Positions 1 through 64,000 of a DNA stretch of 64,000 nt are shown here, piece after piece. This DNA is from Geoglobus acetivorans (lineage in GTDB: Archaea; Halobacteriota; Archaeoglobi; Archaeoglobales; Archaeoglobaceae). The notes below the pieces were generated by a model. The model was not told the DNA's origin. It saw only the letters and a program-made list of their open reading frames with translations, and made no database searches. The position numbers and the translations under genes are program-made. The first letter of the stretch is position 1. The number at the start of each line of letters is the position of its first letter. The stretch is taken from contig NZ_CP009552.1 in assembly GCF_000789255.1 (NCBI RefSeq), positions 496,001 through 560,000 of the forward strand, read 5' to 3'.

Positions 1-506
1 GTCCAGCTTTGGTCTCAGGTTTCCGGTGAGCCTGTCGTGGAAATCGAATTCAATAAGGATGTGGTACAGTTCTTCCATGATTTCGACAACCTTTCTGATT
101 TTTTCGTCGCTCTCCCCCTTCACCATCATCGTCAGCGCAAACCTTCTCAGCTCTCCGACGCAATCTGCCATTCCTGGAAGCAACGCCTGCGGTATGCTGA
201 CCGGAAACCTTTCGGGAATTTTTAATCCTCGAACAATGTGTGTGAATGTATATGCCTCAACAAGCTCCTGAAGAGCATCGTGTGCAAGGTAAAACTGATC
301 TGGGTGCTTTTCTCTGTAGTCCAGCAAATCTCTGGCGAGGGAGAGGGCGTTGCTCAGGTACTCCTCAGCAGCTTCCAGATTTCCCTTATGCACATTTGCA
401 ATCGCTTTTGAGCTGTTGAGTCTGACCGTTCTCGATTTTACTATGATTTCTTCCCGTATCTTTTCTTTTTCCTCAAGCTCACGTCTGATTTCTTCGAAAA
501 TCTCAT
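1..506 (-). CDS. Translin-family RNA-binding protein (partial, C-terminus off window)
   Basis: Reading the minus strand from the ATG at 506 gives an uninterrupted frame of about 168 codons that runs off the left edge. It is almost entirely helical and charged, starting MRDEIFEEIRRELEEKE, with later blocks such as AIANVHKGNLEAAEEYL and HDALQEL(V)EAYTF that resemble translin/TRAX proteins. Known family members are octameric single-strand RNA-binding proteins with endoribonuclease activity, and an archaeal translin from Archaeoglobus fulgidus has been studied. The start overlaps the taw1 stop in an ATGA, so the two are probably co-translated. The family is about 190 residues, so only the last 20 or so residues should be missing. 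Family assignment is from remembered sequence resemblance. Confidence 0.75.
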
Positions 507-1372
507 CTCTCAAGAAGAACCACCCTGCTTATCTCGCTTTCATCCTTTATTTCATACCCGCTCAGTTTTGCGAGCCGCTCAGCAAAAGCCTTTACTTCAT
601 CGTGTTCCGGCATCGCATCCCTGCTGAGCCTCAACCTTGAATGTCCGAGATGCATGTATGCCTTCGCCTCTATGTATTCCGGCTGGGCAGCGTTTATCAC
701 GTCCAGAAACCTTTCGGGGTTCATGTTTATCCCTCTTATCAGCGTCAGTCTGATCACTGTTTTTGCATCTTTCTCCGACATTATTTTCATCGTTCTCTCT
801 ATCCTGTCCCACAAACCGGCGTTCTGCAACCTTCTGTGTGACTCTTCGTTCCAGGCAGTAATGCTCAGATACAGCTGGTATGGCTCGACTTCTTCCACGG
901 CGTCCGGGTTTGTTCCGTTTGTAACGAGAAACGTCGTGAACCCGTTTTTGTTGTAAATGTCCACGAGTTCCGCAATTTTCGGGTATATGGTTGGCTCACC
1001 AATCAGGCTGATCGCAACCTGGTTCGGTTCGTAGGCTTCTCTGAGCTTTTTTTTGTTCACGCCCTCGGTACCGTGAAAACCACTCAGAAGCCTTTGCTGG
1101 GCTTTAATCGATTCTTCGAAAATATATTCGGGCTCATCCCAGTTTTCGAATGGTGGCATCAGGTTGAGAGGTCTCCAGCAGTGGATGCATGAGAAGTTGC
1201 ATATCAGTGCAGGAGACATCTGCAAACACCTGTGGCTTGCTATCCCGTAAAATTTCTGCTTGTAACAGTAACCCTGATCTTTCAGGGATTTTTTGAGCCA
1301 CAGGCATGTTTTCACTGCAGAGTGTTTGCCCACAATCTGGTAACCCTTCAGCTCCTCTAAGCTTTTCACCAT
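503..1372 (-). CDS. taw1: tRNA 4-demethylwyosine synthase Taw1 (radical SAM)
   Basis: A 289-residue radical-SAM protein. The cluster motif is C58-x3-C62-x2-C65 (CNFSCIHC), and three upstream cysteines (C23, C36, C49) match the second [4Fe-4S] site of archaeal Taw1/TYW1. Taw1 condenses N1-methylguanosine at position 37 of tRNA-Phe with pyruvate carbons to give the tricyclic imG-14 ring, the first committed step of wyosine formation in the cytoplasm. The eukaryotic flavodoxin domain is absent, as expected for archaea. The stop overlaps the start of the translin gene (ATGA), which ties two RNA-related genes into one transcript. Confidence 0.93.
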   Translation of the reverse strand: MVKSLEELKGYQIVGKHSAVKTCLWLKKSLKDQGYCYKQKFYGIASHRCLQMSPALICNFSCIHCWRPLNLMPPFENWDEPEYIFEESIKAQQRLLSGFHGTEGVNKKKLREAYEPNQVAISLIGEPTIYPKIAELVDIYNKNGFTTFLVTNGTNPDAVEEVEPYQLYLSITAWNEESHRRLQNAGLWDRIERTMKIMSEKDAKTVIRLTLIRGINMNPERFLDVINAAQPEYIEAKAYMHLGHSRLRLSRDAMPEHDEVKAFAERLAKLSGYEIKDESEISRVVLLER

Positions 1373-1395
1373 TCGTCTTCACTAATTTAATGGGG

Positions 1396-1710
1396 TTAAA
1401 ATAATTTGCTTACCGAGAGTATGGTGAAATGAATGATTACCCCAAGCATTATTGAAACGCCAGCGTTTTTTGTTCTGGAATACACAAGCGCGATGAAAAT
1501 CAGGGCGATTGTGTTGGTCAGGTATTTGCTCACGTCTGGCTCTGTGCTGAAGAAAGAGGTTACAAACAGTGCAGAGATTATTGCCACAGAGGAACCTGAC
1601 AGATATTTTTCTGCAGACTCAATATTGATCCGGTCGGACAGGTAAAATGGCAGAACTCTCGCAAGATACGTCCCCAGAGCCACTGCAATGATTGCGATCA
1701 GCCTCTCCAT
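1396..1710 (-). CDS. azlD: AzlD family branched-chain amino acid export subunit
   Basis: A 104-residue hydrophobic protein starting MERLIAIIAVALGTYLARVLPF, with four predicted membrane segments and the TYLxRxLPF block typical of AzlD. With AzlC it forms a membrane exporter that bacterial genetics linked to branched-chain amino acids and their analogues such as azaleucine. The ATG at 1710 lies inside the end of azlC (13-base overlap in another frame), indicating translational coupling. The upstream in-frame extension to 1968 lies inside azlC in another frame and is not part of this gene. The substrate in this organism is not shown by the sequence. Confidence 0.88.
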   Translation of the reverse strand: MERLIAIIAVALGTYLARVLPFYLSDRINIESAEKYLSGSSVAIISALFVTSFFSTEPDVSKYLTNTIALIFIALVYSRTKNAGVSIMLGVIIHFTILSVSKLF

Positions 1711-2342
1711 TTCAGCACCTCTCCTGCTTTTGCCGTCAGCAGCGGTGTCAGAATACCTGCCCCAATAACTGCCAGGGACGATAGCCCTGAAAGAAGGAAA
1801 ATTACTGCAATCATCCCGCCTACAATGGCGGAAACATGGTGTCTTTTGATGCTGGGGAGTAGAAGGACGAAGAATAGTGCGGTTATCGAGAACACGAGTG
1901 AGGGATAAAGGGGCGTGGATATCAGAAGGTTGCCGAAGTATATGCCAGCCAGTGTTCCAAAAACCCATGCTGAGTATGCACCGATTTCCAGGCCATGTAT
2001 GAATTTCTCTGTTGCTCTTGTTGACACAGTGGTGGCGAAAACTTCGTCCGTTAGCCCGAAAGCCGTGAGGTAGGGTTTTTCTGGTTTCACCGTTCTATGC
2101 ACTATCGTGCTGTAGACGAGGTGCCTCAGGTTGAGAAACACCGGCACTATAACTGATTCCGGGAATGAAGCTGCAGATATCAGGGCAAACTGACTGGCTC
2201 CGGCGAAAATCAGTAAGGAACACAGAAAAGTTTCGAGTTCTGTAAGCCCAGCCGTTCTGGCAAGAACACCGAATGTAACCGAGACCGGAAAGTAGCCGAG
2301 GATGATGGGTGTGCTGAAAGCAAGCCCTTTTCTGAAATCCAT
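1698..2342 (-). CDS. azlC: AzlC family branched-chain amino acid permease
   Basis: A 214-residue multi-spanning membrane protein. The N-terminal MDFRKGLAFSTPIILGYFPVSVTFGVLA, the FAGASQFA block near residue 47 and the TDEVFA block near residue 97 are characteristic of AzlC (PF03591). It is the large subunit of the AzlCD exporter and overlaps azlD by 13 bases. An AT-rich TATA-like element at 2361-2375 is centred about 26 bases before the ATG, so the transcript is probably leaderless. The gene begins only 44 bases beyond the 3' end of the SRP RNA on the same strand. Confidence 0.9.
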   Translation of the reverse strand: MDFRKGLAFSTPIILGYFPVSVTFGVLARTAGLTELETFLCSLLIFAGASQFALISAASFPESVIVPVFLNLRHLVYSTIVHRTVKPEKPYLTAFGLTDEVFATTVSTRATEKFIHGLEIGAYSAWVFGTLAGIYFGNLLISTPLYPSLVFSITALFFVLLLPSIKRHHVSAIVGGMIAVIFLLSGLSSLAVIGAGILTPLLTAKAGEVLKWRG

Positions 2343-2360
2343 ACGGTTGGATGGGCTTTG

Positions 2361-2375
2361 GGTTATAAATATTAA
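2361..2375 (-). promoter_or_regulatory. TATA-like promoter element of azlCD
   Basis: On the minus strand this reads TTAATATTTATAACC, centred about 26 bases upstream of the azlC ATG. The spacing suits an archaeal TBP site for a leaderless mRNA. It lies between the 3' end of the SRP RNA and azlC, so azlCD need not depend on read-through from the RNA gene. Confidence 0.5.
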
Positions 2376-2385
2376 TGGAATGAGA

Positions 2386-2697
2386 GGTGGGCGCGCCTCC
2401 GGTCGACCCTTCTGGCTGGGAGGTTATTTTCGCCCCTCCCCTCCTCTCCGCACCCCCAGGAGCGCCGAACGTCCGGAGTTAGCCTGCTCCCTTCCGGGCC
2501 TGAGCCGGTCCCTCCGGCAAACATGGCGGACATCCCCTCCGGGAAGCCCAACCATGACCGCCGGCCCCCTGGGACGGAGACTCTGCAGGGCGGGGCGACT
2601 TTACCCCCCAGCCTTCCAGGCCTTCCGTCGGCTTCGGCCCCCGCGTAACGGCGGTTTCGGGTTACAGGGGACGCCGAACCCCCCGGCCTAGCCCACC
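2386..2697 (-). ncRNA. ffs: Signal recognition particle RNA (7S/SRP RNA)
   Basis: A 312-nucleotide block that is strikingly GC-rich against an AT-richer surround. On the minus strand it contains the universally conserved helix 8 element CCGGAAGGGAGCAG near 2482-2497. The two ends are complementary: GGTGGGC at the 5' end (2697-2691) pairs with GCCCACC at the 3' end (2392-2386), as in helix 1 of archaeal SRP RNA. The length agrees with the roughly 310-nucleotide archaeal class. It is the scaffold for SRP19 and SRP54 in targeting of membrane and secreted proteins. A TATA box sits at the expected distance upstream. The exact ends are inferred from helix 1. Confidence 0.95.
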
Positions 2698-2719
2698 GTA
2701 TTAGTGTATGCTGTCAGGG

Positions 2720-2727
2720 TATAAAAC
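2720..2727 (-). promoter_or_regulatory. TATA box of the SRP RNA gene
   Basis: On the minus strand this reads GTTTTATA, 23-30 bases upstream of the inferred SRP RNA 5' end at 2697. This is the normal position of an archaeal TATA box and supports that 5' end. Confidence 0.65.
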
Positions 2728-2740
2728 ATTAATCAATGGA

Positions 2741-3031
2741 TCAACCTCTTGAGAGTATGAGTTCGGTCAGAACTCTCCCCTCTTCGGTCAGGTGGATTCT
2801 GCCCTCACGAAATTCTATGCAGCTACCCTTTGTCAGAATATCCAGGTGATATTTCAGGAGTTTCTCTTCCACTCCAAGTTTATCCGCAAGCTCGTGGACA
2901 CGTCTGCTTCCGCCATAAAGTTCTGCCAGAATTTTCCTTCTGATCGGGTTGTTTATTGCCATTTTGAATCTTCTTCTCAATTCTTCGGCCTTTTCGGGGT
3001 CTTCCGATTTCGTCCACTCTTCAAACTTCAC
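2741..3031 (-). CDS. Small winged-helix (ArsR-like) DNA-binding protein
   Basis: A 96-residue protein. After a charged N-terminus (MKFEEWTKSEDPEKAEELRRR) comes a clear winged helix-turn-helix: NNPIRRKILAELYGGSRRV as helices 1-2, ELADKLGVEEKLLKYHLDIL as helices 2-3 and recognition helix, and EFREGRIHLTEEG as the wing. It is probably a dimeric transcription regulator. No metal-binding cysteines are present, so it is not a metal sensor of the ArsR/SmtB type. It is divergent from the KaiC-like gene and may regulate it, but nothing in the sequence proves the target. Confidence 0.75.
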   Translation of the reverse strand: MKFEEWTKSEDPEKAEELRRRFKMAINNPIRRKILAELYGGSRRVHELADKLGVEEKLLKYHLDILTKGSCIEFREGRIHLTEEGRVLTELILSRG

Positions 3032-3124
3032 GGGTGTATCTTGTTTTTCACCATTCTAATCTTTTCCCCTAATATCTTAGTATGATACAAAATTTTTTAT
3101 ACTCAATACTGCATAATATTAATC

Positions 3125-3973
3125 GTGGCGAGATATTATGAATTGAAGGAACTGGAGACGAAGGCACCGAAGCTGTTCGGGATTCCGACAGGGACGAAAC
3201 TCGATGACATGTTTTACAGGATTGAGCGGGAGGGAGACAGGTACGTCAGAAAACCTCTCGGAGGGATACCCCACCTTGCCGTTATGAATATCACCGGTGT
3301 ACCCGATACAGGCAAGAGTGTTTTTGCGGAGCAGTTTGCCGTAACTCAGGCAAATAACGGCTACCGGGTTCTCTTTGTTACTGTTGAAAGTCCGGCGAAC
3401 TTCCTCTACACTGCCCTGAAACAGAAGGCCGAGGCGATGGGTGCGGATTTCTCCAGGGTGGAGGAGAACATTGTGGTTATTGACGCTGCTGAAAGCGATG
3501 AGCTCCGGGAAAATGTGAGGGCTCTCATAGATACGATGGCGTATGCCATCAGGGAGAAAAAGACGTCGAATGTTATTATTGACAGCATTACCGGCCTGTA
3601 TGAACATAAAGAGGTGATGGCCAGGCAGATTGTGCGTCAGGTTTTCAACTTTCTCAAAAAGTTCAGGCAAACAGGAATTCTGGTCTCGCAGAAGAGAAGC
3701 GCTCAGGCGAGTGAAAGTGCTGAAGCTGCAGGAGGTCTGGCAGTTGCGCATATTGTCGATGGCACAATAGTTCTTGACAAGAAGCTCATCGAGACGAGAT
3801 GGGATGTCAATCTCTACGGTTTACCTCTTGGAGAGGTTCTGAGGACCGTGAGGATTGATGGTTGCAGATTGACCGCTCACGACAGCAAGACGTGGGTTTT
3901 TGAAATCACCGAGACCGGGCTGGTGAACATCATTTCCCCTCTGAGCGATTACGTGGAATCGAAAATCAGGTGA
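3125..3973 (+). CDS. KaiC-like RecA-fold ATPase
   Basis: A 282-residue protein with a single RecA/KaiC ATPase domain. The Walker A motif is GVPDTGKS (residues 59-66) and the Walker B strand is NVIIDSI near residue 149. Archaeal single-domain KaiC homologues occur in many regulatory settings; their targets are mostly unknown. The GTG start at 3125 follows a TATA-like element (TTTTTTATA near 3089) by about 30 bases, consistent with a leaderless transcript. A helix-turn-helix protein starts 27 bases downstream and is likely co-transcribed. Nothing suggests a circadian role. Confidence 0.8.
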   Translation: MARYYELKELETKAPKLFGIPTGTKLDDMFYRIEREGDRYVRKPLGGIPHLAVMNITGVPDTGKSVFAEQFAVTQANNGYRVLFVTVESPANFLYTALKQKAEAMGADFSRVEENIVVIDAAESDELRENVRALIDTMAYAIREKKTSNVIIDSITGLYEHKEVMARQIVRQVFNFLKKFRQTGILVSQKRSAQASESAEAAGGLAVAHIVDGTIVLDKKLIETRWDVNLYGLPLGEVLRTVRIDGCRLTAHDSKTWVFEITETGLVNIISPLSDYVESKIR

Positions 3974-4000
3974 AGTATTGTCAGGGGGAGGTGGTGGGGT

Positions 4001-4618
4001 ATGGAGATTATTGCAAGGCCCAAGGGTGGAAATGTGGACAGAATGGCGGAAAAGGTCTTCATGAAGAGCATAGAGATTCTTGGGGGGCTGAAAAAGCTCG
4101 TTGAATACCGGAATCTTACGTGGCTGCCTTCACTGGCAGAGGCGGCATACGTCATCGTTCTCAGGAATGAGGCTCTCAAAACCTACTCCGAAATTGCAAG
4201 GGAACTCGGGATCACTGAGGCGACCGCAAAGAACATAGCGACTGCCGATGAGATGAAGGTTCTGGAATATGTAAGAGGAGGGCTTGAGGAAAGGCCGAAA
4301 GAACACGTGGCCGGAGGTATCGCAAAGCTTGCATACAAGGCTTTGAAGGAGTCCGGGGAACTGGACGTGGATGAAGTTTCGCTGAACGATGAGATGACTG
4401 AGATTCTGGAGATCGCATGGGCGGTTCAGGTGCTTTCCAAGATTAAGGGTCTCGATTTCCCTGCTGGGAAGGAGCAGCTTGGCGAAAGGCTTGCCGGAAT
4501 ACTGGTGAAGGTGAGGGGTGGAGAGTACAGGATAGAAGAGCTGCTGGAGAGAATTGATTATCCGGTAAATGGCCCTTCAGAGCTGTTACACAAGCTGAAA
4601 ATGGCTGCATCCTCCTGA
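4001..4618 (+). CDS. Archaeal helix-turn-helix regulator paired with a KaiC-like ATPase
   Basis: A 205-residue soluble protein. Residues about 20-60 contain VFMKSIEILGGLKKLVEYRN and LTWLPSLAEAAYVIVL. A helix-turn-helix follows at about 62-86: YSEIARELGITEATAKNIA. The C-terminal half is helical with no recognised catalytic motif. It resembles a small archaeal family annotated as transcriptional regulators (COG1356-like), a placement made from memory. It lies 27 bases after the KaiC-like ATPase on the same strand behind a GGGGGAGGTGGTG ribosome-binding region, so the two probably act together. DNA targets are not known. Confidence 0.6.
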   Translation: MEIIARPKGGNVDRMAEKVFMKSIEILGGLKKLVEYRNLTWLPSLAEAAYVIVLRNEALKTYSEIARELGITEATAKNIATADEMKVLEYVRGGLEERPKEHVAGGIAKLAYKALKESGELDVDEVSLNDEMTEILEIAWAVQVLSKIKGLDFPAGKEQLGERLAGILVKVRGGEYRIEELLERIDYPVNGPSELLHKLKMAASS

Positions 4619-4750
4619 TTTGCCTTTCACGAAGATGTACGTCAATATTTTTCCAAATTCTGACTTTCGAATTTTTTTCAGATGGAACGTTCTCAGCCAT
4701 CTGTCCCGGTATCTTCGGGATCTTATCTCATTATGATAATAGAAACATTT

Positions 4751-4886
4751 TTATAGGTGGACAACAATAAGACATTGTCCGACAAATGGAGACTAATGTT
4801 GCATCTTTGTCACCCATTGGGTGGCGGCGGTCTCCGGCGGGAGGACTGTAGTCCTCCCCAATTTCACCTGTAAGGGGCGAAGAGTG
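4751..4886 (+). promoter_or_regulatory. Promoter and structured 5' leader of the cdrS-ftsZ2 operon
   Basis: The TATA element TTTTTATAG lies at about 4748-4756, which places transcription start near 4780 and leaves about 105 bases of leader, long for this genome. The inverted pair GGACAA (4759-4764) and TTGTCC (4775-4780) sits between TATA and the start. The leader can form three nested or consecutive hairpins: GGAGAC 4788-4793 with GTCTCC 4830-4835, the internal CACCC/GGGTG at 4811-4823, and a near-perfect 20-base palindrome at 4839-4858 (arms GGGAGGACT and AGTCCTCCC). The last contains a GGAGG Shine-Dalgarno-like core. Function is inference. Confidence 0.5.
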
Positions 4887-5075
4887 ATGAGAAAAATATC
4901 TATCCGTGTCACGGACCAGCAGTACGAATTTATCGAACAGCTTGTTGCAAGTGGGGATTACGCTAATACAAGTGAAGTCATCAGAGAAGCTCTCAGGCTT
5001 TTTATGAAGGTTAAGCGGAAAGAAATGAAGGAAGTTTTTGGTGACGAAATTAGGTGGAGAGGGGAGAATGTATGA
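4887..5075 (+). CDS. cdrS: CdrS-like ribbon-helix-helix cell-division regulator
   Basis: A 62-residue ribbon-helix-helix protein. The N-terminal strand is [14 protein letters not shown] and the helices are [15 protein letters not shown], the CopG/MetJ fold. I chose the ATG at 4887, which puts the beta strand at the N-terminus; the upstream in-frame extension is the structured leader. The stop overlaps the ftsZ start (ATGA at 5072-5075). In haloarchaea the short RHH protein CdrS is encoded just upstream of ftsZ2 and controls division genes, and that pairing is widely kept in Euryarchaeota. The same arrangement here supports the call. Confidence 0.85.
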
Positions 5076-6229
5076 AGTCGTTTATTAGAGATGCTCAGGA
5101 ATATTATAGAAAGGAAATGGAAAGCAAGAGACAGAACTTCTCGATTGAGGAGTTTGGAACACCAAACATAGTTGTCGTGGGCTGTGGTGGAAGTGGAAAT
5201 AACACCGTGAACAGGTTGAAGAATATAGGCGTGGATGGAGTTACGACGATTGCAATCAATACTGACAGACAGCATCTTGAGATGATAAAGGCGGATAAAA
5301 AGATCCTGATAGGGAGAAGCCTTACGAAGGGTCTTGGGGCAGGAGGCTATCCTGAAATCGGAAGGAAAGCAGCGGAACTTGCGAGAGGTGTGCTTGAAGA
5401 CCTGCTCAGAGATGCACACCTTGTTTTTGTCTGTGCAGGTCTTGGCGGTGGAACCGGAACTGGCTCCGCTCCTGTCGTTGCAGAGATTGCAAAGAAGCAG
5501 GGTGCGATAGTTATCGGAATGGTTCAGATGCCGTTCAGCGTTGAAAGGGCGAGAATAGAGAAAGCAAGGGAGGGACTTGAGGAGCTGAAGAAGCACACTG
5601 ACACGGTTATTGTGCTGGATAACAACAAGCTCCTCGAGTATGTGCCAAACCTGCCCATAGAACAGGCCTTCAGCGTTATGGACCAGATAGTTGCCGAGAC
5701 GATAAAGGGCATTGTCGATACGATTACCAAGCCGTCTCTTATGAACATCGACTATGCCGATGTCAGGGCAATCATGGGGCATGGCGGTGTGGCAGTGATG
5801 CTTGTTGGTGAAGCAAAGTCCCAGAACAAGGCTCAGGAAGTCGTCAGAGACTGCCTGTCTCATCCGCTTCTCGAGGTCGACTACAGGGGTGCGACGGGCG
5901 CGTTAATCCACATAACTGGTGGACCCGACCTCTCGATAAAGGAGGCAGAGGAGATAGTCAGGGACCTTACGTTCGAGATTTCAGACAGTGCAATGGTCAT
6001 CTGGGGCGCGAGGATTGACAGGGAATTCGAGGGCATTGTCAGGGTTACGGCGATAATGACCGGAGTGAACCCTGAAAAAGCTTTCGCGGCCAAGGAGGAG
6101 GGATTTCTACCTTTTTCCGGAAACGGTAGGAAAAAGGGCAGTGGATATGTTAAATCCCACAGCACATCAGAACCGCACCCGGTCCCGTCAATGGTTGCAA
6201 AGAACTTTGGTGGTATTGACGTTCTCTGA
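5072..6229 (+). CDS. ftsZ2: Cell division GTPase FtsZ (FtsZ2 type)
   Basis: A 385-residue tubulin-fold GTPase. [16 protein letters not shown] (residues 34-49) and the tubulin signature [10 protein letters not shown] (about 125-134) form the nucleotide site. The T7-loop region carries [11 protein letters not shown]. It polymerises into the midcell ring; in haloarchaea FtsZ2 acts in constriction. The N-terminal stretch with [15 protein letters not shown] and the upstream cdrS gene fit the FtsZ2 rather than the FtsZ1 branch. I chose the ATG at 5072, preceded by GGAGAGGGGAG. An earlier in-frame start at 5054 would lie deeper in cdrS. The C-terminal tail after residue 350 is Ser/Lys/His-rich and likely disordered. 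Confidence 0.95.
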
Positions 6230-6233
6230 CCTT

Positions 6234-6283
6234 TCAATAAACAATTTTTAAAATTTTTATTTCAGTTTTTGTCCATTTTTCTT
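6234..6283 (+). terminator. T-rich terminator and promoter region after ftsZ2
   Basis: Several T runs (TTTTT, TTTTTATTT, TTTTTG, TTTTTCTTT) follow the ftsZ2 stop within 50 bases. Such runs are enough to end archaeal transcription. The segment also holds an AT-rich element (TTTTTAAAATTTTTAT) that could serve as the TATA box of the next gene. Confidence 0.4.
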
Positions 6284-6284
6284 T

Positions 6285-6575
6285 ATGATTGTCGAAATGT
6301 CTGTTGTGCCGGTGGGTGCTGGCGAATCTGTCAGCAGGTATGTTGCAGAGGTCTTGAAAATCATCCGCAGCAGGAATCTGAAATATGAACTCTCCTCCAT
6401 GGGGACTTCTGTAGAGCTGGATAACTATCACGAACTTGGAGAACTCCTGCAGGAAATAAATGACAGACTGGTGGAGATGGGTGTGGGAAGGGTTTACATG
6501 GTGATAAAAATCGACAGCAGGGTGAAGGGGGGCAGCATAGAGCAGAAAAAAGAATCCGTCATGGACAAGCTATGA
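6285..6575 (+). CDS. MTH1187/YkoF-type small thiamine-binding family protein
   Basis: A 96-residue protein (MIVEMSVVPVGAGESVSRYVAEVL, then KYELSSMGTSVELDN) matching the UPF0045/MTH1187 family, a ferredoxin-like fold that assembles as a tetramer and in some members binds thiamine-like ligands. It is the complete family length. It converges with reverse gyrase and overlaps it by 6 bases (6570-6575). No thiamine genes are adjacent, so ligand and role are uncertain. Confidence 0.8.
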   Translation: MIVEMSVVPVGAGESVSRYVAEVLKIIRSRNLKYELSSMGTSVELDNYHELGELLQEINDRLVEMGVGRVYMVIKIDSRVKGGSIEQKKESVMDKL

Positions 6576-9500
6576 TATCTCCGAGATCTCTGTGTACATG
6601 TCTTCAAGCACTTCAAGGTATTCAGCAACCCCTTTCTCAATTTCGTCCATCTTTTTCTCCAGCAGCCTCGTTCTGCTTTCAGATACGAACTTTCCGTAGT
6701 TCTTCATGAGGTACTCGAAAACCTTCCTTCCCGTCTCTGTCGGAATCAGTTTTCCGCCACGTTCGATCACGTATTTTCTCAGAAACAGCTTTTCGATGAT
6801 TGTAGCATAGGTTGAGGGCCTTCCAATCCCCCTTTCTTTCATGAGGGATATTATGTCAGACTGGGTGTAAAGTGGAGCCTTCGGAACCTTCAGCAGCTTT
6901 GCTTTAACTTTATGCTTTCCTTCTGGCAGCTCTTTTCTGACCCACACAGACCTGTAAAGCTCAAATGCTCTCCCTCTGGCGTTTACGACTCTTTCCTCAT
7001 TAAATTCCTTCAAATCCGCGATTATTCTGTATCTGACCACTTCCACCTCGTAATTCTCACACTGGCTGGCCATGAATCTCCTGAAAATCAGGTCGTAGAG
7101 TGAAAGGTGTCTCCAGGTGATGTTTTCTGCCTGAATGACACCTTCCTGAATAAGCCTCTGCACATCGTATCTGTCTAATGGTCGTGTGGGTCTGATACAC
7201 TCATGCGCTCCCTCAGCCTCCCACCTTCTCCCGGCAAAGTCCTCTCCAAGGTATTCTTCAGCTATTTTCAATCCGACCTCGCTCACCGAGGTGGAATCCG
7301 TTCTGTGATAGGTTATAAGGCCACTCTCGAAAAGTTCCTGGGCCAGTCTCATGGTTTCTCCTGCTGGAATCTTCAGTATGTTGCTGGCGTCCCTCAGCAT
7401 GGTGTCCGTGGTGTATGGGGGCAGAGGTGTCCTGCTCTCGACTTTCCTTTCCAGAACCTCTATTTCCAGCTCAAGGGTATCGCTTTCAACATCTTCAAGG
7501 TAAAGACCGAGTGATTCGATGAATGCAACTTTTCTTTTCTCACGACTCTCGTTGAACCTCTCGATTATCCATCCCAGCACAGGAGTCTGGGCTCTGCCTG
7601 CTGAGAGGTTTCTGTTTTTGAACACCTCCCAAAGCTTCTGACTCAGAACAAAACCGATCCATCTGTCCTCGATTCTCCTTACGATCTGAGCCTTGACAAG
7701 ATTCTGGTCAATATCTCTCAGCTCGTTCAGTGCTTTCAGGATCGCCCTCCTCGTAACCTCATGAAATTCGGCCCTTTTTATCTCCCCGCAGCCCTTCAGA
7801 AGATTTGCAATATCCCATGCGATTTTTTCACCTTCAGAATCGGGGTCTGTTCCTATTATGACATGTCCAGCCTGTTTTGCAAGCCTCCTCAGAAATTCTA
7901 TCCTTCTTTTCGAGTCATCGACATTCTTACCTCCGCATTTGGGGCAGTCGTCTCTCTCCTCCGTGAACTGATAACCGCAATCGCGGCACTTTTTTATCGA
8001 CGAGTATATCGGTCTGAATACGTTTTCTTCGACCTCAACCCCGTGGAATGCTCTGTTTGTTATCAGGTCCGTGATATGTCCCAGGCTTGCGGTGATCAGC
8101 AGCACACGTTCTGCGGTTGGCACCTCATATACTATCGATACTCCGCTGCCATAGCTGAAGGCCTTGATGCTGGGCTGGCCGAAAAACCGGGCTATCTGTC
8201 TCGCTTTGGTGGGACTCTCCACTATGAACAGGGTTGGTTTAATAAGGTCCTGCATTTCGTGACGTTTCAGAAATTTCCGTCTTGACTCGTTTATTTCCTT
8301 AATCAGGGTATCGAAGTCAACATCCTCGAATTTCCTGAATTCCACATCGTAGTATCTGGCTCTCTCGATAAACGCGTTCCTGACAGGCTCATCATCTTCA
8401 AGCAAAAAGCTGGCACCTTTTGTGATGCCTCCAGCGAACAGTCTTGATGCTCTCCCCGATCCCTGTATGTATGTTCTTACGTCCGGGAATATTATTTCGT
8501 TCTCCCTGATGACAACATCCTTTCCGCATTTGTCTCCCCTTTGCAGAATCTCCCTGAGTACTGACCTGAGCTGATTAATCTGGTCCTCTCTCAGGGAATT
8601 TAGATATGGAAGGTATTTTTTCACCCTTTCGTCATCTCTGAAAATCAGGGCGAGAGTTCTGAGCATGGTGTGGCTCAGACTGTCCAGGTCCTCGAATTTC
8701 ACCCTGAAAACTGGTGCCTTAACGAAAACAACGAATCTTATTTTTTCTGGAAGGTCCAGACCTCTGACGAGCGTTCCGTAATAGTATGCAGTTCCAACGA
8801 TGTGGTCTATCTCACCTCTCTCAAACCTCTCATAGTCCCTTTTGCTCTTGGCACTTACGATTCCTATTCTGAACTCTTCTCTCAGTGATTCGTAAATTTT
8901 TTCCGCCTCTTCTGTGCTGCGGGCGTAGATCACACCACCGCTACCCATCCTCCTGAGGACTTTCCTGAGAGTGTCGATATCTGAGCTTTCGATCACCACA
9001 TCCTCGATGTTTCTTACCGAATGTGTTGTTGTTCCGACATCAAAATTGAGCAGTTCCCTAAACAGCCTTATCTTCTGCCCTTTCTTTGCCGTGGCGGTTG
9101 AAACCATCAGCACTCCTCTTGCTGTGCCTTTCCAGCCATCTTTCGTCCTTGCAAATCCGAGGAGCTGGAGGATTCTGTCCACGTTTTTCGATGCTTTCAG
9201 AACGGCATCAACATCGTCAACAAAGATGAAGTCAAACGTGTTTTTTATTTCTCCAAAATTCTTTGAGAGGAATGCAGTGGTTGTTATGAGGACCTGATAG
9301 TCTTCACTTCTCAGGATCTCGAAAAAGCTTTCTTTCTCACTTTTTTTCATTTTGCCATGGTAGTGGCATACGGTTATCTCCGAACGCCTGTTGAAACCAA
9401 CCCCAATTCCGACCTTTTCCGAGATCTGGGATATCTTTTCAACCGTCTGATCCACGAGCAGGGTGGTTGGGAAAATCAGATAGGATTTTTTTCCCTTCCG

Positions 9501-9788
9501 GGCGAGAAATAGTGCCATTGCTATGCCGAAGGATGTCTTTCCGACTCCTGTCGGAGCAACGGCAGCAAAGCTTTCATTCTGAAACACCCTTCTGGCCCAG
9601 AATATCTGTATGCTTCTCGGCTCTCCTATTGCCTTTTTAAAAAACTGGATGAATTCAGAGGTTACTTCATCAGTGTGATGCAGGCAGAGGGCTTTGTTCT
9701 CCCTCAGACAGATGTTGCCCTCAATTTCTTTTTCGAAGAGGGAAGAATTGCACACGCTGCAGAGGTTTTCATATCTTGTAAAAATCAT
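6570..9788 (-). CDS. rgy: Reverse gyrase
   Basis: A 1072-residue fusion of an SF2 helicase-like module and a type IA topoisomerase. The N-terminal zinc finger uses C10, C13, C27 and nearby C/H residues. Walker A is APTGVGKTS (78-86) and the DEAD-like box is VDDVD. A second zinc finger, CRDCGYQFTEERDDCPKCG, lies within the Toprim region after FIVESPTKARQIARFFG. The catalytic tyrosine is Y827 in LITYHRTDSTS. It introduces positive supercoils with ATP and is the one protein shared by essentially all hyperthermophiles. No intein or split is present. A TATA element on the minus strand at about 9811-9821 suggests a nearly leaderless mRNA. Confidence 0.97.
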   Translation of the reverse strand: MIFTRYENLCSVCNSSLFEKEIEGNICLRENKALCLHHTDEVTSEFIQFFKKAIGEPRSIQIFWARRVFQNESFAAVAPTGVGKTSFGIAMALFLARKGKKSYLIFPTTLLVDQTVEKISQISEKVGIGVGFNRRSEITVCHYHGKMKKSEKESFFEILRSEDYQVLITTTAFLSKNFGEIKNTFDFIFVDDVDAVLKASKNVDRILQLLGFARTKDGWKGTARGVLMVSTATAKKGQKIRLFRELLNFDVGTTTHSVRNIEDVVIESSDIDTLRKVLRRMGSGGVIYARSTEEAEKIYESLREEFRIGIVSAKSKRDYERFERGEIDHIVGTAYYYGTLVRGLDLPEKIRFVVFVKAPVFRVKFEDLDSLSHTMLRTLALIFRDDERVKKYLPYLNSLREDQINQLRSVLREILQRGDKCGKDVVIRENEIIFPDVRTYIQGSGRASRLFAGGITKGASFLLEDDEPVRNAFIERARYYDVEFRKFEDVDFDTLIKEINESRRKFLKRHEMQDLIKPTLFIVESPTKARQIARFFGQPSIKAFSYGSGVSIVYEVPTAERVLLITASLGHITDLITNRAFHGVEVEENVFRPIYSSIKKCRDCGYQFTEERDDCPKCGGKNVDDSKRRIEFLRRLAKQAGHVIIGTDPDSEGEKIAWDIANLLKGCGEIKRAEFHEVTRRAILKALNELRDIDQNLVKAQIVRRIEDRWIGFVLSQKLWEVFKNRNLSAGRAQTPVLGWIIERFNESREKRKVAFIESLGLYLEDVESDTLELEIEVLERKVESRTPLPPYTTDTMLRDASNILKIPAGETMRLAQELFESGLITYHRTDSTSVSEVGLKIAEEYLGEDFAGRRWEAEGAHECIRPTRPLDRYDVQRLIQEGVIQAENITWRHLSLYDLIFRRFMASQCENYEVEVVRYRIIADLKEFNEERVVNARGRAFELYRSVWVRKELPEGKHKVKAKLLKVPKAPLYTQSDIISLMKERGIGRPSTYATIIEKLFLRKYVIERGGKLIPTETGRKVFEYLMKNYGKFVSESRTRLLEKKMDEIEKGVAEYLEVLEDMYTEISEIS

Positions 9789-9963
9789 GAATTTTGGTTG
9801 TGCGGGGTTGTTTTAAAGGTTTCCGTACCGGTATGGTTTTTACAGGTGGCAGCATCTGCGCTCCTTGGACTTATGGGTGTGGTGCGGTTGCATAGACGAT
9901 GTAACCAACCTGCTTCTGTGAAAAAATCAAAATCGATAAATAATTTCACGTAACGTTAACATC
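9789..9963. promoter_or_regulatory. Divergent promoter region between rgy and the AbfD-like gene
   Basis: About 175 bases. A CCTTTAAAAC element on the minus strand (9811-9821) serves rgy. GATAAATAATT on the plus strand (about 9934-9944) serves the gene starting at 9964. A 14-base near-palindrome at 9824-9837 (CCGTACCGGTATGG) abuts the rgy TATA box. The middle part contains a possible 8-base-pair hairpin with arms GGTTGCAT and ATGTAACC near 9887-9907. No open frame or tRNA is visible. Confidence 0.45.
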
Positions 9964-11349
9964 ATGATAAATGGGGATGAATATGTCAGGCGAATAAAAG
10001 GTTATTCAAGGGACATATATGTCAGGGGTGAGAGGGCTGGTTTCGACCACCCCAACGTGGAGCCGGTTTTAAAGGCGATCTCCGTAACTTATGATCTGGC
10101 CAAGGAAAAGGGCTACCACACACACTCGGAACTTGTCAACAGGGAGGTCAATATTCTGAACACCTACTGCAGAACTCCCGATGACCTGATCAAGAGGTAC
10201 GATTTTCAGAGGGAGCTGAGCATGAGACTTGCAACGTGCAATTACAGGTGTCCGGGGGCTGATGCGATAAATGCGTTTGCATCGGTTCTGGAAGGTGAGG
10301 AGAGAAATCGGTTTCTTGTCCTGCTGAGAGAAATTCAGGAGAATGATTACGCATGCACATCTGCCCTCACGGATCCAAAGGGGAACAGGAGCAGAAGACC
10401 TTCAGAGCAGAGGGAGATGTATGTCAGGGTTGTTGAGGAACGAGATGACGGAATAATTGTTGAGGGTGCAAAAATACATCAGAGTGGTGCTTTTGCAGCC
10501 GATGTGAACTTTTTCCTGCCGGGACAGACCTTCAGGGAAGGCGAGGAAGAGTTTGCCGTAGCATTCGCCCTCAAACCGGAGGACAGGGGTGTGAAGTACA
10601 TTCTTCAGAACACGGGGATGCAGGCCAAACAGAGGGACGGGGGAGAATTCGAGTATGGAAATCCGTATGGAGACAGGATTACATGCACTGTTGTCCTCGA
10701 CAGGGTTTTTGTTCCTTGGGAGAGGGTTTTCATCTATAAGGACCTGAAAAAAGTCAGGGAGCTGCTCACTGCATTTGCAAACTCTCACAGGTGTGCTGGG
10801 GCAGCGTGCAAGGCGGGATTTGTGGACTCGATGACAGGTGCAGCGAGCCTCATGATTCGGGCAAATGGTCTCGAGAATGTCCAGGCTCTCAGATCAAAAC
10901 TTGGTGAGATGTCGGCTGCTTCTGAAGGGGCATACGCAGTTGCTGTTGGCGCTGCGGTGAAGGGGGCTGAGAAAAATGGGGTCTGGCTGCCGGATGCGAT
11001 CATGGCCAATGCCGGGAAGGTTATAGGTGTTGAGGGCTTTACAAAGGTTATGAGGCATCTTGCTGACATTGCAGGAGGGATTCCCGGAACTGCACCATCT
11101 GAATTCGATTTGAGGAGCGAAGAAATAGGCAGATATGTGGAGAAATATGTCAGAGGTGCGGAAGATTTCAGTGCGGAGGACAGGCTGAGGCTGATAAAGT
11201 TCATTGAATTCTGGCTTACAAGCTCTCATTACATAGGTGCATTGCATGGTGGAGGCAGCGTCTCGGCGTCGGTGATTTTTCTGCAGTACATGAGCGATTT
11301 CAGCTCAAAGGAGGATGCCGTGAGAAAAGCGATAAATCTAAAATCCTGA
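9964..11349 (+). CDS. 4-hydroxybutyryl-CoA dehydratase-like (HpaB/AbfD family) flavoenzyme
   Basis: A 461-residue member of the HpaB/4-hydroxyphenylacetate 3-monooxygenase superfamily. C92-x3-C96 (TCNYRC) and H275-x6-C282 (HRCAGAAC) have exactly the spacing of the four [4Fe-4S] ligands of clostridial 4-hydroxybutyryl-CoA dehydratase, which flavin monooxygenases lack. The protein therefore more likely performs a radical dehydration or isomerisation of a CoA thioester than an oxygenation. The length is slightly below the characterised 490 residues. The start is preceded by a TATA element but no Shine-Dalgarno. The actual substrate is unknown; archaeal genomes often carry several paralogues. Confidence 0.8.
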   Translation: MINGDEYVRRIKGYSRDIYVRGERAGFDHPNVEPVLKAISVTYDLAKEKGYHTHSELVNREVNILNTYCRTPDDLIKRYDFQRELSMRLATCNYRCPGADAINAFASVLEGEERNRFLVLLREIQENDYACTSALTDPKGNRSRRPSEQREMYVRVVEERDDGIIVEGAKIHQSGAFAADVNFFLPGQTFREGEEEFAVAFALKPEDRGVKYILQNTGMQAKQRDGGEFEYGNPYGDRITCTVVLDRVFVPWERVFIYKDLKKVRELLTAFANSHRCAGAACKAGFVDSMTGAASLMIRANGLENVQALRSKLGEMSAASEGAYAVAVGAAVKGAEKNGVWLPDAIMANAGKVIGVEGFTKVMRHLADIAGGIPGTAPSEFDLRSEEIGRYVEKYVRGAEDFSAEDRLRLIKFIEFWLTSSHYIGALHGGGSVSASVIFLQYMSDFSSKEDAVRKAINLKS

Positions 11350-11366
11350 CCTCAATTTTCTTTCTG

Positions 11367-12479
11367 TTGAGGGTGCTGGTTTCTGGTGGGGGTGTAGCGG
11401 GAAGCACATCGGCCATAAATATTGGGGAAAAAGCAGATGTAACGATTGTTGAGGCCAAATTAGCACCAGGCTTTCCTGTTAAGTGCGGTGGGCTGATAAG
11501 TGAGGACTGTTACAGAGCATACTCAGAATATGTGGATGTCAGAAAAGCCCTGCTGAACCACATTAAAGGAGCGTTCTTTTTCTCTCCCACGGGAAAACAT
11601 CTTGAGCTTTACGGAAGCTCGGGAGCAGTGGTTATTGAACGGAAAATCTTTGATCAGCTTCTTTTGCGGGAGGCCTCAAACTTCTCCGAGGTGATTGTTA
11701 AATCAAAAGTCGATGCGGTCGGAGATGGAAAGGCGAGGATAATCACGCCGGAGGGTGAGAGATTCGTAGAATTCGATGTTGTGATTGGCGCCGATGGGGC
11801 TGAAAGCAGGGTTGCGAGAGATCTGGGCTTCAGAAGACCTGAATTCTTTGTGGCCAAGCAGTATCTCATGGAGTTTGAGGTTCTTGATGAAAACATGGTG
11901 GAGCTGTATTTTGGGAAAAGCTATTCTGATGGGTTTTTTGCGTATGCGATTCCTCTGGAAGGTGACCTGGCGAGGGTGGGCGTGGTTTCGAGAAGCAACC
12001 CTGAGGGGTATCTCAGGGCGCTACTGGAAAAACATCCTGACGTGTCTCGAAGAAGAAAGGGTGGCATTCTTGAGGTTAATGCCGGGGCGATTCCGGCAGG
12101 GCTGGCGGAGTTTGTTAGGGCTAATGCGGTTTTGATAGGCGACTCGGCAGGAATGGTGAAGCCGTACACGGGTGGGGGACTGTATTACCTGCTGAGAGCA
12201 TCTGAAATTCTCGGGGAGGTCTTCCCTGATCTGCAGGCATTCAGGAAATCATATCTGGATGAGCTCGGGAAGGAGTACAGGACTGGGGAGAGCATTCAGA
12301 AACTTTACGGGATTCTTGACGATTCCGAGTATGATTTTCTCATTGAAATTGGAAGGGATGTTGATTTCTCGGCAATACACATGGATTCTCCGTCTTCTCT
12401 ACTCCGGCTGATCCCTTCTGCCCTGAAGGTGATAAGGAGACCCACTCTGATCAAAAAAATAGCGGGTTCGTTCCTTTAG
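11367..12479 (+). CDS. Geranylgeranyl-reductase-family FAD-dependent oxidoreductase
   Basis: A 370-residue flavoprotein. The N-terminal dinucleotide fold is VLVSGGGVAGSTSAINIG. KCGGLIS near residue 39, DVVIGADGAESRVARDLG near 139, and AVLIGDSAGMVKPYTGGGLYY near 256 are hallmarks of the digeranylgeranylglycerophospholipid reductase family. Members saturate isoprenoid chains of archaeal lipids or quinones, but paralogues have other roles. The start is TTG at 11367, with GTG at 11373 as an alternative. It follows the AbfD-like gene by 17 bases. Whether it acts on membrane lipids cannot be decided here. Confidence 0.78.
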   Translation: MRVLVSGGGVAGSTSAINIGEKADVTIVEAKLAPGFPVKCGGLISEDCYRAYSEYVDVRKALLNHIKGAFFFSPTGKHLELYGSSGAVVIERKIFDQLLLREASNFSEVIVKSKVDAVGDGKARIITPEGERFVEFDVVIGADGAESRVARDLGFRRPEFFVAKQYLMEFEVLDENMVELYFGKSYSDGFFAYAIPLEGDLARVGVVSRSNPEGYLRALLEKHPDVSRRRKGGILEVNAGAIPAGLAEFVRANAVLIGDSAGMVKPYTGGGLYYLLRASEILGEVFPDLQAFRKSYLDELGKEYRTGESIQKLYGILDDSEYDFLIEIGRDVDFSAIHMDSPSSLLRLIPSALKVIRRPTLIKKIAGSFL

Positions 12480-12585
12480 ATTTCTGCTGTGCCAAATTCC
12501 CGTGGGAGAATGACTGATCTGTCAGACTCCGTTAAAAAAAGAAAATGTTTTAACCGCATTATTATCTATTAATTTCGGTGATATT

Positions 12586-13404
12586 ATGGTGAAGGTTGGA
12601 GTTCTGAAAATGGGTGCAATTGGCACGGCTCTCCTTGTGGAGTATCTTCTTGACGAGAGAGCAGATAGGGGAGATATCGAGGTTAGGGTAGTTACAAGCG
12701 GTGCAAAAATGCAGCCTGAAGAGGCTGTTGTTGCTGAAAAACTCAGGGAATTTGACCCGGACGTTGTTATAGTAATATCTCCGAATGCGGCACTTCCCGG
12801 ACCAAAGGCAGCGAGGGAAGCATTCGAAGGAAAACCCGTGATAGTCATCAGCGACGCACCTGCAAAGAAGGCGAAAGAGGAGTTTGAGGAGAAGGGCTTT
12901 GGCTATATTCTCATCAACGCTGATTCGATGATCGGTGCGAGAAGGGAGTTCCTTGATCCAACAGAAATGGCTCTGTTCAACTCTGACGTGGTGAAGGTTC
13001 TTGCGGCAACCGGAGCTTTCAGGATCGTCCAGGAGGAGCTTGACAGGGTTATTGAGGCGATCAAGAAGGGCGAGACTCCTGAGCTGCCAAAAATGGTGAT
13101 CACCGCCCAGAAGGCAGTCAAAGCCGGAAACTTCCAGAACCCGTACGCCAAGGCCAAGGCCATGGCAGCGTACTTCATTGCCGAGAAGGTTGCAGACATC
13201 GATGTTAAGGGATGCTTCATCGAGAGAGACCCCGAGAAGTACATACCTCTCGTTGCATCCGCCCATGAGATGATGAGGGTTGCGGCTTTGCTTGCCGACC
13301 AGGCAAGAGAGATTGAGAAGTGCAACGATACGGTTTACAGAACACCACACTCAAAAGAGGGAGAAATACTTAAAAAGTTTGAACTCATGGGAAAACCTGA
13401 ATGA
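12586..13404 (+). CDS. mtd: F420-dependent methylenetetrahydromethanopterin dehydrogenase
   Basis: A 272-residue protein beginning MVKVGVLKMGAIGTALLVEYLLDERADR and containing PNAALPGPKAAREA and YRTPHSKEGEI, all typical of Mtd. It interconverts methylene- and methenyl-tetrahydromethanopterin with coenzyme F420 in the cytoplasm. In Archaeoglobales it works in the reductive C1 (acetyl-CoA) pathway or its oxidative reverse. Its stop overlaps the start of the K+ channel gene (ATGA at 13401), an unexpected linkage between C1 metabolism and ion transport. Confidence 0.96.
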   Translation: MVKVGVLKMGAIGTALLVEYLLDERADRGDIEVRVVTSGAKMQPEEAVVAEKLREFDPDVVIVISPNAALPGPKAAREAFEGKPVIVISDAPAKKAKEEFEEKGFGYILINADSMIGARREFLDPTEMALFNSDVVKVLAATGAFRIVQEELDRVIEAIKKGETPELPKMVITAQKAVKAGNFQNPYAKAKAMAAYFIAEKVADIDVKGCFIERDPEKYIPLVASAHEMMRVAALLADQAREIEKCNDTVYRTPHSKEGEILKKFELMGKPE

Positions 13405-14360
13405 GAAGGAGAGCAATTTTATTAGTATCTCTATTTATTTTTACAATTTTAGTTATTTCTGTGGTTGCATACCACATCAAGCTGATGGAGGGGGATGAGG
13501 TCTCGTTTGTTGATGCGATTTACTGGACCATAACCACGATGACGACCGTGGGTTATGGCGACATCGTGATGAAAACACCCACAGGGAAAATATTTTCGAT
13601 CTTTGTTCAGATTTACGGAATCGCCTTCCTTTTCGGCATAGCTTTTCCCTACATAGTCGTGCCATGGGCCGAAAGGAAATTTCTTCTGAAACTCCCTGAA
13701 AAAGCTGAACTCGAGAGACATGTTGCGGTTTTCGGGTTTACCAAACTCACACCGTTCCTTGTGGAAGAGCTTGAAAAAATGGGGATTGACTACATTATCG
13801 TTGAGGATTCAAGAGAGAAGGCCATACAGGCCATAGAGAACGGCTACAGTGTGGTGCATTCACAGATGGATAATGTGGTCGAAACTGCAAACCTGGAGAA
13901 GGCAATGGCAATCGTCATAATGTGGGAGGAGGTGGAAAAAAGCATAGACGTGCTGATAACCGTAAAGGACATGAGCGTTCAGAAACTTGCGGTGGTTTCA
14001 GACCCACGTTACGCAAAATATCTCCATTACGCGGGGGTTGATAAGGTCATAACACCCAAGAGTGTTGCCGGAGTTCACATCGCCAACATTCTCACGGAGA
14101 AGCAGAGGGGAGTGCTGAATATAAGAAAAATTCTGGCAAACCACGGAATCACCGAAATAATGCTCCCAAAGAAATCCAGACTGGCTGGATCAACCGTCGA
14201 AACTCTTCAGAGCAGATACAATGTGAAAATAATAGCGGTTTGCAGAGAGGGGCGCCTCGTATTCAGGCCAGACAGGAACTACAGGATTGGTGAGGGGAGC
14301 ATAATCCTTGCGTTTGGGGAAGACAGGGACCTTTACAGCCTGCTGAGGGATGCGTCATGA
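13401..14360 (+). CDS. Two-transmembrane potassium channel with RCK domain
   Basis: A 319-residue protein. Membrane segment 1 is residues 5-24. The pore helix leads to the selectivity filter TVGYGD (49-54), followed by segment 2 at about 64-86. A RCK/TrkA-N domain (residues 105-225, HVAVFGFTKLTPFLVEEL) and a TrkA-C domain (about 240-319) complete the MthK-like architecture. It is a ligand-gated K+ channel of the cytoplasmic membrane. The nucleotide loop reads GFTKLT instead of the Rossmann GxGxxG, so the ligand is probably an ion such as Ca2+ rather than NAD. It overlaps both neighbours by 4 bases. Confidence 0.9.
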   Translation: MRRRAILLVSLFIFTILVISVVAYHIKLMEGDEVSFVDAIYWTITTMTTVGYGDIVMKTPTGKIFSIFVQIYGIAFLFGIAFPYIVVPWAERKFLLKLPEKAELERHVAVFGFTKLTPFLVEELEKMGIDYIIVEDSREKAIQAIENGYSVVHSQMDNVVETANLEKAMAIVIMWEEVEKSIDVLITVKDMSVQKLAVVSDPRYAKYLHYAGVDKVITPKSVAGVHIANILTEKQRGVLNIRKILANHGITEIMLPKKSRLAGSTVETLQSRYNVKIIAVCREGRLVFRPDRNYRIGEGSIILAFGEDRDLYSLLRDAS

Positions 14361-14971
14361 AGGTTCTCCTGATCGGTTTCGGAGACGTTGGAAGGGCTGT
14401 TGCCCGGATTCTGCTGTCGAGGAATATCGAGGTTACGGCTGTGGACGTATCTGAAACGAGAATGGATGGTGTGAACTTCATCAAGACAGATGCATTATCC
14501 GAGGAACTTTACGAATTTGTTGATCTCGACGAATATTCTGCGGCGATTATTGCTCTGCCAAATGATGTTGATGCTCTGCTCTGCATAATGATGATCAAAA
14601 AGAAAAAAGAGGACCTGCTGATTTTTGCGAGATGCAATAACCCCTCCTACAGGGAAAAGATGAGCATTGCCGGGGCAGATTATGTGGTAGATATATCCAC
14701 GATCACGTCTCAGATGATCCTCTCGACGATTTTCAGGGAAGAGGCAGAGAAGAGGCTCCTCTATGAGAACATCCATGTGAGGACCTACACTGTTTCCGAG
14801 AACTCCCCTCTGGTGGGGAGGAGAGTGGAGGATTTTGACGACGTTTTGATACTGGGCATGGAGAAAGACGGAGCCGTCAGGCATGAGGGGGTTATTGAAC
14901 CCGGATCGAAGATAGCGGTGGTCGGGGAGATTGAGGTTCTGAAGGCGTTTGAAGAAAGGTTTATGACTTAG
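14357..14971 (+). CDS. Stand-alone RCK (TrkA-N/TrkA-C) regulatory subunit
   Basis: A 204-residue soluble protein with a TrkA-N Rossmann fold (MKVLLIGFGDVGRAVARIL, a complete GxGxxG) and a TrkA-C domain from about 120 (TVSENSPLVGRRVEDF). The start overlaps the channel stop (ATGA). The intact nucleotide loop contrasts with the altered loop of the channel's own RCK domain. The two may form a mixed gating ring in which this subunit contributes NAD(H) sensing. That partnership is inference from the gene overlap. Confidence 0.85.
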   Translation: MKVLLIGFGDVGRAVARILLSRNIEVTAVDVSETRMDGVNFIKTDALSEELYEFVDLDEYSAAIIALPNDVDALLCIMMIKKKKEDLLIFARCNNPSYREKMSIAGADYVVDISTITSQMILSTIFREEAEKRLLYENIHVRTYTVSENSPLVGRRVEDFDDVLILGMEKDGAVRHEGVIEPGSKIAVVGEIEVLKAFEERFMT

Positions 14972-15368
14972 ACACTATTATCTTTCCTCCTTCAAGCCTT
15001 CCGATCTTTGCGTAACCCTCTATGACTATTCTGTTGGCCTTCACGAACCCAATAACGCTTCCTTCCCTTATTATGACCGAATCGCCTTTGACGAATTTAC
15101 CCCTGCACTTTGGAAAAATCAGAACGTTCCCCTCAGCAACAATCTCGTTGAACTCGGTTTTTGGCCCGATAATCGCTTTTTCGCACAGTATTGATCCCCC
15201 AACAAAGTTCCTTCCGGCAAGTTTTACCTCACTGGCCTCTATATTGCCCCAGAAACTGGACAGGATTCCTGCAAAAACGGTTCCATCAAATCTGAGGTGC
15301 CTGTCAACTATCGAGTCCTTTCCCACTATCAGAGTTTTTCCATCCCTGCTGAGCCTGTATTTCTTCAT
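14961..15368 (-). CDS. Bactofilin-like beta-helical polymer-forming protein
   Basis: A 135-residue protein made of short hydrophobic strand repeats (for example IVDRHLRFDGTVFAGILSSFWGN, then VKLAGRNFVGGSI, CEKAIIGP, EIVAEGNVLIFP, VIIREGSVIGFVKANRIVIEG). This periodic pattern fits a right-handed beta-helix of the bactofilin/polymer-forming cytoskeletal type. No signal peptide or membrane segment is present. The start overlaps the PUA gene stop (ATGA) and the stop overlaps the convergent RCK gene by 11 bases. Function is unknown; a structural or scaffold role is inferred from fold only. Confidence 0.55.
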   Translation of the reverse strand: MKKYRLSRDGKTLIVGKDSIVDRHLRFDGTVFAGILSSFWGNIEASEVKLAGRNFVGGSILCEKAIIGPKTEFNEIVAEGNVLIFPKCRGKFVKGDSVIIREGSVIGFVKANRIVIEGYAKIGRLEGGKIIVSKS

Positions 15369-15832
15369 TTTCTTACCCCCTGTCTCACGTCCACCGCCAC
15401 TCCTCTCTGGAATTCCAGCATTTCAAAAGCAGAAAGAACGGCTTTCCCTGTGGCAAGCAGGATGTCGCTCTCATCGACCACGATAACCTCGTCGTTGGCC
15501 CTTATGGTGCTATCAACATCAACCACATGCTTTGCAAAGACGTTTTTGCCTGCTGCAATGAACTCTGCAACCCTGCTATCAACCACAACCCGCAGCTGCG
15601 GATAAGGGAGCAAGTCCTTCAACCTCCTTGCACCCTCTATGCTTATGGAGAGCCAGCCACTTTCGGGTTTGATTGTGGCTATTCTCCTGCCGTCATCCGT
15701 AATCTGCCTGATCTTCCCGGTTTTTCTGGATACTATGAACTGGCATGATTCCGGAAAAAGCGCCTTTCCGGCACCTCTCCCGAACTGATAATCTGCCAGG
15801 ACCCTTACGGTCTTGAGGTATCTATCTTCCAT
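15365..15832 (-). CDS. PUA-domain RNA-binding protein
   Basis: A 155-residue protein. The N-terminal part (LKTVRVLADYQFGRGAGKALFP) followed by a C-terminal PUA domain (LRVVVDSRVAEFIAAGKNVFAKHVV to DESDILLATGKAV) resembles the C-terminal region of archaeal tRNA-guanine transglycosylase/ArcS enzymes. Stand-alone copies of about 160 residues are common in Euryarchaeota. No catalytic domain is present. It probably binds structured RNA and may assist an RNA-modification enzyme encoded elsewhere. It is flanked in the same operon by the cis-prenyltransferase-like and bactofilin-like genes, with short overlaps on both sides. Confidence 0.75.
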   Translation of the reverse strand: MEDRYLKTVRVLADYQFGRGAGKALFPESCQFIVSRKTGKIRQITDDGRRIATIKPESGWLSISIEGARRLKDLLPYPQLRVVVDSRVAEFIAAGKNVFAKHVVDVDSTIRANDEVIVVDESDILLATGKAVLSAFEMLEFQRGVAVDVRQGVRK

Positions 15833-16427
15833 ATCTCCTCTCCCTCTTCTGGTATTCTCTCAGAATTCTCAAAAAGTCAATGTATCTTAAGTTTTTCCAG
15901 TCAACATCATAAAACATGTGCTCGCTGTATATGCTCTGCCATATCAGAAAATCGTCAAGCTCGAAATTGGCTCTGAGTATAAGGTCGGGTTCAGACTTCA
16001 CTCTCAATCTTTTTTCGATCTCCCTTTCATCTATTGCGTCTGGCATGACCTTTCCTTTCAGGACATCTTCAGCAAGCTCCTTTGCAATCTGAACAAGCTC
16101 CCTCCTTCCACTGAGTGCGTTCAGAAATACCCTGACCCTGCCTTCACCGCTTTTTTCAAGAGTCGTGTTTTCTGTAACGATACACGCCCGGCAGGGGATT
16201 CTGTATGCCAGTTTTTTCAGGTCTTCAAAACTTGCGTTCCCGTTTATGGCGAACGTAATTTCCCGGACATCAAAGCTGTCACACCACCTGATAAAACTTC
16301 GGACACCGTTAAAACCTTCGTTTATTTCCCTGAATGAGGTGATGACCATAATGTGAGCTGGAACTTTTTTTCCCCTGACCTCTTTTTCGAGTTTTCTGAT
16401 GTAGAGCCTGTAAATGAGTTCGATCAT
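15822..16427 (-). CDS. Divergent cis-prenyltransferase subunit (NgBR-like)
   Basis: A 201-residue protein. The C-terminal third contains EPDLILRANFELDDFLIWQSIYSEHMFYD and the end IDFLRILREYQKRERRYGR, which match undecaprenyl-diphosphate synthase. The N-terminal catalytic signature (HxAxIMDGNGRW) is replaced by AHIMVITSFREINEGFNG, without the essential Asp-Gly-Asn. In eukaryotes, and reportedly in some archaea including Archaeoglobus, cis-prenyltransferase is a heteromer of a catalytic subunit and such a degenerate NgBR-like partner. This protein is best read as that non-catalytic subunit for making polyprenyl carrier lipid for glycosylation. The catalytic partner is not in the window. Confidence 0.75.
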   Translation of the reverse strand: MIELIYRLYIRKLEKEVRGKKVPAHIMVITSFREINEGFNGVRSFIRWCDSFDVREITFAINGNASFEDLKKLAYRIPCRACIVTENTTLEKSGEGRVRVFLNALSGRRELVQIAKELAEDVLKGKVMPDAIDEREIEKRLRVKSEPDLILRANFELDDFLIWQSIYSEHMFYDVDWKNLRYIDFLRILREYQKRERRYGR

Positions 16428-16459
16428 TTGGATACCTTTTTATTCAAACGCAAATAAAA

Positions 16460-17647
16460 ATGTTCCCGATGGATATAGCACTGGCGCTCCTGGCATACCT
16501 GTATCCGAAACTGGATGTGGTGGGAATTACCGGACTGGCAATCGCACTTCTGATTTACCGGGCCTCGAAGATTCGCAAAATTGAACTCAGAGGTAACTTT
16601 GAAGAGGACTCTTTTTTCGCCATTCTGCTTTTCATGTTTCTGACCTTATCCGTTCACTTCAACCTCATACCTGCCTACACTGCTGTGCCTGCGATTTTTG
16701 TGTCATCACTGAGAGTTAGAATGCCCTACTACCTTTCAATCCCGGTTTACTTTGCAATGTCCACAGTCTTTCTGAGTTACTTCCCCAATCCCTGGAATTT
16801 TACCCTTATTTTGCTGATCTCTCTCACAGTTTCACTCGCCACAACCCTGATAATGCATGCTGCGGAGAACACCTCCTATTCGATCCCCCTGATACTCACG
16901 AATCTTTCTGTGCTGATAGCTTTTGAGATATACCGGATAGATGTCAGTGAAGTTGAGCTGATTACCGGATTTCTGCTCGCTTTCGTTCTCAGCATGATCG
17001 CCTACCGGGCCGGTGTTGCGGATGAGACAGGACTCATGGCAGCCACAATTACTGGGATGCTCATCATCGTCTCTGCAAGCCTGAAATTCTTTGTCATTCT
17101 CCTCCTCTTCTATGCTGTTGGGTCTGCAGCAACCAAATACCGGTACAAAGAAAAAGAACGTCTCGGAATAGGTGAACCAGCAGGTGGAGCGAGAGGATAT
17201 GTGAATGTTTTTGCCAACAGCTTTCCGGCACTGTTTTTCTCCCTGAATTATGGCTACATGGACGAACGTGTGTTTGCCCTCGCATTTACCGCGAGCCTCG
17301 CAACTGCTCTTGGAGACACAATGGCCAGTGAAATAGGCAAGATGGCTGAAAGAGTGTACCTCATCACGACGTTTGAAAGAATAACACCGGGAGAAAGCGG
17401 CGGGGTCTCGGTTAGGGGTGAAATTGCTGCTCTCACAGGCGCCGCTCTGATCTCCCTTTCTGCCTCACTTCTCGGAATCCTCACTTTTCAGGAGGCCCTG
17501 ATTTCCATGGTAGCGGGATTTGTCGGGGTTCATGTGGATAGCGTTCTCGGAGCAACCTTAGAGAAAAAAGGTATGTTGAACAATGCAGGTGTTAACCTTT
17601 TCGCCACACTCTCCGCAGGATTGCTGTGCCTGCTAACAGTGCTGTAA
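16460..17647 (+). CDS. DUF92/VTE6-type membrane protein, possible prenol-phosphate kinase
   Basis: A 395-residue protein with about 11 hydrophobic segments. The C-terminal half carries DUF92 family features: ADETGLMAATITGMLII, GARGYVNVFANSFPALFFSL, ALGDTMASEIGK and TPGESGGVSVRGE. Plant and cyanobacterial VTE6 members phosphorylate phytyl-phosphate with CTP in isoprenoid salvage. It is divergent from the cis-prenyltransferase-like gene with only 32 bases between the starts, so both may share a promoter region and a role in polyprenyl-phosphate handling (inference). The 3' end overlaps the convergent S16 protease gene by 56 bases. Confidence 0.75.
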   Translation: MFPMDIALALLAYLYPKLDVVGITGLAIALLIYRASKIRKIELRGNFEEDSFFAILLFMFLTLSVHFNLIPAYTAVPAIFVSSLRVRMPYYLSIPVYFAMSTVFLSYFPNPWNFTLILLISLTVSLATTLIMHAAENTSYSIPLILTNLSVLIAFEIYRIDVSEVELITGFLLAFVLSMIAYRAGVADETGLMAATITGMLIIVSASLKFFVILLLFYAVGSAATKYRYKEKERLGIGEPAGGARGYVNVFANSFPALFFSLNYGYMDERVFALAFTASLATALGDTMASEIGKMAERVYLITTFERITPGESGGVSVRGEIAALTGAALISLSASLLGILTFQEALISMVAGFVGVHVDSVLGATLEKKGMLNNAGVNLFATLSAGLLCLLTVL

Positions 17648-19436
17648 CCGCAGCGGCGCCTTCAAATCCGGGCAGGCTGAATATTTTTTCTATCTGTCTT
17701 TCCACTATGGTTGGGACTTCTGGCGTTATTTTCATTTCTGGATGCCTGTAATTGACTTCAACGAGCTCAACGCTCTCCTTGCCGCCTATCGCCACCAGAG
17801 TCTTCGCTATTCTTTCCGAGAGCTTGTAGTAGTACAGCTTCCACACACCATCTGATGTCTCTCCAAACTCGTAATATGCATAGGGGAGCATTGGTATTGT
17901 GTATTTCTCGGCAATGCCTATTGCGTTTTCCACAGAACTTTTTGAGGTGTTTATTTTCTCGTTAAGGTCCTTATCGCTGTTTATGGCGAGAACCTCAATG
18001 GATATTGCGGATTTGACCATGCTGTCTATGGCTGCAAAAACCGTTCCGGCGTAGTAGCCGTTGTTGTACAGCTCTTCAGCGAGTTTTAAACTCTCGTCGG
18101 CTGAGCTATCGCCGTACAGGAGCGACTGCACTCCTCCTATTTCCCCGGCATAGACAAACAGGGATTCCGCCATGCTCAGGTAGAAATCAGCCCTCCTCTT
18201 GATCTCGTCGGGGTTCATCTGCGTATCCTCCTTGATTTCCGGCAGGAGAGACATCCAGACCTTCGCACTTTCCACTCTCTCCTTTGCAAGTGCGAGATTC
18301 ACGATGGCGTCGTCCCAGTTGCTGGCAGTGGTCGCTTTTTCGAGGTAATTCTCAGCCTTTGCAAGTCTTTCCTGTGCTGCACCAACTATCTGGAATGATG
18401 CGAGACCCATTTCATAGGACTCAGCGACCCTCTTGGTGGATTCTATCTCGTCCCTGATGACCTTCTCCTCCACACTGAACGATGAATCGTCCTTTATCCT
18501 GGATCTGTATATCTCCTCCCTCATGAGTATCTTGGCAGTGAAGTAGGTGCTTGTTGATGAGTAGTAATAGCCCTCGCTGTAATACTCTTCACCCTTTTTG
18601 AGCCTCTCGTCAATGGATTTTTTAGTTTCAGAGTCTGCAACTTTTTCAAATTCCTTGTACAGGTCCATTGCGTCTTTTTTCATCCTTTCGGCGAGGATTT
18701 TCATCAGGTCAGCGTATTTCTCGGTTTCGAGCTTGCCCTCCTCGTGCTTCAGCTCCACCCCTGCGTAGTATTTCAGTGCCTCGGTGATGTTCTCTATCTC
18801 AACAACTTTAACACCAAGGCTCTGTCCATATTTTACAAGGTCCACGGTTTTTGTTTCCGTGTTGACAATTATGAACGGCCCTTTCTGGGCTTTTTCTGTT
18901 TCAAGGACCTTCTCGTATCTCTGACCCTTGGGGATAAGAAATATTTTGGCTCCGTTTTCTGCAGCAGCCTCCAGCTTGTATTTTATCCCTCCAACCGGAC
19001 CTATGCTTCCGTCCGGGTATATCATTCCGGTCATGTAGACATCTTTTCTGAGGGTCAGGTTTTCGAGAGCGGCAATTGTGGCGATTGTCATCACGGCTCC
19101 TGCTGAGGGCCCGCCCACGATGGTGGACTTTGCTTCAATTGTGTAGAAAAAGTCATGTTTCAGAAAATCGTTTCCTGTCAGATCGCAGGCAGTCAGAGCG
19201 GCAAGCTGTGCGCTGCCCTGCATGTCTATCTCGGTAAATGGAGAAACCGACACAAAAACTCTCCCTGTTCCGGGGGTGACTATCACGGAGATGTCTATGG
19301 TCGCACCCTTGTTCTCACCACTTACGACTGCAACTGCCTTTATCTGCTTTTCAGTATAGTTTGCAAACTGTGCATTGGCGTACGGGGCTAACAGAATCAG
19401 AATGAGGAAAAAAGACAGAATATTTTTGACTTTCAT
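17592..19436 (-). CDS. Secreted or membrane-anchored Lon-type (S16) serine protease
   Basis: A 614-residue protein with an N-terminal signal peptide (KNILSFFLILILLAPYANAQ) and a C-terminal hydrophobic anchor (GFEGAAAVTALLAGTAIL). Residues about 30-190 form a Lon proteolytic domain: the serine is S111 in GGPSAGA and the lysine K151 in GGIKYKLEAA. No AAA+ module is present, and the rest is helical, with TPR-like or coiled-coil segments. It would act outside the membrane as an ATP-independent protease. I chose the ATG at 19436 because it places the signal peptide at the N-terminus. It overlaps the DUF92 gene at the 3' end. Confidence 0.85.
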   Translation of the reverse strand: MKVKNILSFFLILILLAPYANAQFANYTEKQIKAVAVVSGENKGATIDISVIVTPGTGRVFVSVSPFTEIDMQGSAQLAALTACDLTGNDFLKHDFFYTIEAKSTIVGGPSAGAVMTIATIAALENLTLRKDVYMTGMIYPDGSIGPVGGIKYKLEAAAENGAKIFLIPKGQRYEKVLETEKAQKGPFIIVNTETKTVDLVKYGQSLGVKVVEIENITEALKYYAGVELKHEEGKLETEKYADLMKILAERMKKDAMDLYKEFEKVADSETKKSIDERLKKGEEYYSEGYYYSSTSTYFTAKILMREEIYRSRIKDDSSFSVEEKVIRDEIESTKRVAESYEMGLASFQIVGAAQERLAKAENYLEKATTASNWDDAIVNLALAKERVESAKVWMSLLPEIKEDTQMNPDEIKRRADFYLSMAESLFVYAGEIGGVQSLLYGDSSADESLKLAEELYNNGYYAGTVFAAIDSMVKSAISIEVLAINSDKDLNEKINTSKSSVENAIGIAEKYTIPMLPYAYYEFGETSDGVWKLYYYKLSERIAKTLVAIGGKESVELVEVNYRHPEMKITPEVPTIVERQIEKIFSLPGFEGAAAVTALLAGTAILRRVWRKG

Positions 19437-19645
19437 GTTTATTAAGTAACAAGATATCGATTTAATAACTTTTTGACTCCCACGCTGTTTTGCTTTCTGA
19501 CACAGTACCTTCACCTGCTGATTTCCACTTTGGATTTGTTTTGGGTTAAACGCTGCGTACCCGGCTGCATGCCTGAACAACCTTGGGTGTGGAGACTCCG
19601 GAAATTACTAAATATGATGTGCTGAATAACTGTAATATGAAGTCT

Positions 19646-19680
19646 CAAACAGCCCGGCAAACACGTTGCTGTTTGGGCTC
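19646..19680 (+). promoter_or_regulatory. Hairpin pair just upstream of the lipoprotein gene
   Basis: CAAACAGC (19646-19653) and GCTGTTTG (19668-19675) form a perfect 8-base-pair stem with a 14-base loop. AGCCC (19651-19655) can alternatively pair with GGGCT (19675-19679). The two pairings share bases and are mutually exclusive. The element ends about 20 bases before the GTG start at 19700 and next to the GAGGTGATG ribosome site. A role in translation control or termination is inference. Confidence 0.4.
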
Positions 19681-19699
19681 TGAAAAATGAGGTGATGAT

Positions 19700-20578
19700 G
19701 TGAACAAATCGTATCTGGTTTTTGTGTTCTCGCTGCTTGCCGGCGTTTTGGTTGTCGCCGTGTTAAGCGGATGTTCTGACCAGAACTCTGGTATAACCCC
19801 GTCTGACCGGGTGGGTGGGAATTTTGCAGGTGGCATAAAAGACATATCAAAAGTTGCGCCTGCCAACCTGACTGAAGGCGTTATTTCATACACAAACCTG
19901 AAGCAGATTAGAGAGGATGCAGGTATGCAGAAGGAATACGCCATGCTGGTTGAGGGACTCCGTGTTTTCAATTTGACATTCTCTGTAAATCCTGAGGACA
20001 TCGATTCATACGTCCGGGGCATAGGCTGGGGAGCAATCACTGGAAGTTTCGACATCGAAGGTGTTCGAAACGCTCTGAACAATCTCGAATTCAGCCAGGG
20101 CGAGTACAGGGGCGTGGAATTCTGGACACCCCAGTCAAATGACAAGGGTGCAGTTGCAGTTGTGGGGAACATGCTGATTTTTGGAGAAAAGGATGTGATT
20201 ATGGGGATAATCGATAACATGAAGGGAGCGAAATCATCCCTGTACGATGACAGCGAGTCTGTGAGGGCGGTGGTTGATGATTTGCCCGATGGCTTCATCA
20301 TGCGTCTTGTCCCCACTGCAGGACTCTATTATGAGGGTGTGGAGGCAATTGGCGCCAGCGTGGTGAAGGACAATGCTGGCACTCTCAAGCTGATTGGAGT
20401 TTTCAGGTTCAACAGCTCAACATACGCCGAGAAGGTTGGGCCTGAGATCGAGACGAACTTCCAGAAGTCTCCGTATTACAGTGACGTGAGTGTCGTTCAG
20501 TCGGGAGATATGGTGAAGGTTGTTGCGGAAATTGATGCCGGAAACGCTACAGAATTCGTGGTGAGAATGGGGTACTGA
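19700..20578 (+). CDS. Secreted lipoprotein of unknown function
   Basis: A 292-residue protein with a lipoprotein signal: KSYLVFVFSLLAGVLVVAVLSGCSDQ, lipobox LSGC with Cys near residue 25. The mature part mixes strands and helices, with motifs such as GVEFWTPQSNDKGAVAVVGNMLIFGEKD and repeated NAT/NST glycosylation-like sequons. I do not recognise a family. The start is GTG at 19700 behind GAGGTGATGAT. It faces the outside of the membrane. The neighbours are a divergent secreted protease and an IS element, so no operon partner gives a clue. Confidence 0.7.
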   Translation: MNKSYLVFVFSLLAGVLVVAVLSGCSDQNSGITPSDRVGGNFAGGIKDISKVAPANLTEGVISYTNLKQIREDAGMQKEYAMLVEGLRVFNLTFSVNPEDIDSYVRGIGWGAITGSFDIEGVRNALNNLEFSQGEYRGVEFWTPQSNDKGAVAVVGNMLIFGEKDVIMGIIDNMKGAKSSLYDDSESVRAVVDDLPDGFIMRLVPTAGLYYEGVEAIGASVVKDNAGTLKLIGVFRFNSSTYAEKVGPEIETNFQKSPYYSDVSVVQSGDMVKVVAEIDAGNATEFVVRMGY

Positions 20579-20674
20579 CCTTTTAATTTTTGTAATTCTG
20601 TAAATTCATATTTATTCTGGACATTTCGGCCGGGGTTTGCTGTGTCCTCTGGGCGTGGATGACCGCACCGGATG

Positions 20675-20703
20675 TACTGTCTTTTCCCGAAATTATTTCC
20701 CAC
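20675..20703 (+). repeat. Left terminal inverted repeat of the IS481-like element
   Basis: 29 bases beginning TACTGTCTTTTCCC. It pairs with 21615-21643, with mismatches only at five positions. An ATG at 20672 lies outside it, so the transposase start must be internal. Confidence 0.8.
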
Positions 20704-20719
20704 TTCAACAAACCCCCAT

Positions 20720-21625
20720 GTGAAACTTGACGAGAAAGCGATAAAATGGATTATCAGAGAGAAAGAGAAGGGTACACCGACAAAGGAGATAGCAGAGATC
20801 GAAAACATAACACCAAGAAGAGTAAATCAGATCTACAAGCAATACAAAGATACTGGAGAAATACCAAAGCCAAAGAAACCAGGTAGACCTAAAAAAGAAC
20901 TATCAGAAGAAGAAATAGAAGCCATAAAAGAAGCCTATGAAGAGTACAGGTGTAATGCAGTAGTTCTCCAAACAATCTTAAAGGAAAGAGGTTACAGAAT
21001 AAGCAAGAACAAAATACACGAAGTGTTGAGAATGAACGGCTATGCTAAGGAGGAGAAGAACAAGAAAAAGCGTAAAAAGTGGATAAGGTATGAGAGAAAG
21101 CACTCTATGGAATTATGGCATGCAGACTGGTTTTTCTATAACGGGAAGTGGATAATTGCTTATCTGGACGATGCTTCCCGTCTGATTACTGGTTACGGAG
21201 TATTTGATAAAGCAACATCTGAGAATGCCATAAAAGTGCTAAAAGAAGCCATGGATGATTATGGCAGGCCGGAATCAATCCTGACGGATAGAGGTACTCA
21301 GTTCTACGCATCTGCAGGGGAGAAGAAGGCTAAAGGAGTATCTAAATTTGAGAAATTCCTTGCAGAGAATGAAATTAAGCATATTGTGGGTAGGGTGAAT
21401 CACCCACAAACGAATGGAAAGATAGAGAGGTTCTATGGAACGCTGGAAGCTAAAATCAAGTATTTCGATACAGTAGATGAATTCATGGAGTGGTACAATC
21501 ACAAAAGACCCCACATGAGTCTCAACTTAGATGAACTGGAGACTCCCTATAAAGCATTTTTGAGAAAGTTGACTCCTGAGAGAATATTGAGTTATTCGTG
21601 GAGGTGGTTTGATGGTGGGAAATGA
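20720..21625 (+). CDS. IS481-family DDE transposase
   Basis: A 301-residue transposase. The N-terminal helix-turn-helix (TKEIAEIENITPRRVNQIYK, residues 21-40) binds the element ends, followed by a basic PKKPGRPKK linker. The RNase H-like catalytic core has D136 (WHADWFF), D190 (ILTDRGTQF) and E236 (NGKIERFYG). I chose GTG at 20720 because the in-frame ATG at 20672 lies outside the left inverted repeat. The catalytic triad is intact and no frameshift is seen, so the element may be active. Confidence 0.9.
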   Translation: MKLDEKAIKWIIREKEKGTPTKEIAEIENITPRRVNQIYKQYKDTGEIPKPKKPGRPKKELSEEEIEAIKEAYEEYRCNAVVLQTILKERGYRISKNKIHEVLRMNGYAKEEKNKKKRKKWIRYERKHSMELWHADWFFYNGKWIIAYLDDASRLITGYGVFDKATSENAIKVLKEAMDDYGRPESILTDRGTQFYASAGEKKAKGVSKFEKFLAENEIKHIVGRVNHPQTNGKIERFYGTLEAKIKYFDTVDEFMEWYNHKRPHMSLNLDELETPYKAFLRKLTPERILSYSWRWFDGGK

Positions 21626-21643
21626 TTTTAGGAAACTACAGTA
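21615..21643 (-). repeat. Right terminal inverted repeat of the IS481-like element
   Basis: 29 bases overlapping the transposase stop. On the minus strand it reads TACTGTAGTTTCCT and onward to CATTTCCCAC, matching the left end at 24 of 29 positions. Confidence 0.8.
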
Positions 21644-21747
21644 TCGGCTCATTTAAAAAAGTTAAAATAATCGATTAGAAAATCATTATTAATCATTGAA
21701 TTAATGAGCATAAAGCTTTTTAAATTAAACAGGACAACCCATGGAAC

Positions 21748-21810
21748 ATGGAGATTCCTGAAAAATGCCAGGATTGCATGATATGCTACAGAAAGAAGAG
21801 GGATAGATGA
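21748..21810 (+). CDS. Possible 20-residue CxxCxxC microprotein
   Basis: A short frame encoding MEIPEKCQDCMICYRKKRDR, with cysteines spaced CxxCxxC and a basic tail. Its TGA (21808-21810) directly abuts the ATG of the metallo-beta-lactamase gene at 21811, which would couple their translation. It could be a small zinc-binding peptide, an upstream leader ORF or chance. No independent support is available. Confidence 0.3.
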   Translation: MEIPEKCQDCMICYRKKRDR

Positions 21811-22707
21811 ATGGAACTGCTTGAGATAGCGGAATCATACGGGATTCTTATTTTCAGACGGAGGTTCGGGTCGAGATTCAGACCTCACTTATCTGTGAGA
21901 GTCAGGGAGCTTAACGTAGATTTTCATGTGGACAGCTCACCCGGCAGGGGGTACAACATCATAACTCATGCGCACACGGATCATTACGGTAACAGGAACA
22001 TGAAAAATTTCAAGGCAATTGCATCTGTCGAGACATCCAGGATTCTGAATGCAACCGAGAATCAGCCTTTCAGGGGAATAGTTCATAATGTTGGCGAAAA
22101 GCTCAGTCTCTCCGGCGTCACCATTGAGACGTATCCCACACATCACATGCACGGCTCATCTGCCTATTATTTCAGAGAAAATAATCTGCTCATAACAGGT
22201 GATGTGAAGGACTACTCAAATCTACCCCGGTGTGATGTGCTCATCACCGAGGCCACTTACGGTCATCCGGTCCACGTCTTCAACGATGAACTTGACAGGG
22301 TTATTGAGGTGGCCGAACAGGGTTACGAGCTTGGAGTATACCCAATAGGAAAGGCTCAGAGGATTGCAAGTCTTCTCTCAAAAAATGGTATTGGCTTTCA
22401 GGCGTCAGAAAAAATTGAGAAAATCTGTAAGGTGCTCGGAATAGAGTTTGAGCCGGGAGATTCCAGGCTGGTCTCGCCGAAAGAGGTGAAAAACGGCTTT
22501 GTTCTGTCTGCTCAGAGGTTCTACAGGAGGAGAATCGTAGTTAGCGACCATGTCGATTATGAGGGAATCATTGATATGGTCAATCACTGCGATCCGGAAT
22601 ACGTGATCTTCTATCACGGCAATCCGACAAATCAGCTCATAGAGGAGCTTGAAAGCGATGGGAGAAAGGTTCTGACGCTCAGGGACATCAATGTTTCTCT
22701 GAGCTGA
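21811..22707 (+). CDS. Metallo-beta-lactamase-fold exonuclease-like protein
   Basis: A 298-residue protein with the MBL-fold zinc motif HAHTDH (residues 53-58), the second motif THHMHGSSAYYF (about 111-122) and an aspartate in LLITGDVKDYS. The C-terminal part (FVLSAQRFYRRRIVVSDHVDYEGIIDMVNH, then VIFYHG) resembles the beta-CASP/Artemis and CPSF-like nucleases that process RNA or DNA ends. It is cytosolic with no signal peptide. It probably hydrolyses a nucleic acid. It overlaps the convergent transporter gene by 20 bases. Confidence 0.8.
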   Translation: MELLEIAESYGILIFRRRFGSRFRPHLSVRVRELNVDFHVDSSPGRGYNIITHAHTDHYGNRNMKNFKAIASVETSRILNATENQPFRGIVHNVGEKLSLSGVTIETYPTHHMHGSSAYYFRENNLLITGDVKDYSNLPRCDVLITEATYGHPVHVFNDELDRVIEVAEQGYELGVYPIGKAQRIASLLSKNGIGFQASEKIEKICKVLGIEFEPGDSRLVSPKEVKNGFVLSAQRFYRRRIVVSDHVDYEGIIDMVNHCDPEYVIFYHGNPTNQLIEELESDGRKVLTLRDINVSLS

Positions 22708-23386
22708 ATCCCATTGCTTTAACTGTTATGTACAGAAACGGAGTATCCAGCAGAGCAATTATCAGTTTCAGGACATACTGCCCTGCAATGAGTTCCAGCA
22801 CCGGAGCCACTCCGTAGAATGCTATGGTGATGAAGATTGCAGTATCGATAAACTGTGAAATTGCTGTTGAAACGTTGTTTCTTATCCAGAGATGCCTTCT
22901 GCCAGTTTTCTGCCGGATGTAGTGGAACACATACACGTCATTCGTCTGGCTTATCACAAATGCGATCAGAGATGCGAGAACGATCCTCGGTGCGAGATTG
23001 AAGACTGCGTTAAACGAGTCGATAAATTCAGGGGGCATGAACGGGGCGGGGCTCCACAGCAATACCACCGAGATTACAATGAGGTAGATTATGTTGGCGA
23101 TGAAGCCAGTTGCCACAGCCTTACCTGCAACGCCCTTTCCGTAGATTTCACTCAGAAAGTCTGTCAGCAAGAAAGTGACGCTGTACACAATCACACCAGC
23201 GGGAGCAATAATCCCTCCAACGGAGATCAGCTTCACCGCCACGATGTTGGCGATCACACTTAAAACGGCATAGACACCTATTATAATTTCGACACCAATT
23301 TTCTTCGCCGAAATCATGACGATTGCTGTTGTCGCCAGCATCAGTGCAGCCCACACAACGAACTCGTGCATCAGCATTGGTTGCAC
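22688..23386 (-). CDS. VUT-family (YhhQ) queuosine/archaeosine precursor transporter
   Basis: A 232-residue protein with about six membrane segments. ANIVAVKLI, AGVIVYSVTFLLTDFLSEIYGK and the DVYVFHYIRQKTGRRHLWIRNNVSTAISQFIDTAIF region are typical of YhhQ/VUT proteins, which import 7-deazaguanine precursors such as preQ0. In archaea the product would feed archaeosine in tRNA. Start choice is uncertain: GTG at 23386, ATG at 23377 or ATG at 23371 are all possible. A TATA-like ATTATTTAATC lies just upstream. Confidence 0.85.
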   Translation of the reverse strand: MQPMLMHEFVVWAALMLATTAIVMISAKKIGVEIIIGVYAVLSVIANIVAVKLISVGGIIAPAGVIVYSVTFLLTDFLSEIYGKGVAGKAVATGFIANIIYLIVISVVLLWSPAPFMPPEFIDSFNAVFNLAPRIVLASLIAFVISQTNDVYVFHYIRQKTGRRHLWIRNNVSTAISQFIDTAIFITIAFYGVAPVLELIAGQYVLKLIIALLDTPFLYITVKAMGFSSEKH

Positions 23387-23419
23387 GCTCGCAACGTTCT
23401 GATTAAATAATTAACTGAC

Positions 23420-24478
23420 TCAGGGTATTATCTCGGTTGTGTTGTTGTATTTCGGGTAATTCAGGTCTTCAAGCTCGATTATGCCCCTCTCTGCAAGTGA
23501 TAATGCCTTGTTCCTTATGAGTTCCATCTCCCTGATCAGGTGAATCGTAGCATCGCAGAGAAGTCTGAAACCTCTGTCACCCCACAGCCTCTCTCTGTTA
23601 GTGAAGAGACATCTGCCACCGCATACACTGTAGTATCTGCAGGAAGGACATGGCTCCACAGGTTCGACAGTTCTTGCAATTCCTGTGTATATGTCTCCGG
23701 CATGGTTCCAGCTCAGGTCTGCTGCTATGGGACAGGCGACGATTCTTCCGTCGGTTGTGATGGCGAAGCTCTCAGTCCCGCTTCCGCATGGTGGTTTAGG
23801 CGAATCATTGAAGATCAAGGCTTTGAGCACTCCCAGGAACGGTACGATTCCCGGAACCACTCCCTTTTCAAGCTCCCGCATGAAGAACTCCGACAGTCTG
23901 GAGATTCCGCTCTTGTAGGCCTCTAACCATCTGCTGAAATCATCCCATATTCCTTCGGCACTCCACACAGCGTCTATCTGCCAGTGAACATGAGTGAAAA
24001 TGCCGAGATTCAGCAGGTGTATCACGTCTCTGTAAATGTCTGTTTTCTGCGATGCGACCATTCTCGCTATGAGCTCGCCATTGAAATATCCTGAAATTTT
24101 TCTGGCGTTTTCCAGCACCTTCGTGTAAACCCCACCTCTGTAGAAGTCTGTAACTTCCCTGACACCGTCCACTGAAACCAGGATCGTGGAAAATCTCTCG
24201 ATGTACTCCTTTTCGAGTCTGTTCAGAAGAAGACCATTGGTCTGGATTATGAAGTGTCTGGCCTCAACCTCGTCCATCAGTTTTTTCATGAGACCCATTT
24301 CAAGCAGTGGTTCTCCACCATAGAAAGCAATTGAAGGGTCGTTCATGGAGTTCAGGAAGTCTATGAGGTCTTCCGGATCATAGGTTATCTTTCTGGGCAT
24401 CACGTTTTCGTCTATGCTGCCACCACAGTAAATGCAGTTCAGGTTGCACCTGCCCGTTAACATCACTATGAAGAGCAT
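23420..24478 (-). CDS. SPASM radical-SAM enzyme, putative peptide-modifying (AF1577-like)
   Basis: A 352-residue protein. The radical-SAM motif C11-x3-C15-x2-C18 (CNLNCIYC) is followed by AFYGGEPLLE. The C-terminal SPASM region has CGSG(T)ESFAITTDGRIVACP and CPSCRYYSVCGGRC with the expected auxiliary-cluster cysteines. SPASM enzymes mostly modify peptides or proteins. The sequence fits a small archaeal family known from A. fulgidus AF1577, assigned from memory. It sits 3 bases after a phosphoesterase gene in the same direction. No obvious RiPP precursor is adjacent, though two short frames nearby are noted in the findings. Confidence 0.85.
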   Translation of the reverse strand: MLFIVMLTGRCNLNCIYCGGSIDENVMPRKITYDPEDLIDFLNSMNDPSIAFYGGEPLLEMGLMKKLMDEVEARHFIIQTNGLLLNRLEKEYIERFSTILVSVDGVREVTDFYRGGVYTKVLENARKISGYFNGELIARMVASQKTDIYRDVIHLLNLGIFTHVHWQIDAVWSAEGIWDDFSRWLEAYKSGISRLSEFFMRELEKGVVPGIVPFLGVLKALIFNDSPKPPCGSGTESFAITTDGRIVACPIAADLSWNHAGDIYTGIARTVEPVEPCPSCRYYSVCGGRCLFTNRERLWGDRGFRLLCDATIHLIREMELIRNKALSLAERGIIELEDLNYPKYNNTTEIIP

Positions 24479-24481
24479 CGA

Positions 24482-25180
24482 TTAAATCACATTGCCCAGG
24501 ATTTTTAAATTCCCCAGGTTGTAAACCCCGTCTTCTATGGCATACACCTCTATCTCTTCAGGTCTGAAACCGCCAAGTATGGGTGACAGGAAATTGCCCT
24601 CCAGAATGTTTGAACCTGTGAAAAACTTTGAGAAACTCGGCAGCACCCAGACCTCTCTTTCATCATTGCTGCAGCGAAGAAAACATGGAAAACTGTATGT
24701 CGCTCCGGAATGCCGTATTTTTATGGATGGGTGTTCATGACCCATTATGATTCTGCGGGCAGGCGAATCGTTGTGACCATGAACCACTGTGTATTCTCCA
24801 ATCTGGGCATCATCTTCAAGAGCAATGCCGTATCCTGAAAGAATTGTCTGAAGGTAGTTGTCATGGTTGCCCCTGACGACTCTCAGGTCAACAACCTCTC
24901 TGAGGTTTTCGACAAACCTCCGCACATCAGCCCACTCTCCAGGAATGTTTCTGCCAAATTCGTTCTTGAGGTCTCCAGCTATAATCAGCTCTCTGAGCCT
25001 GTGTTCTTCGATGAGGCTGTAGATTTCTTGAAGAATTTCGTCAATCTGAATCGATGGGATCGCTACCCCTTTCTCCTCAAGAACTCCCTCGATTCCGAGA
25101 TGCAGGTCAGCGATAATACCTGTCTTTCGGAAGATTATCGCCCTCCTTTCGGACAGCACCAGATTGTCGAGCTTGAGCAC
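24482..25180 (-). CDS. Archaeal metallophosphoesterase (SbcD-related)
   Basis: A 232-residue calcineurin-like phosphoesterase. It has the metal motifs ADLHLG (residues 24-29), AGDLKNEFG (about 68), VRGNHDN (about 99), VVHGH (about 131) and IMGHEH (about 145). It belongs to the small archaeal family related to the nuclease SbcD but without its long insert. The substrate is unknown. It is the first gene of a two-gene run with the radical-SAM enzyme (3-base gap), which suggests a linked role without revealing it. Confidence 0.85.
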   Translation of the reverse strand: MLKLDNLVLSERRAIIFRKTGIIADLHLGIEGVLEEKGVAIPSIQIDEILQEIYSLIEEHRLRELIIAGDLKNEFGRNIPGEWADVRRFVENLREVVDLRVVRGNHDNYLQTILSGYGIALEDDAQIGEYTVVHGHNDSPARRIIMGHEHPSIKIRHSGATYSFPCFLRCSNDEREVWVLPSFSKFFTGSNILEGNFLSPILGGFRPEEIEVYAIEDGVYNLGNLKILGNVI

Positions 25181-25221
25181 GGAATAACCGGTGCGGCAGG
25201 GTTAAAAAATATGTATGTGGA

Positions 25222-25440
25222 TTAGAAATCTGCCATAACAGTATATCTGTAAAGCTCATCCTCGTGGTACTCCATTGCCCTTGCGATTACCTGCTCTATG
25301 TAGTTCATGTACTGAATGCGTGCAAGGTGATATAACTGTCTTGTCCGTACTGCGAAAGTAATAGCATCTTTCAAATAAGTATAAAATTTATATTTTTGGA
25401 ACCATTTGATGAAATTGGATGCTTTTCTGGTGAGAAAATT
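25222..25440 (-). pseudogene. Open frame lacking a good start: gene remnant or small peptide
   Basis: On the minus strand a frame stays open from about 25440 to the TAA at 25222. It reads through LTRKASNFIKWFQKYKFY and TYLKDAITFAVRTRQLYHLA to MNYIEQVIARAMEYHEDELY and ends TVMADF. The only ATG is at 25308, giving a 28-residue peptide (25222-25308). A TTG near the TYLKDA segment is another option. The amphipathic, protein-like composition suggests the C-terminus of a decayed gene, or a genuine small protein. I do not recognise it. Confidence 0.4.
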
Positions 25441-25492
25441 AAGAAAAAGTTATATTCGCCGCACGTTTCTCTCAATGCTGAGGTGATGTGAA

Positions 25493-25663
25493 ATGCCAGC
25501 AGTAGTTGATGCTGAACTGTGTACCGCATGCGGAACGTGCGTGGATGAGTGCCCTGTAGGCGCTATTGAGCTGAACGATGTTGCGGAGATAAATGCAGAC
25601 CTCTGCACGGAATGCGGGACATGTGTTGATGCATGTCCGAATGGTGCAATAAGCCTTCAGTAA
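25493..25663 (+). CDS. 2[4Fe-4S] ferredoxin
   Basis: A 56-residue protein with two CxxCxxCxxxCP motifs: CTACGTCVDECP (residues 9-20) and CTECGTCVDACP (about 38-49), each followed by the usual G-A-I. It is a clostridial-type low-potential electron carrier of the cytoplasm. A good ribosome site (GAGGTGATG) precedes the ATG. It stands alone with a T-rich terminator right after the stop, so it is probably monocistronic and highly expressed. Confidence 0.93.
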   Translation: MPAVVDAELCTACGTCVDECPVGAIELNDVAEINADLCTECGTCVDACPNGAISLQ

Positions 25664-25669
25664 TTTCTA

Positions 25670-25690
25670 AAACTTTTTTATTTTTTGCCA
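25670..25690 (+). terminator. T-rich terminator after the ferredoxin gene
   Basis: ACTTTTTTATTTTTTG follows the ferredoxin stop within 10 bases. Two T6 runs without a strong stem are typical of archaeal intrinsic termination. Confidence 0.5.
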
Positions 25691-25736
25691 CAAGTTTTTT
25701 AATTTAGTCCCTGTTAATTTGTGAAGAGGGGTTAAC

Positions 25737-26372
25737 ATGGGGTTGATGGCCAGTTTAAGACTGAAATTCAAAAGCATGTTCAAGTGGTTCTTCAAGAAGG
25801 ACAAAATGAGGATAGGAATATACGGTCCACCAAATGCCGGTAAAACAACCCTGGCCAACAGGATTCTCAGGGACTGGACAGGCGATGTTATGGGCTCTGA
25901 GAGCAATGTTCCTCATGAGACAAGAAGGGCAAAGCTGAGGGAGGGTGTTAAGATAGAGGTTGATGGAAAGAGCCTGACACTTGACATCATAGACACTCCT
26001 GGAATCGCCACGAAAATTGATTTCCACGAGTTTCTGAAATACGGCATGAGTGAGGAAGAGGCAAGAAGGAGAGCTAAGGAGGCCACTGAGGGTGTCATAG
26101 AGGCCATTAAATGGCTTGATGACCTTGATGGGGTTCTGCTGGTTATGGATTCTGCCGAGGACCCCTACACCCAGGTCAATGTAACGATTGTCGGCAACAT
26201 CGAGGCCAGAGGTCTGCCGTTACTTATCGTTGCCAACAAGATAGATCTGCCCAATGCTTCTCCCGCAAGGATCAAGGCAGCCTTCCCGCAGCACACCGTC
26301 GTTCCCATATCTGCTCTGAAGGGCCTGAATATCGACACACTGTATCGAGTAATGGCAGAAAAATTCGGGTGA
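25737..26372 (+). CDS. oapA: Era/Obg-like GTPase (OapA-like)
   Basis: A 211-residue GTPase. After a basic, amphipathic N-terminus come G1 GPPNAGKT (30-37), G3 DTPG (about 85), G4 NKID (about 166) and G5 SAL (about 188). It heads three overlapping genes (GTPase, DUF2073 protein, zinc-ribbon protein) whose haloarchaeal homologues are named OapA, OapB and OapC because they lie near a replication origin. Their biochemical role is unknown; ribosome or membrane association is possible. No cdc6/orc gene is visible in this window, so origin linkage is not shown here. Confidence 0.82.
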   Translation: MGLMASLRLKFKSMFKWFFKKDKMRIGIYGPPNAGKTTLANRILRDWTGDVMGSESNVPHETRRAKLREGVKIEVDGKSLTLDIIDTPGIATKIDFHEFLKYGMSEEEARRRAKEATEGVIEAIKWLDDLDGVLLVMDSAEDPYTQVNVTIVGNIEARGLPLLIVANKIDLPNASPARIKAAFPQHTVVPISALKGLNIDTLYRVMAEKFG

Positions 26373-26731
26373 TGGATATGGAAGGTATTCAGCTCAGTCT
26401 CATCTCGAGAGAAAAGCTTGAAAAAATGGCTTCAATGGAAAAGCTGAGAATGATACTTGACAATGTTAAAGAGGGCAAAATCGTGGTTCTTGAATCCGGT
26501 CTGACTCCTGAAGAGGAGGCGAAGCTAATCGAAATGACCATGCTCGAAATCGATCACGAAAATTTTGTTGGCATAGAGGTTGAGAGCTACCCGCCAAAGG
26601 AATCCTTTTTCTCAAAGCTGCTGGGCAGGAAGCCTGGAAGACTGACACTGATAGGCCCGGCAAACAGGGTGAAGACCCTCTCGAAACAGGAGGACCTGAT
26701 CACAGCACTGGTTCAGCTTGGTGATGGGTGA
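26372..26731 (+). CDS. oapB: DUF2073 family protein (OapB-like)
   Basis: A 119-residue protein of the DUF2073 family (IQLSLISREKLEKMASMEKLRMILDNV, GKIVVLESGLTPEEEAKLIEMTM, then a GR..RLTLIGPANRVKTL end). It is soluble with no known catalytic residues. The start is ambiguous (GTG 26369, ATG 26372 or ATG 26378), and I used ATG 26372, which shares a base with the GTPase stop. It is always found with the adjacent GTPase and zinc-ribbon genes in euryarchaea I remember, which suggests a complex. Confidence 0.78.
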   Translation: MDMEGIQLSLISREKLEKMASMEKLRMILDNVKEGKIVVLESGLTPEEEAKLIEMTMLEIDHENFVGIEVESYPPKESFFSKLLGRKPGRLTLIGPANRVKTLSKQEDLITALVQLGDG

Positions 26732-27030
26732 TGCCCCACCGATGCACCGAATGCGGAAAGGAGTATCCTGATGGCGATACAAGAATCCTGCAGGGATGTG
26801 AGTGTGGCAATAACAAGTTTCTCTACATTCCGAAGTCAAAGGGCAGGGAAATTGAGGAGATTAAGGAACAGTTTGAGAGAATAGAGAGTGTGAGGATAAT
26901 TGCCCCGGGGATGTATGAACTGAACATCGAGAAGCTGATGGAGGGCGGAGAGGTCATAATTGCTCTGCAGGAAGACGGCAAGTACGCAATCCACCTGCCC
27001 TCTCTTCTCAAGAAGAAAAAGAAGGACTAA
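26731..27030 (+). CDS. oapC: Zinc-ribbon protein (OapC-like)
   Basis: A 99-residue protein. The N-terminal zinc ribbon is CTECGKEYPDG paired with GCECGNNKF. A helical or strand segment and a lysine-rich tail (LLKKKKKD) suggest nucleic-acid contact. It is the third gene of the OapABC-like trio, sharing a base with the DUF2073 stop at 26731. Its 3' end overlaps the convergent DHH gene by 4 bases. Confidence 0.78.
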   Translation: MPHRCTECGKEYPDGDTRILQGCECGNNKFLYIPKSKGREIEEIKEQFERIESVRIIAPGMYELNIEKLMEGGEVIIALQEDGKYAIHLPSLLKKKKKD

Positions 27031-28463
27031 GGTTTTTCTTCAATTTCTATACCTATTGCATTGAGAAACCTTTTTCTTATTGCCTGGGTAACAAGCTTTG
27101 CGAGAGTTTCCTTATCGCTGACATCTCCGAATATGCCAAGCGGTATTTTTCCACCCGCAGCATGTGCGTGTCCACCTGCACCGCCAACATCCTTGAATGC
27201 ATTCTTGAGAACCTCCCCGATATTGATTCTGACATCGGCGTTCCTTGCCGAGAGATAAACGGCATCCTTCATGACTCCGAATACGAGAACCGTGTTTATC
27301 CCCTCAAGCCTGAGGAGGAAGTCTGCGGCCTGTGGTAGTGTGTCCCTGTCGTTTATGAATCCAGCAAAGGAAAGGAGGAATGAGGAGTATATCTCCCTGT
27401 TCTTTATGGCTGTTGCAAGAACGTCGAGCGTTTCAGTAGACAGGGCTGGACCCTCCATTTTTTCGAGCAGCTCCCTGTCAACAAAGGGATACAGATAAGC
27501 TGAAGCGAGAAAATCATTTGTCCTTGCGTTTTTTCTGAAGCCCTCGGTTTCTGACTCAATTCCGAAGAAAAGCGATGTGGCAAGGGTTTTGGTTGGAACG
27601 ATCTTGAGGTCCTGAAGGTAAAGCGCAAGGATTGTTGCGGTGGCGCCAACGTCATTCCTCATGTCAACAAATTCTGCCTCAACGTTTTCGGCGGGGTGAT
27701 GGTCGATTACTATTGCTATTTCAAGGTCCCCTGGAATGGAATTATTGATACCCGGTCCGGAGGAATCCACTATTGCGAACTTTGAATATGATGACAGGTC
27801 AGCCTCTCCGGCTCTGATCATGGGTATTCCCAGGAGATTTACCATCGCCTTGTTCTGCTGGTGCTGGATTTCTCCGTAGTAAAGTATGTCTGCCTCAATT
27901 CCAAAGTGCTTTGCGATCTCCCTCAGCGCCAGAGCCGAGGAGATTGAGTCCGGATCAGGGTTGTCGTGTGTGAATATTCCCAGTTTTCCGTCGGTCTCCT
28001 GTATCACCGACCTGAGTTTTTTGAGTTTTCTCAGGGACTCTGCCTTTTTAAGACCACCAACGAGTGTGCTTTTCATGCTCTCTATTGGGGTTATGACGAG
28101 GTCAACCCCCGCCTCTTCAAGCTCCTCTTTTGATTTTAAATTGGACGCTCTTGAAACTATCAGAACCTCCCCGTTTTCCTTCCTAACTCTTTCGGCAACA
28201 ATCCTGTTGGTCTCGTCCTTGGATGTCAGGATTAAAACTCCGGTAACCTTTCTGAAATCTATTTTGTTCAGAACCTCATCACTCTCTATGTCGCCGACAA
28301 TTGCATCGATCTCCTCATCCTTGAGGACCTCAACTTTTTCAGGATTCACATCAACTGCAAGAATTTTTTTTCCCGAGGATATCAGGTCTTTGACAATGGC
28401 TGTGCCAAGTGCACCGCACCCGAGAATTACATAGTCGTAATTACCATTTACTTCTTCAGGCAT
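27027..28463 (-). CDS. RCK (TrkA-N)-DHH-DHHA1 fusion phosphoesterase
   Basis: A 478-residue soluble protein. Residues 8-130 form a TrkA-N nucleotide-binding domain (VILGCGALGTAIVKDL). Residues about 155-330 form a DHH phosphoesterase with DNPDPDS, DSSGPG and the DHH triad in IVIDHHPAEN. The DHHA1 substrate domain ends with GGAGGHAHAAGGKIP. DHH-DHHA1 enzymes degrade short oligonucleotides or cyclic dinucleotides. The joined NAD/cyclic-nucleotide sensing domain suggests ligand-controlled turnover of a signalling nucleotide (inference). It is convergent with the OapABC-like trio. Confidence 0.85.
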   Translation of the reverse strand: MPEEVNGNYDYVILGCGALGTAIVKDLISSGKKILAVDVNPEKVEVLKDEEIDAIVGDIESDEVLNKIDFRKVTGVLILTSKDETNRIVAERVRKENGEVLIVSRASNLKSKEELEEAGVDLVITPIESMKSTLVGGLKKAESLRKLKKLRSVIQETDGKLGIFTHDNPDPDSISSALALREIAKHFGIEADILYYGEIQHQQNKAMVNLLGIPMIRAGEADLSSYSKFAIVDSSGPGINNSIPGDLEIAIVIDHHPAENVEAEFVDMRNDVGATATILALYLQDLKIVPTKTLATSLFFGIESETEGFRKNARTNDFLASAYLYPFVDRELLEKMEGPALSTETLDVLATAIKNREIYSSFLLSFAGFINDRDTLPQAADFLLRLEGINTVLVFGVMKDAVYLSARNADVRINIGEVLKNAFKDVGGAGGHAHAAGGKIPLGIFGDVSDKETLAKLVTQAIRKRFLNAIGIEIEEKP

Positions 28464-28504
28464 CGGAGTATGATTAACTCAGAGCTATTTAAAATTTCCC
28501 AGAA

Positions 28505-28545
28505 CTGGGCCGGACATTTAAAAAGGGTCGGATTGTCCGGAACAG
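28505..28545. promoter_or_regulatory. Inverted repeat in the DHH / small-protein intergenic region
   Basis: CTGGGCCGGACA (28505-28516) and TGTCCGGAACAG (28534-28545) match as inverted repeats at 10 of 12 positions, with a 17-base spacer containing TTTAAAAAG. The spacer could be a TATA element in either direction. The element lies upstream of a second, closer TATA (near 28482-28490) for the DHH gene and is a candidate operator. Confidence 0.4.
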
Positions 28546-28622
28546 TCTCGCTTTTTTTGCATTCCTTTCCGGTTTCACAAAACTTATATACAACAATGCA
28601 CATTATCATCATTAGGTGATTG

Positions 28623-28817
28623 ATGATGGTGAAGATTATTCATGCCCAGACCGTCTTACCAGAGGATGTGCTTGAAGAGTTGAAAAGGAAGACTGGTGAG
28701 CTTGCAACGAAAGATGCCCTTGCAAAGGCTGTTGAACATTACCTGATGTGTCCGTACACGCACGAAGAGCCTATCGGGAAGAGGCTTGAGGAAGTCATCA
28801 AAAAGAAAAGAAAGTGA
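28623..28817 (+). CDS. Small conserved archaeal protein of unknown function
   Basis: A 64-residue protein: MVKIIHAQTVLPEDVLEEL, then KRKTGELATKDALAKAVEHYL, an MCPYTHEE segment and a lysine-rich end. The helices resemble a small DNA-binding or antitoxin-like protein (the KDALAKAVEHYL block is similar to an RHH second helix), but I cannot place it in a family. TATA-like TTATATAC (about 28580-28590) and the GGTGAT ribosome site support expression. Start ATG at 28623 or 28626. Confidence 0.65.
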   Translation: MMVKIIHAQTVLPEDVLEELKRKTGELATKDALAKAVEHYLMCPYTHEEPIGKRLEEVIKKKRK

Positions 28818-28833
28818 GACTCATTCCTTATTT

Positions 28834-29916
28834 TTAAAATCTCCGCGGGCTGAACTCCTTCAGATTGGGGTTATCTCCCTTGACTATCAGCCTTGCAAGT
28901 TCTCTTCCAAGTGCTGGGGCGACTATCATTCCTGTGTGCTTGCCCAGGCCATTCGCCTGAACGAATCCATCCACTTCGGTAAATCCAACCACCGGCAGAC
29001 CGTCTTTACCCTCGTCGTACACTCCAGCCCACTGTCTCAGCATTGCAAGGCCTTTGAGCATCGGAATGAGCTGTGTTGCCCTTTTAGCATATCTCGCTGC
29101 AAACTCGAGGGTGCTATCGGTGCTGATCTCCTGCACCTCTCTGCCGGTTATCCCACCGACTATCTCTCCCCTCGCTGACTGGCTCAGGTAAACTCCGTAT
29201 GTTATATCATAGATGTACGGGTCCAGATAGGGTTTGATGCTCTCGGTTACGCAAATCTCCTCTTTCAGGATTTTGTTCTCAAGCTTTACACCGGCCTTCT
29301 CACTTACCTTATTGCTCCATGCACCTGCAGCATTCACCACGACATCTGCTTTGTGGAACTCTCCTCCTGCTCTGACGCCCCTGACTCCACCCTCAATGAC
29401 GATTTCATCCACAGCGGTCTGATCCTTTATCTCCACACCGTTTTCTCTGCAACCCCTGGCAAGGCCCCATATCACAGGCCAGGGAAATATAACGCCCGAT
29501 TCACTGCAGTAGGATGCCAGAACTATTGAGTCCGGGTTGAAGTCAGGTACAAGCTCTTTAACTTCTGAAGGCTCAACTATCTTTGATTTAACTCCGAGCT
29601 CATTCTGAATTCTTACGTCCTTCTTAAGCTTTTCAGCATCCGCATCACTTGCTGCGACCTTTACATACCCGTCTTTTCTGAAAAGGAAGTTGAAATCCAC
29701 TTCAGCTGGCAGCTTATCGTAAAGCTCAAGGCTTTTCAGAGCGAAGGGTATCAGTTCTTTCTTGTCAATCATCGGCGTGATTCCACCGGAATTCCTCCCG
29801 CTTGCACCGTAGAGAAGGTACTTCTGCTCGAAAACTGTAACCTCGGCACCAAGCTTGGAAAGGTAGTATGCAGTTGATAGTCCCATCACACCAGCGCCGA
29901 TAATCGCCACCTTCAT
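28834..29916 (-). CDS. FAD-dependent amino-acid/imino-acid dehydrogenase, catalytic subunit (PdhB-like)
   Basis: A 360-residue D-amino-acid-oxidase-superfamily flavoprotein. The FAD-binding motif VAIIGAGVMGLSTAYYLSKLGAEVTVFE is at the N-terminus, and GRNSGGITP and DGLPVVGFTE are family features. It is the last gene of a four-gene operon with the composition of the archaeal dye-linked L-proline dehydrogenase complex and related sarcosine or hydroxyproline dehydrogenases. It would oxidise a secondary amino acid and pass electrons to the iron-sulfur partners. Substrate is not deducible. The start overlaps the BFD gene stop (ATGA). Confidence 0.82.
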   Translation of the reverse strand: MKVAIIGAGVMGLSTAYYLSKLGAEVTVFEQKYLLYGASGRNSGGITPMIDKKELIPFALKSLELYDKLPAEVDFNFLFRKDGYVKVAASDADAEKLKKDVRIQNELGVKSKIVEPSEVKELVPDFNPDSIVLASYCSESGVIFPWPVIWGLARGCRENGVEIKDQTAVDEIVIEGGVRGVRAGGEFHKADVVVNAAGAWSNKVSEKAGVKLENKILKEEICVTESIKPYLDPYIYDITYGVYLSQSARGEIVGGITGREVQEISTDSTLEFAARYAKRATQLIPMLKGLAMLRQWAGVYDEGKDGLPVVGFTEVDGFVQANGLGKHTGMIVAPALGRELARLIVKGDNPNLKEFSPRRF

Positions 29917-30200
29917 TCTGATTCACCACCTTCCGACAGGACGTACAGCGGGACAGGGTTCACGGGTGGCCTCTGAGTGGTTACACCGATCTCTTCAGGA
30001 CTTTTTCCTGTTTTCTGTGAGAGTATCCTTATGATGTGCATGAGGCAGCCCTTACCCTGACAGGCTCCGGTGGTGGCACCGGTGTATCTCTTCAGGCTTT
30101 CGAGGTTATCATATCCTTCTTCAATGGCGTGAATAATTTCCTCCTCAGTCAGATCCTCACATCTGCAAACAATCTTTCTTTCCTTGACCATGTTTTTCAC
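29913..30200 (-). CDS. BFD-like [2Fe-2S] subunit of the dehydrogenase complex
   Basis: A 95-residue protein with C12-x-C14 (VCRCEDLT) and C47-x4-C52 (GACQGKGC), the four ligands of a BFD-like [2Fe-2S] domain. It matches in size the small iron-sulfur subunit of dye-linked L-proline dehydrogenase from Thermococcales. It overlaps both operon neighbours by 4 bases and should transfer electrons between the two flavin subunits. Confidence 0.82.
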   Translation of the reverse strand: MKNMVKERKIVCRCEDLTEEEIIHAIEEGYDNLESLKRYTGATTGACQGKGCLMHIIRILSQKTGKSPEEIGVTTQRPPVNPVPLYVLSEGGESE

Positions 30201-30679
30201 CTCTTTCTGACCGCTCTAACTTCATAAATAAGATCCTTATTCATTTCAATGGTTACAAGCTGTGTTCTGTCATTTCTTTCGGGATTCAGTGCCCAGGTAA
30301 CCGTGCCTTCTCCAACTTCTTCGCCCTTTCTGTTGTACAGCTTCACTCTGTCACCCTTCTGCAGCCAGGGAAGGAACTCGTACTGAATTGTGACATACCC
30401 CTTGCCGTCCTTTATCTGAAGCATGAAAATGGCAAGTCCCGGACAGACTCTTATGCACGCCATGCATCCCGTGCATTTCTCATAATCGAGCTTTGGAGGA
30501 TCGTTTATGTTGTCCATCTGAATTGCATCGAATCTGCATGATTCGTAGCAGGGTGAACACGGGATCGGCTGAACACATTCAATGTATGCAACAGGCTTAC
30601 CGGATGTCAGTCTCTCTTCCGGGGGAAATGGTGGGAGATCCTCTCTTTCAAGATATCCTCTTTCGAGATAGTTGCTCAT
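30197..30679 (-). CDS. [4Fe-4S] ferredoxin-like subunit of the dehydrogenase complex
   Basis: A 160-residue protein. One cysteine set is CVQPIPCSPCYESC, which has an irregular CxxxxxCxxCxxxC spacing. The other is a standard CTGCMACIRVCP. A C-terminal beta-rich tail of about 70 residues follows (KGDRVKLYNRKGEEVGEGTV). It corresponds to the about 19-kDa ferredoxin-like subunit of the proline dehydrogenase complex. It is bound by 4-base overlaps to the genes on both sides. Confidence 0.8.
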   Translation of the reverse strand: MSNYLERGYLEREDLPPFPPEERLTSGKPVAYIECVQPIPCSPCYESCRFDAIQMDNINDPPKLDYEKCTGCMACIRVCPGLAIFMLQIKDGKGYVTIQYEFLPWLQKGDRVKLYNRKGEEVGEGTVTWALNPERNDRTQLVTIEMNKDLIYEVRAVRKR

Positions 30680-32250
30680 AACGACACCTCCTTTTCAAGG
30701 GTGCATTTTTCAAGTCCGTGACAGATTCTTTCACCGAACGGACCTGCTCTGAATGCTTCAATATCCTTCACCGCCTCTTCAAGCTCTTTCTTTACGTCCT
30801 CCCCTCCGTAACCAAGGGACATCGCAGCATGCAGGCCCGCAATCCTGCCCTCCATGATGGCAGCAGTGGCTTCCTCTATACCGGCAACATCTCCCGCAAC
30901 GTAGATTCCCTCAACACTGGTTTCGTTGTATCTTGTTCTCAGGGGTACAAGCCCTCCAAGCTCTGGAACAAACTTCATCTGGGCCTTCACGTGATACAGA
31001 AGTTCGTGGGCCGGAGATAGGCCAACTGCGACACATATGAAGTCCACATCGAACTTCTTCTCTGTTCCCGGGACGGGTTGCCACCTGTCGTCGAGCTGTG
31101 CTACCACTGCACCCTCAACTTTCTTGTTTCCAACCGCCCTCACTATCGTGTGCCTGGTGTAAATCGGCACCCCAAGCCTTCTCACCTTTGCAGCATGGAC
31201 AAAGTACCCTCCAACTCTCGGCATCGCCTCGACTATTGCCGCAACATCCACCCCTGCCTGAAGAAGCTGGTATGTGAGAATTAGACCGACGTTTCCGGAA
31301 CCAATAATGAGGCCCCTTTCACCCGGTTTTATTCCGTAAACGTTCATGAGTGTCTGGACACCGCCAGCGCCATACACTCCGGGCAGATCATTGTTCTCGA
31401 AAATAAGCGTTCTTTCGTAAGCTCCCGTAGCTATAACGATTTTCTTTGCCTTTATTCTCAGCAGTTTTCTGTCCTTTTCCACAGCCGCAACTTCGTTACC
31501 ATACACGCCGAAAACCTTGGTTTCCTTTCTGACCTCCACGTTGTCGTAGCTCAGCAACTCCTCTTCAAGAATCTTGGCAATCTTTATGCCTCTCGTCCCG
31601 GCTCTTTCCTTAGCGCTGCCGAAGAACCTGTGGGTCTGTTTAACAAGCTGGCCCCCTAAGAATGGATTCTCATCCATTACGATTACTCTGGCACCGTATT
31701 TTCCGGCATGAATGGCGGCACTCATTCCACCGGGACCACCGCCTATGACTGCCACATCTGTTTCGATTACTTCATACTCTGCGTCAACGTCCGGAACAGA
31801 CTTGGGTGGGTTTCCAAAACCCGCAAGCTTTCTCATCTGCTTGGTTGCAAGCTCTCTGAGCTTGGCGGATCTGTTAAACTTCTTGTAATGGGACCCATGG
31901 GGAAATACTGTATCTATAATCTTGTCGAAAATTGCGAGAGCATCATTCTCGGCATCCGGAATGCTGTTCTGGGTTCTTATCTGCATGCCGTCCTTAACGT
32001 AAATCTTGCAGGTTCTGACGTTCGGCACGCCGTTAACTTCCATCATGCACTGGGAACATTTTCCGATAGCGCAGAAGAATCCCCTCGGCCTGTGAAATCT
32101 GAAGGATCTGCTGAAAACCCTTACACCGGCGGCGTAAAGAGCGGCAGCGACCGATTCACCTTCATATGCTTTTACCGGTTTTCCGTTGAAATAGATTGTA
32201 ACCTCCTTTCCCCTCTTAAAATCAACAATCGGGTGGGATTCGAGCCTCAT
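30676..32250 (-). CDS. Large subunit: [2Fe-2S] domain fused to FAD/NAD(P)H-type oxidoreductase (PdhA-like)
   Basis: A 524-residue protein. The N-terminal plant-type [2Fe-2S] domain uses C60, C65, C68 and C81. A two-dinucleotide oxidoreductase follows: FAD motif DVAVIGGGPGGMSAAIHAGKYG (about 173), NAD-type motif GLIIGSGNVGLILTYQLL (about 313), and the C-terminal GIYVAGDVAGIEEATAAIMEG. Fusion of these parts resembles HcnA-HcnB or the alpha subunit of sarcosine oxidase. It is the first gene of the operon, with a minus-strand TATA element at about 32288-32297. It probably passes electrons to an external carrier or NAD(P). Confidence 0.85.
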   Translation of the reverse strand: MRLESHPIVDFKRGKEVTIYFNGKPVKAYEGESVAAALYAAGVRVFSRSFRFHRPRGFFCAIGKCSQCMMEVNGVPNVRTCKIYVKDGMQIRTQNSIPDAENDALAIFDKIIDTVFPHGSHYKKFNRSAKLRELATKQMRKLAGFGNPPKSVPDVDAEYEVIETDVAVIGGGPGGMSAAIHAGKYGARVIVMDENPFLGGQLVKQTHRFFGSAKERAGTRGIKIAKILEEELLSYDNVEVRKETKVFGVYGNEVAAVEKDRKLLRIKAKKIVIATGAYERTLIFENNDLPGVYGAGGVQTLMNVYGIKPGERGLIIGSGNVGLILTYQLLQAGVDVAAIVEAMPRVGGYFVHAAKVRRLGVPIYTRHTIVRAVGNKKVEGAVVAQLDDRWQPVPGTEKKFDVDFICVAVGLSPAHELLYHVKAQMKFVPELGGLVPLRTRYNETSVEGIYVAGDVAGIEEATAAIMEGRIAGLHAAMSLGYGGEDVKKELEEAVKDIEAFRAGPFGERICHGLEKCTLEKEVSL

Positions 32251-32492
32251 TGTTTCACCTCACGTAAAATTATGACTTTTCGAGAACTGTTCTATATTTA
32301 ACCTTTCCGAAAAAAGGTTTTTAGAGTCTGATCAATTTTCCAGGAAAAATCATTTAGTTGACCGGGTACAGAGCCAGGTCACGCCTCGGTTTCAAAACAA
32401 TCGGCTGAAAACCTGCGGTCATATTAACTACGGTAATATTGACTGAGATAATAATTCGATAGGTTTATATAATACAGATTTCACCTCTCAGC
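32251..32492. promoter_or_regulatory. Divergent promoter region with a hairpin element and an AT dyad
   Basis: About 240 bases between two divergent operons. A minus-strand TTAAATATAG near 32288-32297 serves the dehydrogenase operon. A plus-strand GGTTTATATAATA near 32461-32473 serves the homocysteine gene. Between them GACCG (32360-32364) and CGGTC (32416-32420) enclose an inner stem GGTTTCA / TGAAAACC. A perfect 6-base dyad, ATATTA (32421-32426) and TAATAT (32434-32439), precedes the plus-strand TATA box by about 22 bases. No open frame is seen. Confidence 0.45.
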
Positions 32493-33974
32493 GTGAAAAC
32501 AGTCGATGAAATCAATCAGAAAATTGTTGAGGGTTCTGCAAGCGTTGTAACAGCAATTGAAATGAAAGAGATCGTTCAGGAACTTGGGCCAGAAAAAGCT
32601 GCAAAGGAAGTAGATGTGGTAACCACGGGAACATTCGGGGCAATGTGTTCTTCCGGAGTTTTCTTCAATTTCGGACATTCAGACCCTCCGATAAAAATGC
32701 AGAAAGTCTGGCTGAACGACGTTGAAGCCTACACCGGTGTTGCCGCTGTTGATGCATACCTCGGAGTTACCCAGCTTTCAGAGACTCTCGGGATGGAATA
32801 TGGCGGTGGCCACGTTATTGAGGATCTGCTTAGGGGTAAGGAAGTTGAGCTGAGAGCAACAGCTTACGGCACCGACTGCTATCCGAGAAAGGAAATTGTA
32901 ACCGAGATAAGCCTTGAGGATGTTAACCAGGCAATCATGGTCAACCCGAGAAACGCCTATCAGAGATACAGGGCGGCCACAAACTCTTCGGAGAGGATTC
33001 TCAGGACTTACATGGGTACGCTGCTTCCTGATTTTGGTAACGTTACCTATGCCGGCGTTGGTGAGCTTTCCCCCATGAACAACGATCCGGAATACAGGAC
33101 AATAGGTGTTGGCACGAGAATATTCCTCGGCGGTGCTAAGGGATACGTTACCGGCGAGGGGACGCAGCATGCACCTCCTTTCGGAACGCTTATGGTGCAG
33201 GGCAACCTGAAAGAGATGAGCGCCGAGTACATGAGGGCCGCCACATTTCCCGGCTATGGAACAACACTTTTTGTCGGCATGGGCATCCCGATACCGATCC
33301 TTGATGCGGATATGGCAAAAGCCACAGCAATACGTGATGAGGATATTGAAACCGTAATAATCGACTTTGGAGTTCCAAGAAGAGACAGACCTGTAATCAG
33401 AAAGGTAACCTACGCAGAGCTCAGGAGTGGAAAGGTTGAGATAAACGGGGAAGAAGTGAGGGTTTCGCCACTGTCAAGCTACCACATGGCGAGAAAGATT
33501 GCAGAAGAGCTGAAACTGATGATTGAAAAGGGAGAATTCCTGCTTTCATTGCCTGTGGAAAGGATACCGACAAAGGAAGTTTTCAAGCCAATGAGACAGA
33601 AAGAGATAAAGGTGGTCAAAAACGTGATGAGCACTCCCGCAATAACAGTGACTCCCGACACTTCAATAGCCGATGCCTCGAAAACACTCATTGAAAAGGG
33701 TATCAATCACCTTCCTGTCGTTGACTCATCCGGTAAGCTTGCGGGGATTGTTACAAGCTGGGATATCGCTAAAGCCGTTGCAGTGGGAAAATCGGGGCGT
33801 GTGGAGGAGATAATGACCAAGAAGGTAATCACGGCATCACCTGACGAGCCAGTGGAGGTTGCTGCCAGAAAAATGGAGTCGAAGAGAATTTCAGCACTGC
33901 CGGTGGTTGATGCCAGGGGCAGGGTCATAGGTATTGTCAGCAGCGAGGACCTCAGCAAGCTGCTTGCGAGGTGA
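32493..33974 (+). CDS. L-aspartate semialdehyde sulfurtransferase, DUF39-CBS subunit (homocysteine biosynthesis)
   Basis: A 493-residue protein. Residues 1-360 form the DUF39/COG1900 domain with two conserved cysteines, C52 (GAMCSSG) and C129 (GTDCYPR). Two CBS motifs follow (VMSTPAITVTPDTSIADAS and IMTKKVITASPDEPVEVAA). In Methanosarcina the homologue MA1821 converts aspartate semialdehyde plus sulfide-level sulfur to homocysteine, replacing O-acyl-homoserine sulfhydrylation. The CBS pair may sense adenine nucleotides or SAM (inference). The start is a GTG about 20 bases after a TATA box, so it is probably leaderless. Confidence 0.92.
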   Translation: MKTVDEINQKIVEGSASVVTAIEMKEIVQELGPEKAAKEVDVVTTGTFGAMCSSGVFFNFGHSDPPIKMQKVWLNDVEAYTGVAAVDAYLGVTQLSETLGMEYGGGHVIEDLLRGKEVELRATAYGTDCYPRKEIVTEISLEDVNQAIMVNPRNAYQRYRAATNSSERILRTYMGTLLPDFGNVTYAGVGELSPMNNDPEYRTIGVGTRIFLGGAKGYVTGEGTQHAPPFGTLMVQGNLKEMSAEYMRAATFPGYGTTLFVGMGIPIPILDADMAKATAIRDEDIETVIIDFGVPRRDRPVIRKVTYAELRSGKVEINGEEVRVSPLSSYHMARKIAEELKLMIEKGEFLLSLPVERIPTKEVFKPMRQKEIKVVKNVMSTPAITVTPDTSIADASKTLIEKGINHLPVVDSSGKLAGIVTSWDIAKAVAVGKSGRVEEIMTKKVITASPDEPVEVAARKMESKRISALPVVDARGRVIGIVSSEDLSKLLAR

Positions 33975-33979
33975 TTGTG

Positions 33980-34363
33980 ATGATGCTCGAGTTAATCTAT
34001 GATTCTGCGGCTGTAAAGGAGCCAGTACTTGTTCAGGTGGCTCTCGAAGAAAAGGTGCTGATGAACATCATTGAAGCTGAAGTTGGAGCAAGGGAGGGCA
34101 GGATAGTTATCGAGATTGATGATGCACTTGCTGAGAACATCATTTCGAGGTTTGAGGAACGGGGGGTTGAGGTTCGCAGACTTGTCAGAGGTATTGAAAA
34201 GAGCGACGCATGCGTCGATTGCGGAGCATGCATAAGTGTCTGCCCGGTCAATGTGTTTTACAAGGATTCGGATGAGAGAGTCATTGCAGAGTCAGAAAAA
34301 TGCGTGAGATGCAGGATATGCATAGGCGTATGCCCGCTAAAGGCTCTGAGTCTTCCAGAATGA
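33980..34363 (+). CDS. L-aspartate semialdehyde sulfurtransferase, NIL-ferredoxin subunit
   Basis: A 127-residue protein. The N-terminal NIL domain (LELIYDSAAVKEPVLVQVALEE) is joined to a ferredoxin with CVDCGACISVCP and CVRCRICIGVCP. It is the MA1822-type partner that supplies electrons, or the sulfur-handling cluster, for homocysteine formation. I used the ATG at 33980, spaced 4 bases after GGTGAT; GTG at 33971 is also in frame. The stop overlaps the next gene (ATGA at 34360). Confidence 0.9.
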   Translation: MMLELIYDSAAVKEPVLVQVALEEKVLMNIIEAEVGAREGRIVIEIDDALAENIISRFEERGVEVRRLVRGIEKSDACVDCGACISVCPVNVFYKDSDERVIAESEKCVRCRICIGVCPLKALSLPE

Positions 34364-35070
34364 ATTACAGGCGATATCGTTTCAGGTTCAAGCAGACCAT
34401 TACAACGATACTGGCAAGGGACGACGAAACGTACAGAAAAGCAGTAACGGGTATGATGTATGCGAGAGAGAAAATTGAGGAATACATCGCTCTGAATCCC
34501 ATTTTTTTAACGTCTCTCGAACCTCTCGAATGTCATGGGGACGTCGTGGAGAGGATGTGTGCCGCCTCGAGGATAGCGGGAGTTGGACCAATGGCGGCGG
34601 TTGCGGCGACAGTTGCCTGGTATGGTGTTGAACGGGCAAATTCTGACCTTATTGTGATAGACAATGGCGGAGACATAGTTATTAAAAATGACGAGAGCAT
34701 CACTATTGGCATCTATGCGGGAAACAGGACGTCCGTGGGATTTGAGATTGAGGGTAACGGGAAACTGAAGTCAGTATGCACGTCAAGCGGTAAAATTGGG
34801 CCGTCGATAAGCTTTGGGTTTGCTGATGCTGCAACCATCTTTTCCGACAATCCTGCGTTGGCTGATGCCTTTGCAACCGCACTTGGAAACCGGATAAAGG
34901 AAGACCACGGGAAAGAGGAGATAACTGAAGTTCTTGAAGAATTCTGGGAACATGCAAAAAAATACGTGGATGGCGCTCTGGTAATAAAGGATAATGTCCT
35001 TGCATACGTTGGAGAAATTCCAGAACTGAAAACGGTAAAAATAGAACCCGATCTGATCACCAGGGGGTAA
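34360..35070 (+). CDS. UPF0280 (COG2122, ApbE-like) homocysteine-pathway protein
   Basis: A 236-residue protein. It has AASRIAGVGPMAAVAATVAWYG, IVIDNGGDIVIKN and a TSSGKIGPSISFGFADAATIF segment, the ApbE-like fold of UPF0280. The same three-gene order (DUF39, NIL-ferredoxin, COG2122) is genetically linked to homocysteine synthesis in methanogens, where COG2122 influences sulfide-dependent growth. The ATG at 34360 overlaps the ferredoxin stop. Its enzymatic activity is not established. Confidence 0.85.
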   Translation: MNYRRYRFRFKQTITTILARDDETYRKAVTGMMYAREKIEEYIALNPIFLTSLEPLECHGDVVERMCAASRIAGVGPMAAVAATVAWYGVERANSDLIVIDNGGDIVIKNDESITIGIYAGNRTSVGFEIEGNGKLKSVCTSSGKIGPSISFGFADAATIFSDNPALADAFATALGNRIKEDHGKEEITEVLEEFWEHAKKYVDGALVIKDNVLAYVGEIPELKTVKIEPDLITRG

Positions 35071-35418
35071 TCAGATGTATTTCTGGAGAATTTCGACAAG
35101 CTCTTTTCTTCTGAATGGTTTTCCCAGAACCTCGTTGGCACCTGCATCCACAAGCTCTTCCTTTCTCTGTTCCGCGTAGGCCGTGAGTGCCACAATAATA
35201 ACCTGAGAATCGATTTTTCTGATCTCCTTTATGGCCTCCACCCCGTTAACAACGGGCATCATCAAGTCCATTATGACAAAATCCGGCCTGAATACCTTGA
35301 ATTTCTCAAGAGCCTCTCGCCCATCCCTTGCAGTTATTATTTTGAACCTACCGGAAAGCATTATTGTGAGAATCCCTCTGATGGCATTTTCGTCATCAAC
35401 TACAAGCACCGACTTCAT
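35071..35418 (-). CDS. Stand-alone response regulator receiver protein
   Basis: A 115-residue CheY-like receiver domain without an output domain. The acidic pair is D8-D9, the phosphoacceptor D51 (FVIMDLMMP), the switch threonine T79 and the lysine K100 (LGKPF). It would be phosphorylated by a histidine kinase, none of which lies in the window. Single-domain receivers often signal through protein contacts. The stop lies directly against the end of the convergent UPF0280 gene with no intergenic base. Confidence 0.92.
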   Translation of the reverse strand: MKSVLVVDDENAIRGILTIMLSGRFKIITARDGREALEKFKVFRPDFVIMDLMMPVVNGVEAIKEIRKIDSQVIIVALTAYAEQRKEELVDAGANEVLGKPFRRKELVEILQKYI

Positions 35419-35544
35419 CCGTTCACCTTTTCAGTACGATTTTAATATTTCCTGTCCCTGATAAGTATTTTTGTTTTGCTGTTGAAATATCTTGTGCAGT
35501 TTGATATGGGTAAAATGTGTATGTTGAGGGAAAAACTTATAATC

Positions 35545-35576
35545 TGTTGTTAAGAAAACACGGATCAGTAACAACA
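35545..35576. promoter_or_regulatory. Perfect inverted repeat (NikR-like operator candidate) before cbiMQO
   Basis: TGTTGTTA (35545-35552), a 16-base spacer, and TAACAACA (35569-35576). It begins just 3 bases after the TATA-like CTTATAA (35536-35542), so it spans the predicted transcription start of the transporter operon. Two 8-base arms separated by 16 bases resemble the geometry of NikR sites. A repressor bound here would shut off metal uptake. Which regulator binds is inference. Confidence 0.6.
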
Positions 35577-35597
35577 ATTAATTAAGGAGGTGGTTGG

Positions 35598-36482
35598 TTG
35601 CACATACCGGATGGGTTTCTGACACTGAACCTCGCACTGACGATGTGGGCGCTGACCATAGCCGTGCTGGGGTATTCAATCAAGAAGGTGAGGGAAAATG
35701 GAGTGAACACAGCTATGCTTGGAGTGATTTCAGCAGGAATTTTTGCGGCCCAGATGCTAAACTGGCCAATTCCCGGTGGAACCTCGGCACACTTTGTGGG
35801 AGGTGCGCTGGCCGGAATTCTTCTTGGGCCGTATGCGGGAAGCATAGCAATGGCCTCGGTTCTGATAATTCAGGCTCTGATTTACGGAGACGGCGGTCTG
35901 ATTGCACTTGGAGCAAATCTCTGGAATATGGCGGTCGTTAATGTTTTTGTGGGCTACTACCTGTACAGACTTCTGTCGAACACCAACAGAAATCTTGCTG
36001 CATTCGTGGCCGGATGGCTCGGCATAACTCTGGCCGCAGCTTTTGCCGGAATCGAACTCGGTCTGTCGTCGGATTTTAAGTACAACATCTTCATCACGAC
36101 ATCTGCCATGGGGTTGTGGCACGGCGTTCTGGGCATAATTGAGGGAATAATCACAGCAGGGATAGTCTCATACGTGCATTCAAGCAGATCAGACCTTGGA
36201 ACTGAGACGAAGGTCAGCAAGAAGGCGTTGACGGTCATTGCGTTGATGATACTCGTATCGCCAGTGTTTGCATATCTCGCCGAGCTTGTGAACTATTCGG
36301 AACCCCTCGAAAATGTTGCACATCAGCTCGGAATTGAGGAGAACCAGGAATACAGCGGCATCCTTCCGGACTACACTGTGCCGGGACTGAATGATTACCT
36401 CGGAACACTGATTTCGGGGCTGGTCGGAGTGAGTATATTTATATCTCTGGCGATGATGAGAAGACATGCATCTGCTGATTGA
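35598..36482 (+). CDS. cbiM: Cobalt/nickel ECF transporter substrate-binding protein CbiM (CbiMN fusion)
   Basis: A 294-residue membrane protein. It starts MHIPDGFLT; the N-terminal Met-His chelates the metal in CbiM/NikM. The start is TTG at 35598 after the strong ribosome site AAGGAGGTGG, and the family motif fixes this start exactly. About seven membrane segments are followed by a C-terminal extension (YSGILPDYTVPGLNDYLGTLISGLVGVSIFI) equivalent to CbiN. It is the S-component for Co2+ or Ni2+ uptake. Confidence 0.92.
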   Translation: MHIPDGFLTLNLALTMWALTIAVLGYSIKKVRENGVNTAMLGVISAGIFAAQMLNWPIPGGTSAHFVGGALAGILLGPYAGSIAMASVLIIQALIYGDGGLIALGANLWNMAVVNVFVGYYLYRLLSNTNRNLAAFVAGWLGITLAAAFAGIELGLSSDFKYNIFITTSAMGLWHGVLGIIEGIITAGIVSYVHSSRSDLGTETKVSKKALTVIALMILVSPVFAYLAELVNYSEPLENVAHQLGIEENQEYSGILPDYTVPGLNDYLGTLISGLVGVSIFISLAMMRRHASAD

Positions 36483-37197
36483 GAAAACACTCAAGCATGC
36501 AGCAGAATACTTTCAAAATTTTTTCATACATGAATACACAAGGAAGAGCTACCTTCACGAAGTCCATCCTGCTGTAAAGCTTGCCGGGACTGCCGTATTA
36601 ATCCTCCTCTCGATAACAACCTTTGATCCGAAAAAGCTGATGCTTACAATAGTCGCCATAATGCTGCTTGCATTTAACACCGGACTTAGCCTAAAGGAGC
36701 TGGTAAAGAGGAGTTATCTCTTCACAGTGTTCTCGTTTGTAATCGTACTTCCTGTATCGATCAGCGAACAGGATTTCCACTATGCCGTAATTTTTCCGCT
36801 GAGGGTGTTCTCCGCAATCCTTGCAATTCAGATGCTGATCATGACAACAAAGCTGAACGAAATCGTTTATGCAATGAAGAGGCTGAAGCTTCCTGACATG
36901 CTTTCCGACACGATCTGGCTGACGTACAGATACACCACGGTGATGTTCAGAGATTTGCTGAACATAATGCTTGCAAGGGAGGCGAGGAGACTGACGAAGA
37001 GCAACCACTCAGAAGTGCTGAAAAGAGGGGGAGAGATGCTCGGACTGTACTTCCTGAGGAGTTTTGAAAAAGCCGAAAAGATAGAAATGGCCATGAGAGT
37101 GAGGGGAAAACATGTGTCATTTACAAAAAGATATGATCCGGGTTACTTCTACCTTGCGTATCTTGCCGGGGTGAGTGCATGGTGGCTGATGCTGTGA
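36466..37197 (+). CDS. cbiQ: ECF transporter transmembrane protein CbiQ
   Basis: A 243-residue membrane protein with EVHPAVKLAGTAVLILLSI near the N-terminus and EARRLTKSNHSEVLKRGGEMLGLYFLRSFEKAEKIEMAMRVRG, the coupling-helix region of CbiQ/EcfT. It transmits ATPase movement to CbiM. Its ATG lies inside the end of cbiM (17-base overlap), and its own end overlaps cbiO by 19 bases. Confidence 0.9.
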   Translation: MHLLIEKTLKHAAEYFQNFFIHEYTRKSYLHEVHPAVKLAGTAVLILLSITTFDPKKLMLTIVAIMLLAFNTGLSLKELVKRSYLFTVFSFVIVLPVSISEQDFHYAVIFPLRVFSAILAIQMLIMTTKLNEIVYAMKRLKLPDMLSDTIWLTYRYTTVMFRDLLNIMLAREARRLTKSNHSEVLKRGGEMLGLYFLRSFEKAEKIEMAMRVRGKHVSFTKRYDPGYFYLAYLAGVSAWWLML

Positions 37198-37889
37198 TTG
37201 AAGCGAGGGATGTATCCTACACATATCCGGACGGGACCCTGGGATTCAACAGACTCTCTCTGACTATAAAAAGGGGAGAGAGAGTGGCAGTGCTCGGTCC
37301 GAACGGGTGTGGGAAGTCAACGCTGCTGATGGTCCTTTCAGGTTTGCTGAAGCCGGACACGGGAAAGGTCCTCTTTGAGGGCAGAGACATATTTGAGGAG
37401 ATGGAGACCCTCAGAAGAAAAATCGGATTTGTGTTCCAGGATCCCGATATTTTCCTTTTCAATCCTTCGGTCAGCGACGAGCTGAGCTATGCACTCTATC
37501 AGCTTGAACTTGATGAGGACGAGATAAGAAAAAGAATCGATGAGTTTGCGGGTATCTTTGATCTCGAAAAGATTATGGAAAAACCTCCTTTCAGACTGAG
37601 TGGTGGAGAGAAAAAGAGGGTGGAGATAGCGAGCGTTCTGATATACCGGCCTGAAATTCTTTTCCTGGATGAACCGACAGCCAACGTCGATGGGAAGACG
37701 AGGAGGAAAATGATAGAGATTCTTAAAAATTATGAAGGCACAATGATATTTTCAACCCACGAAATCGATCTCGTAGAAAGACTTGCAGAAAGAGTTGTGA
37801 TAATGGATCTGGGAAAGAAGATAGTTTACGATGGCACAAGGGATATTCTCGGAGATTCAGTCTTTCTGGAGGAAATAGGGATACTCTGA
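37179..37889 (+). CDS. cbiO: ECF transporter ATP-binding protein CbiO
   Basis: A 236-residue ABC ATPase. Walker A GPNGCGKST is residues 40-48, the Q-loop is FVFQDPD, the signature is RLSGGEKKR and Walker B is ILFLDEPTANVD, with the H-loop in STHEID. It powers uptake of the metal with CbiM and CbiQ. Only one ATPase gene is present, so a homodimer is expected. The 3' end overlaps the convergent truD gene by 33 bases. Confidence 0.93.
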   Translation: MVADAVIEARDVSYTYPDGTLGFNRLSLTIKRGERVAVLGPNGCGKSTLLMVLSGLLKPDTGKVLFEGRDIFEEMETLRRKIGFVFQDPDIFLFNPSVSDELSYALYQLELDEDEIRKRIDEFAGIFDLEKIMEKPPFRLSGGEKKRVEIASVLIYRPEILFLDEPTANVDGKTRRKMIEILKNYEGTMIFSTHEIDLVERLAERVVIMDLGKKIVYDGTRDILGDSVFLEEIGIL

Positions 37890-39173
37890 CTTCATGAATT
37901 CTCTGAGGAACGATGTTGCAAAACACCCCTTGGGCAGGAAAAACTCGAATATCAGTTTTGATTCACTGATGTCTATTTTCAGGTTCTCAAAGTCGAACGG
38001 GATCTCTGCAACCCTGTATGCGCCTCTGGATGAAAATTCCGGGTATTCGCCCCTGAAGTCTTCAAGCCTCACACCCTCGCTTTCGAGCAATTCTGCAAGT
38101 TTCTCCCCATGCCACCCCTCAGGCCGGGTTTCATACCCTGGAAGGGGAAGTGATAGGAAGGCGAACCCATTCTGCAGCAGGAAACTCACCCTCCTGATGT
38201 TGAACTCAGTAACCCTCGAAAACTCCTCTCTGTTCAGAACGAATCCATTCTCATTTTTCCGGTAATCTGCCCAGTCTCCGGTCTCCACCTCTCTAAGGCT
38301 TCCGAACTCTTCGATTCTGCTGGAAAGGAGATGGTTGAAGAGGTAGGACTGGTATGCGTGAACGAACATGAGCTTGAGGTTTTTCGGCAGGGATAGCAGT
38401 GCTTTAAGTTCACTGCCTGTTTCAATCAGCTTTTGGAGAAGTGATCGTTCATATACGAGGAATTTCGGCATCTCTCTGATTCCCACAGTTGGATCTCTTT
38501 CATTCCAGAGAGTCTCTCTTATTTTTCTCAGATCGTCCTCCTCAAGCTCTGATGGTTTCGCCACATAGGTCCAGAAAGCCTCCTCGTAATCCCTTTTGAT
38601 GATGTGCCTTCCGACCTCGTGAGTGATGAGTCTCATGGTTCCGAATCTCTGAAGGCCAAAGAAGTTCGGAATTCCCTTGCTCTGCAGCTCTTCTTTTATT
38701 TCTTCTATGCTGCTGGTGCTGTCCACATCGTCGATAACTATTCTGAACTCGTTTCCCGTAAGGTCCCCAAGTTTTACGGGCCTGTCAGAATATCCAACGA
38801 TTTCCACATCTGCATCTTTTATTTTCAGGCCCGATAGCCTTTCTACAATTTTTTCATCGGGTTTTGAGATGGAAAAATACTGCACGGTAAGGGCCTTTTT
38901 GTCCTTGGTTCCGGCGAATTCTATCCTCCTCCTGCTTATGTGAAGAATGTTGGACAGCACTCTCGCAAAATTCAGGGTATCCCAGTTTTTCTTCCTGACC
39001 TTTATGATCAGGTATCTGCCGTTCTCCCTGGTTTTTATGTTTACAATTTCCCTTACCTCAAAATTCTCTTCCCGCTCCTTTATCTTTCCTCCAGTGCCGG
39101 GAAGAGAAGTGATGTAACCCCTGATGCCTGCCAGTTCTTCAATCCTCTCCAAAGAAAGCGTCGAGCGTGACAT
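37857..39173 (-). CDS. truD: tRNA pseudouridine synthase TruD
   Basis: A 438-residue archaeal/eukaryotic-type TruD (Pus7). The catalytic aspartate lies in FAGTKDKKALTVQ near residue 92. NFFGLQRFGTMRLITHEVG, VHAYQSYLFNHLL and the LPLPGYET block are family motifs. It makes pseudouridine 13 in tRNA. The larger size against bacterial TruD reflects the family's inserted second domain. Its N-terminal region overlaps the 3' end of rfcL by 35 bases in another frame; there is no later ATG near the N-terminus. Confidence 0.93.
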   Translation of the reverse strand: MSRSTLSLERIEELAGIRGYITSLPGTGGKIKEREENFEVREIVNIKTRENGRYLIIKVRKKNWDTLNFARVLSNILHISRRRIEFAGTKDKKALTVQYFSISKPDEKIVERLSGLKIKDADVEIVGYSDRPVKLGDLTGNEFRIVIDDVDSTSSIEEIKEELQSKGIPNFFGLQRFGTMRLITHEVGRHIIKRDYEEAFWTYVAKPSELEEDDLRKIRETLWNERDPTVGIREMPKFLVYERSLLQKLIETGSELKALLSLPKNLKLMFVHAYQSYLFNHLLSSRIEEFGSLREVETGDWADYRKNENGFVLNREEFSRVTEFNIRRVSFLLQNGFAFLSLPLPGYETRPEGWHGEKLAELLESEGVRLEDFRGEYPEFSSRGAYRVAEIPFDFENLKIDISESKLIFEFFLPKGCFATSFLREFMKSEYPYFLQKD

Positions 39174-40626
39174 GTTTCACTCCTTCCTTTTTCTTCCCCT
39201 GTTTTTTAACATCTTCGTCAACCTTGTCCGTTTCCTTTGTTTCTGTCTCGTCAATTTCGGTTTTGCTTTCACCTTCATCCTGCAAACTCCTCAGATCGTA
39301 TTTTTCGTCCTGCCCTCCAAATCCGGAAAGGAAGGTCTCGTCTTCAACCCTGTGGAGTCTGTGTTCGACAACAAACCGATGTATTTCCTCTGCTTTCTTT
39401 CCATCTGTCATGAATTCCAGCTCCTCTTTCGAGAAATCGTAAAATGCCGCAATGTATGCACATCTCTCAACATCGAGTGTTTTGAGGAGGGCTTTGAGGA
39501 ACGGATACACTTCAACGGCCTTCCTGGCGGACATGTGTGAGTACTTCCCTATCTTTTTCAAAATCTTTCTGTACGTCTCTCTTTTGGACTTGGTGTATGC
39601 AAGCTTCTTGAAAATTGATGGCGGGCGGTAGCGGGTGAACCCCCTTTTCGCCTCAGGCTTAACGTTCTGCACACCCGTGGTCATGAGGTATGTTGCGTAT
39701 TTCCAGAGCCTGTAGAACTGTCTCCTTCTGACCCTGCCGAGAAATACGTCAGCATGGGCCAGAACTCTGTACCCCCTGTACAGCTGCTCGTCCTCATATT
39801 CGAGGGGCATGTTCTCCTCAACCCATACTATCAGGTCTTCTGGGCTCTGGTCCAGAAGCATCGCATCTCCGTGTGCGGGGAGTTTTGTCTTGAAAATCTT
39901 CTGGAGAACCTTGAACACATCGGTTTCCTGGGTTCTTTTTGCGATGACCACGTCTTCAGGTCTCAGCACCTTTTTATCCTCTGCAATTGCCTGAAGGTCG
40001 TTTACCGCAGCTCTAAGGTCTCCTCCAGCATTTTCGGCAATAAGTGTCAAAACCTCCCTGTCGCATTTCACACCTTCCTGCTCGCAGATCCTTTCCAGAA
40101 TTTTAGCAATCTGGTTTTTGTTCAGCCTCCTGAAGTTGATCATGACAACGTTTTTTCTCAGATCCTGTGACAGTGCGTAGGGATCGTTTGCGATGAGTAT
40201 TATCGGCTGGGGAGGGGTTTTCCTGATAATTCTCAGCAGTGCGGATTCGCCACCAAAATCCTCCTTCCTGTGTATGTTGTCGACCTCATCCAGGATGATG
40301 AGCTTTAATTTACCTCTTTTTGAGCTAAGAAACTCGCCCTCGTCGCTGATGGTTTCATTAAACGCACTCTCTCCGACAATTCTCGAGATGATGTTCCAGC
40401 TCCTCTGATCACTTGCATTCAGTTCCACGGCTTCCCATCCCATCGTATTTGCAAGGGCCAGCGCCAAGGATGTCTTTCCGACTCCAGGTGGTCCTGCAAG
40501 GAGGAGAGGTTTCTGTTTTACTCCTTCTTTCCACCTTTCAGCCCAGGTGAGAACGTTTTTAATCACGGTTTTGTCTGCAACAACGTCTTCGATGGTTTTA
40601 GGTCTGTATTTCTCAACCCACAACAT
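39139..40626 (-). CDS. rfcL: Replication factor C large subunit
   Basis: A 495-residue AAA+ clamp-loader subunit. Walker A GPPGVGKTS (about 45-53), ELNASDQRS and Walker B LIILDEVDNI (about 110) are present, with sensor 1 in ILIANDP. The charged, Glu/Lys-rich tail ends in a PCNA-interacting motif (HVTLDAFF). With RfcS it loads PCNA on DNA. The small subunit is not in this window. The start is close to a minus-strand promoter shared with the divergent ArsR gene. Confidence 0.95.
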   Translation of the reverse strand: MLWVEKYRPKTIEDVVADKTVIKNVLTWAERWKEGVKQKPLLLAGPPGVGKTSLALALANTMGWEAVELNASDQRSWNIISRIVGESAFNETISDEGEFLSSKRGKLKLIILDEVDNIHRKEDFGGESALLRIIRKTPPQPIILIANDPYALSQDLRKNVVMINFRRLNKNQIAKILERICEQEGVKCDREVLTLIAENAGGDLRAAVNDLQAIAEDKKVLRPEDVVIAKRTQETDVFKVLQKIFKTKLPAHGDAMLLDQSPEDLIVWVEENMPLEYEDEQLYRGYRVLAHADVFLGRVRRRQFYRLWKYATYLMTTGVQNVKPEAKRGFTRYRPPSIFKKLAYTKSKRETYRKILKKIGKYSHMSARKAVEVYPFLKALLKTLDVERCAYIAAFYDFSKEELEFMTDGKKAEEIHRFVVEHRLHRVEDETFLSGFGGQDEKYDLRSLQDEGESKTEIDETETKETDKVDEDVKKQGKKKEGVKHVTLDAFFGED

Positions 40627-40697
40627 TCATTCAAAATAGCTGCGGGGGATATAATAAGGGTTTGGTCTTTCCGTAAAAACTCCGGAAAATTTATATG

Positions 40698-40721
40698 ATA
40701 TTTGAGCAATTGTTCAAATAT
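40698..40721. promoter_or_regulatory. ArsR/SmtB-type palindromic operator
   Basis: A 24-base palindrome (ATATTTGAGCAA / TTGTTCAAATAT) with one mismatched pair. It has the typical TGAnCA..TGTTCA core of metal-responsive ArsR/SmtB operators. It covers the transcription start and the ATG at 40720, just after the TATA-like TTTATATGATAT. Binding of the encoded repressor would block its own gene and the downstream P-type ATPase. Confidence 0.7.
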
Positions 40722-41091
40722 GGAAAAGAAAGCTCCCGTATGTGAGGGTGGAAAAACCGGAGAATACCTGGACAGGGTGGTTTCGTCCCTCCCGTCGGAT
40801 GACATGGTGGTTGAACTTGCTGAATTCCTTGAAGCTTTCGCTGATTCCACGAGAATTAAGATTCTGATTGCTCTTTCAAAACACGAACTGTGCACGTGTG
40901 ACCTGTCTGCCATAACTGGACTTTCAGTTTCGGCAGTTTCTCACCAGCTGAGGGTTTTGAGGGATAAAAAACTCGTGAAGTATCGCAGAGGGGGGAGGAA
41001 CGTGTATTACAGCTTGGATGATGAGCATGTTGCGGACATTCTGAGAATAGCCATAGAGCATGTTGCAGAGGGCATGGAGGTGAGTCCTTGA
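40720..41091 (+). CDS. ArsR/SmtB-family metal-responsive repressor (CadC-like)
   Basis: A 123-residue winged-helix repressor. The helix-turn-helix includes KHELCTCDLSAITGLSVSAVSHQLRVLRDKKLV; ELCTCDL is the metal-sensing alpha3N/alpha3 box with two cysteines. An additional N-terminal cysteine lies near residue 8 (APVCEGG), as in CadC-type sensors that use N-terminal plus alpha4 thiolates for Cd or Pb. I chose the ATG at 40720; an in-frame TTG at 40702 would lie within the operator. It is followed at once by a Zn/Cd P-type ATPase. Confidence 0.88.
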   Translation: MEKKAPVCEGGKTGEYLDRVVSSLPSDDMVVELAEFLEAFADSTRIKILIALSKHELCTCDLSAITGLSVSAVSHQLRVLRDKKLVKYRRGGRNVYYSLDDEHVADILRIAIEHVAEGMEVSP

Positions 41092-43151
41092 AGAAATACA
41101 GGCTCAAGAATCTGGACTGCGCAAGCTGTGCTGCCAAGATCGAAGAGGAGCTGAAAAAAGAGGGATTCGATTACGTGATGGTGAACTTTGCCACGAAAGA
41201 AATGACAGTGGATGGTGATGGGGAGAAGGCAAAGGAGATCGTCAAAAGGGTCGAGCCGGACATCGAAATTGTGGATGTTGGCGAGCACCAGCACGATGAT
41301 GGTGAAAATGCTCTGAACCGGCTCTACTTCATAGTCCCGTCTCTCGTGCTTTTCGGTATCGGAATCGTGCTCAGGTATTACTACAATCTGGACAACAACT
41401 TTGTTTTCGGAATATTCGTGGTCAGCTACCTGCTGGTTGGCTGGAAGATCCTCAGAAATGCCGCTGTCAACTCTATCCGGGGTAACGTTTTTGACGAGAA
41501 CTTTCTCATAGCCATAGCCACCCTCGGAGCATTTGCCATCAGGGAGTACCCCGAGGCTGTTGGCGTGATGCTGTTCTATGTGGTCGGTGAATTCTTCCAG
41601 GACCTTGCAGTGAACAGGTCGAGACGTTCCATAAAGTCCCTGCTCGCCCTGAAGGCAGAATATGCTAACCTGGTTAAAGGCGCTGGAGTAATCCAGGTAA
41701 AGCCTGAGGACCTCAGGGCGGGGGATGTGATTCTCATAAAACCCGGGGAGAGAGTGCCTGTTGACGGCGTTGTCCTGGAAGGCGAATCAACAGTGGACAC
41801 GTCAGCACTGACTGGAGAGAGTATTCCGAGGGGTGTAAAGGCCGGGGACGAAATTCTTTCAGGGATGCTGAATCTCAGCGGTGTTCTCAAGGTAAGGGTT
41901 ACCAAAGAGCTTCGAGAATCCACGATATCGAGGGTTCTGGAGCTTGTTGAAAACGCATCAGCCAGGAAGGCAAAGACTGAAAAGTTCATCACAAGATTTG
42001 CCAGGTATTACACCCCGGCGGTTGTGGGACTTGCGGTGCTTATAGCCGTAATCCCGCCGCTCGTCTTCGGGGAACCATTTTCCAAATGGATCTACAGGGC
42101 TCTTGTTTTGCTTGTGATCTCGTGCCCCTGTGCTCTCGTCCTGTCCATACCTCTCGGATACTTTGGAGGCATTGGCAGAGCTGCCAAGGACGGAATACTT
42201 GTCAAGGGTTCAAACTTCCTGGATGCCCTGAGCAGATCCACGATAGTCGCCTTCGACAAAACCGGAACACTGACCAAGGGTGTGTTCAGGGTTACGAGAA
42301 TTGAGACCAGAAACGGATTTACGGAGGAGGAGATTATCCGGTTTGCAGCTCTTGCGGAGGCACATTCGAATCATCCAATTGCAAGGGCAATAATTGAAGC
42401 GTTCGGTAAAGAGATCAATGAAGCTGAGATAGTGGAATATGAGGAGATTGCAGGGCATGGTGTGAGAGCAAGAATTGACGGCACTGAGGTGATGGTTGGA
42501 AATGACAGACTTCTCCACAGGTTCAGCGTTGAACACGACACATGCCGGGTTGACGGGACCGTTGCACACGTGATTGTAAACGGGACCTATGCAGGATATC
42601 TGGTCATCTCGGACGAGGTAAAGGAAGATGCGGCACATGCTGTCCGGGAACTCAAACAGCTGGGAGTCAGAAGTGTGGTGATGGTTACCGGGGACAGCAA
42701 GGAAGTTGCGGCTGAAGTTGCCAGAGAGATAGGTCTGGACGGGTATTATGCAGAACTTCTGCCGGAGGACAAGGTGAAGGTGATTGAAGAGCTTGAGAAA
42801 CAGAAGGCACCTGATGACAGGATTGTTTTCGTCGGTGATGGCATAAACGATGCGCCAGTGCTTGCGAGAGCCGATGTGGGTGTTGCGATGGGAGCACTGG
42901 GCAGTGATGCTGCCATAGAAACGGCTGACGTCGTCATAATGGACGATAAGCCGTCGAAACTTCCCAGAGGCATCCGAATCGCAAGGAAGACAAGGAAGAT
43001 AGTATGGCAGAACATTGTTCTCGCTCTCGGCGTGAAGCTGGCATTCATCGGTCTGGGAATTGCCGGGAGTGCAACGATGTGGGAGGCGGTGTTTGCGGAC
43101 GTTGGCGTAGCCCTCATAGCGGTCCTGAACGCGATGAGAATTCTGAGGTGA
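41088..43151 (+). CDS. cadA: Heavy-metal P1B-type ATPase (Zn/Cd/Pb exporter)
   Basis: A 687-residue P-type ATPase. The N-terminal metal domain has DCASCAAKIE (C11, C14), followed by a His-Asp-rich linker (EHQHDD). LTGES lies at 241-245, the transmembrane CPC at 346-348 (ISCPCALVLSIPLG) and the phosphorylated D390 in DKTGTLT; AHSNHPIA is the HP motif. The DCASC box and the CPC context fit the Zn2+/Cd2+/Pb2+ (P1B-2) group rather than copper. It exports metal across the membrane. The TTG start overlaps the repressor stop (TTGA). Confidence 0.93.
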   Translation: MKKYRLKNLDCASCAAKIEEELKKEGFDYVMVNFATKEMTVDGDGEKAKEIVKRVEPDIEIVDVGEHQHDDGENALNRLYFIVPSLVLFGIGIVLRYYYNLDNNFVFGIFVVSYLLVGWKILRNAAVNSIRGNVFDENFLIAIATLGAFAIREYPEAVGVMLFYVVGEFFQDLAVNRSRRSIKSLLALKAEYANLVKGAGVIQVKPEDLRAGDVILIKPGERVPVDGVVLEGESTVDTSALTGESIPRGVKAGDEILSGMLNLSGVLKVRVTKELRESTISRVLELVENASARKAKTEKFITRFARYYTPAVVGLAVLIAVIPPLVFGEPFSKWIYRALVLLVISCPCALVLSIPLGYFGGIGRAAKDGILVKGSNFLDALSRSTIVAFDKTGTLTKGVFRVTRIETRNGFTEEEIIRFAALAEAHSNHPIARAIIEAFGKEINEAEIVEYEEIAGHGVRARIDGTEVMVGNDRLLHRFSVEHDTCRVDGTVAHVIVNGTYAGYLVISDEVKEDAAHAVRELKQLGVRSVVMVTGDSKEVAAEVAREIGLDGYYAELLPEDKVKVIEELEKQKAPDDRIVFVGDGINDAPVLARADVGVAMGALGSDAAIETADVVIMDDKPSKLPRGIRIARKTRKIVWQNIVLALGVKLAFIGLGIAGSATMWEAVFADVGVALIAVLNAMRILR

Positions 43152-43214
43152 TGGGATGCCGTGCCTCCGGCGTCCCTTTGTTTTTTCCCAACATCCCGGA
43201 CGGGGTGAAAAAGA

Positions 43215-43787
43215 ATGAGCTGGCTTTTTGTGATTCTCCTTGTTCTCTGGCTGGTGCTGGATGGGTATGTGTTTTCCGAGATAAAGAAAATTTACGGGAA
43301 GGGAGAAACTCTGCCCACCAATCTCTCCATCGCAGTGTGGGCATCATACATACTTCACTTCGTTCTGATACTGTGGGCCTCTTTAGAGGGGCTCTGGACA
43401 GTGCCCATTAACGCAGCGGCTGCCCTGGCTGGGGGTTTTGTGGTCACCGCCACAGGGTTCACAGTTTTGCTCCTCGGTGTGAGGGAGTTCCGCTCATTTA
43501 AGAGGGTGTCCGGACTGGACACATCAAGGCTCGTCACCACCGGCATATACCGCTACAGCAGGAACCCCCAGAATCTGGGGATGTTCCTGATATTCCTGGG
43601 AGTATCGCTTGCGGGCAGATCCCTCCTCGCGCTTCTGCTCACGGCGGCGTTTGCCATCGGGTTCCATAAATACGTGGTGGAGCTTGAGGAGCCATACCTT
43701 GAGCGCGTGTTTGGAGAGGAGTACAGGAGGTATAAGGAGAGAACCCCGAGGTATTTTGGACCTCCGAAAGCTGGAAACAACTCATAA
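43215..43787 (+). CDS. Isoprenylcysteine methyltransferase-like membrane protein
   Basis: A 190-residue protein with four to five membrane segments. TGIYRYSRNPQNLGMFLIFLG (about 112-132) and EEPYLERVFGEEYRRYKERTPRYF near the C-terminus mark the ICMT/phospholipid methyltransferase family, in which SAM binds near the last two helices. It follows the P-type ATPase by 63 bases. Bacterial relatives are often found next to metal or stress genes without known function. The substrate here is unknown. Confidence 0.8.
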   Translation: MSWLFVILLVLWLVLDGYVFSEIKKIYGKGETLPTNLSIAVWASYILHFVLILWASLEGLWTVPINAAAALAGGFVVTATGFTVLLLGVREFRSFKRVSGLDTSRLVTTGIYRYSRNPQNLGMFLIFLGVSLAGRSLLALLLTAAFAIGFHKYVVELEEPYLERVFGEEYRRYKERTPRYFGPPKAGNNS

Positions 43788-43901
43788 ATATCTCCTGAAG
43801 TGGAGAAAACAATGCTATGCGAGTTCTTAGGTAAATTTTTTCATTCATTTTTCATTATGTTTTTTGCATCTGTTTGCATTAACTGCGTTAATTTTATAAG
43901 T

Positions 43902-43916
43902 TTACAATAGTTGTAA
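43902..43916. promoter_or_regulatory. Palindromic operator of the second ArsR gene
   Basis: TTACAA-tag-TTGTAA, a perfect 6-3-6 palindrome, flanked by G and C to give GTTTACAATAGTTGTAAC. It begins just after the TATA-like TTTTATAAG (43892-43900) and ends 5 bases before the ATG at 43922. Its sequence differs from the operator at 40698, so the two repressors should not cross-bind. Confidence 0.6.
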
Positions 43917-43921
43917 CAAAC

Positions 43922-44305
43922 ATGCCCTATGAATTTGATTACTCAGAATTCAAAAGAAAGAAGCTTGAGGATAAGGACGAGGCATATGACTACTACTGCA
44001 AGTGTGATTATGAGGGAATCTTGGAGCTTTACACAGATGAAGAGCTTAGAGAGCATTCGAACTTCCTGAAAGTTCTTGGAAACCCTCTGAGGCTTCAGAT
44101 ACTGAAGATTTTATCACATGTCGACATGTGTGTCTGTGCAATTTCGGAAATTCTCGGCCAGCAGCAAACGCTCGTCAGCCATCACCTGAGCAAGCTGAAG
44201 TCCGCAAGGATAGTTGAGGAAAGGCAGAACGGGAAGTACAGAATATACTCAATCAAGGACAAAAGAGTAAAACAGATACTCGCAGTGCTTGCTGATGGAA
44301 GCTAA
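43922..44305 (+). CDS. ArsR-family repressor with cysteine sensor box
   Basis: A 127-residue winged-helix repressor. The sensor helix reads HVDMCVCAISEILGQQQTLVSHHLSKL; CVC matches the arsenic/antimony box (ELCVCDL) of classical ArsR. Extra cysteines lie in YYCKCDYEG near residue 26. A palindrome and TATA box directly precede the ATG. The downstream partner is not a transporter but a helicase whose start lies inside this gene (11-base overlap). That is unusual for an ArsR operon. Confidence 0.87.
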   Translation: MPYEFDYSEFKRKKLEDKDEAYDYYCKCDYEGILELYTDEELREHSNFLKVLGNPLRLQILKILSHVDMCVCAISEILGQQQTLVSHHLSKLKSARIVEERQNGKYRIYSIKDKRVKQILAVLADGS

Positions 44306-46577
44306 CGAATACTTCTGCCCCAGATGCAGACGGCTCAAAAGCAGATGTGTATGTGCCAGAAAGAGTACAAGACAGCGAAATCTTGAGATATTTGATGAAA
44401 TCTGCAGGGATGATGAATTAAAACCCCTTTTTAACACTGACTGTGAGGTAGTTCTTTTCAGAAGATTTTCCGGGAATCATCGCCCAGATGTGGAACTGGA
44501 CAGACTCGATATTTCAGAAAATCTGAAAAAAGCTCTTCAACTCAGGGGAATTGAGAAACTTTTCAGATTTCAGTACGAAGCAATTGGAAGGATACTGGCT
44601 GGCGGGGATGTGATAATCACTGCCCCCACCGGAACCGGAAAAACAGAGGCGTTTCTGATCCCGCTCATTGAAAGAATTGCCAGCGATGGTGGCAAGGCCA
44701 TGGTGATTTACCCGACCAAGGCACTCATCAGGGATCAGCTCGGGAAGGCGAGATACTATGCGGAATCGATGAATCTCAGCGTTGCAGATTTCCACGGAGA
44801 CTCGGACAGGGTGAGCAGGAGGCTTGTTTTGAGCGGCGATGCAGATGTAATCCTGACCAATCCGGACATGATTGACTACCATATGAGAAACACCCCCTCA
44901 TTCCGGAGGTTTGTCGAGCGTGTCAGAATTATTGTTTTCGACGAACTGCACAGCTATTCTGGCTATTTCGGGTCCAACATATACTGGCTTGTGAGAAGAA
45001 TAGAGCGGTTCTGCAAGCCCCAGATAATTGCAAGTTCGGCAACCATAGACAATCCCGGTGAGTTCGGAAAAATCCTTTTCGAGAGAGATTTCGAGGTAGT
45101 TTCTGAGAACGTGAGAACCGGTGAGCTGAATTTCATAATGTTTTACGGCAACTTTTACAGAACTGTTGTGGAGATTCTGAGGAGGCTGAAGGACAGGAAG
45201 GTGCTTATATTTGGCAACAGCTATAAAAGTGTTGAGACTCTCGCATGGATTCTTGAAAGAGAGGGGCTGAGGGCATACGTTCACAAATCTGGGTTGCCTG
45301 CTGACCTGAAAAAGAGAATAGAAATGGACTTCAGAAACGGCAGGATAAAGGTTCTGGTGTCAACCTCGACGCTCGAGCTCGGGATAGATATCGGTGATGT
45401 TGATGTTGTGATCAGCGAACCCGTCCCCTTTTCGAACTTCCTGCAGAGAATCGGGAGGGCCGGTAGAGGGAGGAAAGGTACAGGAATACTGATACTCAGG
45501 GAAGAGGATACGATATCCAACTACTACAGAAAAAATCCTGAGGAATATTTCAGGGAAAAGGCACTGTGTTATGCTGAACGGGACAACGAGCTGGTTAAGG
45601 AACATCACATACTTTCAATGGCTATGGAAATGCCCCTCACGAGGGATGAAATCGATGATCCGATTGTTGACAGAATGGTGGAAAGCGGGTTGCTCATCGA
45701 TGGGGGCGGTTTTCTTTTCTCAGGCGGTGTGAAACGTGACTTCAGTCTCAGGGGTGCTGGAAAGTCTGTGAAGATATACCATGGAGAGAGATTCATTGGA
45801 GAACGAGTTCTTCCCGTTGCCGTTAAGGAGCTTCACCCTGGTGGTGTCTTCATACACAACATGAGGAAATACCGGGTTCTCGAGCTGAATCTGGAAAAAC
45901 TTGAGGCGCATGTGGAGGAGTTTGGCGATGTGCTAATCACGACTCCCCTGTATTCAGCCACCCCTCGACTCATACGGGTTCTCGAGAGCATTTCTGAGCC
46001 AATCGATGCTCATTACTGTGATCTTGAGGTTACGATATTCGTAACCGGCTACATTTTGAAGAATCCATACGACGATAGCAAAAAGACCGTCAGGTACCTT
46101 GAGAAACCGGTTAGCTATTCCTTCAGAACAAAAGGTTTCCTCTTTGCTGCACCATTCCCGGAAAAAATGGATTATGAGGACTATTATGCGGGCTCTTTTC
46201 ACGCACTTGAGCATGTGCTTATAGATGCAAGTGATGCAATAACAGGCGGAGGAAGCAGCAATCTCGGCGGGGTCTCCACACCGGATGGTTTTATTTTTGT
46301 CTATGATGCGAGCGAAGGTGGTAATGGTGTGAGCAAGCTGCTGTTTTCGAGACTTGAGAGGGCACTGGAGATCTCCCTCAACGTACTTGAAAACTGTGAA
46401 TGTGGCAGGGAGGATGGATGTCCGAAATGCACGTACAGCTATCAGTGCGGCAACAATAACCAGCCGCTTAACAGGTTCGGAGCCATAGACGCAATCAGAA
46501 AAGTTTTTTCTGGAGTTAAGAGAAAGCCTGACATTTCTGTTTTTGAGGAAGTCAGGGACTTTGTTTACTACCCCTGA
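44295..46577 (+). CDS. DEAD/DEAH helicase with DUF1998 C-terminus (Hrq1/MrfA-like)
   Basis: A 760-residue SF2 helicase. A short N-terminal Cys cluster (FCPRCRRLKSRCVCA) precedes motif I APTGTGKTEA, motif II DELH, motif III SATI and the C-terminal RecA domain with QRIGRAGRGRKGTG (motif VI). The C-terminus is a DUF1998 domain with four cysteines in NCECGREDGCPKCTYSYQCG. Such proteins (Hrq1, MrfA) translocate 3' to 5' and act in crosslink or alkylation repair. Being in an operon with an ArsR sensor suggests induction by metal or thiol-reactive stress (inference). Confidence 0.88.
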   Translation: MEANEYFCPRCRRLKSRCVCARKSTRQRNLEIFDEICRDDELKPLFNTDCEVVLFRRFSGNHRPDVELDRLDISENLKKALQLRGIEKLFRFQYEAIGRILAGGDVIITAPTGTGKTEAFLIPLIERIASDGGKAMVIYPTKALIRDQLGKARYYAESMNLSVADFHGDSDRVSRRLVLSGDADVILTNPDMIDYHMRNTPSFRRFVERVRIIVFDELHSYSGYFGSNIYWLVRRIERFCKPQIIASSATIDNPGEFGKILFERDFEVVSENVRTGELNFIMFYGNFYRTVVEILRRLKDRKVLIFGNSYKSVETLAWILEREGLRAYVHKSGLPADLKKRIEMDFRNGRIKVLVSTSTLELGIDIGDVDVVISEPVPFSNFLQRIGRAGRGRKGTGILILREEDTISNYYRKNPEEYFREKALCYAERDNELVKEHHILSMAMEMPLTRDEIDDPIVDRMVESGLLIDGGGFLFSGGVKRDFSLRGAGKSVKIYHGERFIGERVLPVAVKELHPGGVFIHNMRKYRVLELNLEKLEAHVEEFGDVLITTPLYSATPRLIRVLESISEPIDAHYCDLEVTIFVTGYILKNPYDDSKKTVRYLEKPVSYSFRTKGFLFAAPFPEKMDYEDYYAGSFHALEHVLIDASDAITGGGSSNLGGVSTPDGFIFVYDASEGGNGVSKLLFSRLERALEISLNVLENCECGREDGCPKCTYSYQCGNNNQPLNRFGAIDAIRKVFSGVKRKPDISVFEEVRDFVYYP

Positions 46578-46601
46578 ATCGAAAAATTAAAAATAGAGAG
46601 T

Positions 46602-48608
46602 TTACTGCTCCTCTTCTTCGGGTCCGAAAGCGGACTCGTACACAAGCTCAATCACGTCCATCACTGCCATCCTGTCGTCCAGTTTCTCCATTTTAACCCC
46701 GTCTTCGAGCATTATCATGCAGAACGGGCATGCGACGGCGAGAACATCTGCTCCCGTGTCCCCTGCCTCTCTTGCCCTTATGTTGTTGGGCCTGTCATCT
46801 CCCGGATACTCTCTTACGAGGTTTCCACCTCCTCCACCGCAGCAGAATGCTCTGTCTCTGTTCCTTTCCATTTCGACAAGTTCAATTCCCGGAATTGCCT
46901 TCAGAATCTCCCTTGGCAGTTCATACATGCCGTTGTATCTTCCGAGGTAGCAAGGGTCGTGGAACGTAACCCGTCTGTTCACTGGATGCTTCAGCTTAAG
47001 CCTGCCATCCTTTATGGCATCGTATATTATTTCGAGAATGAACTTCGCCTCCACGTTTTCATATTCGTTCCTGAATGTGTTGTAGCAGTGCGGTGATGTG
47101 GCAAAGAGTTTCTCAACACCGTATTTCTCAAATGCTGCCACATTCTCTTCCTTTAGCACCTGGAAAAGACCCTCCTCACCGACTCTCCTCACGTCGTTTC
47201 CACAGCAACCCTCTTCCCTTCCGAGTATGGCGTAGCTGACCCCTATCTCGTTGAGTATCCTCACAAGTTTCTTCGCAACAATCTTGTTCCTGTTGTCGAA
47301 GGCGTGTCCGCAGCCAACCCACCAGAGCCACTCGAACTCAGAATCCTTGGTCCTCGGAACATCGAGGTCCTTGGCCCATGCGTCTCTCTTGTATTTCGCC
47401 TCTCCCCACGGGTTCTTCTGCTTCTGGACGTTTGTCAGGAAATCTCTGATGTCGGGCGGTGCCTCTCCGCTTTCTACAATGCCTCTCCTCATCTCGCCGA
47501 TAATTTCCATCTGCTCGATGTAAATCGGACACATCTCCATGCAGGCCCTGCATGTTGTGCACGCCCATACCGCCTCCATGTCGAGAACATTATCGAGAAG
47601 CAGAACATCTTCTTTCTTGGGCCTGCCGAGCATGTCGAAGTTTTCGTTTAGCGTCTTTCTGAGATTCTGCATCAGGAACATTGGGGAGAGTGTGGTGCCG
47701 GAGTTAGAGGCAGGACACATGTCCTGACATCTCCCGCACCTCATGCATGCCAGGCTTGAGAGGATGTCTCTCCACTGCAGGTCCCCTGGCTCTATTGCCC
47801 CCAAGTATTCCTCGTCTTCAACAGTTCTTGCGGCAGCGCCCCTTTCACTTCTGGTCAGAATGTTGAGCGGTGCAGCAATAACGTGTGCGAGCTTTGTATA
47901 CGGTATGAGGGCTATGAAGAGCAGGGCGAGCAGTGAGTGCACACTCCAGAGCGTTCTGTACAGTCCCAGGTCATAGGGAAGGAGCTTTGCTATTGCCTCT
48001 CCAATAATTGCAGTGTAGGCAGGTGTACCGCTTGCAATTCTTATGGCCTCAACAGCAAATCCCAGAACTGTTATCGTGAGCAGGAGCAGAAGTACAGCAC
48101 CATCATCCTTTGCGTAGGGCCAGGCCTTTGAAAATCTGCTCGGTTTTGTGGAATATCTGTTCACAACGGCTATGATCAACCCGAGCAGGAGAGCAAGACC
48201 TGCAAGGTCCATCAGCGCTTCGTGAATGAGGTAGAACGTCCCCCTGAAGAATGACGAGTTGATATCTGCTGCTACGGTCAGAATGAGCGTCCCGATTGTG
48301 AGCACTATGAAACCCCAAAGTATCAGGATGTGCATCAGACCCATCTGGGATTCTCTGAAGTACAGTCTGACAAACAGGAATCCGTCTCTTATTGTGTACC
48401 AGATCCTTTTTCCGAGATTGTCGAGTCTGTCCTCATCGTTTCTGGCGATTTTGAGTATCCTGTACCATCTGTATACTCCTGCCAGGAAGATCAGCGTTGC
48501 AATCAGAAACAGTGCATAATGGACGTAATAAGGCAGTGATTTCCCGATTCCCCAGAGCAGTTCTCTTGTTGGAGCCTCCAAAACAATCACCTCCAGCCGA
48601 TTCACCAA
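46602..48608 (-). CDS. Membrane-bound HdrD-like iron-sulfur protein (ETF:menaquinone oxidoreductase-like)
   Basis: A 668-residue fusion. Residues about 25-255 hold five to six membrane segments of a cytochrome-b/NarI-like domain with spaced histidines. Two ferredoxin motifs follow, CMRCGRCQDMCP and CTTCRACMEMCP, then two CCG domains (GREEGCCGNDVRR and RAFCCGGGGGN) as in HdrD/GlpC. This arrangement matches the EMO/FadF type proteins that pass electrons from ETF to methylmenaquinone in fatty-acid oxidation. Archaeoglobales have menaquinone and beta-oxidation, so that role is plausible. No ETF genes are adjacent. Confidence 0.82.
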   Translation of the reverse strand: MVNRLEVIVLEAPTRELLWGIGKSLPYYVHYALFLIATLIFLAGVYRWYRILKIARNDEDRLDNLGKRIWYTIRDGFLFVRLYFRESQMGLMHILILWGFIVLTIGTLILTVAADINSSFFRGTFYLIHEALMDLAGLALLLGLIIAVVNRYSTKPSRFSKAWPYAKDDGAVLLLLLTITVLGFAVEAIRIASGTPAYTAIIGEAIAKLLPYDLGLYRTLWSVHSLLALLFIALIPYTKLAHVIAAPLNILTRSERGAAARTVEDEEYLGAIEPGDLQWRDILSSLACMRCGRCQDMCPASNSGTTLSPMFLMQNLRKTLNENFDMLGRPKKEDVLLLDNVLDMEAVWACTTCRACMEMCPIYIEQMEIIGEMRRGIVESGEAPPDIRDFLTNVQKQKNPWGEAKYKRDAWAKDLDVPRTKDSEFEWLWWVGCGHAFDNRNKIVAKKLVRILNEIGVSYAILGREEGCCGNDVRRVGEEGLFQVLKEENVAAFEKYGVEKLFATSPHCYNTFRNEYENVEAKFILEIIYDAIKDGRLKLKHPVNRRVTFHDPCYLGRYNGMYELPREILKAIPGIELVEMERNRDRAFCCGGGGGNLVREYPGDDRPNNIRAREAGDTGADVLAVACPFCMIMLEDGVKMEKLDDRMAVMDVIELVYESAFGPEEEEQ

Positions 48609-48732
48609 ACCAGAAATTTACTGAATGGTGTTTGAACAAATATTAATAATTTTCTCTTTAAATCTGGTTTGGAGGCAGGAAAAGGGAATATTTTTAAAAA
48701 AGGCAGAATTTGTAAGGATTTTTAATAAAAAA

Positions 48733-49113
48733 TTATTCCTCAACAAGAACAGCGTTTATAACGCCATCCTGGCCGGGTCTGCTGGTGATTACTGCTTTGC
48801 CCACTGATGTCTCTATTACCGCTCCCTTTGTAAGCACGTTCCTTCTGGCGAAGTGTATGTGGGCCTTGTTTTCCAGAACCCTCTTTATCTCTGCCTTGAC
48901 GACCTTTTTCTCTGCGGGGATGTAAACATTTGCGTATCTGTCCTTGTATATTCTTATCTTGCAGTTACCTCCTCTGACCCTTATCTTCTTGATCTTCCTC
49001 TCTCCGATCAGCGCTTCAACATATTCTCTTCCAAGCTCATACTTCCTCTTTTTCCTGAACCTCTTGTACAGCTTTCCCGTGTATTTCCTCTTACTTCTAC
49101 CCTGAAAGATCAC
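48733..49113 (-). CDS. rps8e: Ribosomal protein S8e
   Basis: A 126-residue basic protein: MIFQGRSKRKYTGKLYKRFRKKRKYELGRE at the N-terminus and a C-terminal ITSRPGQDGVINAVLVEE, complete for archaeal S8e. It is a small-subunit protein found only in archaea and eukaryotes. It is preceded by a GGAGGTGTCAC ribosome site and by AT-rich promoter sequence; no ribosomal neighbours are present. A T-rich tail (about 48715-48732 on the minus strand) follows the stop. Confidence 0.96.
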   Translation of the reverse strand: MIFQGRSKRKYTGKLYKRFRKKRKYELGREYVEALIGERKIKKIRVRGGNCKIRIYKDRYANVYIPAEKKVVKAEIKRVLENKAHIHFARRNVLTKGAVIETSVGKAVITSRPGQDGVINAVLVEE

Positions 49114-49177
49114 AGTGACACCTCCTGATGCTCTGGATAGGCAGGTCTATTTAAATATTTTATCCTTGCCCCGTCTA

Positions 49178-50446
49178 TCAGCCATATTTCCTCACAAACA
49201 GTTCTGGAGAGGTCAGGGGCGTTATCTGATACTGCATCAGAACGCCTATCATGTCTCCTCTGAGGATCTCACCATCGAATGGTGATATTATTATGGCCGA
49301 ATCGACAACTCTGTCCTCTTCGACGAACCTCTGGGCTTCAAGCTCCACGTCTATGGTTATTCCGTAGGCATGCCCTCTTCCACCCATTGGTTGAATGACT
49401 GAACCGGCCGGAATATCTATCTTTTCGAGCAGAATTCTCTCTGGTCTGTTGGCCCGAATGGTCTTGGTTTCTGCACTTATAATGGGTTTCAGGTATCCTA
49501 TGCTGCTTCTCCTGAACAGGAACGGTGTGTGTTCGAATTCAATTCTTTTAAGGCCATTGTTCTCCCTGACGACCACATTTCCCCTGACCTTCTCGTTCAG
49601 GAAGGGGACGATCTTATCGAACATCTCGCCTATGGACACAGTGTACAGGTTCAGGACACCGATGACGTCTCCCTTTCTGATTTCGCCCCCTTCTGCCGGA
49701 AGGAAGTACACTCCGGTAATGAGCTTTCTCTCCTCAATCCTTCTGGGTCTGCCAGGAGAGTAAACGTCGATTATCGTTCCCAGGGGATGGCGGTGGCCGT
49801 ACAGTGGCACCGGGATTGTGTTTCTCGGTATCTCGACCGGTCTTATCTTTATCATCCTGCCGTTGCCGGGTTCAAGCGAGACGTCTTCGTCAGCGACGAG
49901 CATTCTCCATTCTCCGATGTGCCATCTTGAATACCAGGGTTCCTCGATGATGATTCTCTTCCTGTAAACGAGATCTCCCTCTTTGTACACAACACTACCC
50001 TGAATTTTTTCGAGCTTTGGTCTGGTTTCGGGTGGTTTCAGATACTCAATTTTTTCCATGCTTCCGACATTGATGGGATAAACCTTTATGACTCCTATAA
50101 TGTCTCCCGGCTCGATTTCTCCGTAGTCTATCCCATAAAAATAGGCATATCTGATTTTTCTGACTTCCTCAATTTTTCTGATTTCATCTGTGAGAACATC
50201 AATGGTTGTTCCGTAAGCATGTCTGAAGATCGACAGTGGTGCGATTGTGCTTTTCTGAGGAAGCTCTATTTCTCTAATCCTGATGACCTCGAGCCTGTCC
50301 TTTCTCACGATTTTTGATTCATCTGCAATGATCGTTTTCCAGTAAGCATGACCTGCGCTTTTAAAAATGGCGTTTTTGAAAGAGATTTCCTTTCGCCCTA
50401 TTTCTCTGCTTTCGGGATTTTTCAGAGTGGCAACTGCGGCTCTCAT
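49178..50446 (-). CDS. Triple DUF22-repeat protein of unknown function
   Basis: A 422-residue soluble protein made of three homologous repeats of about 140 residues. Each has a histidine-glycine block, HAYGTTIDV (76-84), HPLGTIIDV (about 219) and HAYGITIDV (about 366), followed by GDIIGVIKVYPINVG, GDVIGVLNLYTVSIG and GDMIGVLMQYQITPL. It is the archaeal DUF22 family, of unknown function. The conserved His and Asp residues could bind a metal or ligand. The middle repeat departs from HAYG (HRHPLG), so the three sites may not be equivalent. Confidence 0.75.
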   Translation of the reverse strand: MRAAVATLKNPESREIGRKEISFKNAIFKSAGHAYWKTIIADESKIVRKDRLEVIRIREIELPQKSTIAPLSIFRHAYGTTIDVLTDEIRKIEEVRKIRYAYFYGIDYGEIEPGDIIGVIKVYPINVGSMEKIEYLKPPETRPKLEKIQGSVVYKEGDLVYRKRIIIEEPWYSRWHIGEWRMLVADEDVSLEPGNGRMIKIRPVEIPRNTIPVPLYGHRHPLGTIIDVYSPGRPRRIEERKLITGVYFLPAEGGEIRKGDVIGVLNLYTVSIGEMFDKIVPFLNEKVRGNVVVRENNGLKRIEFEHTPFLFRRSSIGYLKPIISAETKTIRANRPERILLEKIDIPAGSVIQPMGGRGHAYGITIDVELEAQRFVEEDRVVDSAIIISPFDGEILRGDMIGVLMQYQITPLTSPELFVRKYG

Positions 50447-50531
50447 GAGAATTTCTTAACAATTAAACATTAAAAATTTTTCGATAAGGGGTCCGGTAAA
50501 AGTTAATAAAGTGTGGCAGCCTGAGATATCC

Positions 50532-50587
50532 CGGCAATGATGAAAGGGCCCCGCTGAATGGTGATGAGGGTCTTGAGTGCTGAGCCG
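50532..50587 (+). ncRNA. C/D box sRNA (2'-O-methylation guide)
   Basis: All four boxes are present in order: C ATGATGA (50537-50543), D' CTGA (50554-50557), C' GTGATGA (50561-50567) and D CTGA (50580-50583). Guide lengths are 10 and 12 bases, and the D'-C' spacer is 3 bases, normal for archaea. A terminal stem CGGC (50532-50535) / GCCG (50584-50587) closes the RNA. It would assemble with L7Ae, Nop5 and fibrillarin. By the fifth-nucleotide rule the predicted targets are the fifth base of CGGGGCCCTT and of CACTCAAGACCC. It lies in the gap before ccmE. Confidence 0.85.
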
Positions 50588-50655
50588 TAATGAACCATAA
50601 TTAACTATTTATCCGGATGGAAAAAGTTTTTAATTTGCCCGATCAGAGAATTATC

Positions 50656-51048
50656 ATGGTCAAATCGAACCAGATAAGGCTTATGATTGGAATTTCGCTG
50701 ATAGGTTTTTCCATCCTCGTGGTTTTTGCGTTCAACCAGGGCATAAGCCCGTATCTGACCGTCAGCGAGGTTGTCAGCAGAGGTACTGCTGAGAACGTGC
50801 AGGTAAATGGAACGATTGTCCAGTACTCGCTTGTGGAATACGACAACGGAACAAAAACGTTCAAACTGACAGATGGAAAGAGTGAGATTCTGGTTGTATA
50901 TAATGGCTCTCTCCAGTACTTCCCGGGTGAAGATGTTATTCAGGCGGTTGTAAAGGGCGATTACAGGAATGGTGTCTTTTACGCTGAGGACGTGCTGATG
51001 AAATGTCCGAGCAAGTATGAGGTGGAGGACAGCAAACTGAAGAGGTGA
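50656..51048 (+). CDS. ccmE: Cytochrome c maturation heme chaperone CcmE (CxxxY type)
   Basis: A 130-residue protein with one N-terminal membrane anchor (about 7-26) and an OB-fold domain. The heme-attachment site is C117-PSK-Y121, i.e. CxxxY instead of the bacterial HxxxY. The cysteine form is known from archaea and some sulfate reducers. It carries heme to CcmF outside the membrane. I chose the ATG at 50656, which leaves only a short N-terminus before the anchor; an earlier in-frame ATG at 50617 would add 13 residues. It ends next to ccmF. Confidence 0.9.
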   Translation: MVKSNQIRLMIGISLIGFSILVVFAFNQGISPYLTVSEVVSRGTAENVQVNGTIVQYSLVEYDNGTKTFKLTDGKSEILVVYNGSLQYFPGEDVIQAVVKGDYRNGVFYAEDVLMKCPSKYEVEDSKLKR

Positions 51049-52916
51049 TGGGTCTGGATCCCGGCTACCTCTTACTTATTCTTGCCTTTTTTGCCAGTCT
51101 TTACTCGACTTATGCATTCCTTCTTGCCGTAAGATCAAGGGGGAAAAAAGCTGCCATAACCGCGAGAAAAGGCGAGCAGGCGACATACCTGTATTCCCTC
51201 ATCATCGTTGTTGCCTATCTGCTTTTAACGTATTATTTCCTGGTAAGGGATTTCGACGTTCAGTATGTTTATTACTACTCTGACAGTCATCTGAATCTTG
51301 CCTATACAATAAGTGCAGTGTGGGCGGGCAGGGAAGGTTCTCTCCTCCTCTGGGCATTTTTCCTGTCTATTCTTAATGTCGTGTTCCTGAGGGTTGAGAA
51401 AAAAGATGCTCTCTCTGCACTGGCCCTTTCAATTTCCTCTGCAACCGTATCATTTTTCGTTCTTGTGATGCTGACATTCTCCAACCCATTCCAGAGGTTC
51501 GGTGTCAATCCGGGTGAAGGTTACGGATTGAATCCGCTACTGAGAACTCCTGAAATGGCGCTCCATCCACCCACAGTATTTCTCGGCTATGCCGCAGCGA
51601 CAATACCCTTTGCCCTCGCCATTGGCTCAATCTACCTCAAACAGGATGGATGGCACCTGAGAGCAAGATTGTGGGCTTTGGTATCCTGGATATTCCTTTC
51701 AGTTGGAATCTTTCTTGGTGCGTGGTGGGCCTACAAGACCCTCGGATGGGGCGGATTCTGGGCATGGGATCCGGTTGAAAATGCATCTCTGTTACCTTGG
51801 TTAACGATTACCGCCCTTCTTCATGGAATAATGAGAAACAGGAGCTTCAAAAGCTGGAATTACTGGCTGGCGTATGTTTCCTTCGCCCTCGTAATATTTG
51901 CCACGTTCATCACGAGGAGCGGAATCATCGAGAGTGTGCATGCGTTTGGTGAGAATCCTGAGGGCTGGCTTTACCTGATCCTGATAGCAATTGCGGGGAT
52001 GCTGTCTGCATACCTGTTCTCCGCGAGAAAGGATGTTTTTCACTCAGAACAGTATTCGACATTTTCAAGAGATTTTGCGATTTTTCTGAACATGCTCATA
52101 CTAATTCTATCCACCGCCACAGTACTCATCGGGACCGTGGCTCCAACCCTTGTTTCAGGAATTTCTGTCGGGAGAGAGTACTACGACAGGGTTGAAACAC
52201 CCCTTGCAATTCTGCTGACAGTTCTCCTCGGTGCGTGCATTTCCATAGGCTGGCGTGCTGACAGAGAGAATACGCTCAGGCTGCTCAGGATTTCGGTTCC
52301 TGCCGGAGCAATCATGTTTGCCCTGACTCAGATACTTGCAGGCATGTTTTATGTGTCTCTCGCTGCAGGTATAGGCGTATTTTCTCTCACAAATCACCTC
52401 ATGACCTTCAGGCCCTCAGACCTCAGGAATGCAAGAAAGGCCGGGGGCTACATCGTCCACATCGGAATCATACTCATCGCCATCGGAGTTGCTGGAGCCT
52501 GGATGTATGATGAGGTACATCAGAATGTGAGGGTGGGAATCAAGGATAAAACAAAAATCGACACGAGGTTTGGAGACATCACCCTTGAAATCACGGATGC
52601 CAGGCAGATCGACCACCACGACAGGTCTGAGGTCGTGATAACGCTGAACGTGTATGAAAACGGTGTTTTAAAGGGAACGGTGACCCCAACAATCACCCAG
52701 TACAACCTTCTCAGACAGGACAGGGTGATATATTCAGTGTCGATACTCTCTGACCCGTTCAAGGATATATACATTGCTATTGGAAGTATCTCCATGGACT
52801 CTGCGTTTTTTGAGGTTCATGTAGTCCCGCTCGTATCTCTGGTCTGGCTGGGTTCAATCCTTGTTATAGCCGGAGGGGTGGTTTCGGCGGTGATGAATCC
52901 GCCGAGGAAAGAATGA
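51048..52916 (+). CDS. ccmF: Cytochrome c heme lyase CcmF
   Basis: A 622-residue protein with about 14 membrane segments. The tryptophan-rich heme-handling motif WGGFWAWDPVENASLLPWL is intact, as are ALHPPTVFLGYA and ATFITRSGIIESVHAF. It attaches heme to apocytochrome c with CcmE and CcmH-type partners. The ATG at 51048 shares one base with the ccmE stop (TGATG); GTG at 51045 is an alternative. The pair shows that this organism makes c-type cytochromes. CcmA-D and H are not in this window. Confidence 0.94.
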   Translation: MGLDPGYLLLILAFFASLYSTYAFLLAVRSRGKKAAITARKGEQATYLYSLIIVVAYLLLTYYFLVRDFDVQYVYYYSDSHLNLAYTISAVWAGREGSLLLWAFFLSILNVVFLRVEKKDALSALALSISSATVSFFVLVMLTFSNPFQRFGVNPGEGYGLNPLLRTPEMALHPPTVFLGYAAATIPFALAIGSIYLKQDGWHLRARLWALVSWIFLSVGIFLGAWWAYKTLGWGGFWAWDPVENASLLPWLTITALLHGIMRNRSFKSWNYWLAYVSFALVIFATFITRSGIIESVHAFGENPEGWLYLILIAIAGMLSAYLFSARKDVFHSEQYSTFSRDFAIFLNMLILILSTATVLIGTVAPTLVSGISVGREYYDRVETPLAILLTVLLGACISIGWRADRENTLRLLRISVPAGAIMFALTQILAGMFYVSLAAGIGVFSLTNHLMTFRPSDLRNARKAGGYIVHIGIILIAIGVAGAWMYDEVHQNVRVGIKDKTKIDTRFGDITLEITDARQIDHHDRSEVVITLNVYENGVLKGTVTPTITQYNLLRQDRVIYSVSILSDPFKDIYIAIGSISMDSAFFEVHVVPLVSLVWLGSILVIAGGVVSAVMNPPRKE

Positions 52917-53000
52917 CAAATTATTTAGGAAATTTTTTATATATTTTTATATCCAATCTCCGGCAAAAATTATATTAACGCCCCGTTCGTGCTTCAGAAC

Positions 53001-54122
53001 ATGGTAAGGGACGATCTGCTGATGATTCCGGGACCGGTCAAACTTCACGAAAGGATAATAAAGGCGATGTCCAGCCAGATGATAAGTCACAGAAGCCGGG
53101 ATTTTGAAGAGGTTTTTGAATACTGCAAGAATGCAATAAAACCTCTTTTCGGAACCTCAGGCGATATTGCGATCATCAGCGGTAGCGGAACTGCTGGAAT
53201 GGAAGCCGCTGTTGCTTCGTTTTCAAAGGTTAAAAAAATCACCGTTGTGGATAATGGAAAGTTTGGAGAGAGGTTTGCAAAGATTGGTGCAAGATATACA
53301 GAAGTGGATCACCTCAGATTTGAGTGGGGAAGCAGTGTTGACCTCGGAAAGGTTGAAGAGAGCCTCGCGAACGGAAGTGAGGCCATAGCCTTTGTCCACA
53401 ACGAAACATCAACCGGAATACTCAATCCCGCAAGAGAGATAGCCAAAATCGCCAGAAAATACGATGCCCTTGTTATTATGGATGGGATTACGAGTGTTGG
53501 TGGAGACGAGGTCCGAATGGACGAGTGGGGCATTGACGTTGCAGTGGTTGGATCACAGAAGTGCATAGGGGCACCACCGGGTCTTGCGGCGGTTGCAATA
53601 AACGAGAGGGCGTGGGATTTCTACAGCGAATCCGTGCCCTACTATCTCGACCTCAGAGCCTATGTCAAAAAGGCTGAGAGCAATCAGACACCCTACACCC
53701 CAGCTGTGCCTCTGTTTCTCGCCTTTGCCGAGGCTCTCAGAATAATCGAAGAAGAGGGAATCGAAAACAGGATCGAAAGACACAGAAAATTTGCAAGGGC
53801 AACCAGGGTCTGGGCTGAAAATGCCGGACTCGAACTTTTCCCTGCTCTGAACGAACACTCCAGCTACTCAAACACCGTAACGGCCATAAAAATGCCCGAC
53901 GGTATTGCGGACAGGGATCTCAGAGGGACTCTGAGAGAGGAGTACGGAATAACCATCTCTGGTGGACAGGAGCATCTGAAGGGCAGGATATTCAGAATCG
54001 GTCACATGGGCAATGTTACCAAAAGGGATTTGGTCGCCACGCTCTCCGCTATAGAAGATATACTATTGAGAAAGAATGCGGTAAAGCCAGCATTACATGC
54101 TGCGATGGAGGAGCTTGGATGA
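53001..54122 (+). CDS. Class V (alanine-glyoxylate / serine-pyruvate type) aminotransferase
   Basis: A 373-residue PLP enzyme. MIPGPVKLHERII at the N-terminus, SGSGTAGMEAA as the phosphate-binding loop, VIMDGITSVGGDEVRMDEWGID and the Schiff-base K187 in GSQKCIGAPPG are family features. In archaea these enzymes act as alanine-, serine- or aspartate-using transaminases, so specificity is open. I chose the ATG at 53001, about 30 bases after a TATA-like ATTATATT. An in-frame GTG at 52989 is an alternative. The stop overlaps ribC (ATGA). Confidence 0.87.
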   Translation: MVRDDLLMIPGPVKLHERIIKAMSSQMISHRSRDFEEVFEYCKNAIKPLFGTSGDIAIISGSGTAGMEAAVASFSKVKKITVVDNGKFGERFAKIGARYTEVDHLRFEWGSSVDLGKVEESLANGSEAIAFVHNETSTGILNPAREIAKIARKYDALVIMDGITSVGGDEVRMDEWGIDVAVVGSQKCIGAPPGLAAVAINERAWDFYSESVPYYLDLRAYVKKAESNQTPYTPAVPLFLAFAEALRIIEEEGIENRIERHRKFARATRVWAENAGLELFPALNEHSSYSNTVTAIKMPDGIADRDLRGTLREEYGITISGGQEHLKGRIFRIGHMGNVTKRDLVATLSAIEDILLRKNAVKPALHAAMEELG

Positions 54123-54580
54123 AGATAGGAATAGTGGACACAACGTTCTCCAGAATAGATATGGGCAGTATAGCCATTGACGAGCTTAAAAATTACGCTG
54201 GTGTGAAGTACATACGCAGAACAGTTCCAGGAATAAAGGACCTTCCGGTAGAGGCGAAAAGGCTGATTGAGGAGGAGAAATGCGACATAGTCATAACCCT
54301 TGGCTGGGTTGGTAGAGCTGAAAAAGACGCTCTGAGCTACATTGCCCTTTCTGTAGGAAAGATTATTGCTGAGCTGATGACGAACACACACATAATCGAT
54401 GTTACAGTCCATGAAGATGAGGCGGAGGACGAGAAAACTCTACTGAGGGTGGCTGAAAACAGAGTCAGGGAACATGTAAGGAATGCTATCGACTTGGTGA
54501 GGAATCCAGAAAGGCTCGTGAAGCAGGCAGGGACAGGTCAGAGGCAGGGTTACGAGGATGTTGGACCAATTCTGAAGTGA
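54119..54580 (+). CDS. ribC: Archaeal riboflavin synthase
   Basis: A 153-residue lumazine-synthase-fold protein (MKIGIVDTTFSRIDMGSIAIDEL, TVPGIKDLPVEAKRLIEEEKCDIVITLGWVG, NTHIIDVTVHEDEA) typical of the archaeal riboflavin synthase RibC. It dismutates two 6,7-dimethyl-8-ribityllumazines into riboflavin and a pyrimidine. It is not related to bacterial RibE. The gene overlaps the aminotransferase stop by 4 bases. The other flavin biosynthesis genes are not nearby. Confidence 0.92.
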   Translation: MKIGIVDTTFSRIDMGSIAIDELKNYAGVKYIRRTVPGIKDLPVEAKRLIEEEKCDIVITLGWVGRAEKDALSYIALSVGKIIAELMTNTHIIDVTVHEDEAEDEKTLLRVAENRVREHVRNAIDLVRNPERLVKQAGTGQRQGYEDVGPILK

Positions 54581-54718
54581 ATCCGGGCTGAACGTTTTTT
54601 ACATCTCCATTCCAATTATTTTAGTGCAATGAATGATTGCACAATCTGCGGGAAACCGGGATTTTCCCGAACTGTCTCAGCATCCCCAGATGTGCGAAAA
54701 GTCATGGTGAGGTTCCTG
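54581..54718. terminator. Convergent 3' region with two hairpins
   Basis: Between the ends of ribC and the ferric reductase gene. GTGCAAT (54624-54630) and ATTGCAC (54636-54642) form a perfect 7-base stem. A second stem, CGGGAAA with TTTTCCCG, lies near 54649-54671. A T6 run follows ribC at about 54595. These may act as terminators for the convergent genes. A frame from an ATG at 54629 encodes a CxxC start but runs antisense into the reductase gene. Confidence 0.4.
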
Positions 54719-55234
54719 TCACATCCTGAGGTGTTCCAGGTATACTGTGGCCGTCTCGGGAGTCTTCCCCTTCATTTTGTAGTGATACTCTGCATACGTG
54801 AGTGGTTCTCCATCCTTAAGAATTTCAGCCTCAACGACCTCACCGAAAAACAGGGTGTGGGTCCTGACTTCCATTATGTCTCTGACCTCTGCCTCAATGT
54901 ATGCTATGCTGTGATCTCTCACAACCGGGGCTCCGGTTTTTCCCCAGAAGAAATCAACATCTTCGAATTTGTTTGAATCTCTTCCTGTACGGAACCCGAA
55001 CTTTCCTATGAATTTCAGAGGTGTATTCCTGTCAAGAACCGATACAGAGAACACTCCGGATTCTTTCACGCACTCGTTTGTGAGGTTTTTATTGTTCAGG
55101 CATACTGCAACCATCACAGGTTCGGAAGTTACCTGAAAGACTGTATTGGCTATCTGACCGTTTGGCACACCGTCTTTATGGCTTGAAACGATATAAAGCC
55201 CGTAGCTGATTCTGTATAATGCTTCCGGATTCAT
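54719..55234 (-). CDS. Flavin-dependent ferric reductase (FeR-like)
   Basis: A 171-residue flavin-reductase-domain protein. It closely resembles, from memory, the structurally studied Archaeoglobus fulgidus ferric reductase along its whole length: ISYGLYIVSS, GQIANTVFQVTSEPV, VCLNNKNLTNECVKESGVFSVSVLD, FIGKFGFRTGRDSNKF, THTLFFGEVVEAE and GKTPETATVYLE. It is a soluble FMN/FAD enzyme that reduces chelated Fe(III) with NAD(P)H, presumably as a dimer. In an iron-reducing archaeon it may serve assimilation rather than respiration. A TATA-like element (TTAATAG) lies upstream on the minus strand. Confidence 0.85.
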   Translation of the reverse strand: MNPEALYRISYGLYIVSSHKDGVPNGQIANTVFQVTSEPVMVAVCLNNKNLTNECVKESGVFSVSVLDRNTPLKFIGKFGFRTGRDSNKFEDVDFFWGKTGAPVVRDHSIAYIEAEVRDIMEVRTHTLFFGEVVEAEILKDGEPLTYAEYHYKMKGKTPETATVYLEHLRM

Positions 55235-55272
55235 AAAAATAAATAGTTCTGAAACTATTAAAAATTAATCAA

Positions 55273-56277
55273 TCAGTATGGCAGAGAGTCGATAAACGTC
55301 AGCCTCTTGGATATGGGCGGGTGCGTTGAGAGGAATTCCTCAACGGGTGAGACCTTGGTTTTCTTCAGCATCTCAATGTCCCTCATTGACACGTATGGGC
55401 TAGCAACCGCATTTGTGAATGCGTAGATGAACAGTGCCTTGAAACTGCTGTCCCTGATTTCATCGAGTGCCCTCGGGATTCTGTGGTAGTATGCATGTAT
55501 CTTTGCGAGAGATGCCTGCATGGGCAATTTTCCGGCAACCCTGACTCCTTCCGTGTCGGCATAGTACTCTCTCAGCCTGCTGAACGCCAGAACGAGGATC
55601 TGAACGACGAAGCTTGCCACAACCGCAGCAATGCCTATAAGTGCTGAACCCCTGTTCCTGTCATCCCTCAATCCTGTATGCACGAGAGCGTATCCGAGGT
55701 AAAAGATCACGGAGGGCAGGAGTCCGAAGAGGAGCATCACTGCTGAATCTCTGTGTCTGTGGTGTCCTATTTCATGCCCTATTACTGCCATGAGTTCCTC
55801 CCTTTCGAGCATGCCTGCAAGTGCATCAGACACTGCCACGAATTTCCCTGTAAGGAAATTTCCGTAGGCAAATGCGTTGGGAGGTGACTTGACGATCATG
55901 GCCTTGTACTTTCTCTTATCACCAAGTCTCATCGCTATCTCATCGACGAGTGCCTGAAGTTCTGGACTGGGTTTTGCCCCGTACATCGTGTTAATTATGT
56001 AAGGAGAGATGAGGTACATTGCGAGATTTGCCAGCACTATGAATGCTATCAGCCCGTAAAATCCGATATAAATGCCTGAGTATACGAGAACGTAGTATAT
56101 GACGGAGCCACTAACTGCGAGAATGAGTACTGCCACCAGCAGCATGGATGTGTAAAGAGAGAACCTTCCCGCAAGCCTTCCTGCGAGTTTCGGGGCTATG
56201 AATGCCGCCATGAGGAACATTATCATGTAGCCCACGGTCGCCAGTATCAGGTACACCGGATCAAATATCAGGAACAT
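55273..56277 (-). CDS. htpX: HtpX-family membrane metalloprotease
   Basis: A 334-residue M48 protease. Three or four N-terminal membrane segments precede the zinc motif HEIGHH (about 166-171), and a third zinc ligand lies in REYYADTEGV. NAFAYGNFLTGKFVAVSDAL is the usual edge strand. HtpX clears misfolded membrane proteins at the cytoplasmic face. The C-terminal STHPPISKRLTFI is the family end. It is divergent from the DUF429 gene and its own promoter lies within 100 bases. Confidence 0.92.
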   Translation of the reverse strand: MFLIFDPVYLILATVGYMIMFLMAAFIAPKLAGRLAGRFSLYTSMLLVAVLILAVSGSVIYYVLVYSGIYIGFYGLIAFIVLANLAMYLISPYIINTMYGAKPSPELQALVDEIAMRLGDKRKYKAMIVKSPPNAFAYGNFLTGKFVAVSDALAGMLEREELMAVIGHEIGHHRHRDSAVMLLFGLLPSVIFYLGYALVHTGLRDDRNRGSALIGIAAVVASFVVQILVLAFSRLREYYADTEGVRVAGKLPMQASLAKIHAYYHRIPRALDEIRDSSFKALFIYAFTNAVASPYVSMRDIEMLKKTKVSPVEEFLSTHPPISKRLTFIDSLPY

Positions 56278-56383
56278 GTGTATAGATGGTTGTAATGAGT
56301 TTAAAATCCTTATCCCTGAGAAATCCGCCTTTTGAGTGGAGTTTCATAGCATTTTTAAGTTAAGAGAACCGGTGCAGTATGTT

Positions 56384-56926
56384 ATGTGGGTTGCCGGTAT
56401 TGATGTCGGTCTGAGAAAATCAGTATCGGCAGTCATTGATGGAAGGAAAGCAGTGGTTTTTGACGATTACAGGAAACTGCTCGATATTGATGTGTCTGCA
56501 GTTGGTATAGATGCGCCGCTCTCGTTTCCAGAAAAAGGTGGTTTCAGAGAGTGCGAAAGGAAGCTTCTGAAGATGGGTATACGCCTTTTTCCCTCAGGCG
56601 CAGGGTTTTTAAGGAGGGTTGGCGAAAAAGGAATGGAAATTGCTGAGGAGTTCAGAAGAAAAGGCGTTGAGGTTTACGAGGTTTATCCATACGCAACACG
56701 CACGATCCTCGACATCGCACCTGAAGCAAACAAAAGGTCCAAAGACGGACTGGATGTGATAAAAAAGCGTCTGCATAACTTTTTGATATTCGATACGGAA
56801 ATTGCAGATCACAATCAGGTTGATGCGTTAATCTCTGCTCTGGCTGTGAAACTGTATTTGGATGGCAGGGGAAGAATCGTGGACGGCATCGATGGGGCGA
56901 TCCTGATTCCAGAAGTTAAAAAATAA
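56384..56926 (+). CDS. DUF429 family predicted RNase H-fold nuclease
   Basis: A 180-residue protein: VAGIDVGLRKSVSAVIDGRKAVV near the N-terminus, AVGIDAPLSFPEKGGFRECERKLLKMGIRLFPSG, and DHNQVDALISALAVKLYLDG at the C-terminus. Conserved aspartates D6, and those in GIDAPL and DALIS, fit an RNase H-like fold with a metal site, as proposed for DUF429. I chose the ATG at 56384 because it puts the first beta strand at the N-terminus and lies about 27 bases after a TATA-like TTTTTAAG. Function unproven. Confidence 0.75.
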   Translation: MWVAGIDVGLRKSVSAVIDGRKAVVFDDYRKLLDIDVSAVGIDAPLSFPEKGGFRECERKLLKMGIRLFPSGAGFLRRVGEKGMEIAEEFRRKGVEVYEVYPYATRTILDIAPEANKRSKDGLDVIKKRLHNFLIFDTEIADHNQVDALISALAVKLYLDGRGRIVDGIDGAILIPEVKK

Positions 56927-56935
56927 AAGCAGAAT

Positions 56936-57178
56936 TTAAATGTCAAAGCTCAGGTTGTTAAGCTCCTGAGTCGCATTCTCAAGCTCCTGGAGTTCTGTAA
57001 GCTCTTTCAGCACGTCGTCTATTGATGTCTCAACATTGCTGACGTTCGTGGCAGAGGGTGTCGCAGTTTCCACTGGAGTGGTGGTTTTTTTCACAGTCTC
57101 CTCAACGCCCTTCTGATTGCATCCGAAGATGGCTATTACAGCAATTGCCGATAGTATGATCAGCAGCTTTGCATTCAT
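56936..57178 (-). CDS. Small lipoprotein of unknown function
   Basis: An 80-residue protein with a lipoprotein signal (MNAKLLIILSAIAVIAIFGCNQK, Cys near residue 20). A Thr/Ser-Pro rich linker (TTTPVETATPSATNVS) and a Leu/Glu-rich helix (DDVLKELTELQELENATQ) follow. I chose the ATG at 57178 behind GAGGTGATT. It lies 10 bases after the metal-residue-rich coiled-coil gene and may associate with it through the helix (inference). No family recognised. Confidence 0.7.
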   Translation of the reverse strand: MNAKLLIILSAIAVIAIFGCNQKGVEETVKKTTTPVETATPSATNVSNVETSIDDVLKELTELQELENATQELNNLSFDI

Positions 57179-57188
57179 TTTAATCACC

Positions 57189-58232
57189 TCATGAGCTTTC
57201 ATTTAAAGCCGTGCTGTTCTGCCTGAGTTCTCTAATGTTCTCAGCATACTCTTTGAACACATCCCTAAGTTCCATCATAGAGTCTCTGAATTCTTCAATT
57301 GCCTCGTGATAAAGCTCCTTACCTTCTTTAAGCTCCTCTATGGCCATTTCATAATTGTCTGAATTTATTGCGTTATCGAAGTGCTGGAGTGCAAGAGTTA
57401 TGCTATCCTTTGCCTCTGAAAGGGCTTCGAGATACTCCAGATAGGCCTCTTCGATCTCTGTGGTATCTGCCCCAATCTCTTCAAGCTTTGTTATTTTATC
57501 TTCTATTATCCATGTCCTGTTTTCAGCCTTCTCAATAACCTCAAGGAACTTGAGTGCCACGACCTTTGAGGTGACTGCGTTAATTTTCACCCTCTGGAGC
57601 GACCACTCTTCTCTGAACGCAAGGACATTATCTCTGAATTCCTGCGGGGTTGTCGAGTTGTTGAAAACCAGCTCCCATCCGTAAAGGGTCTCTTTTATTG
57701 CCTCAATGTCCCCAAGAAGTTCGGCCGTTGCATTATCGCTCAGATTCATTGCTATCACTCTGTTTTCAAGCTCATCGAGATGGGCTATTGCAAATCCAAC
57801 ACCGTTCACCACAAACCCCTTTGCGGTGTTGAATACCTCAGGGTCCTCGAGACCTCTGTGCTTCATTCTTTCGTATCTCTCCTTCTCCTCCATGTATTTC
57901 ATTCTGTGTTCTTCCTTGACTTCCCTGACATGTTCCATTCTCTCTTTCATTCTCTCTCTGTATTCCTTAATTTCCTCCATTCTTTCTTTCCATCTTTCTC
58001 TCATCTCGTGCCTTTTTTCGGTTAGATCATCGTCGTGGTCGTCATCATCGTGACCCGTTCCCATTGCCGGACCCATGCCCATACCCATGCCATAGGTTTC
58101 ATTCATTGTTGAGTTCATGCTGTCGTTTGCATACGGATGCTCGTCATCGTCTTCCATCATGCCATGTGCCATGACGAATGCGGGCATCAGTGCAACAATA
58201 AGCACCGCACCTATTGCGATATACCACCTCAT
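57189..58232 (-). CDS. Secreted metal-residue-rich coiled-coil protein
   Basis: A 347-residue protein with a signal peptide (RWYIAIGAVLIVALMPAFVMA). The mature N-terminus is extremely rich in Met, His, Asp and Gly (HGMMEDDDEHPY, GMGMGMGPAMGTGHDDDDHDDD). A long charged coiled coil (about 75-125, with repeated EERMK/ERME) and a helical region with NAT/NST sequons follow. Such Met-His-Asp clusters commonly bind copper or other soft or divalent ions. I chose the ATG at 58232 behind GGTGATT; an in-frame ATG at 58304 would place charged residues before the signal. No family recognised. Confidence 0.7.
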   Translation of the reverse strand: MRWYIAIGAVLIVALMPAFVMAHGMMEDDDEHPYANDSMNSTMNETYGMGMGMGPAMGTGHDDDDHDDDLTEKRHEMRERWKERMEEIKEYRERMKERMEHVREVKEEHRMKYMEEKERYERMKHRGLEDPEVFNTAKGFVVNGVGFAIAHLDELENRVIAMNLSDNATAELLGDIEAIKETLYGWELVFNNSTTPQEFRDNVLAFREEWSLQRVKINAVTSKVVALKFLEVIEKAENRTWIIEDKITKLEEIGADTTEIEEAYLEYLEALSEAKDSITLALQHFDNAINSDNYEMAIEELKEGKELYHEAIEEFRDSMMELRDVFKEYAENIRELRQNSTALNESS

Positions 58233-58391
58233 ACCAATCACCATACTAATGTTACGTGTCAAAAAATATATCGATTGTTTCAGGTACCACAGATGAAAAG
58301 GCACCGGATATTTTATCAGTCTTTACAAACCTTTACGGTACTTTAGATCGCTTAAATGGACGTGTAAAATAGAAATGATGTCAAAATACAC

Positions 58392-59003
58392 TCATTCGTC
58401 TTTTTTCGGTCTGAACTTTCCTCCGAACCCCTTGCCTATGAAGTAAATTTCCGAACTCCTCTTTCTCGATGCCGGTGGTGAGTGAAGTTTTTTGAATCTG
58501 AAATGTTTTTTAAACTCTGCAAAGAGCTTCGGGGTCTCCTCGCCCTGAAACATCTTGACGACAAAGTTTCCACCCGGTTTGAGGAACTTCTTGGCAATTG
58601 TGAATGCCGCCTCGACAAGCTCAACGGATCTGTAATGGTCTATGTCCCAGTGTCCTGTGATCTTGGGTGATGCGTCGCTGATAACAACGTCAAATCTGTC
58701 CCTGATTTCCCTGATTTTTTCCCATGTTTCTTCGGACGTCATGTCACCCTGAATGAATGTAACCCCCTCAATATCTTTCATTGGGCTGAGGTCAATGGCA
58801 ACTACACTGGCCCCAAGTTCAGCGGCAACCTGGCTCCAGCCTCCCGGGGATGCTCCGAGATCAAGAACCCAGTAGCCGGGTTTTATTAACCCAAATTTTG
58901 CATTCATCTGTTTGAGCTTGTATGCAGCCCTGCTCCTGTAGCCCTCCTTTTTTGCTCTCCAGTAATAGTGATCCTGCCGGTCTTCAACCCTTCTTGGCTT
59001 CAT
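58392..59003 (-). CDS. rlmE: 23S rRNA 2'-O-methyltransferase RlmE (FtsJ)
   Basis: A 203-residue Rossmann methyltransferase. The SAM motif is VLDLGASPGGWSQVAAELG, the catalytic K-D-K-E set includes the lysine in RSRAAYKL, D in VVISDASPK, K in NFVVKMFQG and E in RSSEIYFIG. It methylates the conserved U in the A-loop of 23S rRNA. The start overlaps the YjbQ gene by 20 bases. Confidence 0.93.
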   Translation of the reverse strand: MKPRRVEDRQDHYYWRAKKEGYRSRAAYKLKQMNAKFGLIKPGYWVLDLGASPGGWSQVAAELGASVVAIDLSPMKDIEGVTFIQGDMTSEETWEKIREIRDRFDVVISDASPKITGHWDIDHYRSVELVEAAFTIAKKFLKPGGNFVVKMFQGEETPKLFAEFKKHFRFKKLHSPPASRKRSSEIYFIGKGFGGKFRPKKDE

Positions 59004-59379
59004 AGGTCATCACGTAAACTCTCCTTTTTCTCGGCCCATCAAACTCAACAAAAAGTATTCTCTGCCAAGTACCGAGCAAAAGCTCACCACGCACAACTGG
59101 AATTGTTACGGAGTTTCCGAGAATGCTTGCCTTGATGTGTGCATCTGCGTTGCTGTCTATCCTGTCATGCGAGTATCCTGCCATGTAAGGCACAAGCTCG
59201 GAGAGCTTTTTTATAAAATCATCAAGCAGACCCCTTTCCGCCTCATTCACGATGACTGCTGTGGTTGTGTGGGGTGTGTAGATGACAGCAAATCCATTTT
59301 CAAGCTGAACAACCTTTTTCACGTCATCCGTAATGTCGATGATTACCTCCCTTTTCTGAGTGGTGATATCGATTATCAT
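58984..59379 (-). CDS. YjbQ/UPF0047 family protein
   Basis: A 131-residue protein with YTPHTTTAVIVNEAERGLLDDF, NADAHIKASILGNSVTIPVVRGELLLGTWQRILFVEFDGPRKRRVYV, the invariant YjbQ features including the histidine triad. Some members hydrolyse or form thiamine phosphate as a side activity; the physiological role is unknown. The protein forms trimers. It overlaps both RlmE (20 bases) and the Clp1-like gene (ATGA, 4 bases). Confidence 0.88.
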   Translation of the reverse strand: MIIDITTQKREVIIDITDDVKKVVQLENGFAVIYTPHTTTAVIVNEAERGLLDDFIKKLSELVPYMAGYSHDRIDSNADAHIKASILGNSVTIPVVRGELLLGTWQRILFVEFDGPRKRRVYVMTYEAKKG

Positions 59380-60530
59380 GGTACCCTCACCAGTATTTCC
59401 TTCAGGTCTTCATCGAGCCTGAAGCTTCCAAACTCAACAGTGTCGGTATCTTTACGGCCAAGGATTTTAATTTTCCTCTCTTCGAAGTCGATGTCCTTCA
59501 GAATTCCAGGGGAAAGGTATCTGTTTCCCCTGAAAAGTCCCAGGAACAGGCCCCTGAGGTCGGACGGCTTTACAATGTTTACCTCAGCAACACCATACAG
59601 CTCTCTCAGCATCGATATCGCCTCCCTGCCGGCATCGAAGTTTTCAGAGTAAATGTTCAGAAAATCGAAGCCTTTCTCAGCATATACAACATCTCCAAAT
59701 GAACTCAGGAGATCATCTTCCATTCTGTATCCCCGAAGCATGGAGGTATTCCTCGTTTTGACATCGTCTATGCAAACTTCGACCTCCTCAAGCTCGCTTA
59801 GCCAGTGTTCGTACCTCCTCCCTCTGATTGACGCTCTCAGATTTCTGTCCCTCTTCTTAACAACAAAACTTTCGAGTGTAATAGTTTCATAACCCTCCAG
59901 ATAGTATGGTGGTTGGCCAAAACAGGCAACAACGTCAGGTTCGAACGCCTCTATTTTGGACAGCTTGTACTCCCTTGCCCTCCACCCCTTGACCCACCCT
60001 GTGGTATCGACGACCGCCCTGCCTTTCACCCTCTTGACAAGGTGTGTGAACGCTCTCAGACACCTCGACTCAAAACCGGAAGGTGAAATCACACCCGCAA
60101 AGGCTATCTCAGAAATCTCAAGCTGCTGGAGGGAATATACGTCAGATTTTTTCACGCCCATCCCCATTGCACCGGGATGTGCAATGTCGTTCTGTCCCAC
60201 ATCGGCATCTATTGCGGTTTCGACACCCATCGTGTTCATCACGTATGCTGCAAAGCTACTCTTTCCTGAGTCCGATTCTCCGAAAAGGAATATTCTGCCG
60301 TAATCTTTATCTGAAAACCTTCTCCAGCTTTCCGGTATCGTGCTGCCGCTGACTGCAACGTAGTCTCCGGTAATTTTTACCTCTGCATCTTCCGGAAAGT
60401 ATAGTGGAAGGATTTTTCCTCTCTCTACATGGGCTTCCCTGAATTTCCCACCGAAGATGTGGGCAGAGGAACTGCTTTCGAATCTTCCCGGTCCAAATAA
60501 AAGAATGGTGGTGTTGCCCTCAACTCTCAT
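59376..60530 (-). CDS. Polynucleotide 5'-hydroxyl kinase (Clp1/NOL9 type)
   Basis: A 384-residue P-loop kinase. Walker A is LFGESDSGKSS (about 83-93) and the second motif is AIDADVGQNDI. The lid and the VVDTTGWVKG block follow, all as in Clp1/Grc3. Archaeal Clp1 homologues phosphorylate 5'-OH RNA and possibly DNA. The first 75 residues form the N-terminal beta domain. It lies in a run with YjbQ and RlmE, a set concerned with RNA. It begins inside the preceding gene (11-base overlap). Confidence 0.87.
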   Translation of the reverse strand: MRVEGNTTILLFGPGRFESSSSAHIFGGKFREAHVERGKILPLYFPEDAEVKITGDYVAVSGSTIPESWRRFSDKDYGRIFLFGESDSGKSSFAAYVMNTMGVETAIDADVGQNDIAHPGAMGMGVKKSDVYSLQQLEISEIAFAGVISPSGFESRCLRAFTHLVKRVKGRAVVDTTGWVKGWRAREYKLSKIEAFEPDVVACFGQPPYYLEGYETITLESFVVKKRDRNLRASIRGRRYEHWLSELEEVEVCIDDVKTRNTSMLRGYRMEDDLLSSFGDVVYAEKGFDFLNIYSENFDAGREAISMLRELYGVAEVNIVKPSDLRGLFLGLFRGNRYLSPGILKDIDFEERKIKILGRKDTDTVEFGSFRLDEDLKEILVRVP

Positions 60531-61431
60531 TTCCAGATGTTTCGACTGGTTTTATGAACACTGCTCTCATTTCCGGTTTTGCTTCGAGAATTCTGGTGAA
60601 GTTTGTATCGTGCATGAATGCTATGTTGAGGTCTCCATACCTGGTCACATTGTAGTATTCTGTGACGTTGCTCTGAACGAAAAAGATGTTTTGCTTGAAG
60701 TTTATTGCCACGACCTTGTCGTATCCGCCTGAATCGTTCAGGGCAATGCCTTCGAAGTAAAAATCAGCCACCTCGCCCTCGGAACCGTTCATTCTTATGC
60801 TCCTGTTGGCAAGGTCTCCAAACAGCACCAGAGCGAATTTGTAATTCAAATCTGGAATTTTCTCGATGTATGCAGTGTAATTGTCCTCAACTTTCGTAAC
60901 ACCTGAAATCCTGTCGATGTACTTGTAAACCGCATCGGATGTACCCACAGCAACTGGATTCACATTTTCAGCCATCGCATATCCCTTAACGAGCTTGACG
61001 GTAACGCCCATGTATTCATCCTTGCTCTCATGCCTGAAGAATACCTTGTAGTTTCCGGAATCGAGGAGATAAACGTACGGATTGTTTCCTGGCAGAGTCT
61101 GGGGATACTCCACATAGTACATTGAATTGAGAGAGACGAGGCCAATGTAATTGTATCTGAACAGCGGATCATAGGACACAAGACTCTTGTAATAAGCATC
61201 CACCAGCTGTACAAGTCCCGGATCTGTCAGATTGAAGTTCAGATATATCACTCTCGATGAATCCGAAACAAGGTCCAGTATCTCCTTAAATCCACTTACC
61301 TCATACTTGATTTCTCTTTCGGGTAGGGTTTTTGAGCCTTTGAAAGCATACACCAGTACAGAGCCGAGCATGATAAGTGCGAGCATCAGAGCAAGCAGTT
61401 TTGCACCTCTCGTCTCAAGCGGTTTAGCCAT
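60520..61431 (-). CDS. Membrane-anchored extracytoplasmic protein of unknown function
   Basis: A 303-residue protein. One N-terminal membrane segment (AKLLALMLALIMLGSVLVYAF) is followed by an extracytoplasmic domain with strands and several N-glycosylation-like sequons (NLT, NYT, NRS, NVT, NFT). I do not recognise a family. I chose the ATG at 61431; a TTG two codons earlier is possible. It is first in the run of minus-strand genes (unknown, Clp1, YjbQ, RlmE), so may be transcribed with them. Confidence 0.7.
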   Translation of the reverse strand: MAKPLETRGAKLLALMLALIMLGSVLVYAFKGSKTLPEREIKYEVSGFKEILDLVSDSSRVIYLNFNLTDPGLVQLVDAYYKSLVSYDPLFRYNYIGLVSLNSMYYVEYPQTLPGNNPYVYLLDSGNYKVFFRHESKDEYMGVTVKLVKGYAMAENVNPVAVGTSDAVYKYIDRISGVTKVEDNYTAYIEKIPDLNYKFALVLFGDLANRSIRMNGSEGEVADFYFEGIALNDSGGYDKVVAINFKQNIFFVQSNVTEYYNVTRYGDLNIAFMHDTNFTRILEAKPEMRAVFIKPVETSGNES

Positions 61432-61596
61432 GCCCAAACAATCAAGAAATTGTTTTTAAAATTTTGTCTGCTGTTTTCGGGAAGGGGTGTGCAAAATTCT
61501 GAATTGAGTAGTGTGTGGACATTCGGTTATGCTGTGGCCTGTGCCGGTTAACAGGTTAACAAAAGATATATTAGTTTGCAAATTAAACAATCAATC

Positions 61597-63213
61597 ATGA
61601 ATGAGGCCTATAACTACCAGCTTTTGATAAAGCATATTCTGGAGAGTGGGGTGAACTATGCGCCGAAGCAGGAGATAGTTTACAGGGACAAGGTGCGATA
61701 CAGCTACACGGAATTTTACGAGAGAGTCCACAGACTTGCCAGCGCACTTGAAGAGCTTGGAGTTAAAAAAGGCACCAAGGTGGCGGTTCTTGACTGGGAC
61801 AGCCATCGCTATCTTGAATGCTACTTCGCGATTCCGATGATGGGTGCGGTTCTGCACACTGTCAACGTGAGGCTGAGTCCTGAAGATATCCTTTACACGA
61901 TGCAGCACGCAGACGACGAGGTTGTTCTCGTCTTCAGGGACTTCGTCCCCCTGATGGAGAAGCTCAAGGATAAGCTGCCAAACGTGAAAAACTACGTGAT
62001 AATGACCGATGATGCCATGCCAGAAAACACTCTCACCGACATTGAGTATGAGGAAATGCTGAAGAATGCAAGCAGCGATTACGATTTCCCCGATTTTGAC
62101 GAGAACACCATGGCCACCCTCAGCTACACAACCGGCACGACAGGGAGACCAAAGGGGGTGTGGTTCACCCACAGGAAGCTTGTCCTGCACACCCTTTCTG
62201 GAAGTGTGGCACTTGCCGCTTATAGATCTCCTCTGAGGCTTGTGCTGGAAAAAGAAGTATACATGCCCCTCACACCAATGTTTCACGTTCATGCATGGGG
62301 AGTGCCATACATGATGTTCCTCCTCGGGCACAAGCACGTGTATCCAGGCAGGTATGAACCTGAAATGATTGTAAAACTCGTACTCTCAGAGGGTGTCACA
62401 ATTACGCACTGCGTCCCAACCATACTTCAGATGATCGTTGACAATATCCCCGAAGGATTGAAGTTCAACGGGTGGAAGATTCTGATTGGAGGAGCGAAAC
62501 TCCCTGAGGGTCTTGCAATTAAAGCGAGGGAGAAGGGCATCATAACAATGTCGGCCTACGGCATGTCTGAAACCTGTCCTGCCTTAACCGGAGCGTTTCT
62601 GAAGCCCCACCTGCTTGACCTGTCTGAAGAGGAGAAAACAAAGATTTCCGTGAAAACCGGAATACCCTTCCCGCTTGTGTACGTCAGGGTTGTCGATGAG
62701 GACATGGCTGATGTGCCTGCCGACGGAAAAACGATGGGTGAGGTTGTTACAAGGGCGCCGTGGCTTACGGACACCTACCTCAAAGACGAGGAGAAAACGA
62801 AAGAACTGTGGAGGGGTGGCTGGCTTCACACCGGAGATATAGCGGTGGTGGATGAGGAAGGATACATAACAATCGTTGACAGGCTCAAGGACGTGGTTAA
62901 AAGCGGTGGGGAGTGGATCTCTACTCTGACACTCGAGAACATTCTCAGCCTGCATCCGAAGGTCAGAGAGGCGGCGGTGATTGGTATTCCGGATGAGAAA
63001 TGGGGTGAGAGGCCGCTCGCAATTGTCGTTCCTGCTGAAGGCGTAAGCGAGGAGGAGATCAGGCAATATCTCATGGAATACGTCGAGAAGGGGACGATAA
63101 CAAAGTGGGCCGTTCCTGACAGGGTTGTGTTCATGAATGAACTGCCAAAAACGAGTGTTGGCAAGATAGACAAGAAGGTCCTCAGAAAACAGTTTTCAGA
63201 AGGGTTGCAGTGA
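61597..63213 (+). CDS. Acyl-CoA synthetase (AMP-forming)
   Basis: A 538-residue adenylate-forming ligase. The P-loop is LSYTTGTTGRPKGVWFTHRK (about 184-203), followed by MSAYGMSETCPALTG (motif III), GGWLHTGDIAVVDEEGYI and the C-terminal lysine in PKTSVGKIDKK. It activates a fatty acid to acyl-CoA, consistent with a beta-oxidising Archaeoglobales member. I chose the ATG at 61597, about 27 bases after TATA-like GATATATTA; earlier TTG at 61576 is less likely. T-rich sequence follows the stop. Confidence 0.9.
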   Translation: MNEAYNYQLLIKHILESGVNYAPKQEIVYRDKVRYSYTEFYERVHRLASALEELGVKKGTKVAVLDWDSHRYLECYFAIPMMGAVLHTVNVRLSPEDILYTMQHADDEVVLVFRDFVPLMEKLKDKLPNVKNYVIMTDDAMPENTLTDIEYEEMLKNASSDYDFPDFDENTMATLSYTTGTTGRPKGVWFTHRKLVLHTLSGSVALAAYRSPLRLVLEKEVYMPLTPMFHVHAWGVPYMMFLLGHKHVYPGRYEPEMIVKLVLSEGVTITHCVPTILQMIVDNIPEGLKFNGWKILIGGAKLPEGLAIKAREKGIITMSAYGMSETCPALTGAFLKPHLLDLSEEEKTKISVKTGIPFPLVYVRVVDEDMADVPADGKTMGEVVTRAPWLTDTYLKDEEKTKELWRGGWLHTGDIAVVDEEGYITIVDRLKDVVKSGGEWISTLTLENILSLHPKVREAAVIGIPDEKWGERPLAIVVPAEGVSEEEIRQYLMEYVEKGTITKWAVPDRVVFMNELPKTSVGKIDKKVLRKQFSEGLQ

Positions 63214-63221
63214 AACGCTCC

Positions 63222-63272
63222 CCAGCTTTTTATTTTTGATTAATTTTTTATTAAAATTAAATAGGAGGTAGA
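63222..63272. terminator. T-rich/A-rich convergent terminator between acyl-CoA synthetase and alba
   Basis: The plus strand has TTTTTATTTTTG and TTTTTTATT after the synthetase stop, ending in an A-rich stretch that gives T-rich sequence on the minus strand after alba. This suits termination of both convergent genes. Confidence 0.45.
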
Positions 63273-63277
63273 AAAAA

Positions 63278-63553
63278 TTACTCCTTAACAAGCTCAATTT
63301 CGATGGTTGAAACGTTGACGATCCTTCCCTGCTCGCTCTCAAGCTCCTCTGTGTCAATTCTGATGTCGCTGACCTTCACGTTGGGCATAAACCTGTTCTT
63401 GACAATCTCTGCAACATCGACAGCCCTGCTGATTGCCTTTCCTCTTGCCTTTATCACAACCTTGCTTGCGCCCTCATTGAGCTGCGTAAGGGTTGCGAGA
63501 ACGTAGTTCATTACCGGCTTTGAACCCACAAACACTACTGCTTCCTCTGCCAT
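63278..63553 (-). CDS. alba: DNA/RNA-binding chromatin protein Alba
   Basis: A 91-residue protein with [40 protein letters not shown], the Alba signature with the acetylatable/basic lysines near the N-terminus. It is almost identical to the A. fulgidus Alba1 sequence as I remember it. It is an abundant chromatin protein that binds DNA and RNA as dimers. I chose the ATG at 63553 behind GGTGATAGCC. A TATA-like TTTAAATATCG lies at 63579-63589 on the minus strand. Confidence 0.95.
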
Positions 63554-63725
63554 GGCTATCACCTGGCCTGCTAAAAAGGACTCGATATTTAAACCTTATT
63601 AAATGCCGGGAGTTCCGATACCCAACTTTCACTTTTGCAATTACAAAATGTAAATTTCATTGATAAAAAAAGAATATTTATATTTTTGCATTTCAAGAGT
63701 GATTGTAATTGTGAGGTGGTGAGCT

Positions 63726-64000
63726 GTGAGTTGGAAAAAGTTAAGGAAAAACGAAAAGGGATTTACAGGGCTCGAAGCAGCAATTGTTCTGATAGCTTTT
63801 GTTACAGTGGCTGCAGTGTTCAGCTACGTTATGCTTGGAGCCGGTTTCTATACGACCCAGAAAGGAAAGCAGAGCGTTGACACTGGAGTTAAACAGGCCT
63901 CTTCAAGCATGGAGCTTGATGGCCAGTATATCTACCTTGTAGCAAATACAACAGGCTCGAGCGGAGATGTCAAGGAAATCTACTATTATGTTACACTGTC
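63726..64000 (+). CDS. Archaellin (archaeal flagellin), partial
   Basis: A frame from GTG at 63726 runs off the right edge (91 codons). It encodes a class III signal peptide: WKKLRKNEKG, then FTGLEAAIVLIAFVTVAAVFSYVMLGAGFY, the hallmark of archaellins processed by FlaK/PibD after the basic Lys-Gly. The mature part (TQKGKQSVDTGVKQASSSMELDG) is typical. It is assembled into the archaellum filament outside the cell. The ribosome site is GAGGTGGTGAGC. TATA-like TATTTATATTT lies at about 63671-63683. The gene should be about 200-250 codons. Confidence 0.92.
   Translation, partial: MSWKKLRKNEKGFTGLEAAIVLIAFVTVAAVFSYVMLGAGFYTTQKGKQSVDTGVKQASSSMELDGQYIYLVANTTGSSGDVKEIYYYVTL

Follow-up and report, generated by a model that had tools for sequence, protein, structure and literature searches.

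Genes at the locus

The window, as we call the whole stretch of DNA analysed here, comprises 64,000 nucleotides of Geoglobus acetivorans (NZ_CP009552.1, positions 496,001 to 560,000). Its minus strand contains an open reading frame that starts with ATG and encodes a protein of 201 amino acids related to the cis-prenyltransferases (cPTs). The following features were assigned at this locus:

14961-15368, minus strand: bactofilin-like protein of 135 aa; 4-bp overlap with the TGT_C2/PUA gene
15365..15832, minus strand: free-standing protein with TGT_C2 and PUA domains; seen in 54/127 loci, Archaeoglobi-type
15822..16427, minus strand: most probably a non-catalytic (NgBR/Nus1-like) cPT subunit, 201 aa; from the ORF, PF01255, predicted fold and dN/dS
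15828..15836, minus strand: C-terminal RxG motif, Arg198-Tyr199-Gly200; in 115/116 non-catalytic and 0/68 catalytic proteins
15921..15923, minus strand: Glu169, equivalent to E213 of E. coli UppS; Glu in 116/116 non-catalytic subunits
16329..16337, minus strand: residues 31-33, Ser-Phe-Arg, where the catalytic Asp-Gly-Asn has been lost; from the alignment with UppS, DHDDS/NUS1 and 184 homologues
16460..17647, plus strand: integral membrane protein of the DUF92/TIGR00297 family; PF01940 and TIGR00297 above cut-off
17592-19580, minus strand: predicted exported protein with a Lon (S16) protease domain and a PGF-CTERM-like tail (weak match)

ORF 15822-16427 is a real gene under strong purifying selection. 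Compared with its nearest relative, the degenerate gene has a dN/dS of 0.037, while the catalytic paralogue described below has 0.034. Moreover, orthologues of the degenerate cPT are found throughout the phylum, with identities from 97% down to about 30%. Together, these data indicate that the gene is maintained and not decaying, in agreement with the original prediction, which had been made from the DNA alone and had argued against a dead gene.

The Pfam profile PF01255 matched the 201-aa protein in residues 96-200 alone (profile positions 115-219 of 219), scoring 69.5 bits where 27 is the cut-off. Hence, the C-terminal half is recognisable by sequence and the N-terminal half is not. For the single chain, AlphaFold2 gave a mean pLDDT of 85.7 and a pTM of 0.83, and a Foldseek search with the predicted structure identified the cPT fold, with E-values of about 1e-12 to 1e-9 for UppS and a TM-score of about 0.7 for both UppS and DHDDS. 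The N-terminal half is predicted to be present and to have kept the fold without the motif. One chain was folded in this prediction, and the complex with a partner is something that we infer. The PDB relatives of the protein are UppS enzymes. Human NUS1/NgBR was a weak match from the single sequence and reached 8.5e-15 with the family profile, the whole domain being covered.

Active-site residues

We aligned 116 degenerate and 68 catalytic homologues with E. coli UppS, human DHDDS and human NUS1, and scored 11 substrate and catalytic sites of E. coli UppS (D26, G27, N28, R30, H43, S71, N74, R77, R194, R200 and S202). In the 201-aa protein, D26-G27-N28 is replaced by Ser-Phe-Arg, the segment with H43 and N74 is absent, and the IPP-binding residues R200 and S202 have become Glu and Asp; only the equivalent of R194 is left, which is one of the 11 residues. 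The protein does retain the WQ..YSE motif, including the equivalent of E213, and the C-terminal Arg-Tyr-Gly. Judged from the alignment, what was retained would lie on the side of the dimer that is turned toward the partner.

This division separates the two groups of homologues. Degenerate proteins score 0-3 of the 11 sites and human NUS1 scores 1, while catalytic homologues score 10-11 and DHDDS scores 11. Asp-Gly-Asn was found in none of the 116 degenerate proteins and in all 68 catalytic ones. The RxG motif shows the opposite distribution, where the sole exception among the degenerate proteins has Lys in place of Arg. The equivalent of E213 is variable on the catalytic side (Glu in 45 of 69 rows, E. 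coli UppS counted) and is Asn in the catalytic cPT of the same genome.

The original prediction had described a cPT that lacks the N-terminal Asp-Gly-Asn block and strongly keeps its C-terminal substrate-handling region. The loss of the block was confirmed, both in the protein itself and in its 116 homologues. With regard to the C-terminal region, the homology holds, but the substrate residues are gone, R200 and S202 among them, and it is the dimer and RxG side that was kept. A recovered catalytic Asp had been named as evidence against the prediction; this position is Ser in the 201-aa protein. An isolated Asp at the D26 position does occur in 29 of the 116 degenerate homologues, never as Asp-Gly-Asn and with the other site residues absent. 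This lone Asp is a point against reading these proteins as part of a heteromer.

Elsewhere in the ORF, the only letters resembling Asp-Gly-Asn are an Asn-Gly-Asn at about residues 61-63; as an intact catalytic site this was rejected, since it aligns with F70-S71 and not with D26. The Asp-Gly-Asn of the homologue L005 likewise aligns with the F70-S71 region and not with D26.

A probable catalytic partner and its occurrence in the phylum

The complete 1.86-Mb genome encodes exactly one PF01255 protein besides the 201-aa protein, and this is the catalytic homologue whose presence had been anticipated. It has 253 amino acids (G000:C1, about 187.4-188.2 kb; locus L001:1426-2187), is encoded about 324 kb away from ORF 15822-16427, carries MDGNRR together with 11 of 11 active-site residues, and is without RxG.

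Among 394 sampled genomes of the phylum, the non-catalytic profile matched in 387 and the catalytic profile in 384. Since the non-catalytic profile picks up catalytic proteins as well, pair counts per genome are the stricter evidence. In a direct count over 40 relatives, 38 combine a full-length cPT with one that is C-terminal only; the remaining two are G036, with a strongly diverged second half, and G033, without any cPT. The pair was also counted in 30 of 31 Methanosarcina-type genomes, the exception being an incomplete genome with a non-catalytic match only. An additional protein of the MM_0014 type (see below) is possible in Methanosarcinaceae-like genomes.

The genomes without cPT are five of family f9 and two incomplete ones. 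In the f9 genomes G033, G042, G051, G060 and G067, no cPT match was obtained in five of five, and STT3/AglB is also absent in four of the five. Archaea of this family, seen here in genomes that are 75-91% complete, may lack dolichol-based N-glycosylation.

An archaeal heteromeric cPT is already known from a related methanogen. Methanosarcina mazei has three cPT paralogues. PMC8131916, citing Emi et al. 2019, describes MM_0618 and MM_1083 as a heteromeric cPT that makes C45-50 products and MM_0014 as a versatile enzyme of its own. That two subunits are required in archaea is stated in the passage of PMC8904820 that cites the same study. One sampled genome, G397, encodes as its third cPT the MM_0014 sequence of PDB 7caq with one residue different, which identifies the genome as M. 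mazei. Besides it, G397 encodes a catalytic cPT (MDGNRR), 50% identical to the catalytic protein of G. acetivorans over 242 aa, and a non-catalytic one ending in RRYGK, 44% identical to the 201-aa protein over the C-terminal 104 aa. With MM_0014 assigned, these two orthologues of the G. acetivorans pair can only be MM_0618 and MM_1083, and the gene spacing suggests a catalytic role for MM_0618 and a non-catalytic one for MM_1083.

The pairs of M. mazei and G. acetivorans are thus orthologous, show the same motif split and belong to the same phylum. They differ in several respects. The third, TLGG-tailed cPT MM_0014 is absent from the G. acetivorans genome, and the catalytic chain of M. mazei has a C-terminal extension which the 253-aa partner lacks. 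Moreover, the 201-aa protein is encoded in an Archaeoglobi-type string with the TGT_C2/PUA gene.

A probable heteromeric cis-prenyltransferase

We consider it very likely that the 201-aa protein serves a heteromeric cPT as its non-catalytic subunit, the other chain being the one catalytic cPT that the genome encodes. This reading is based on how the sequence is built, on motifs that are split reciprocally between the two proteins, on their one-to-one pairing throughout the phylum, on purifying selection and on the orthology to the M. mazei pair. From it we infer, for G. acetivorans, a physical complex, its activity, the length of its product and a role in making the carrier lipid. The NgBR-like heteromer of the original prediction is supported by the motif split and by the M. 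mazei pair. It had been called the mechanism used by eukaryotes for dolichol; the mechanism is not restricted to eukaryotes, given the M. mazei pair as summarised in PMC8131916.

In the human complex the C-terminus of NgBR crosses the interface, the backbone of its RxG motif binds the S2 phosphate, and Asp34 of DHDDS binds Mg (PMC7573591). NUS1 resembles the 201-aa protein in the absence of Asp-Gly-Asn, in keeping RxG and the equivalent of E213, in the gap where the segment of H43 would be and in having one of the 11 residues, and DHDDS resembles the catalytic partner, with 11 of 11 residues and no RxG. Differences are also apparent. NgBR is a membrane protein, whereas no NgBR-type hydrophobic N-terminal anchor was found in the 201-aa protein, where the highest 19-residue Kyte-Doolittle hydropathy is 0.58. 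The C-terminal helix-turn-helix of DHDDS, which makes the human tetramer, is missing from the 253-aa partner. With the homodimeric UppS of E. coli and B. subtilis the 201-aa protein shares the fold and the C-terminal sequence; UppS, however, carries both motif sets in one chain, while in G. acetivorans they are divided over two chains.

In the proposed heteromer, the catalytic chain would supply Asp-Gly-Asn, the site for Mg and the allylic diphosphate, and the IPP-binding Arg and Ser. Across the dimer interface, the 201-aa protein would supply the Arg-x-Gly tail and the E213-type Glu, both lost by the catalytic chain. By analogy to NgBR-DHDDS, the RxG tail is predicted to enter the active site of the partner with the same geometry. 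The complex would elongate an allylic prenyl diphosphate with IPP, probably to a medium-chain polyprenyl diphosphate, from which the dolichyl-phosphate sugar carrier for protein glycosylation would be made. An STT3/AglB oligosaccharyltransferase, the presumed user of this carrier, is encoded in the genome.

The 201-aa protein might instead be an optional activator or chain-length switch of a catalytic homodimer that is already competent, and would then not complete an active site. Human DHDDS homodimers keep a low activity and NgBR increases kcat about 400-fold (PMC7573591), and this weak activity of DHDDS alone is a point against the partner being strictly needed in G. acetivorans. However, RxG is lost in 68 of 68 catalytic chains, so that a homodimer would be without the motif on both sides, and the near-universal co-occurrence of the two proteins argues for an obligate partner. 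We therefore regard an optional activator as unlikely.

Both genes exceed the PF01255 cut-off, and automatic annotation is thus likely to call each of them a stand-alone undecaprenyl diphosphate synthase. Throughout the phylum, with few exceptions among the genomes sampled, the two genes look like halves of one enzyme. This bears on the reconstruction of dolichol and glycosylation pathways, on the choice of constructs for biochemistry and on the origin of the DHDDS/NgBR arrangement. The nearest relatives, the Archaeoglobales, are thermophiles. Being small and lacking both the NgBR anchor and the DHDDS tail, the pair could, with such relatives, serve as a simple model of a heteromeric cPT.

Gene neighbourhood

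In several lineages other than Archaeoglobi, with Methanoperedens, Methanocellales, Argoarchaeum/Ethanoperedens and Methanomicrobiales among the named loci, the two subunit genes stand tail to tail, with ends that overlap or nearly abut. In Archaeoglobi they lie apart, and at a distance of 324 kb in G. acetivorans the evidence for linkage comes from the relatives.

The DUF92 gene is divergent to the cPT subunit gene, 32 bp from its start. DUF92/TIGR00297 proteins belong to the cytidylyltransferase/dolichol-kinase-like superfamily, a link noted in PMC5898192. Across the phylum, a DUF92 gene adjoins the non-catalytic subunit in 87 of 127 loci. These loci are not all independent, several coming from one and the same genome, and the flanks of some are short. 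The association of DUF92 with uppS was noted in 2015, when a kinase step in isoprenoid metabolism was suggested (PMC5898192). The neighbour is a candidate prenyl-phosphate or dolichol-type kinase. Our data add that, with the two subunit genes separated as they are in Archaeoglobi, it is the non-catalytic one that keeps DUF92 at its side. Together with the breadth of the pair across the phylum, this recurrent link to a kinase-like gene is what the present analysis adds to the known M. mazei enzyme.

On the other side, the TGT_C2/PUA gene runs in the same direction, and its start shares 11 bp with the end of the cPT subunit gene. TGT_C2 and PUA are C-terminal domains of the archaeosine TGT/ArcS type. 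The bactofilin-like gene is conserved with the TGT_C2/PUA gene in most Archaeoglobi loci. The co-directional overlap, conserved in Archaeoglobi, could point to a regulatory or RNA-related protein of cPT descent that folds independently and has nothing to do with prenyl transfer. We consider this very improbable, because the TGT_C2/PUA neighbour was not seen outside Archaeoglobi in the 127 loci searched, while DUF92 and the catalytic cPT recur throughout the phylum, and because the conservation of RxG (115/116) and of the E213 equivalent (116/116) is hard to explain without a cPT active site. That the gene is a decaying cPT duplicate, a pseudogene in progress beside an ordinary homodimer, would fit the loss of 10 of 11 active-site residues, but is hardly credible with a dN/dS equal to that of the active paralogue, orthologues of a single clade across the phylum and a supposed homodimer without an RxG of its own in 68 of 68 cases.

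The gene with the Lon (S16) domain is conserved beside the cPT subunit locus in Archaeoglobi.

Evolution of the split

The degenerate proteins form a single clade (SH-aLRT 99-100%), which indicates that the split arose once in the history of the phylum, as sampled. The position of NUS1 differed between two trees, of which one placed it with the archaeal clade; its branch of 4-5 changes per site dominates the trees, and in trees with this long branch an exclusive archaeal non-catalytic clade was not rejected (p-AU 0.736). One may speculate that the split cPT goes back to the ancestor of the whole archaeal phylum and that Nus1/NgBR descended from the archaeal non-catalytic subunit and not from a separate duplication, an origin that we regard as rather doubtful. 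If true, humans would have inherited their dolichol synthase as a heteromer from archaea.

The non-catalytic subunits of family f12 (L072, G036:C1:104888-105187; L211, G045:C1:568994-569356) are strongly diverged proteins of 163-167 aa, in which the N-terminal half is shortened further and which still end in RRFG. The Methanosarcinaceae-type non-catalytic subunit gene at G219:C1:2055464-2056120 contains one in-frame TAG, which could reflect pyrrolysine read-through or an error.
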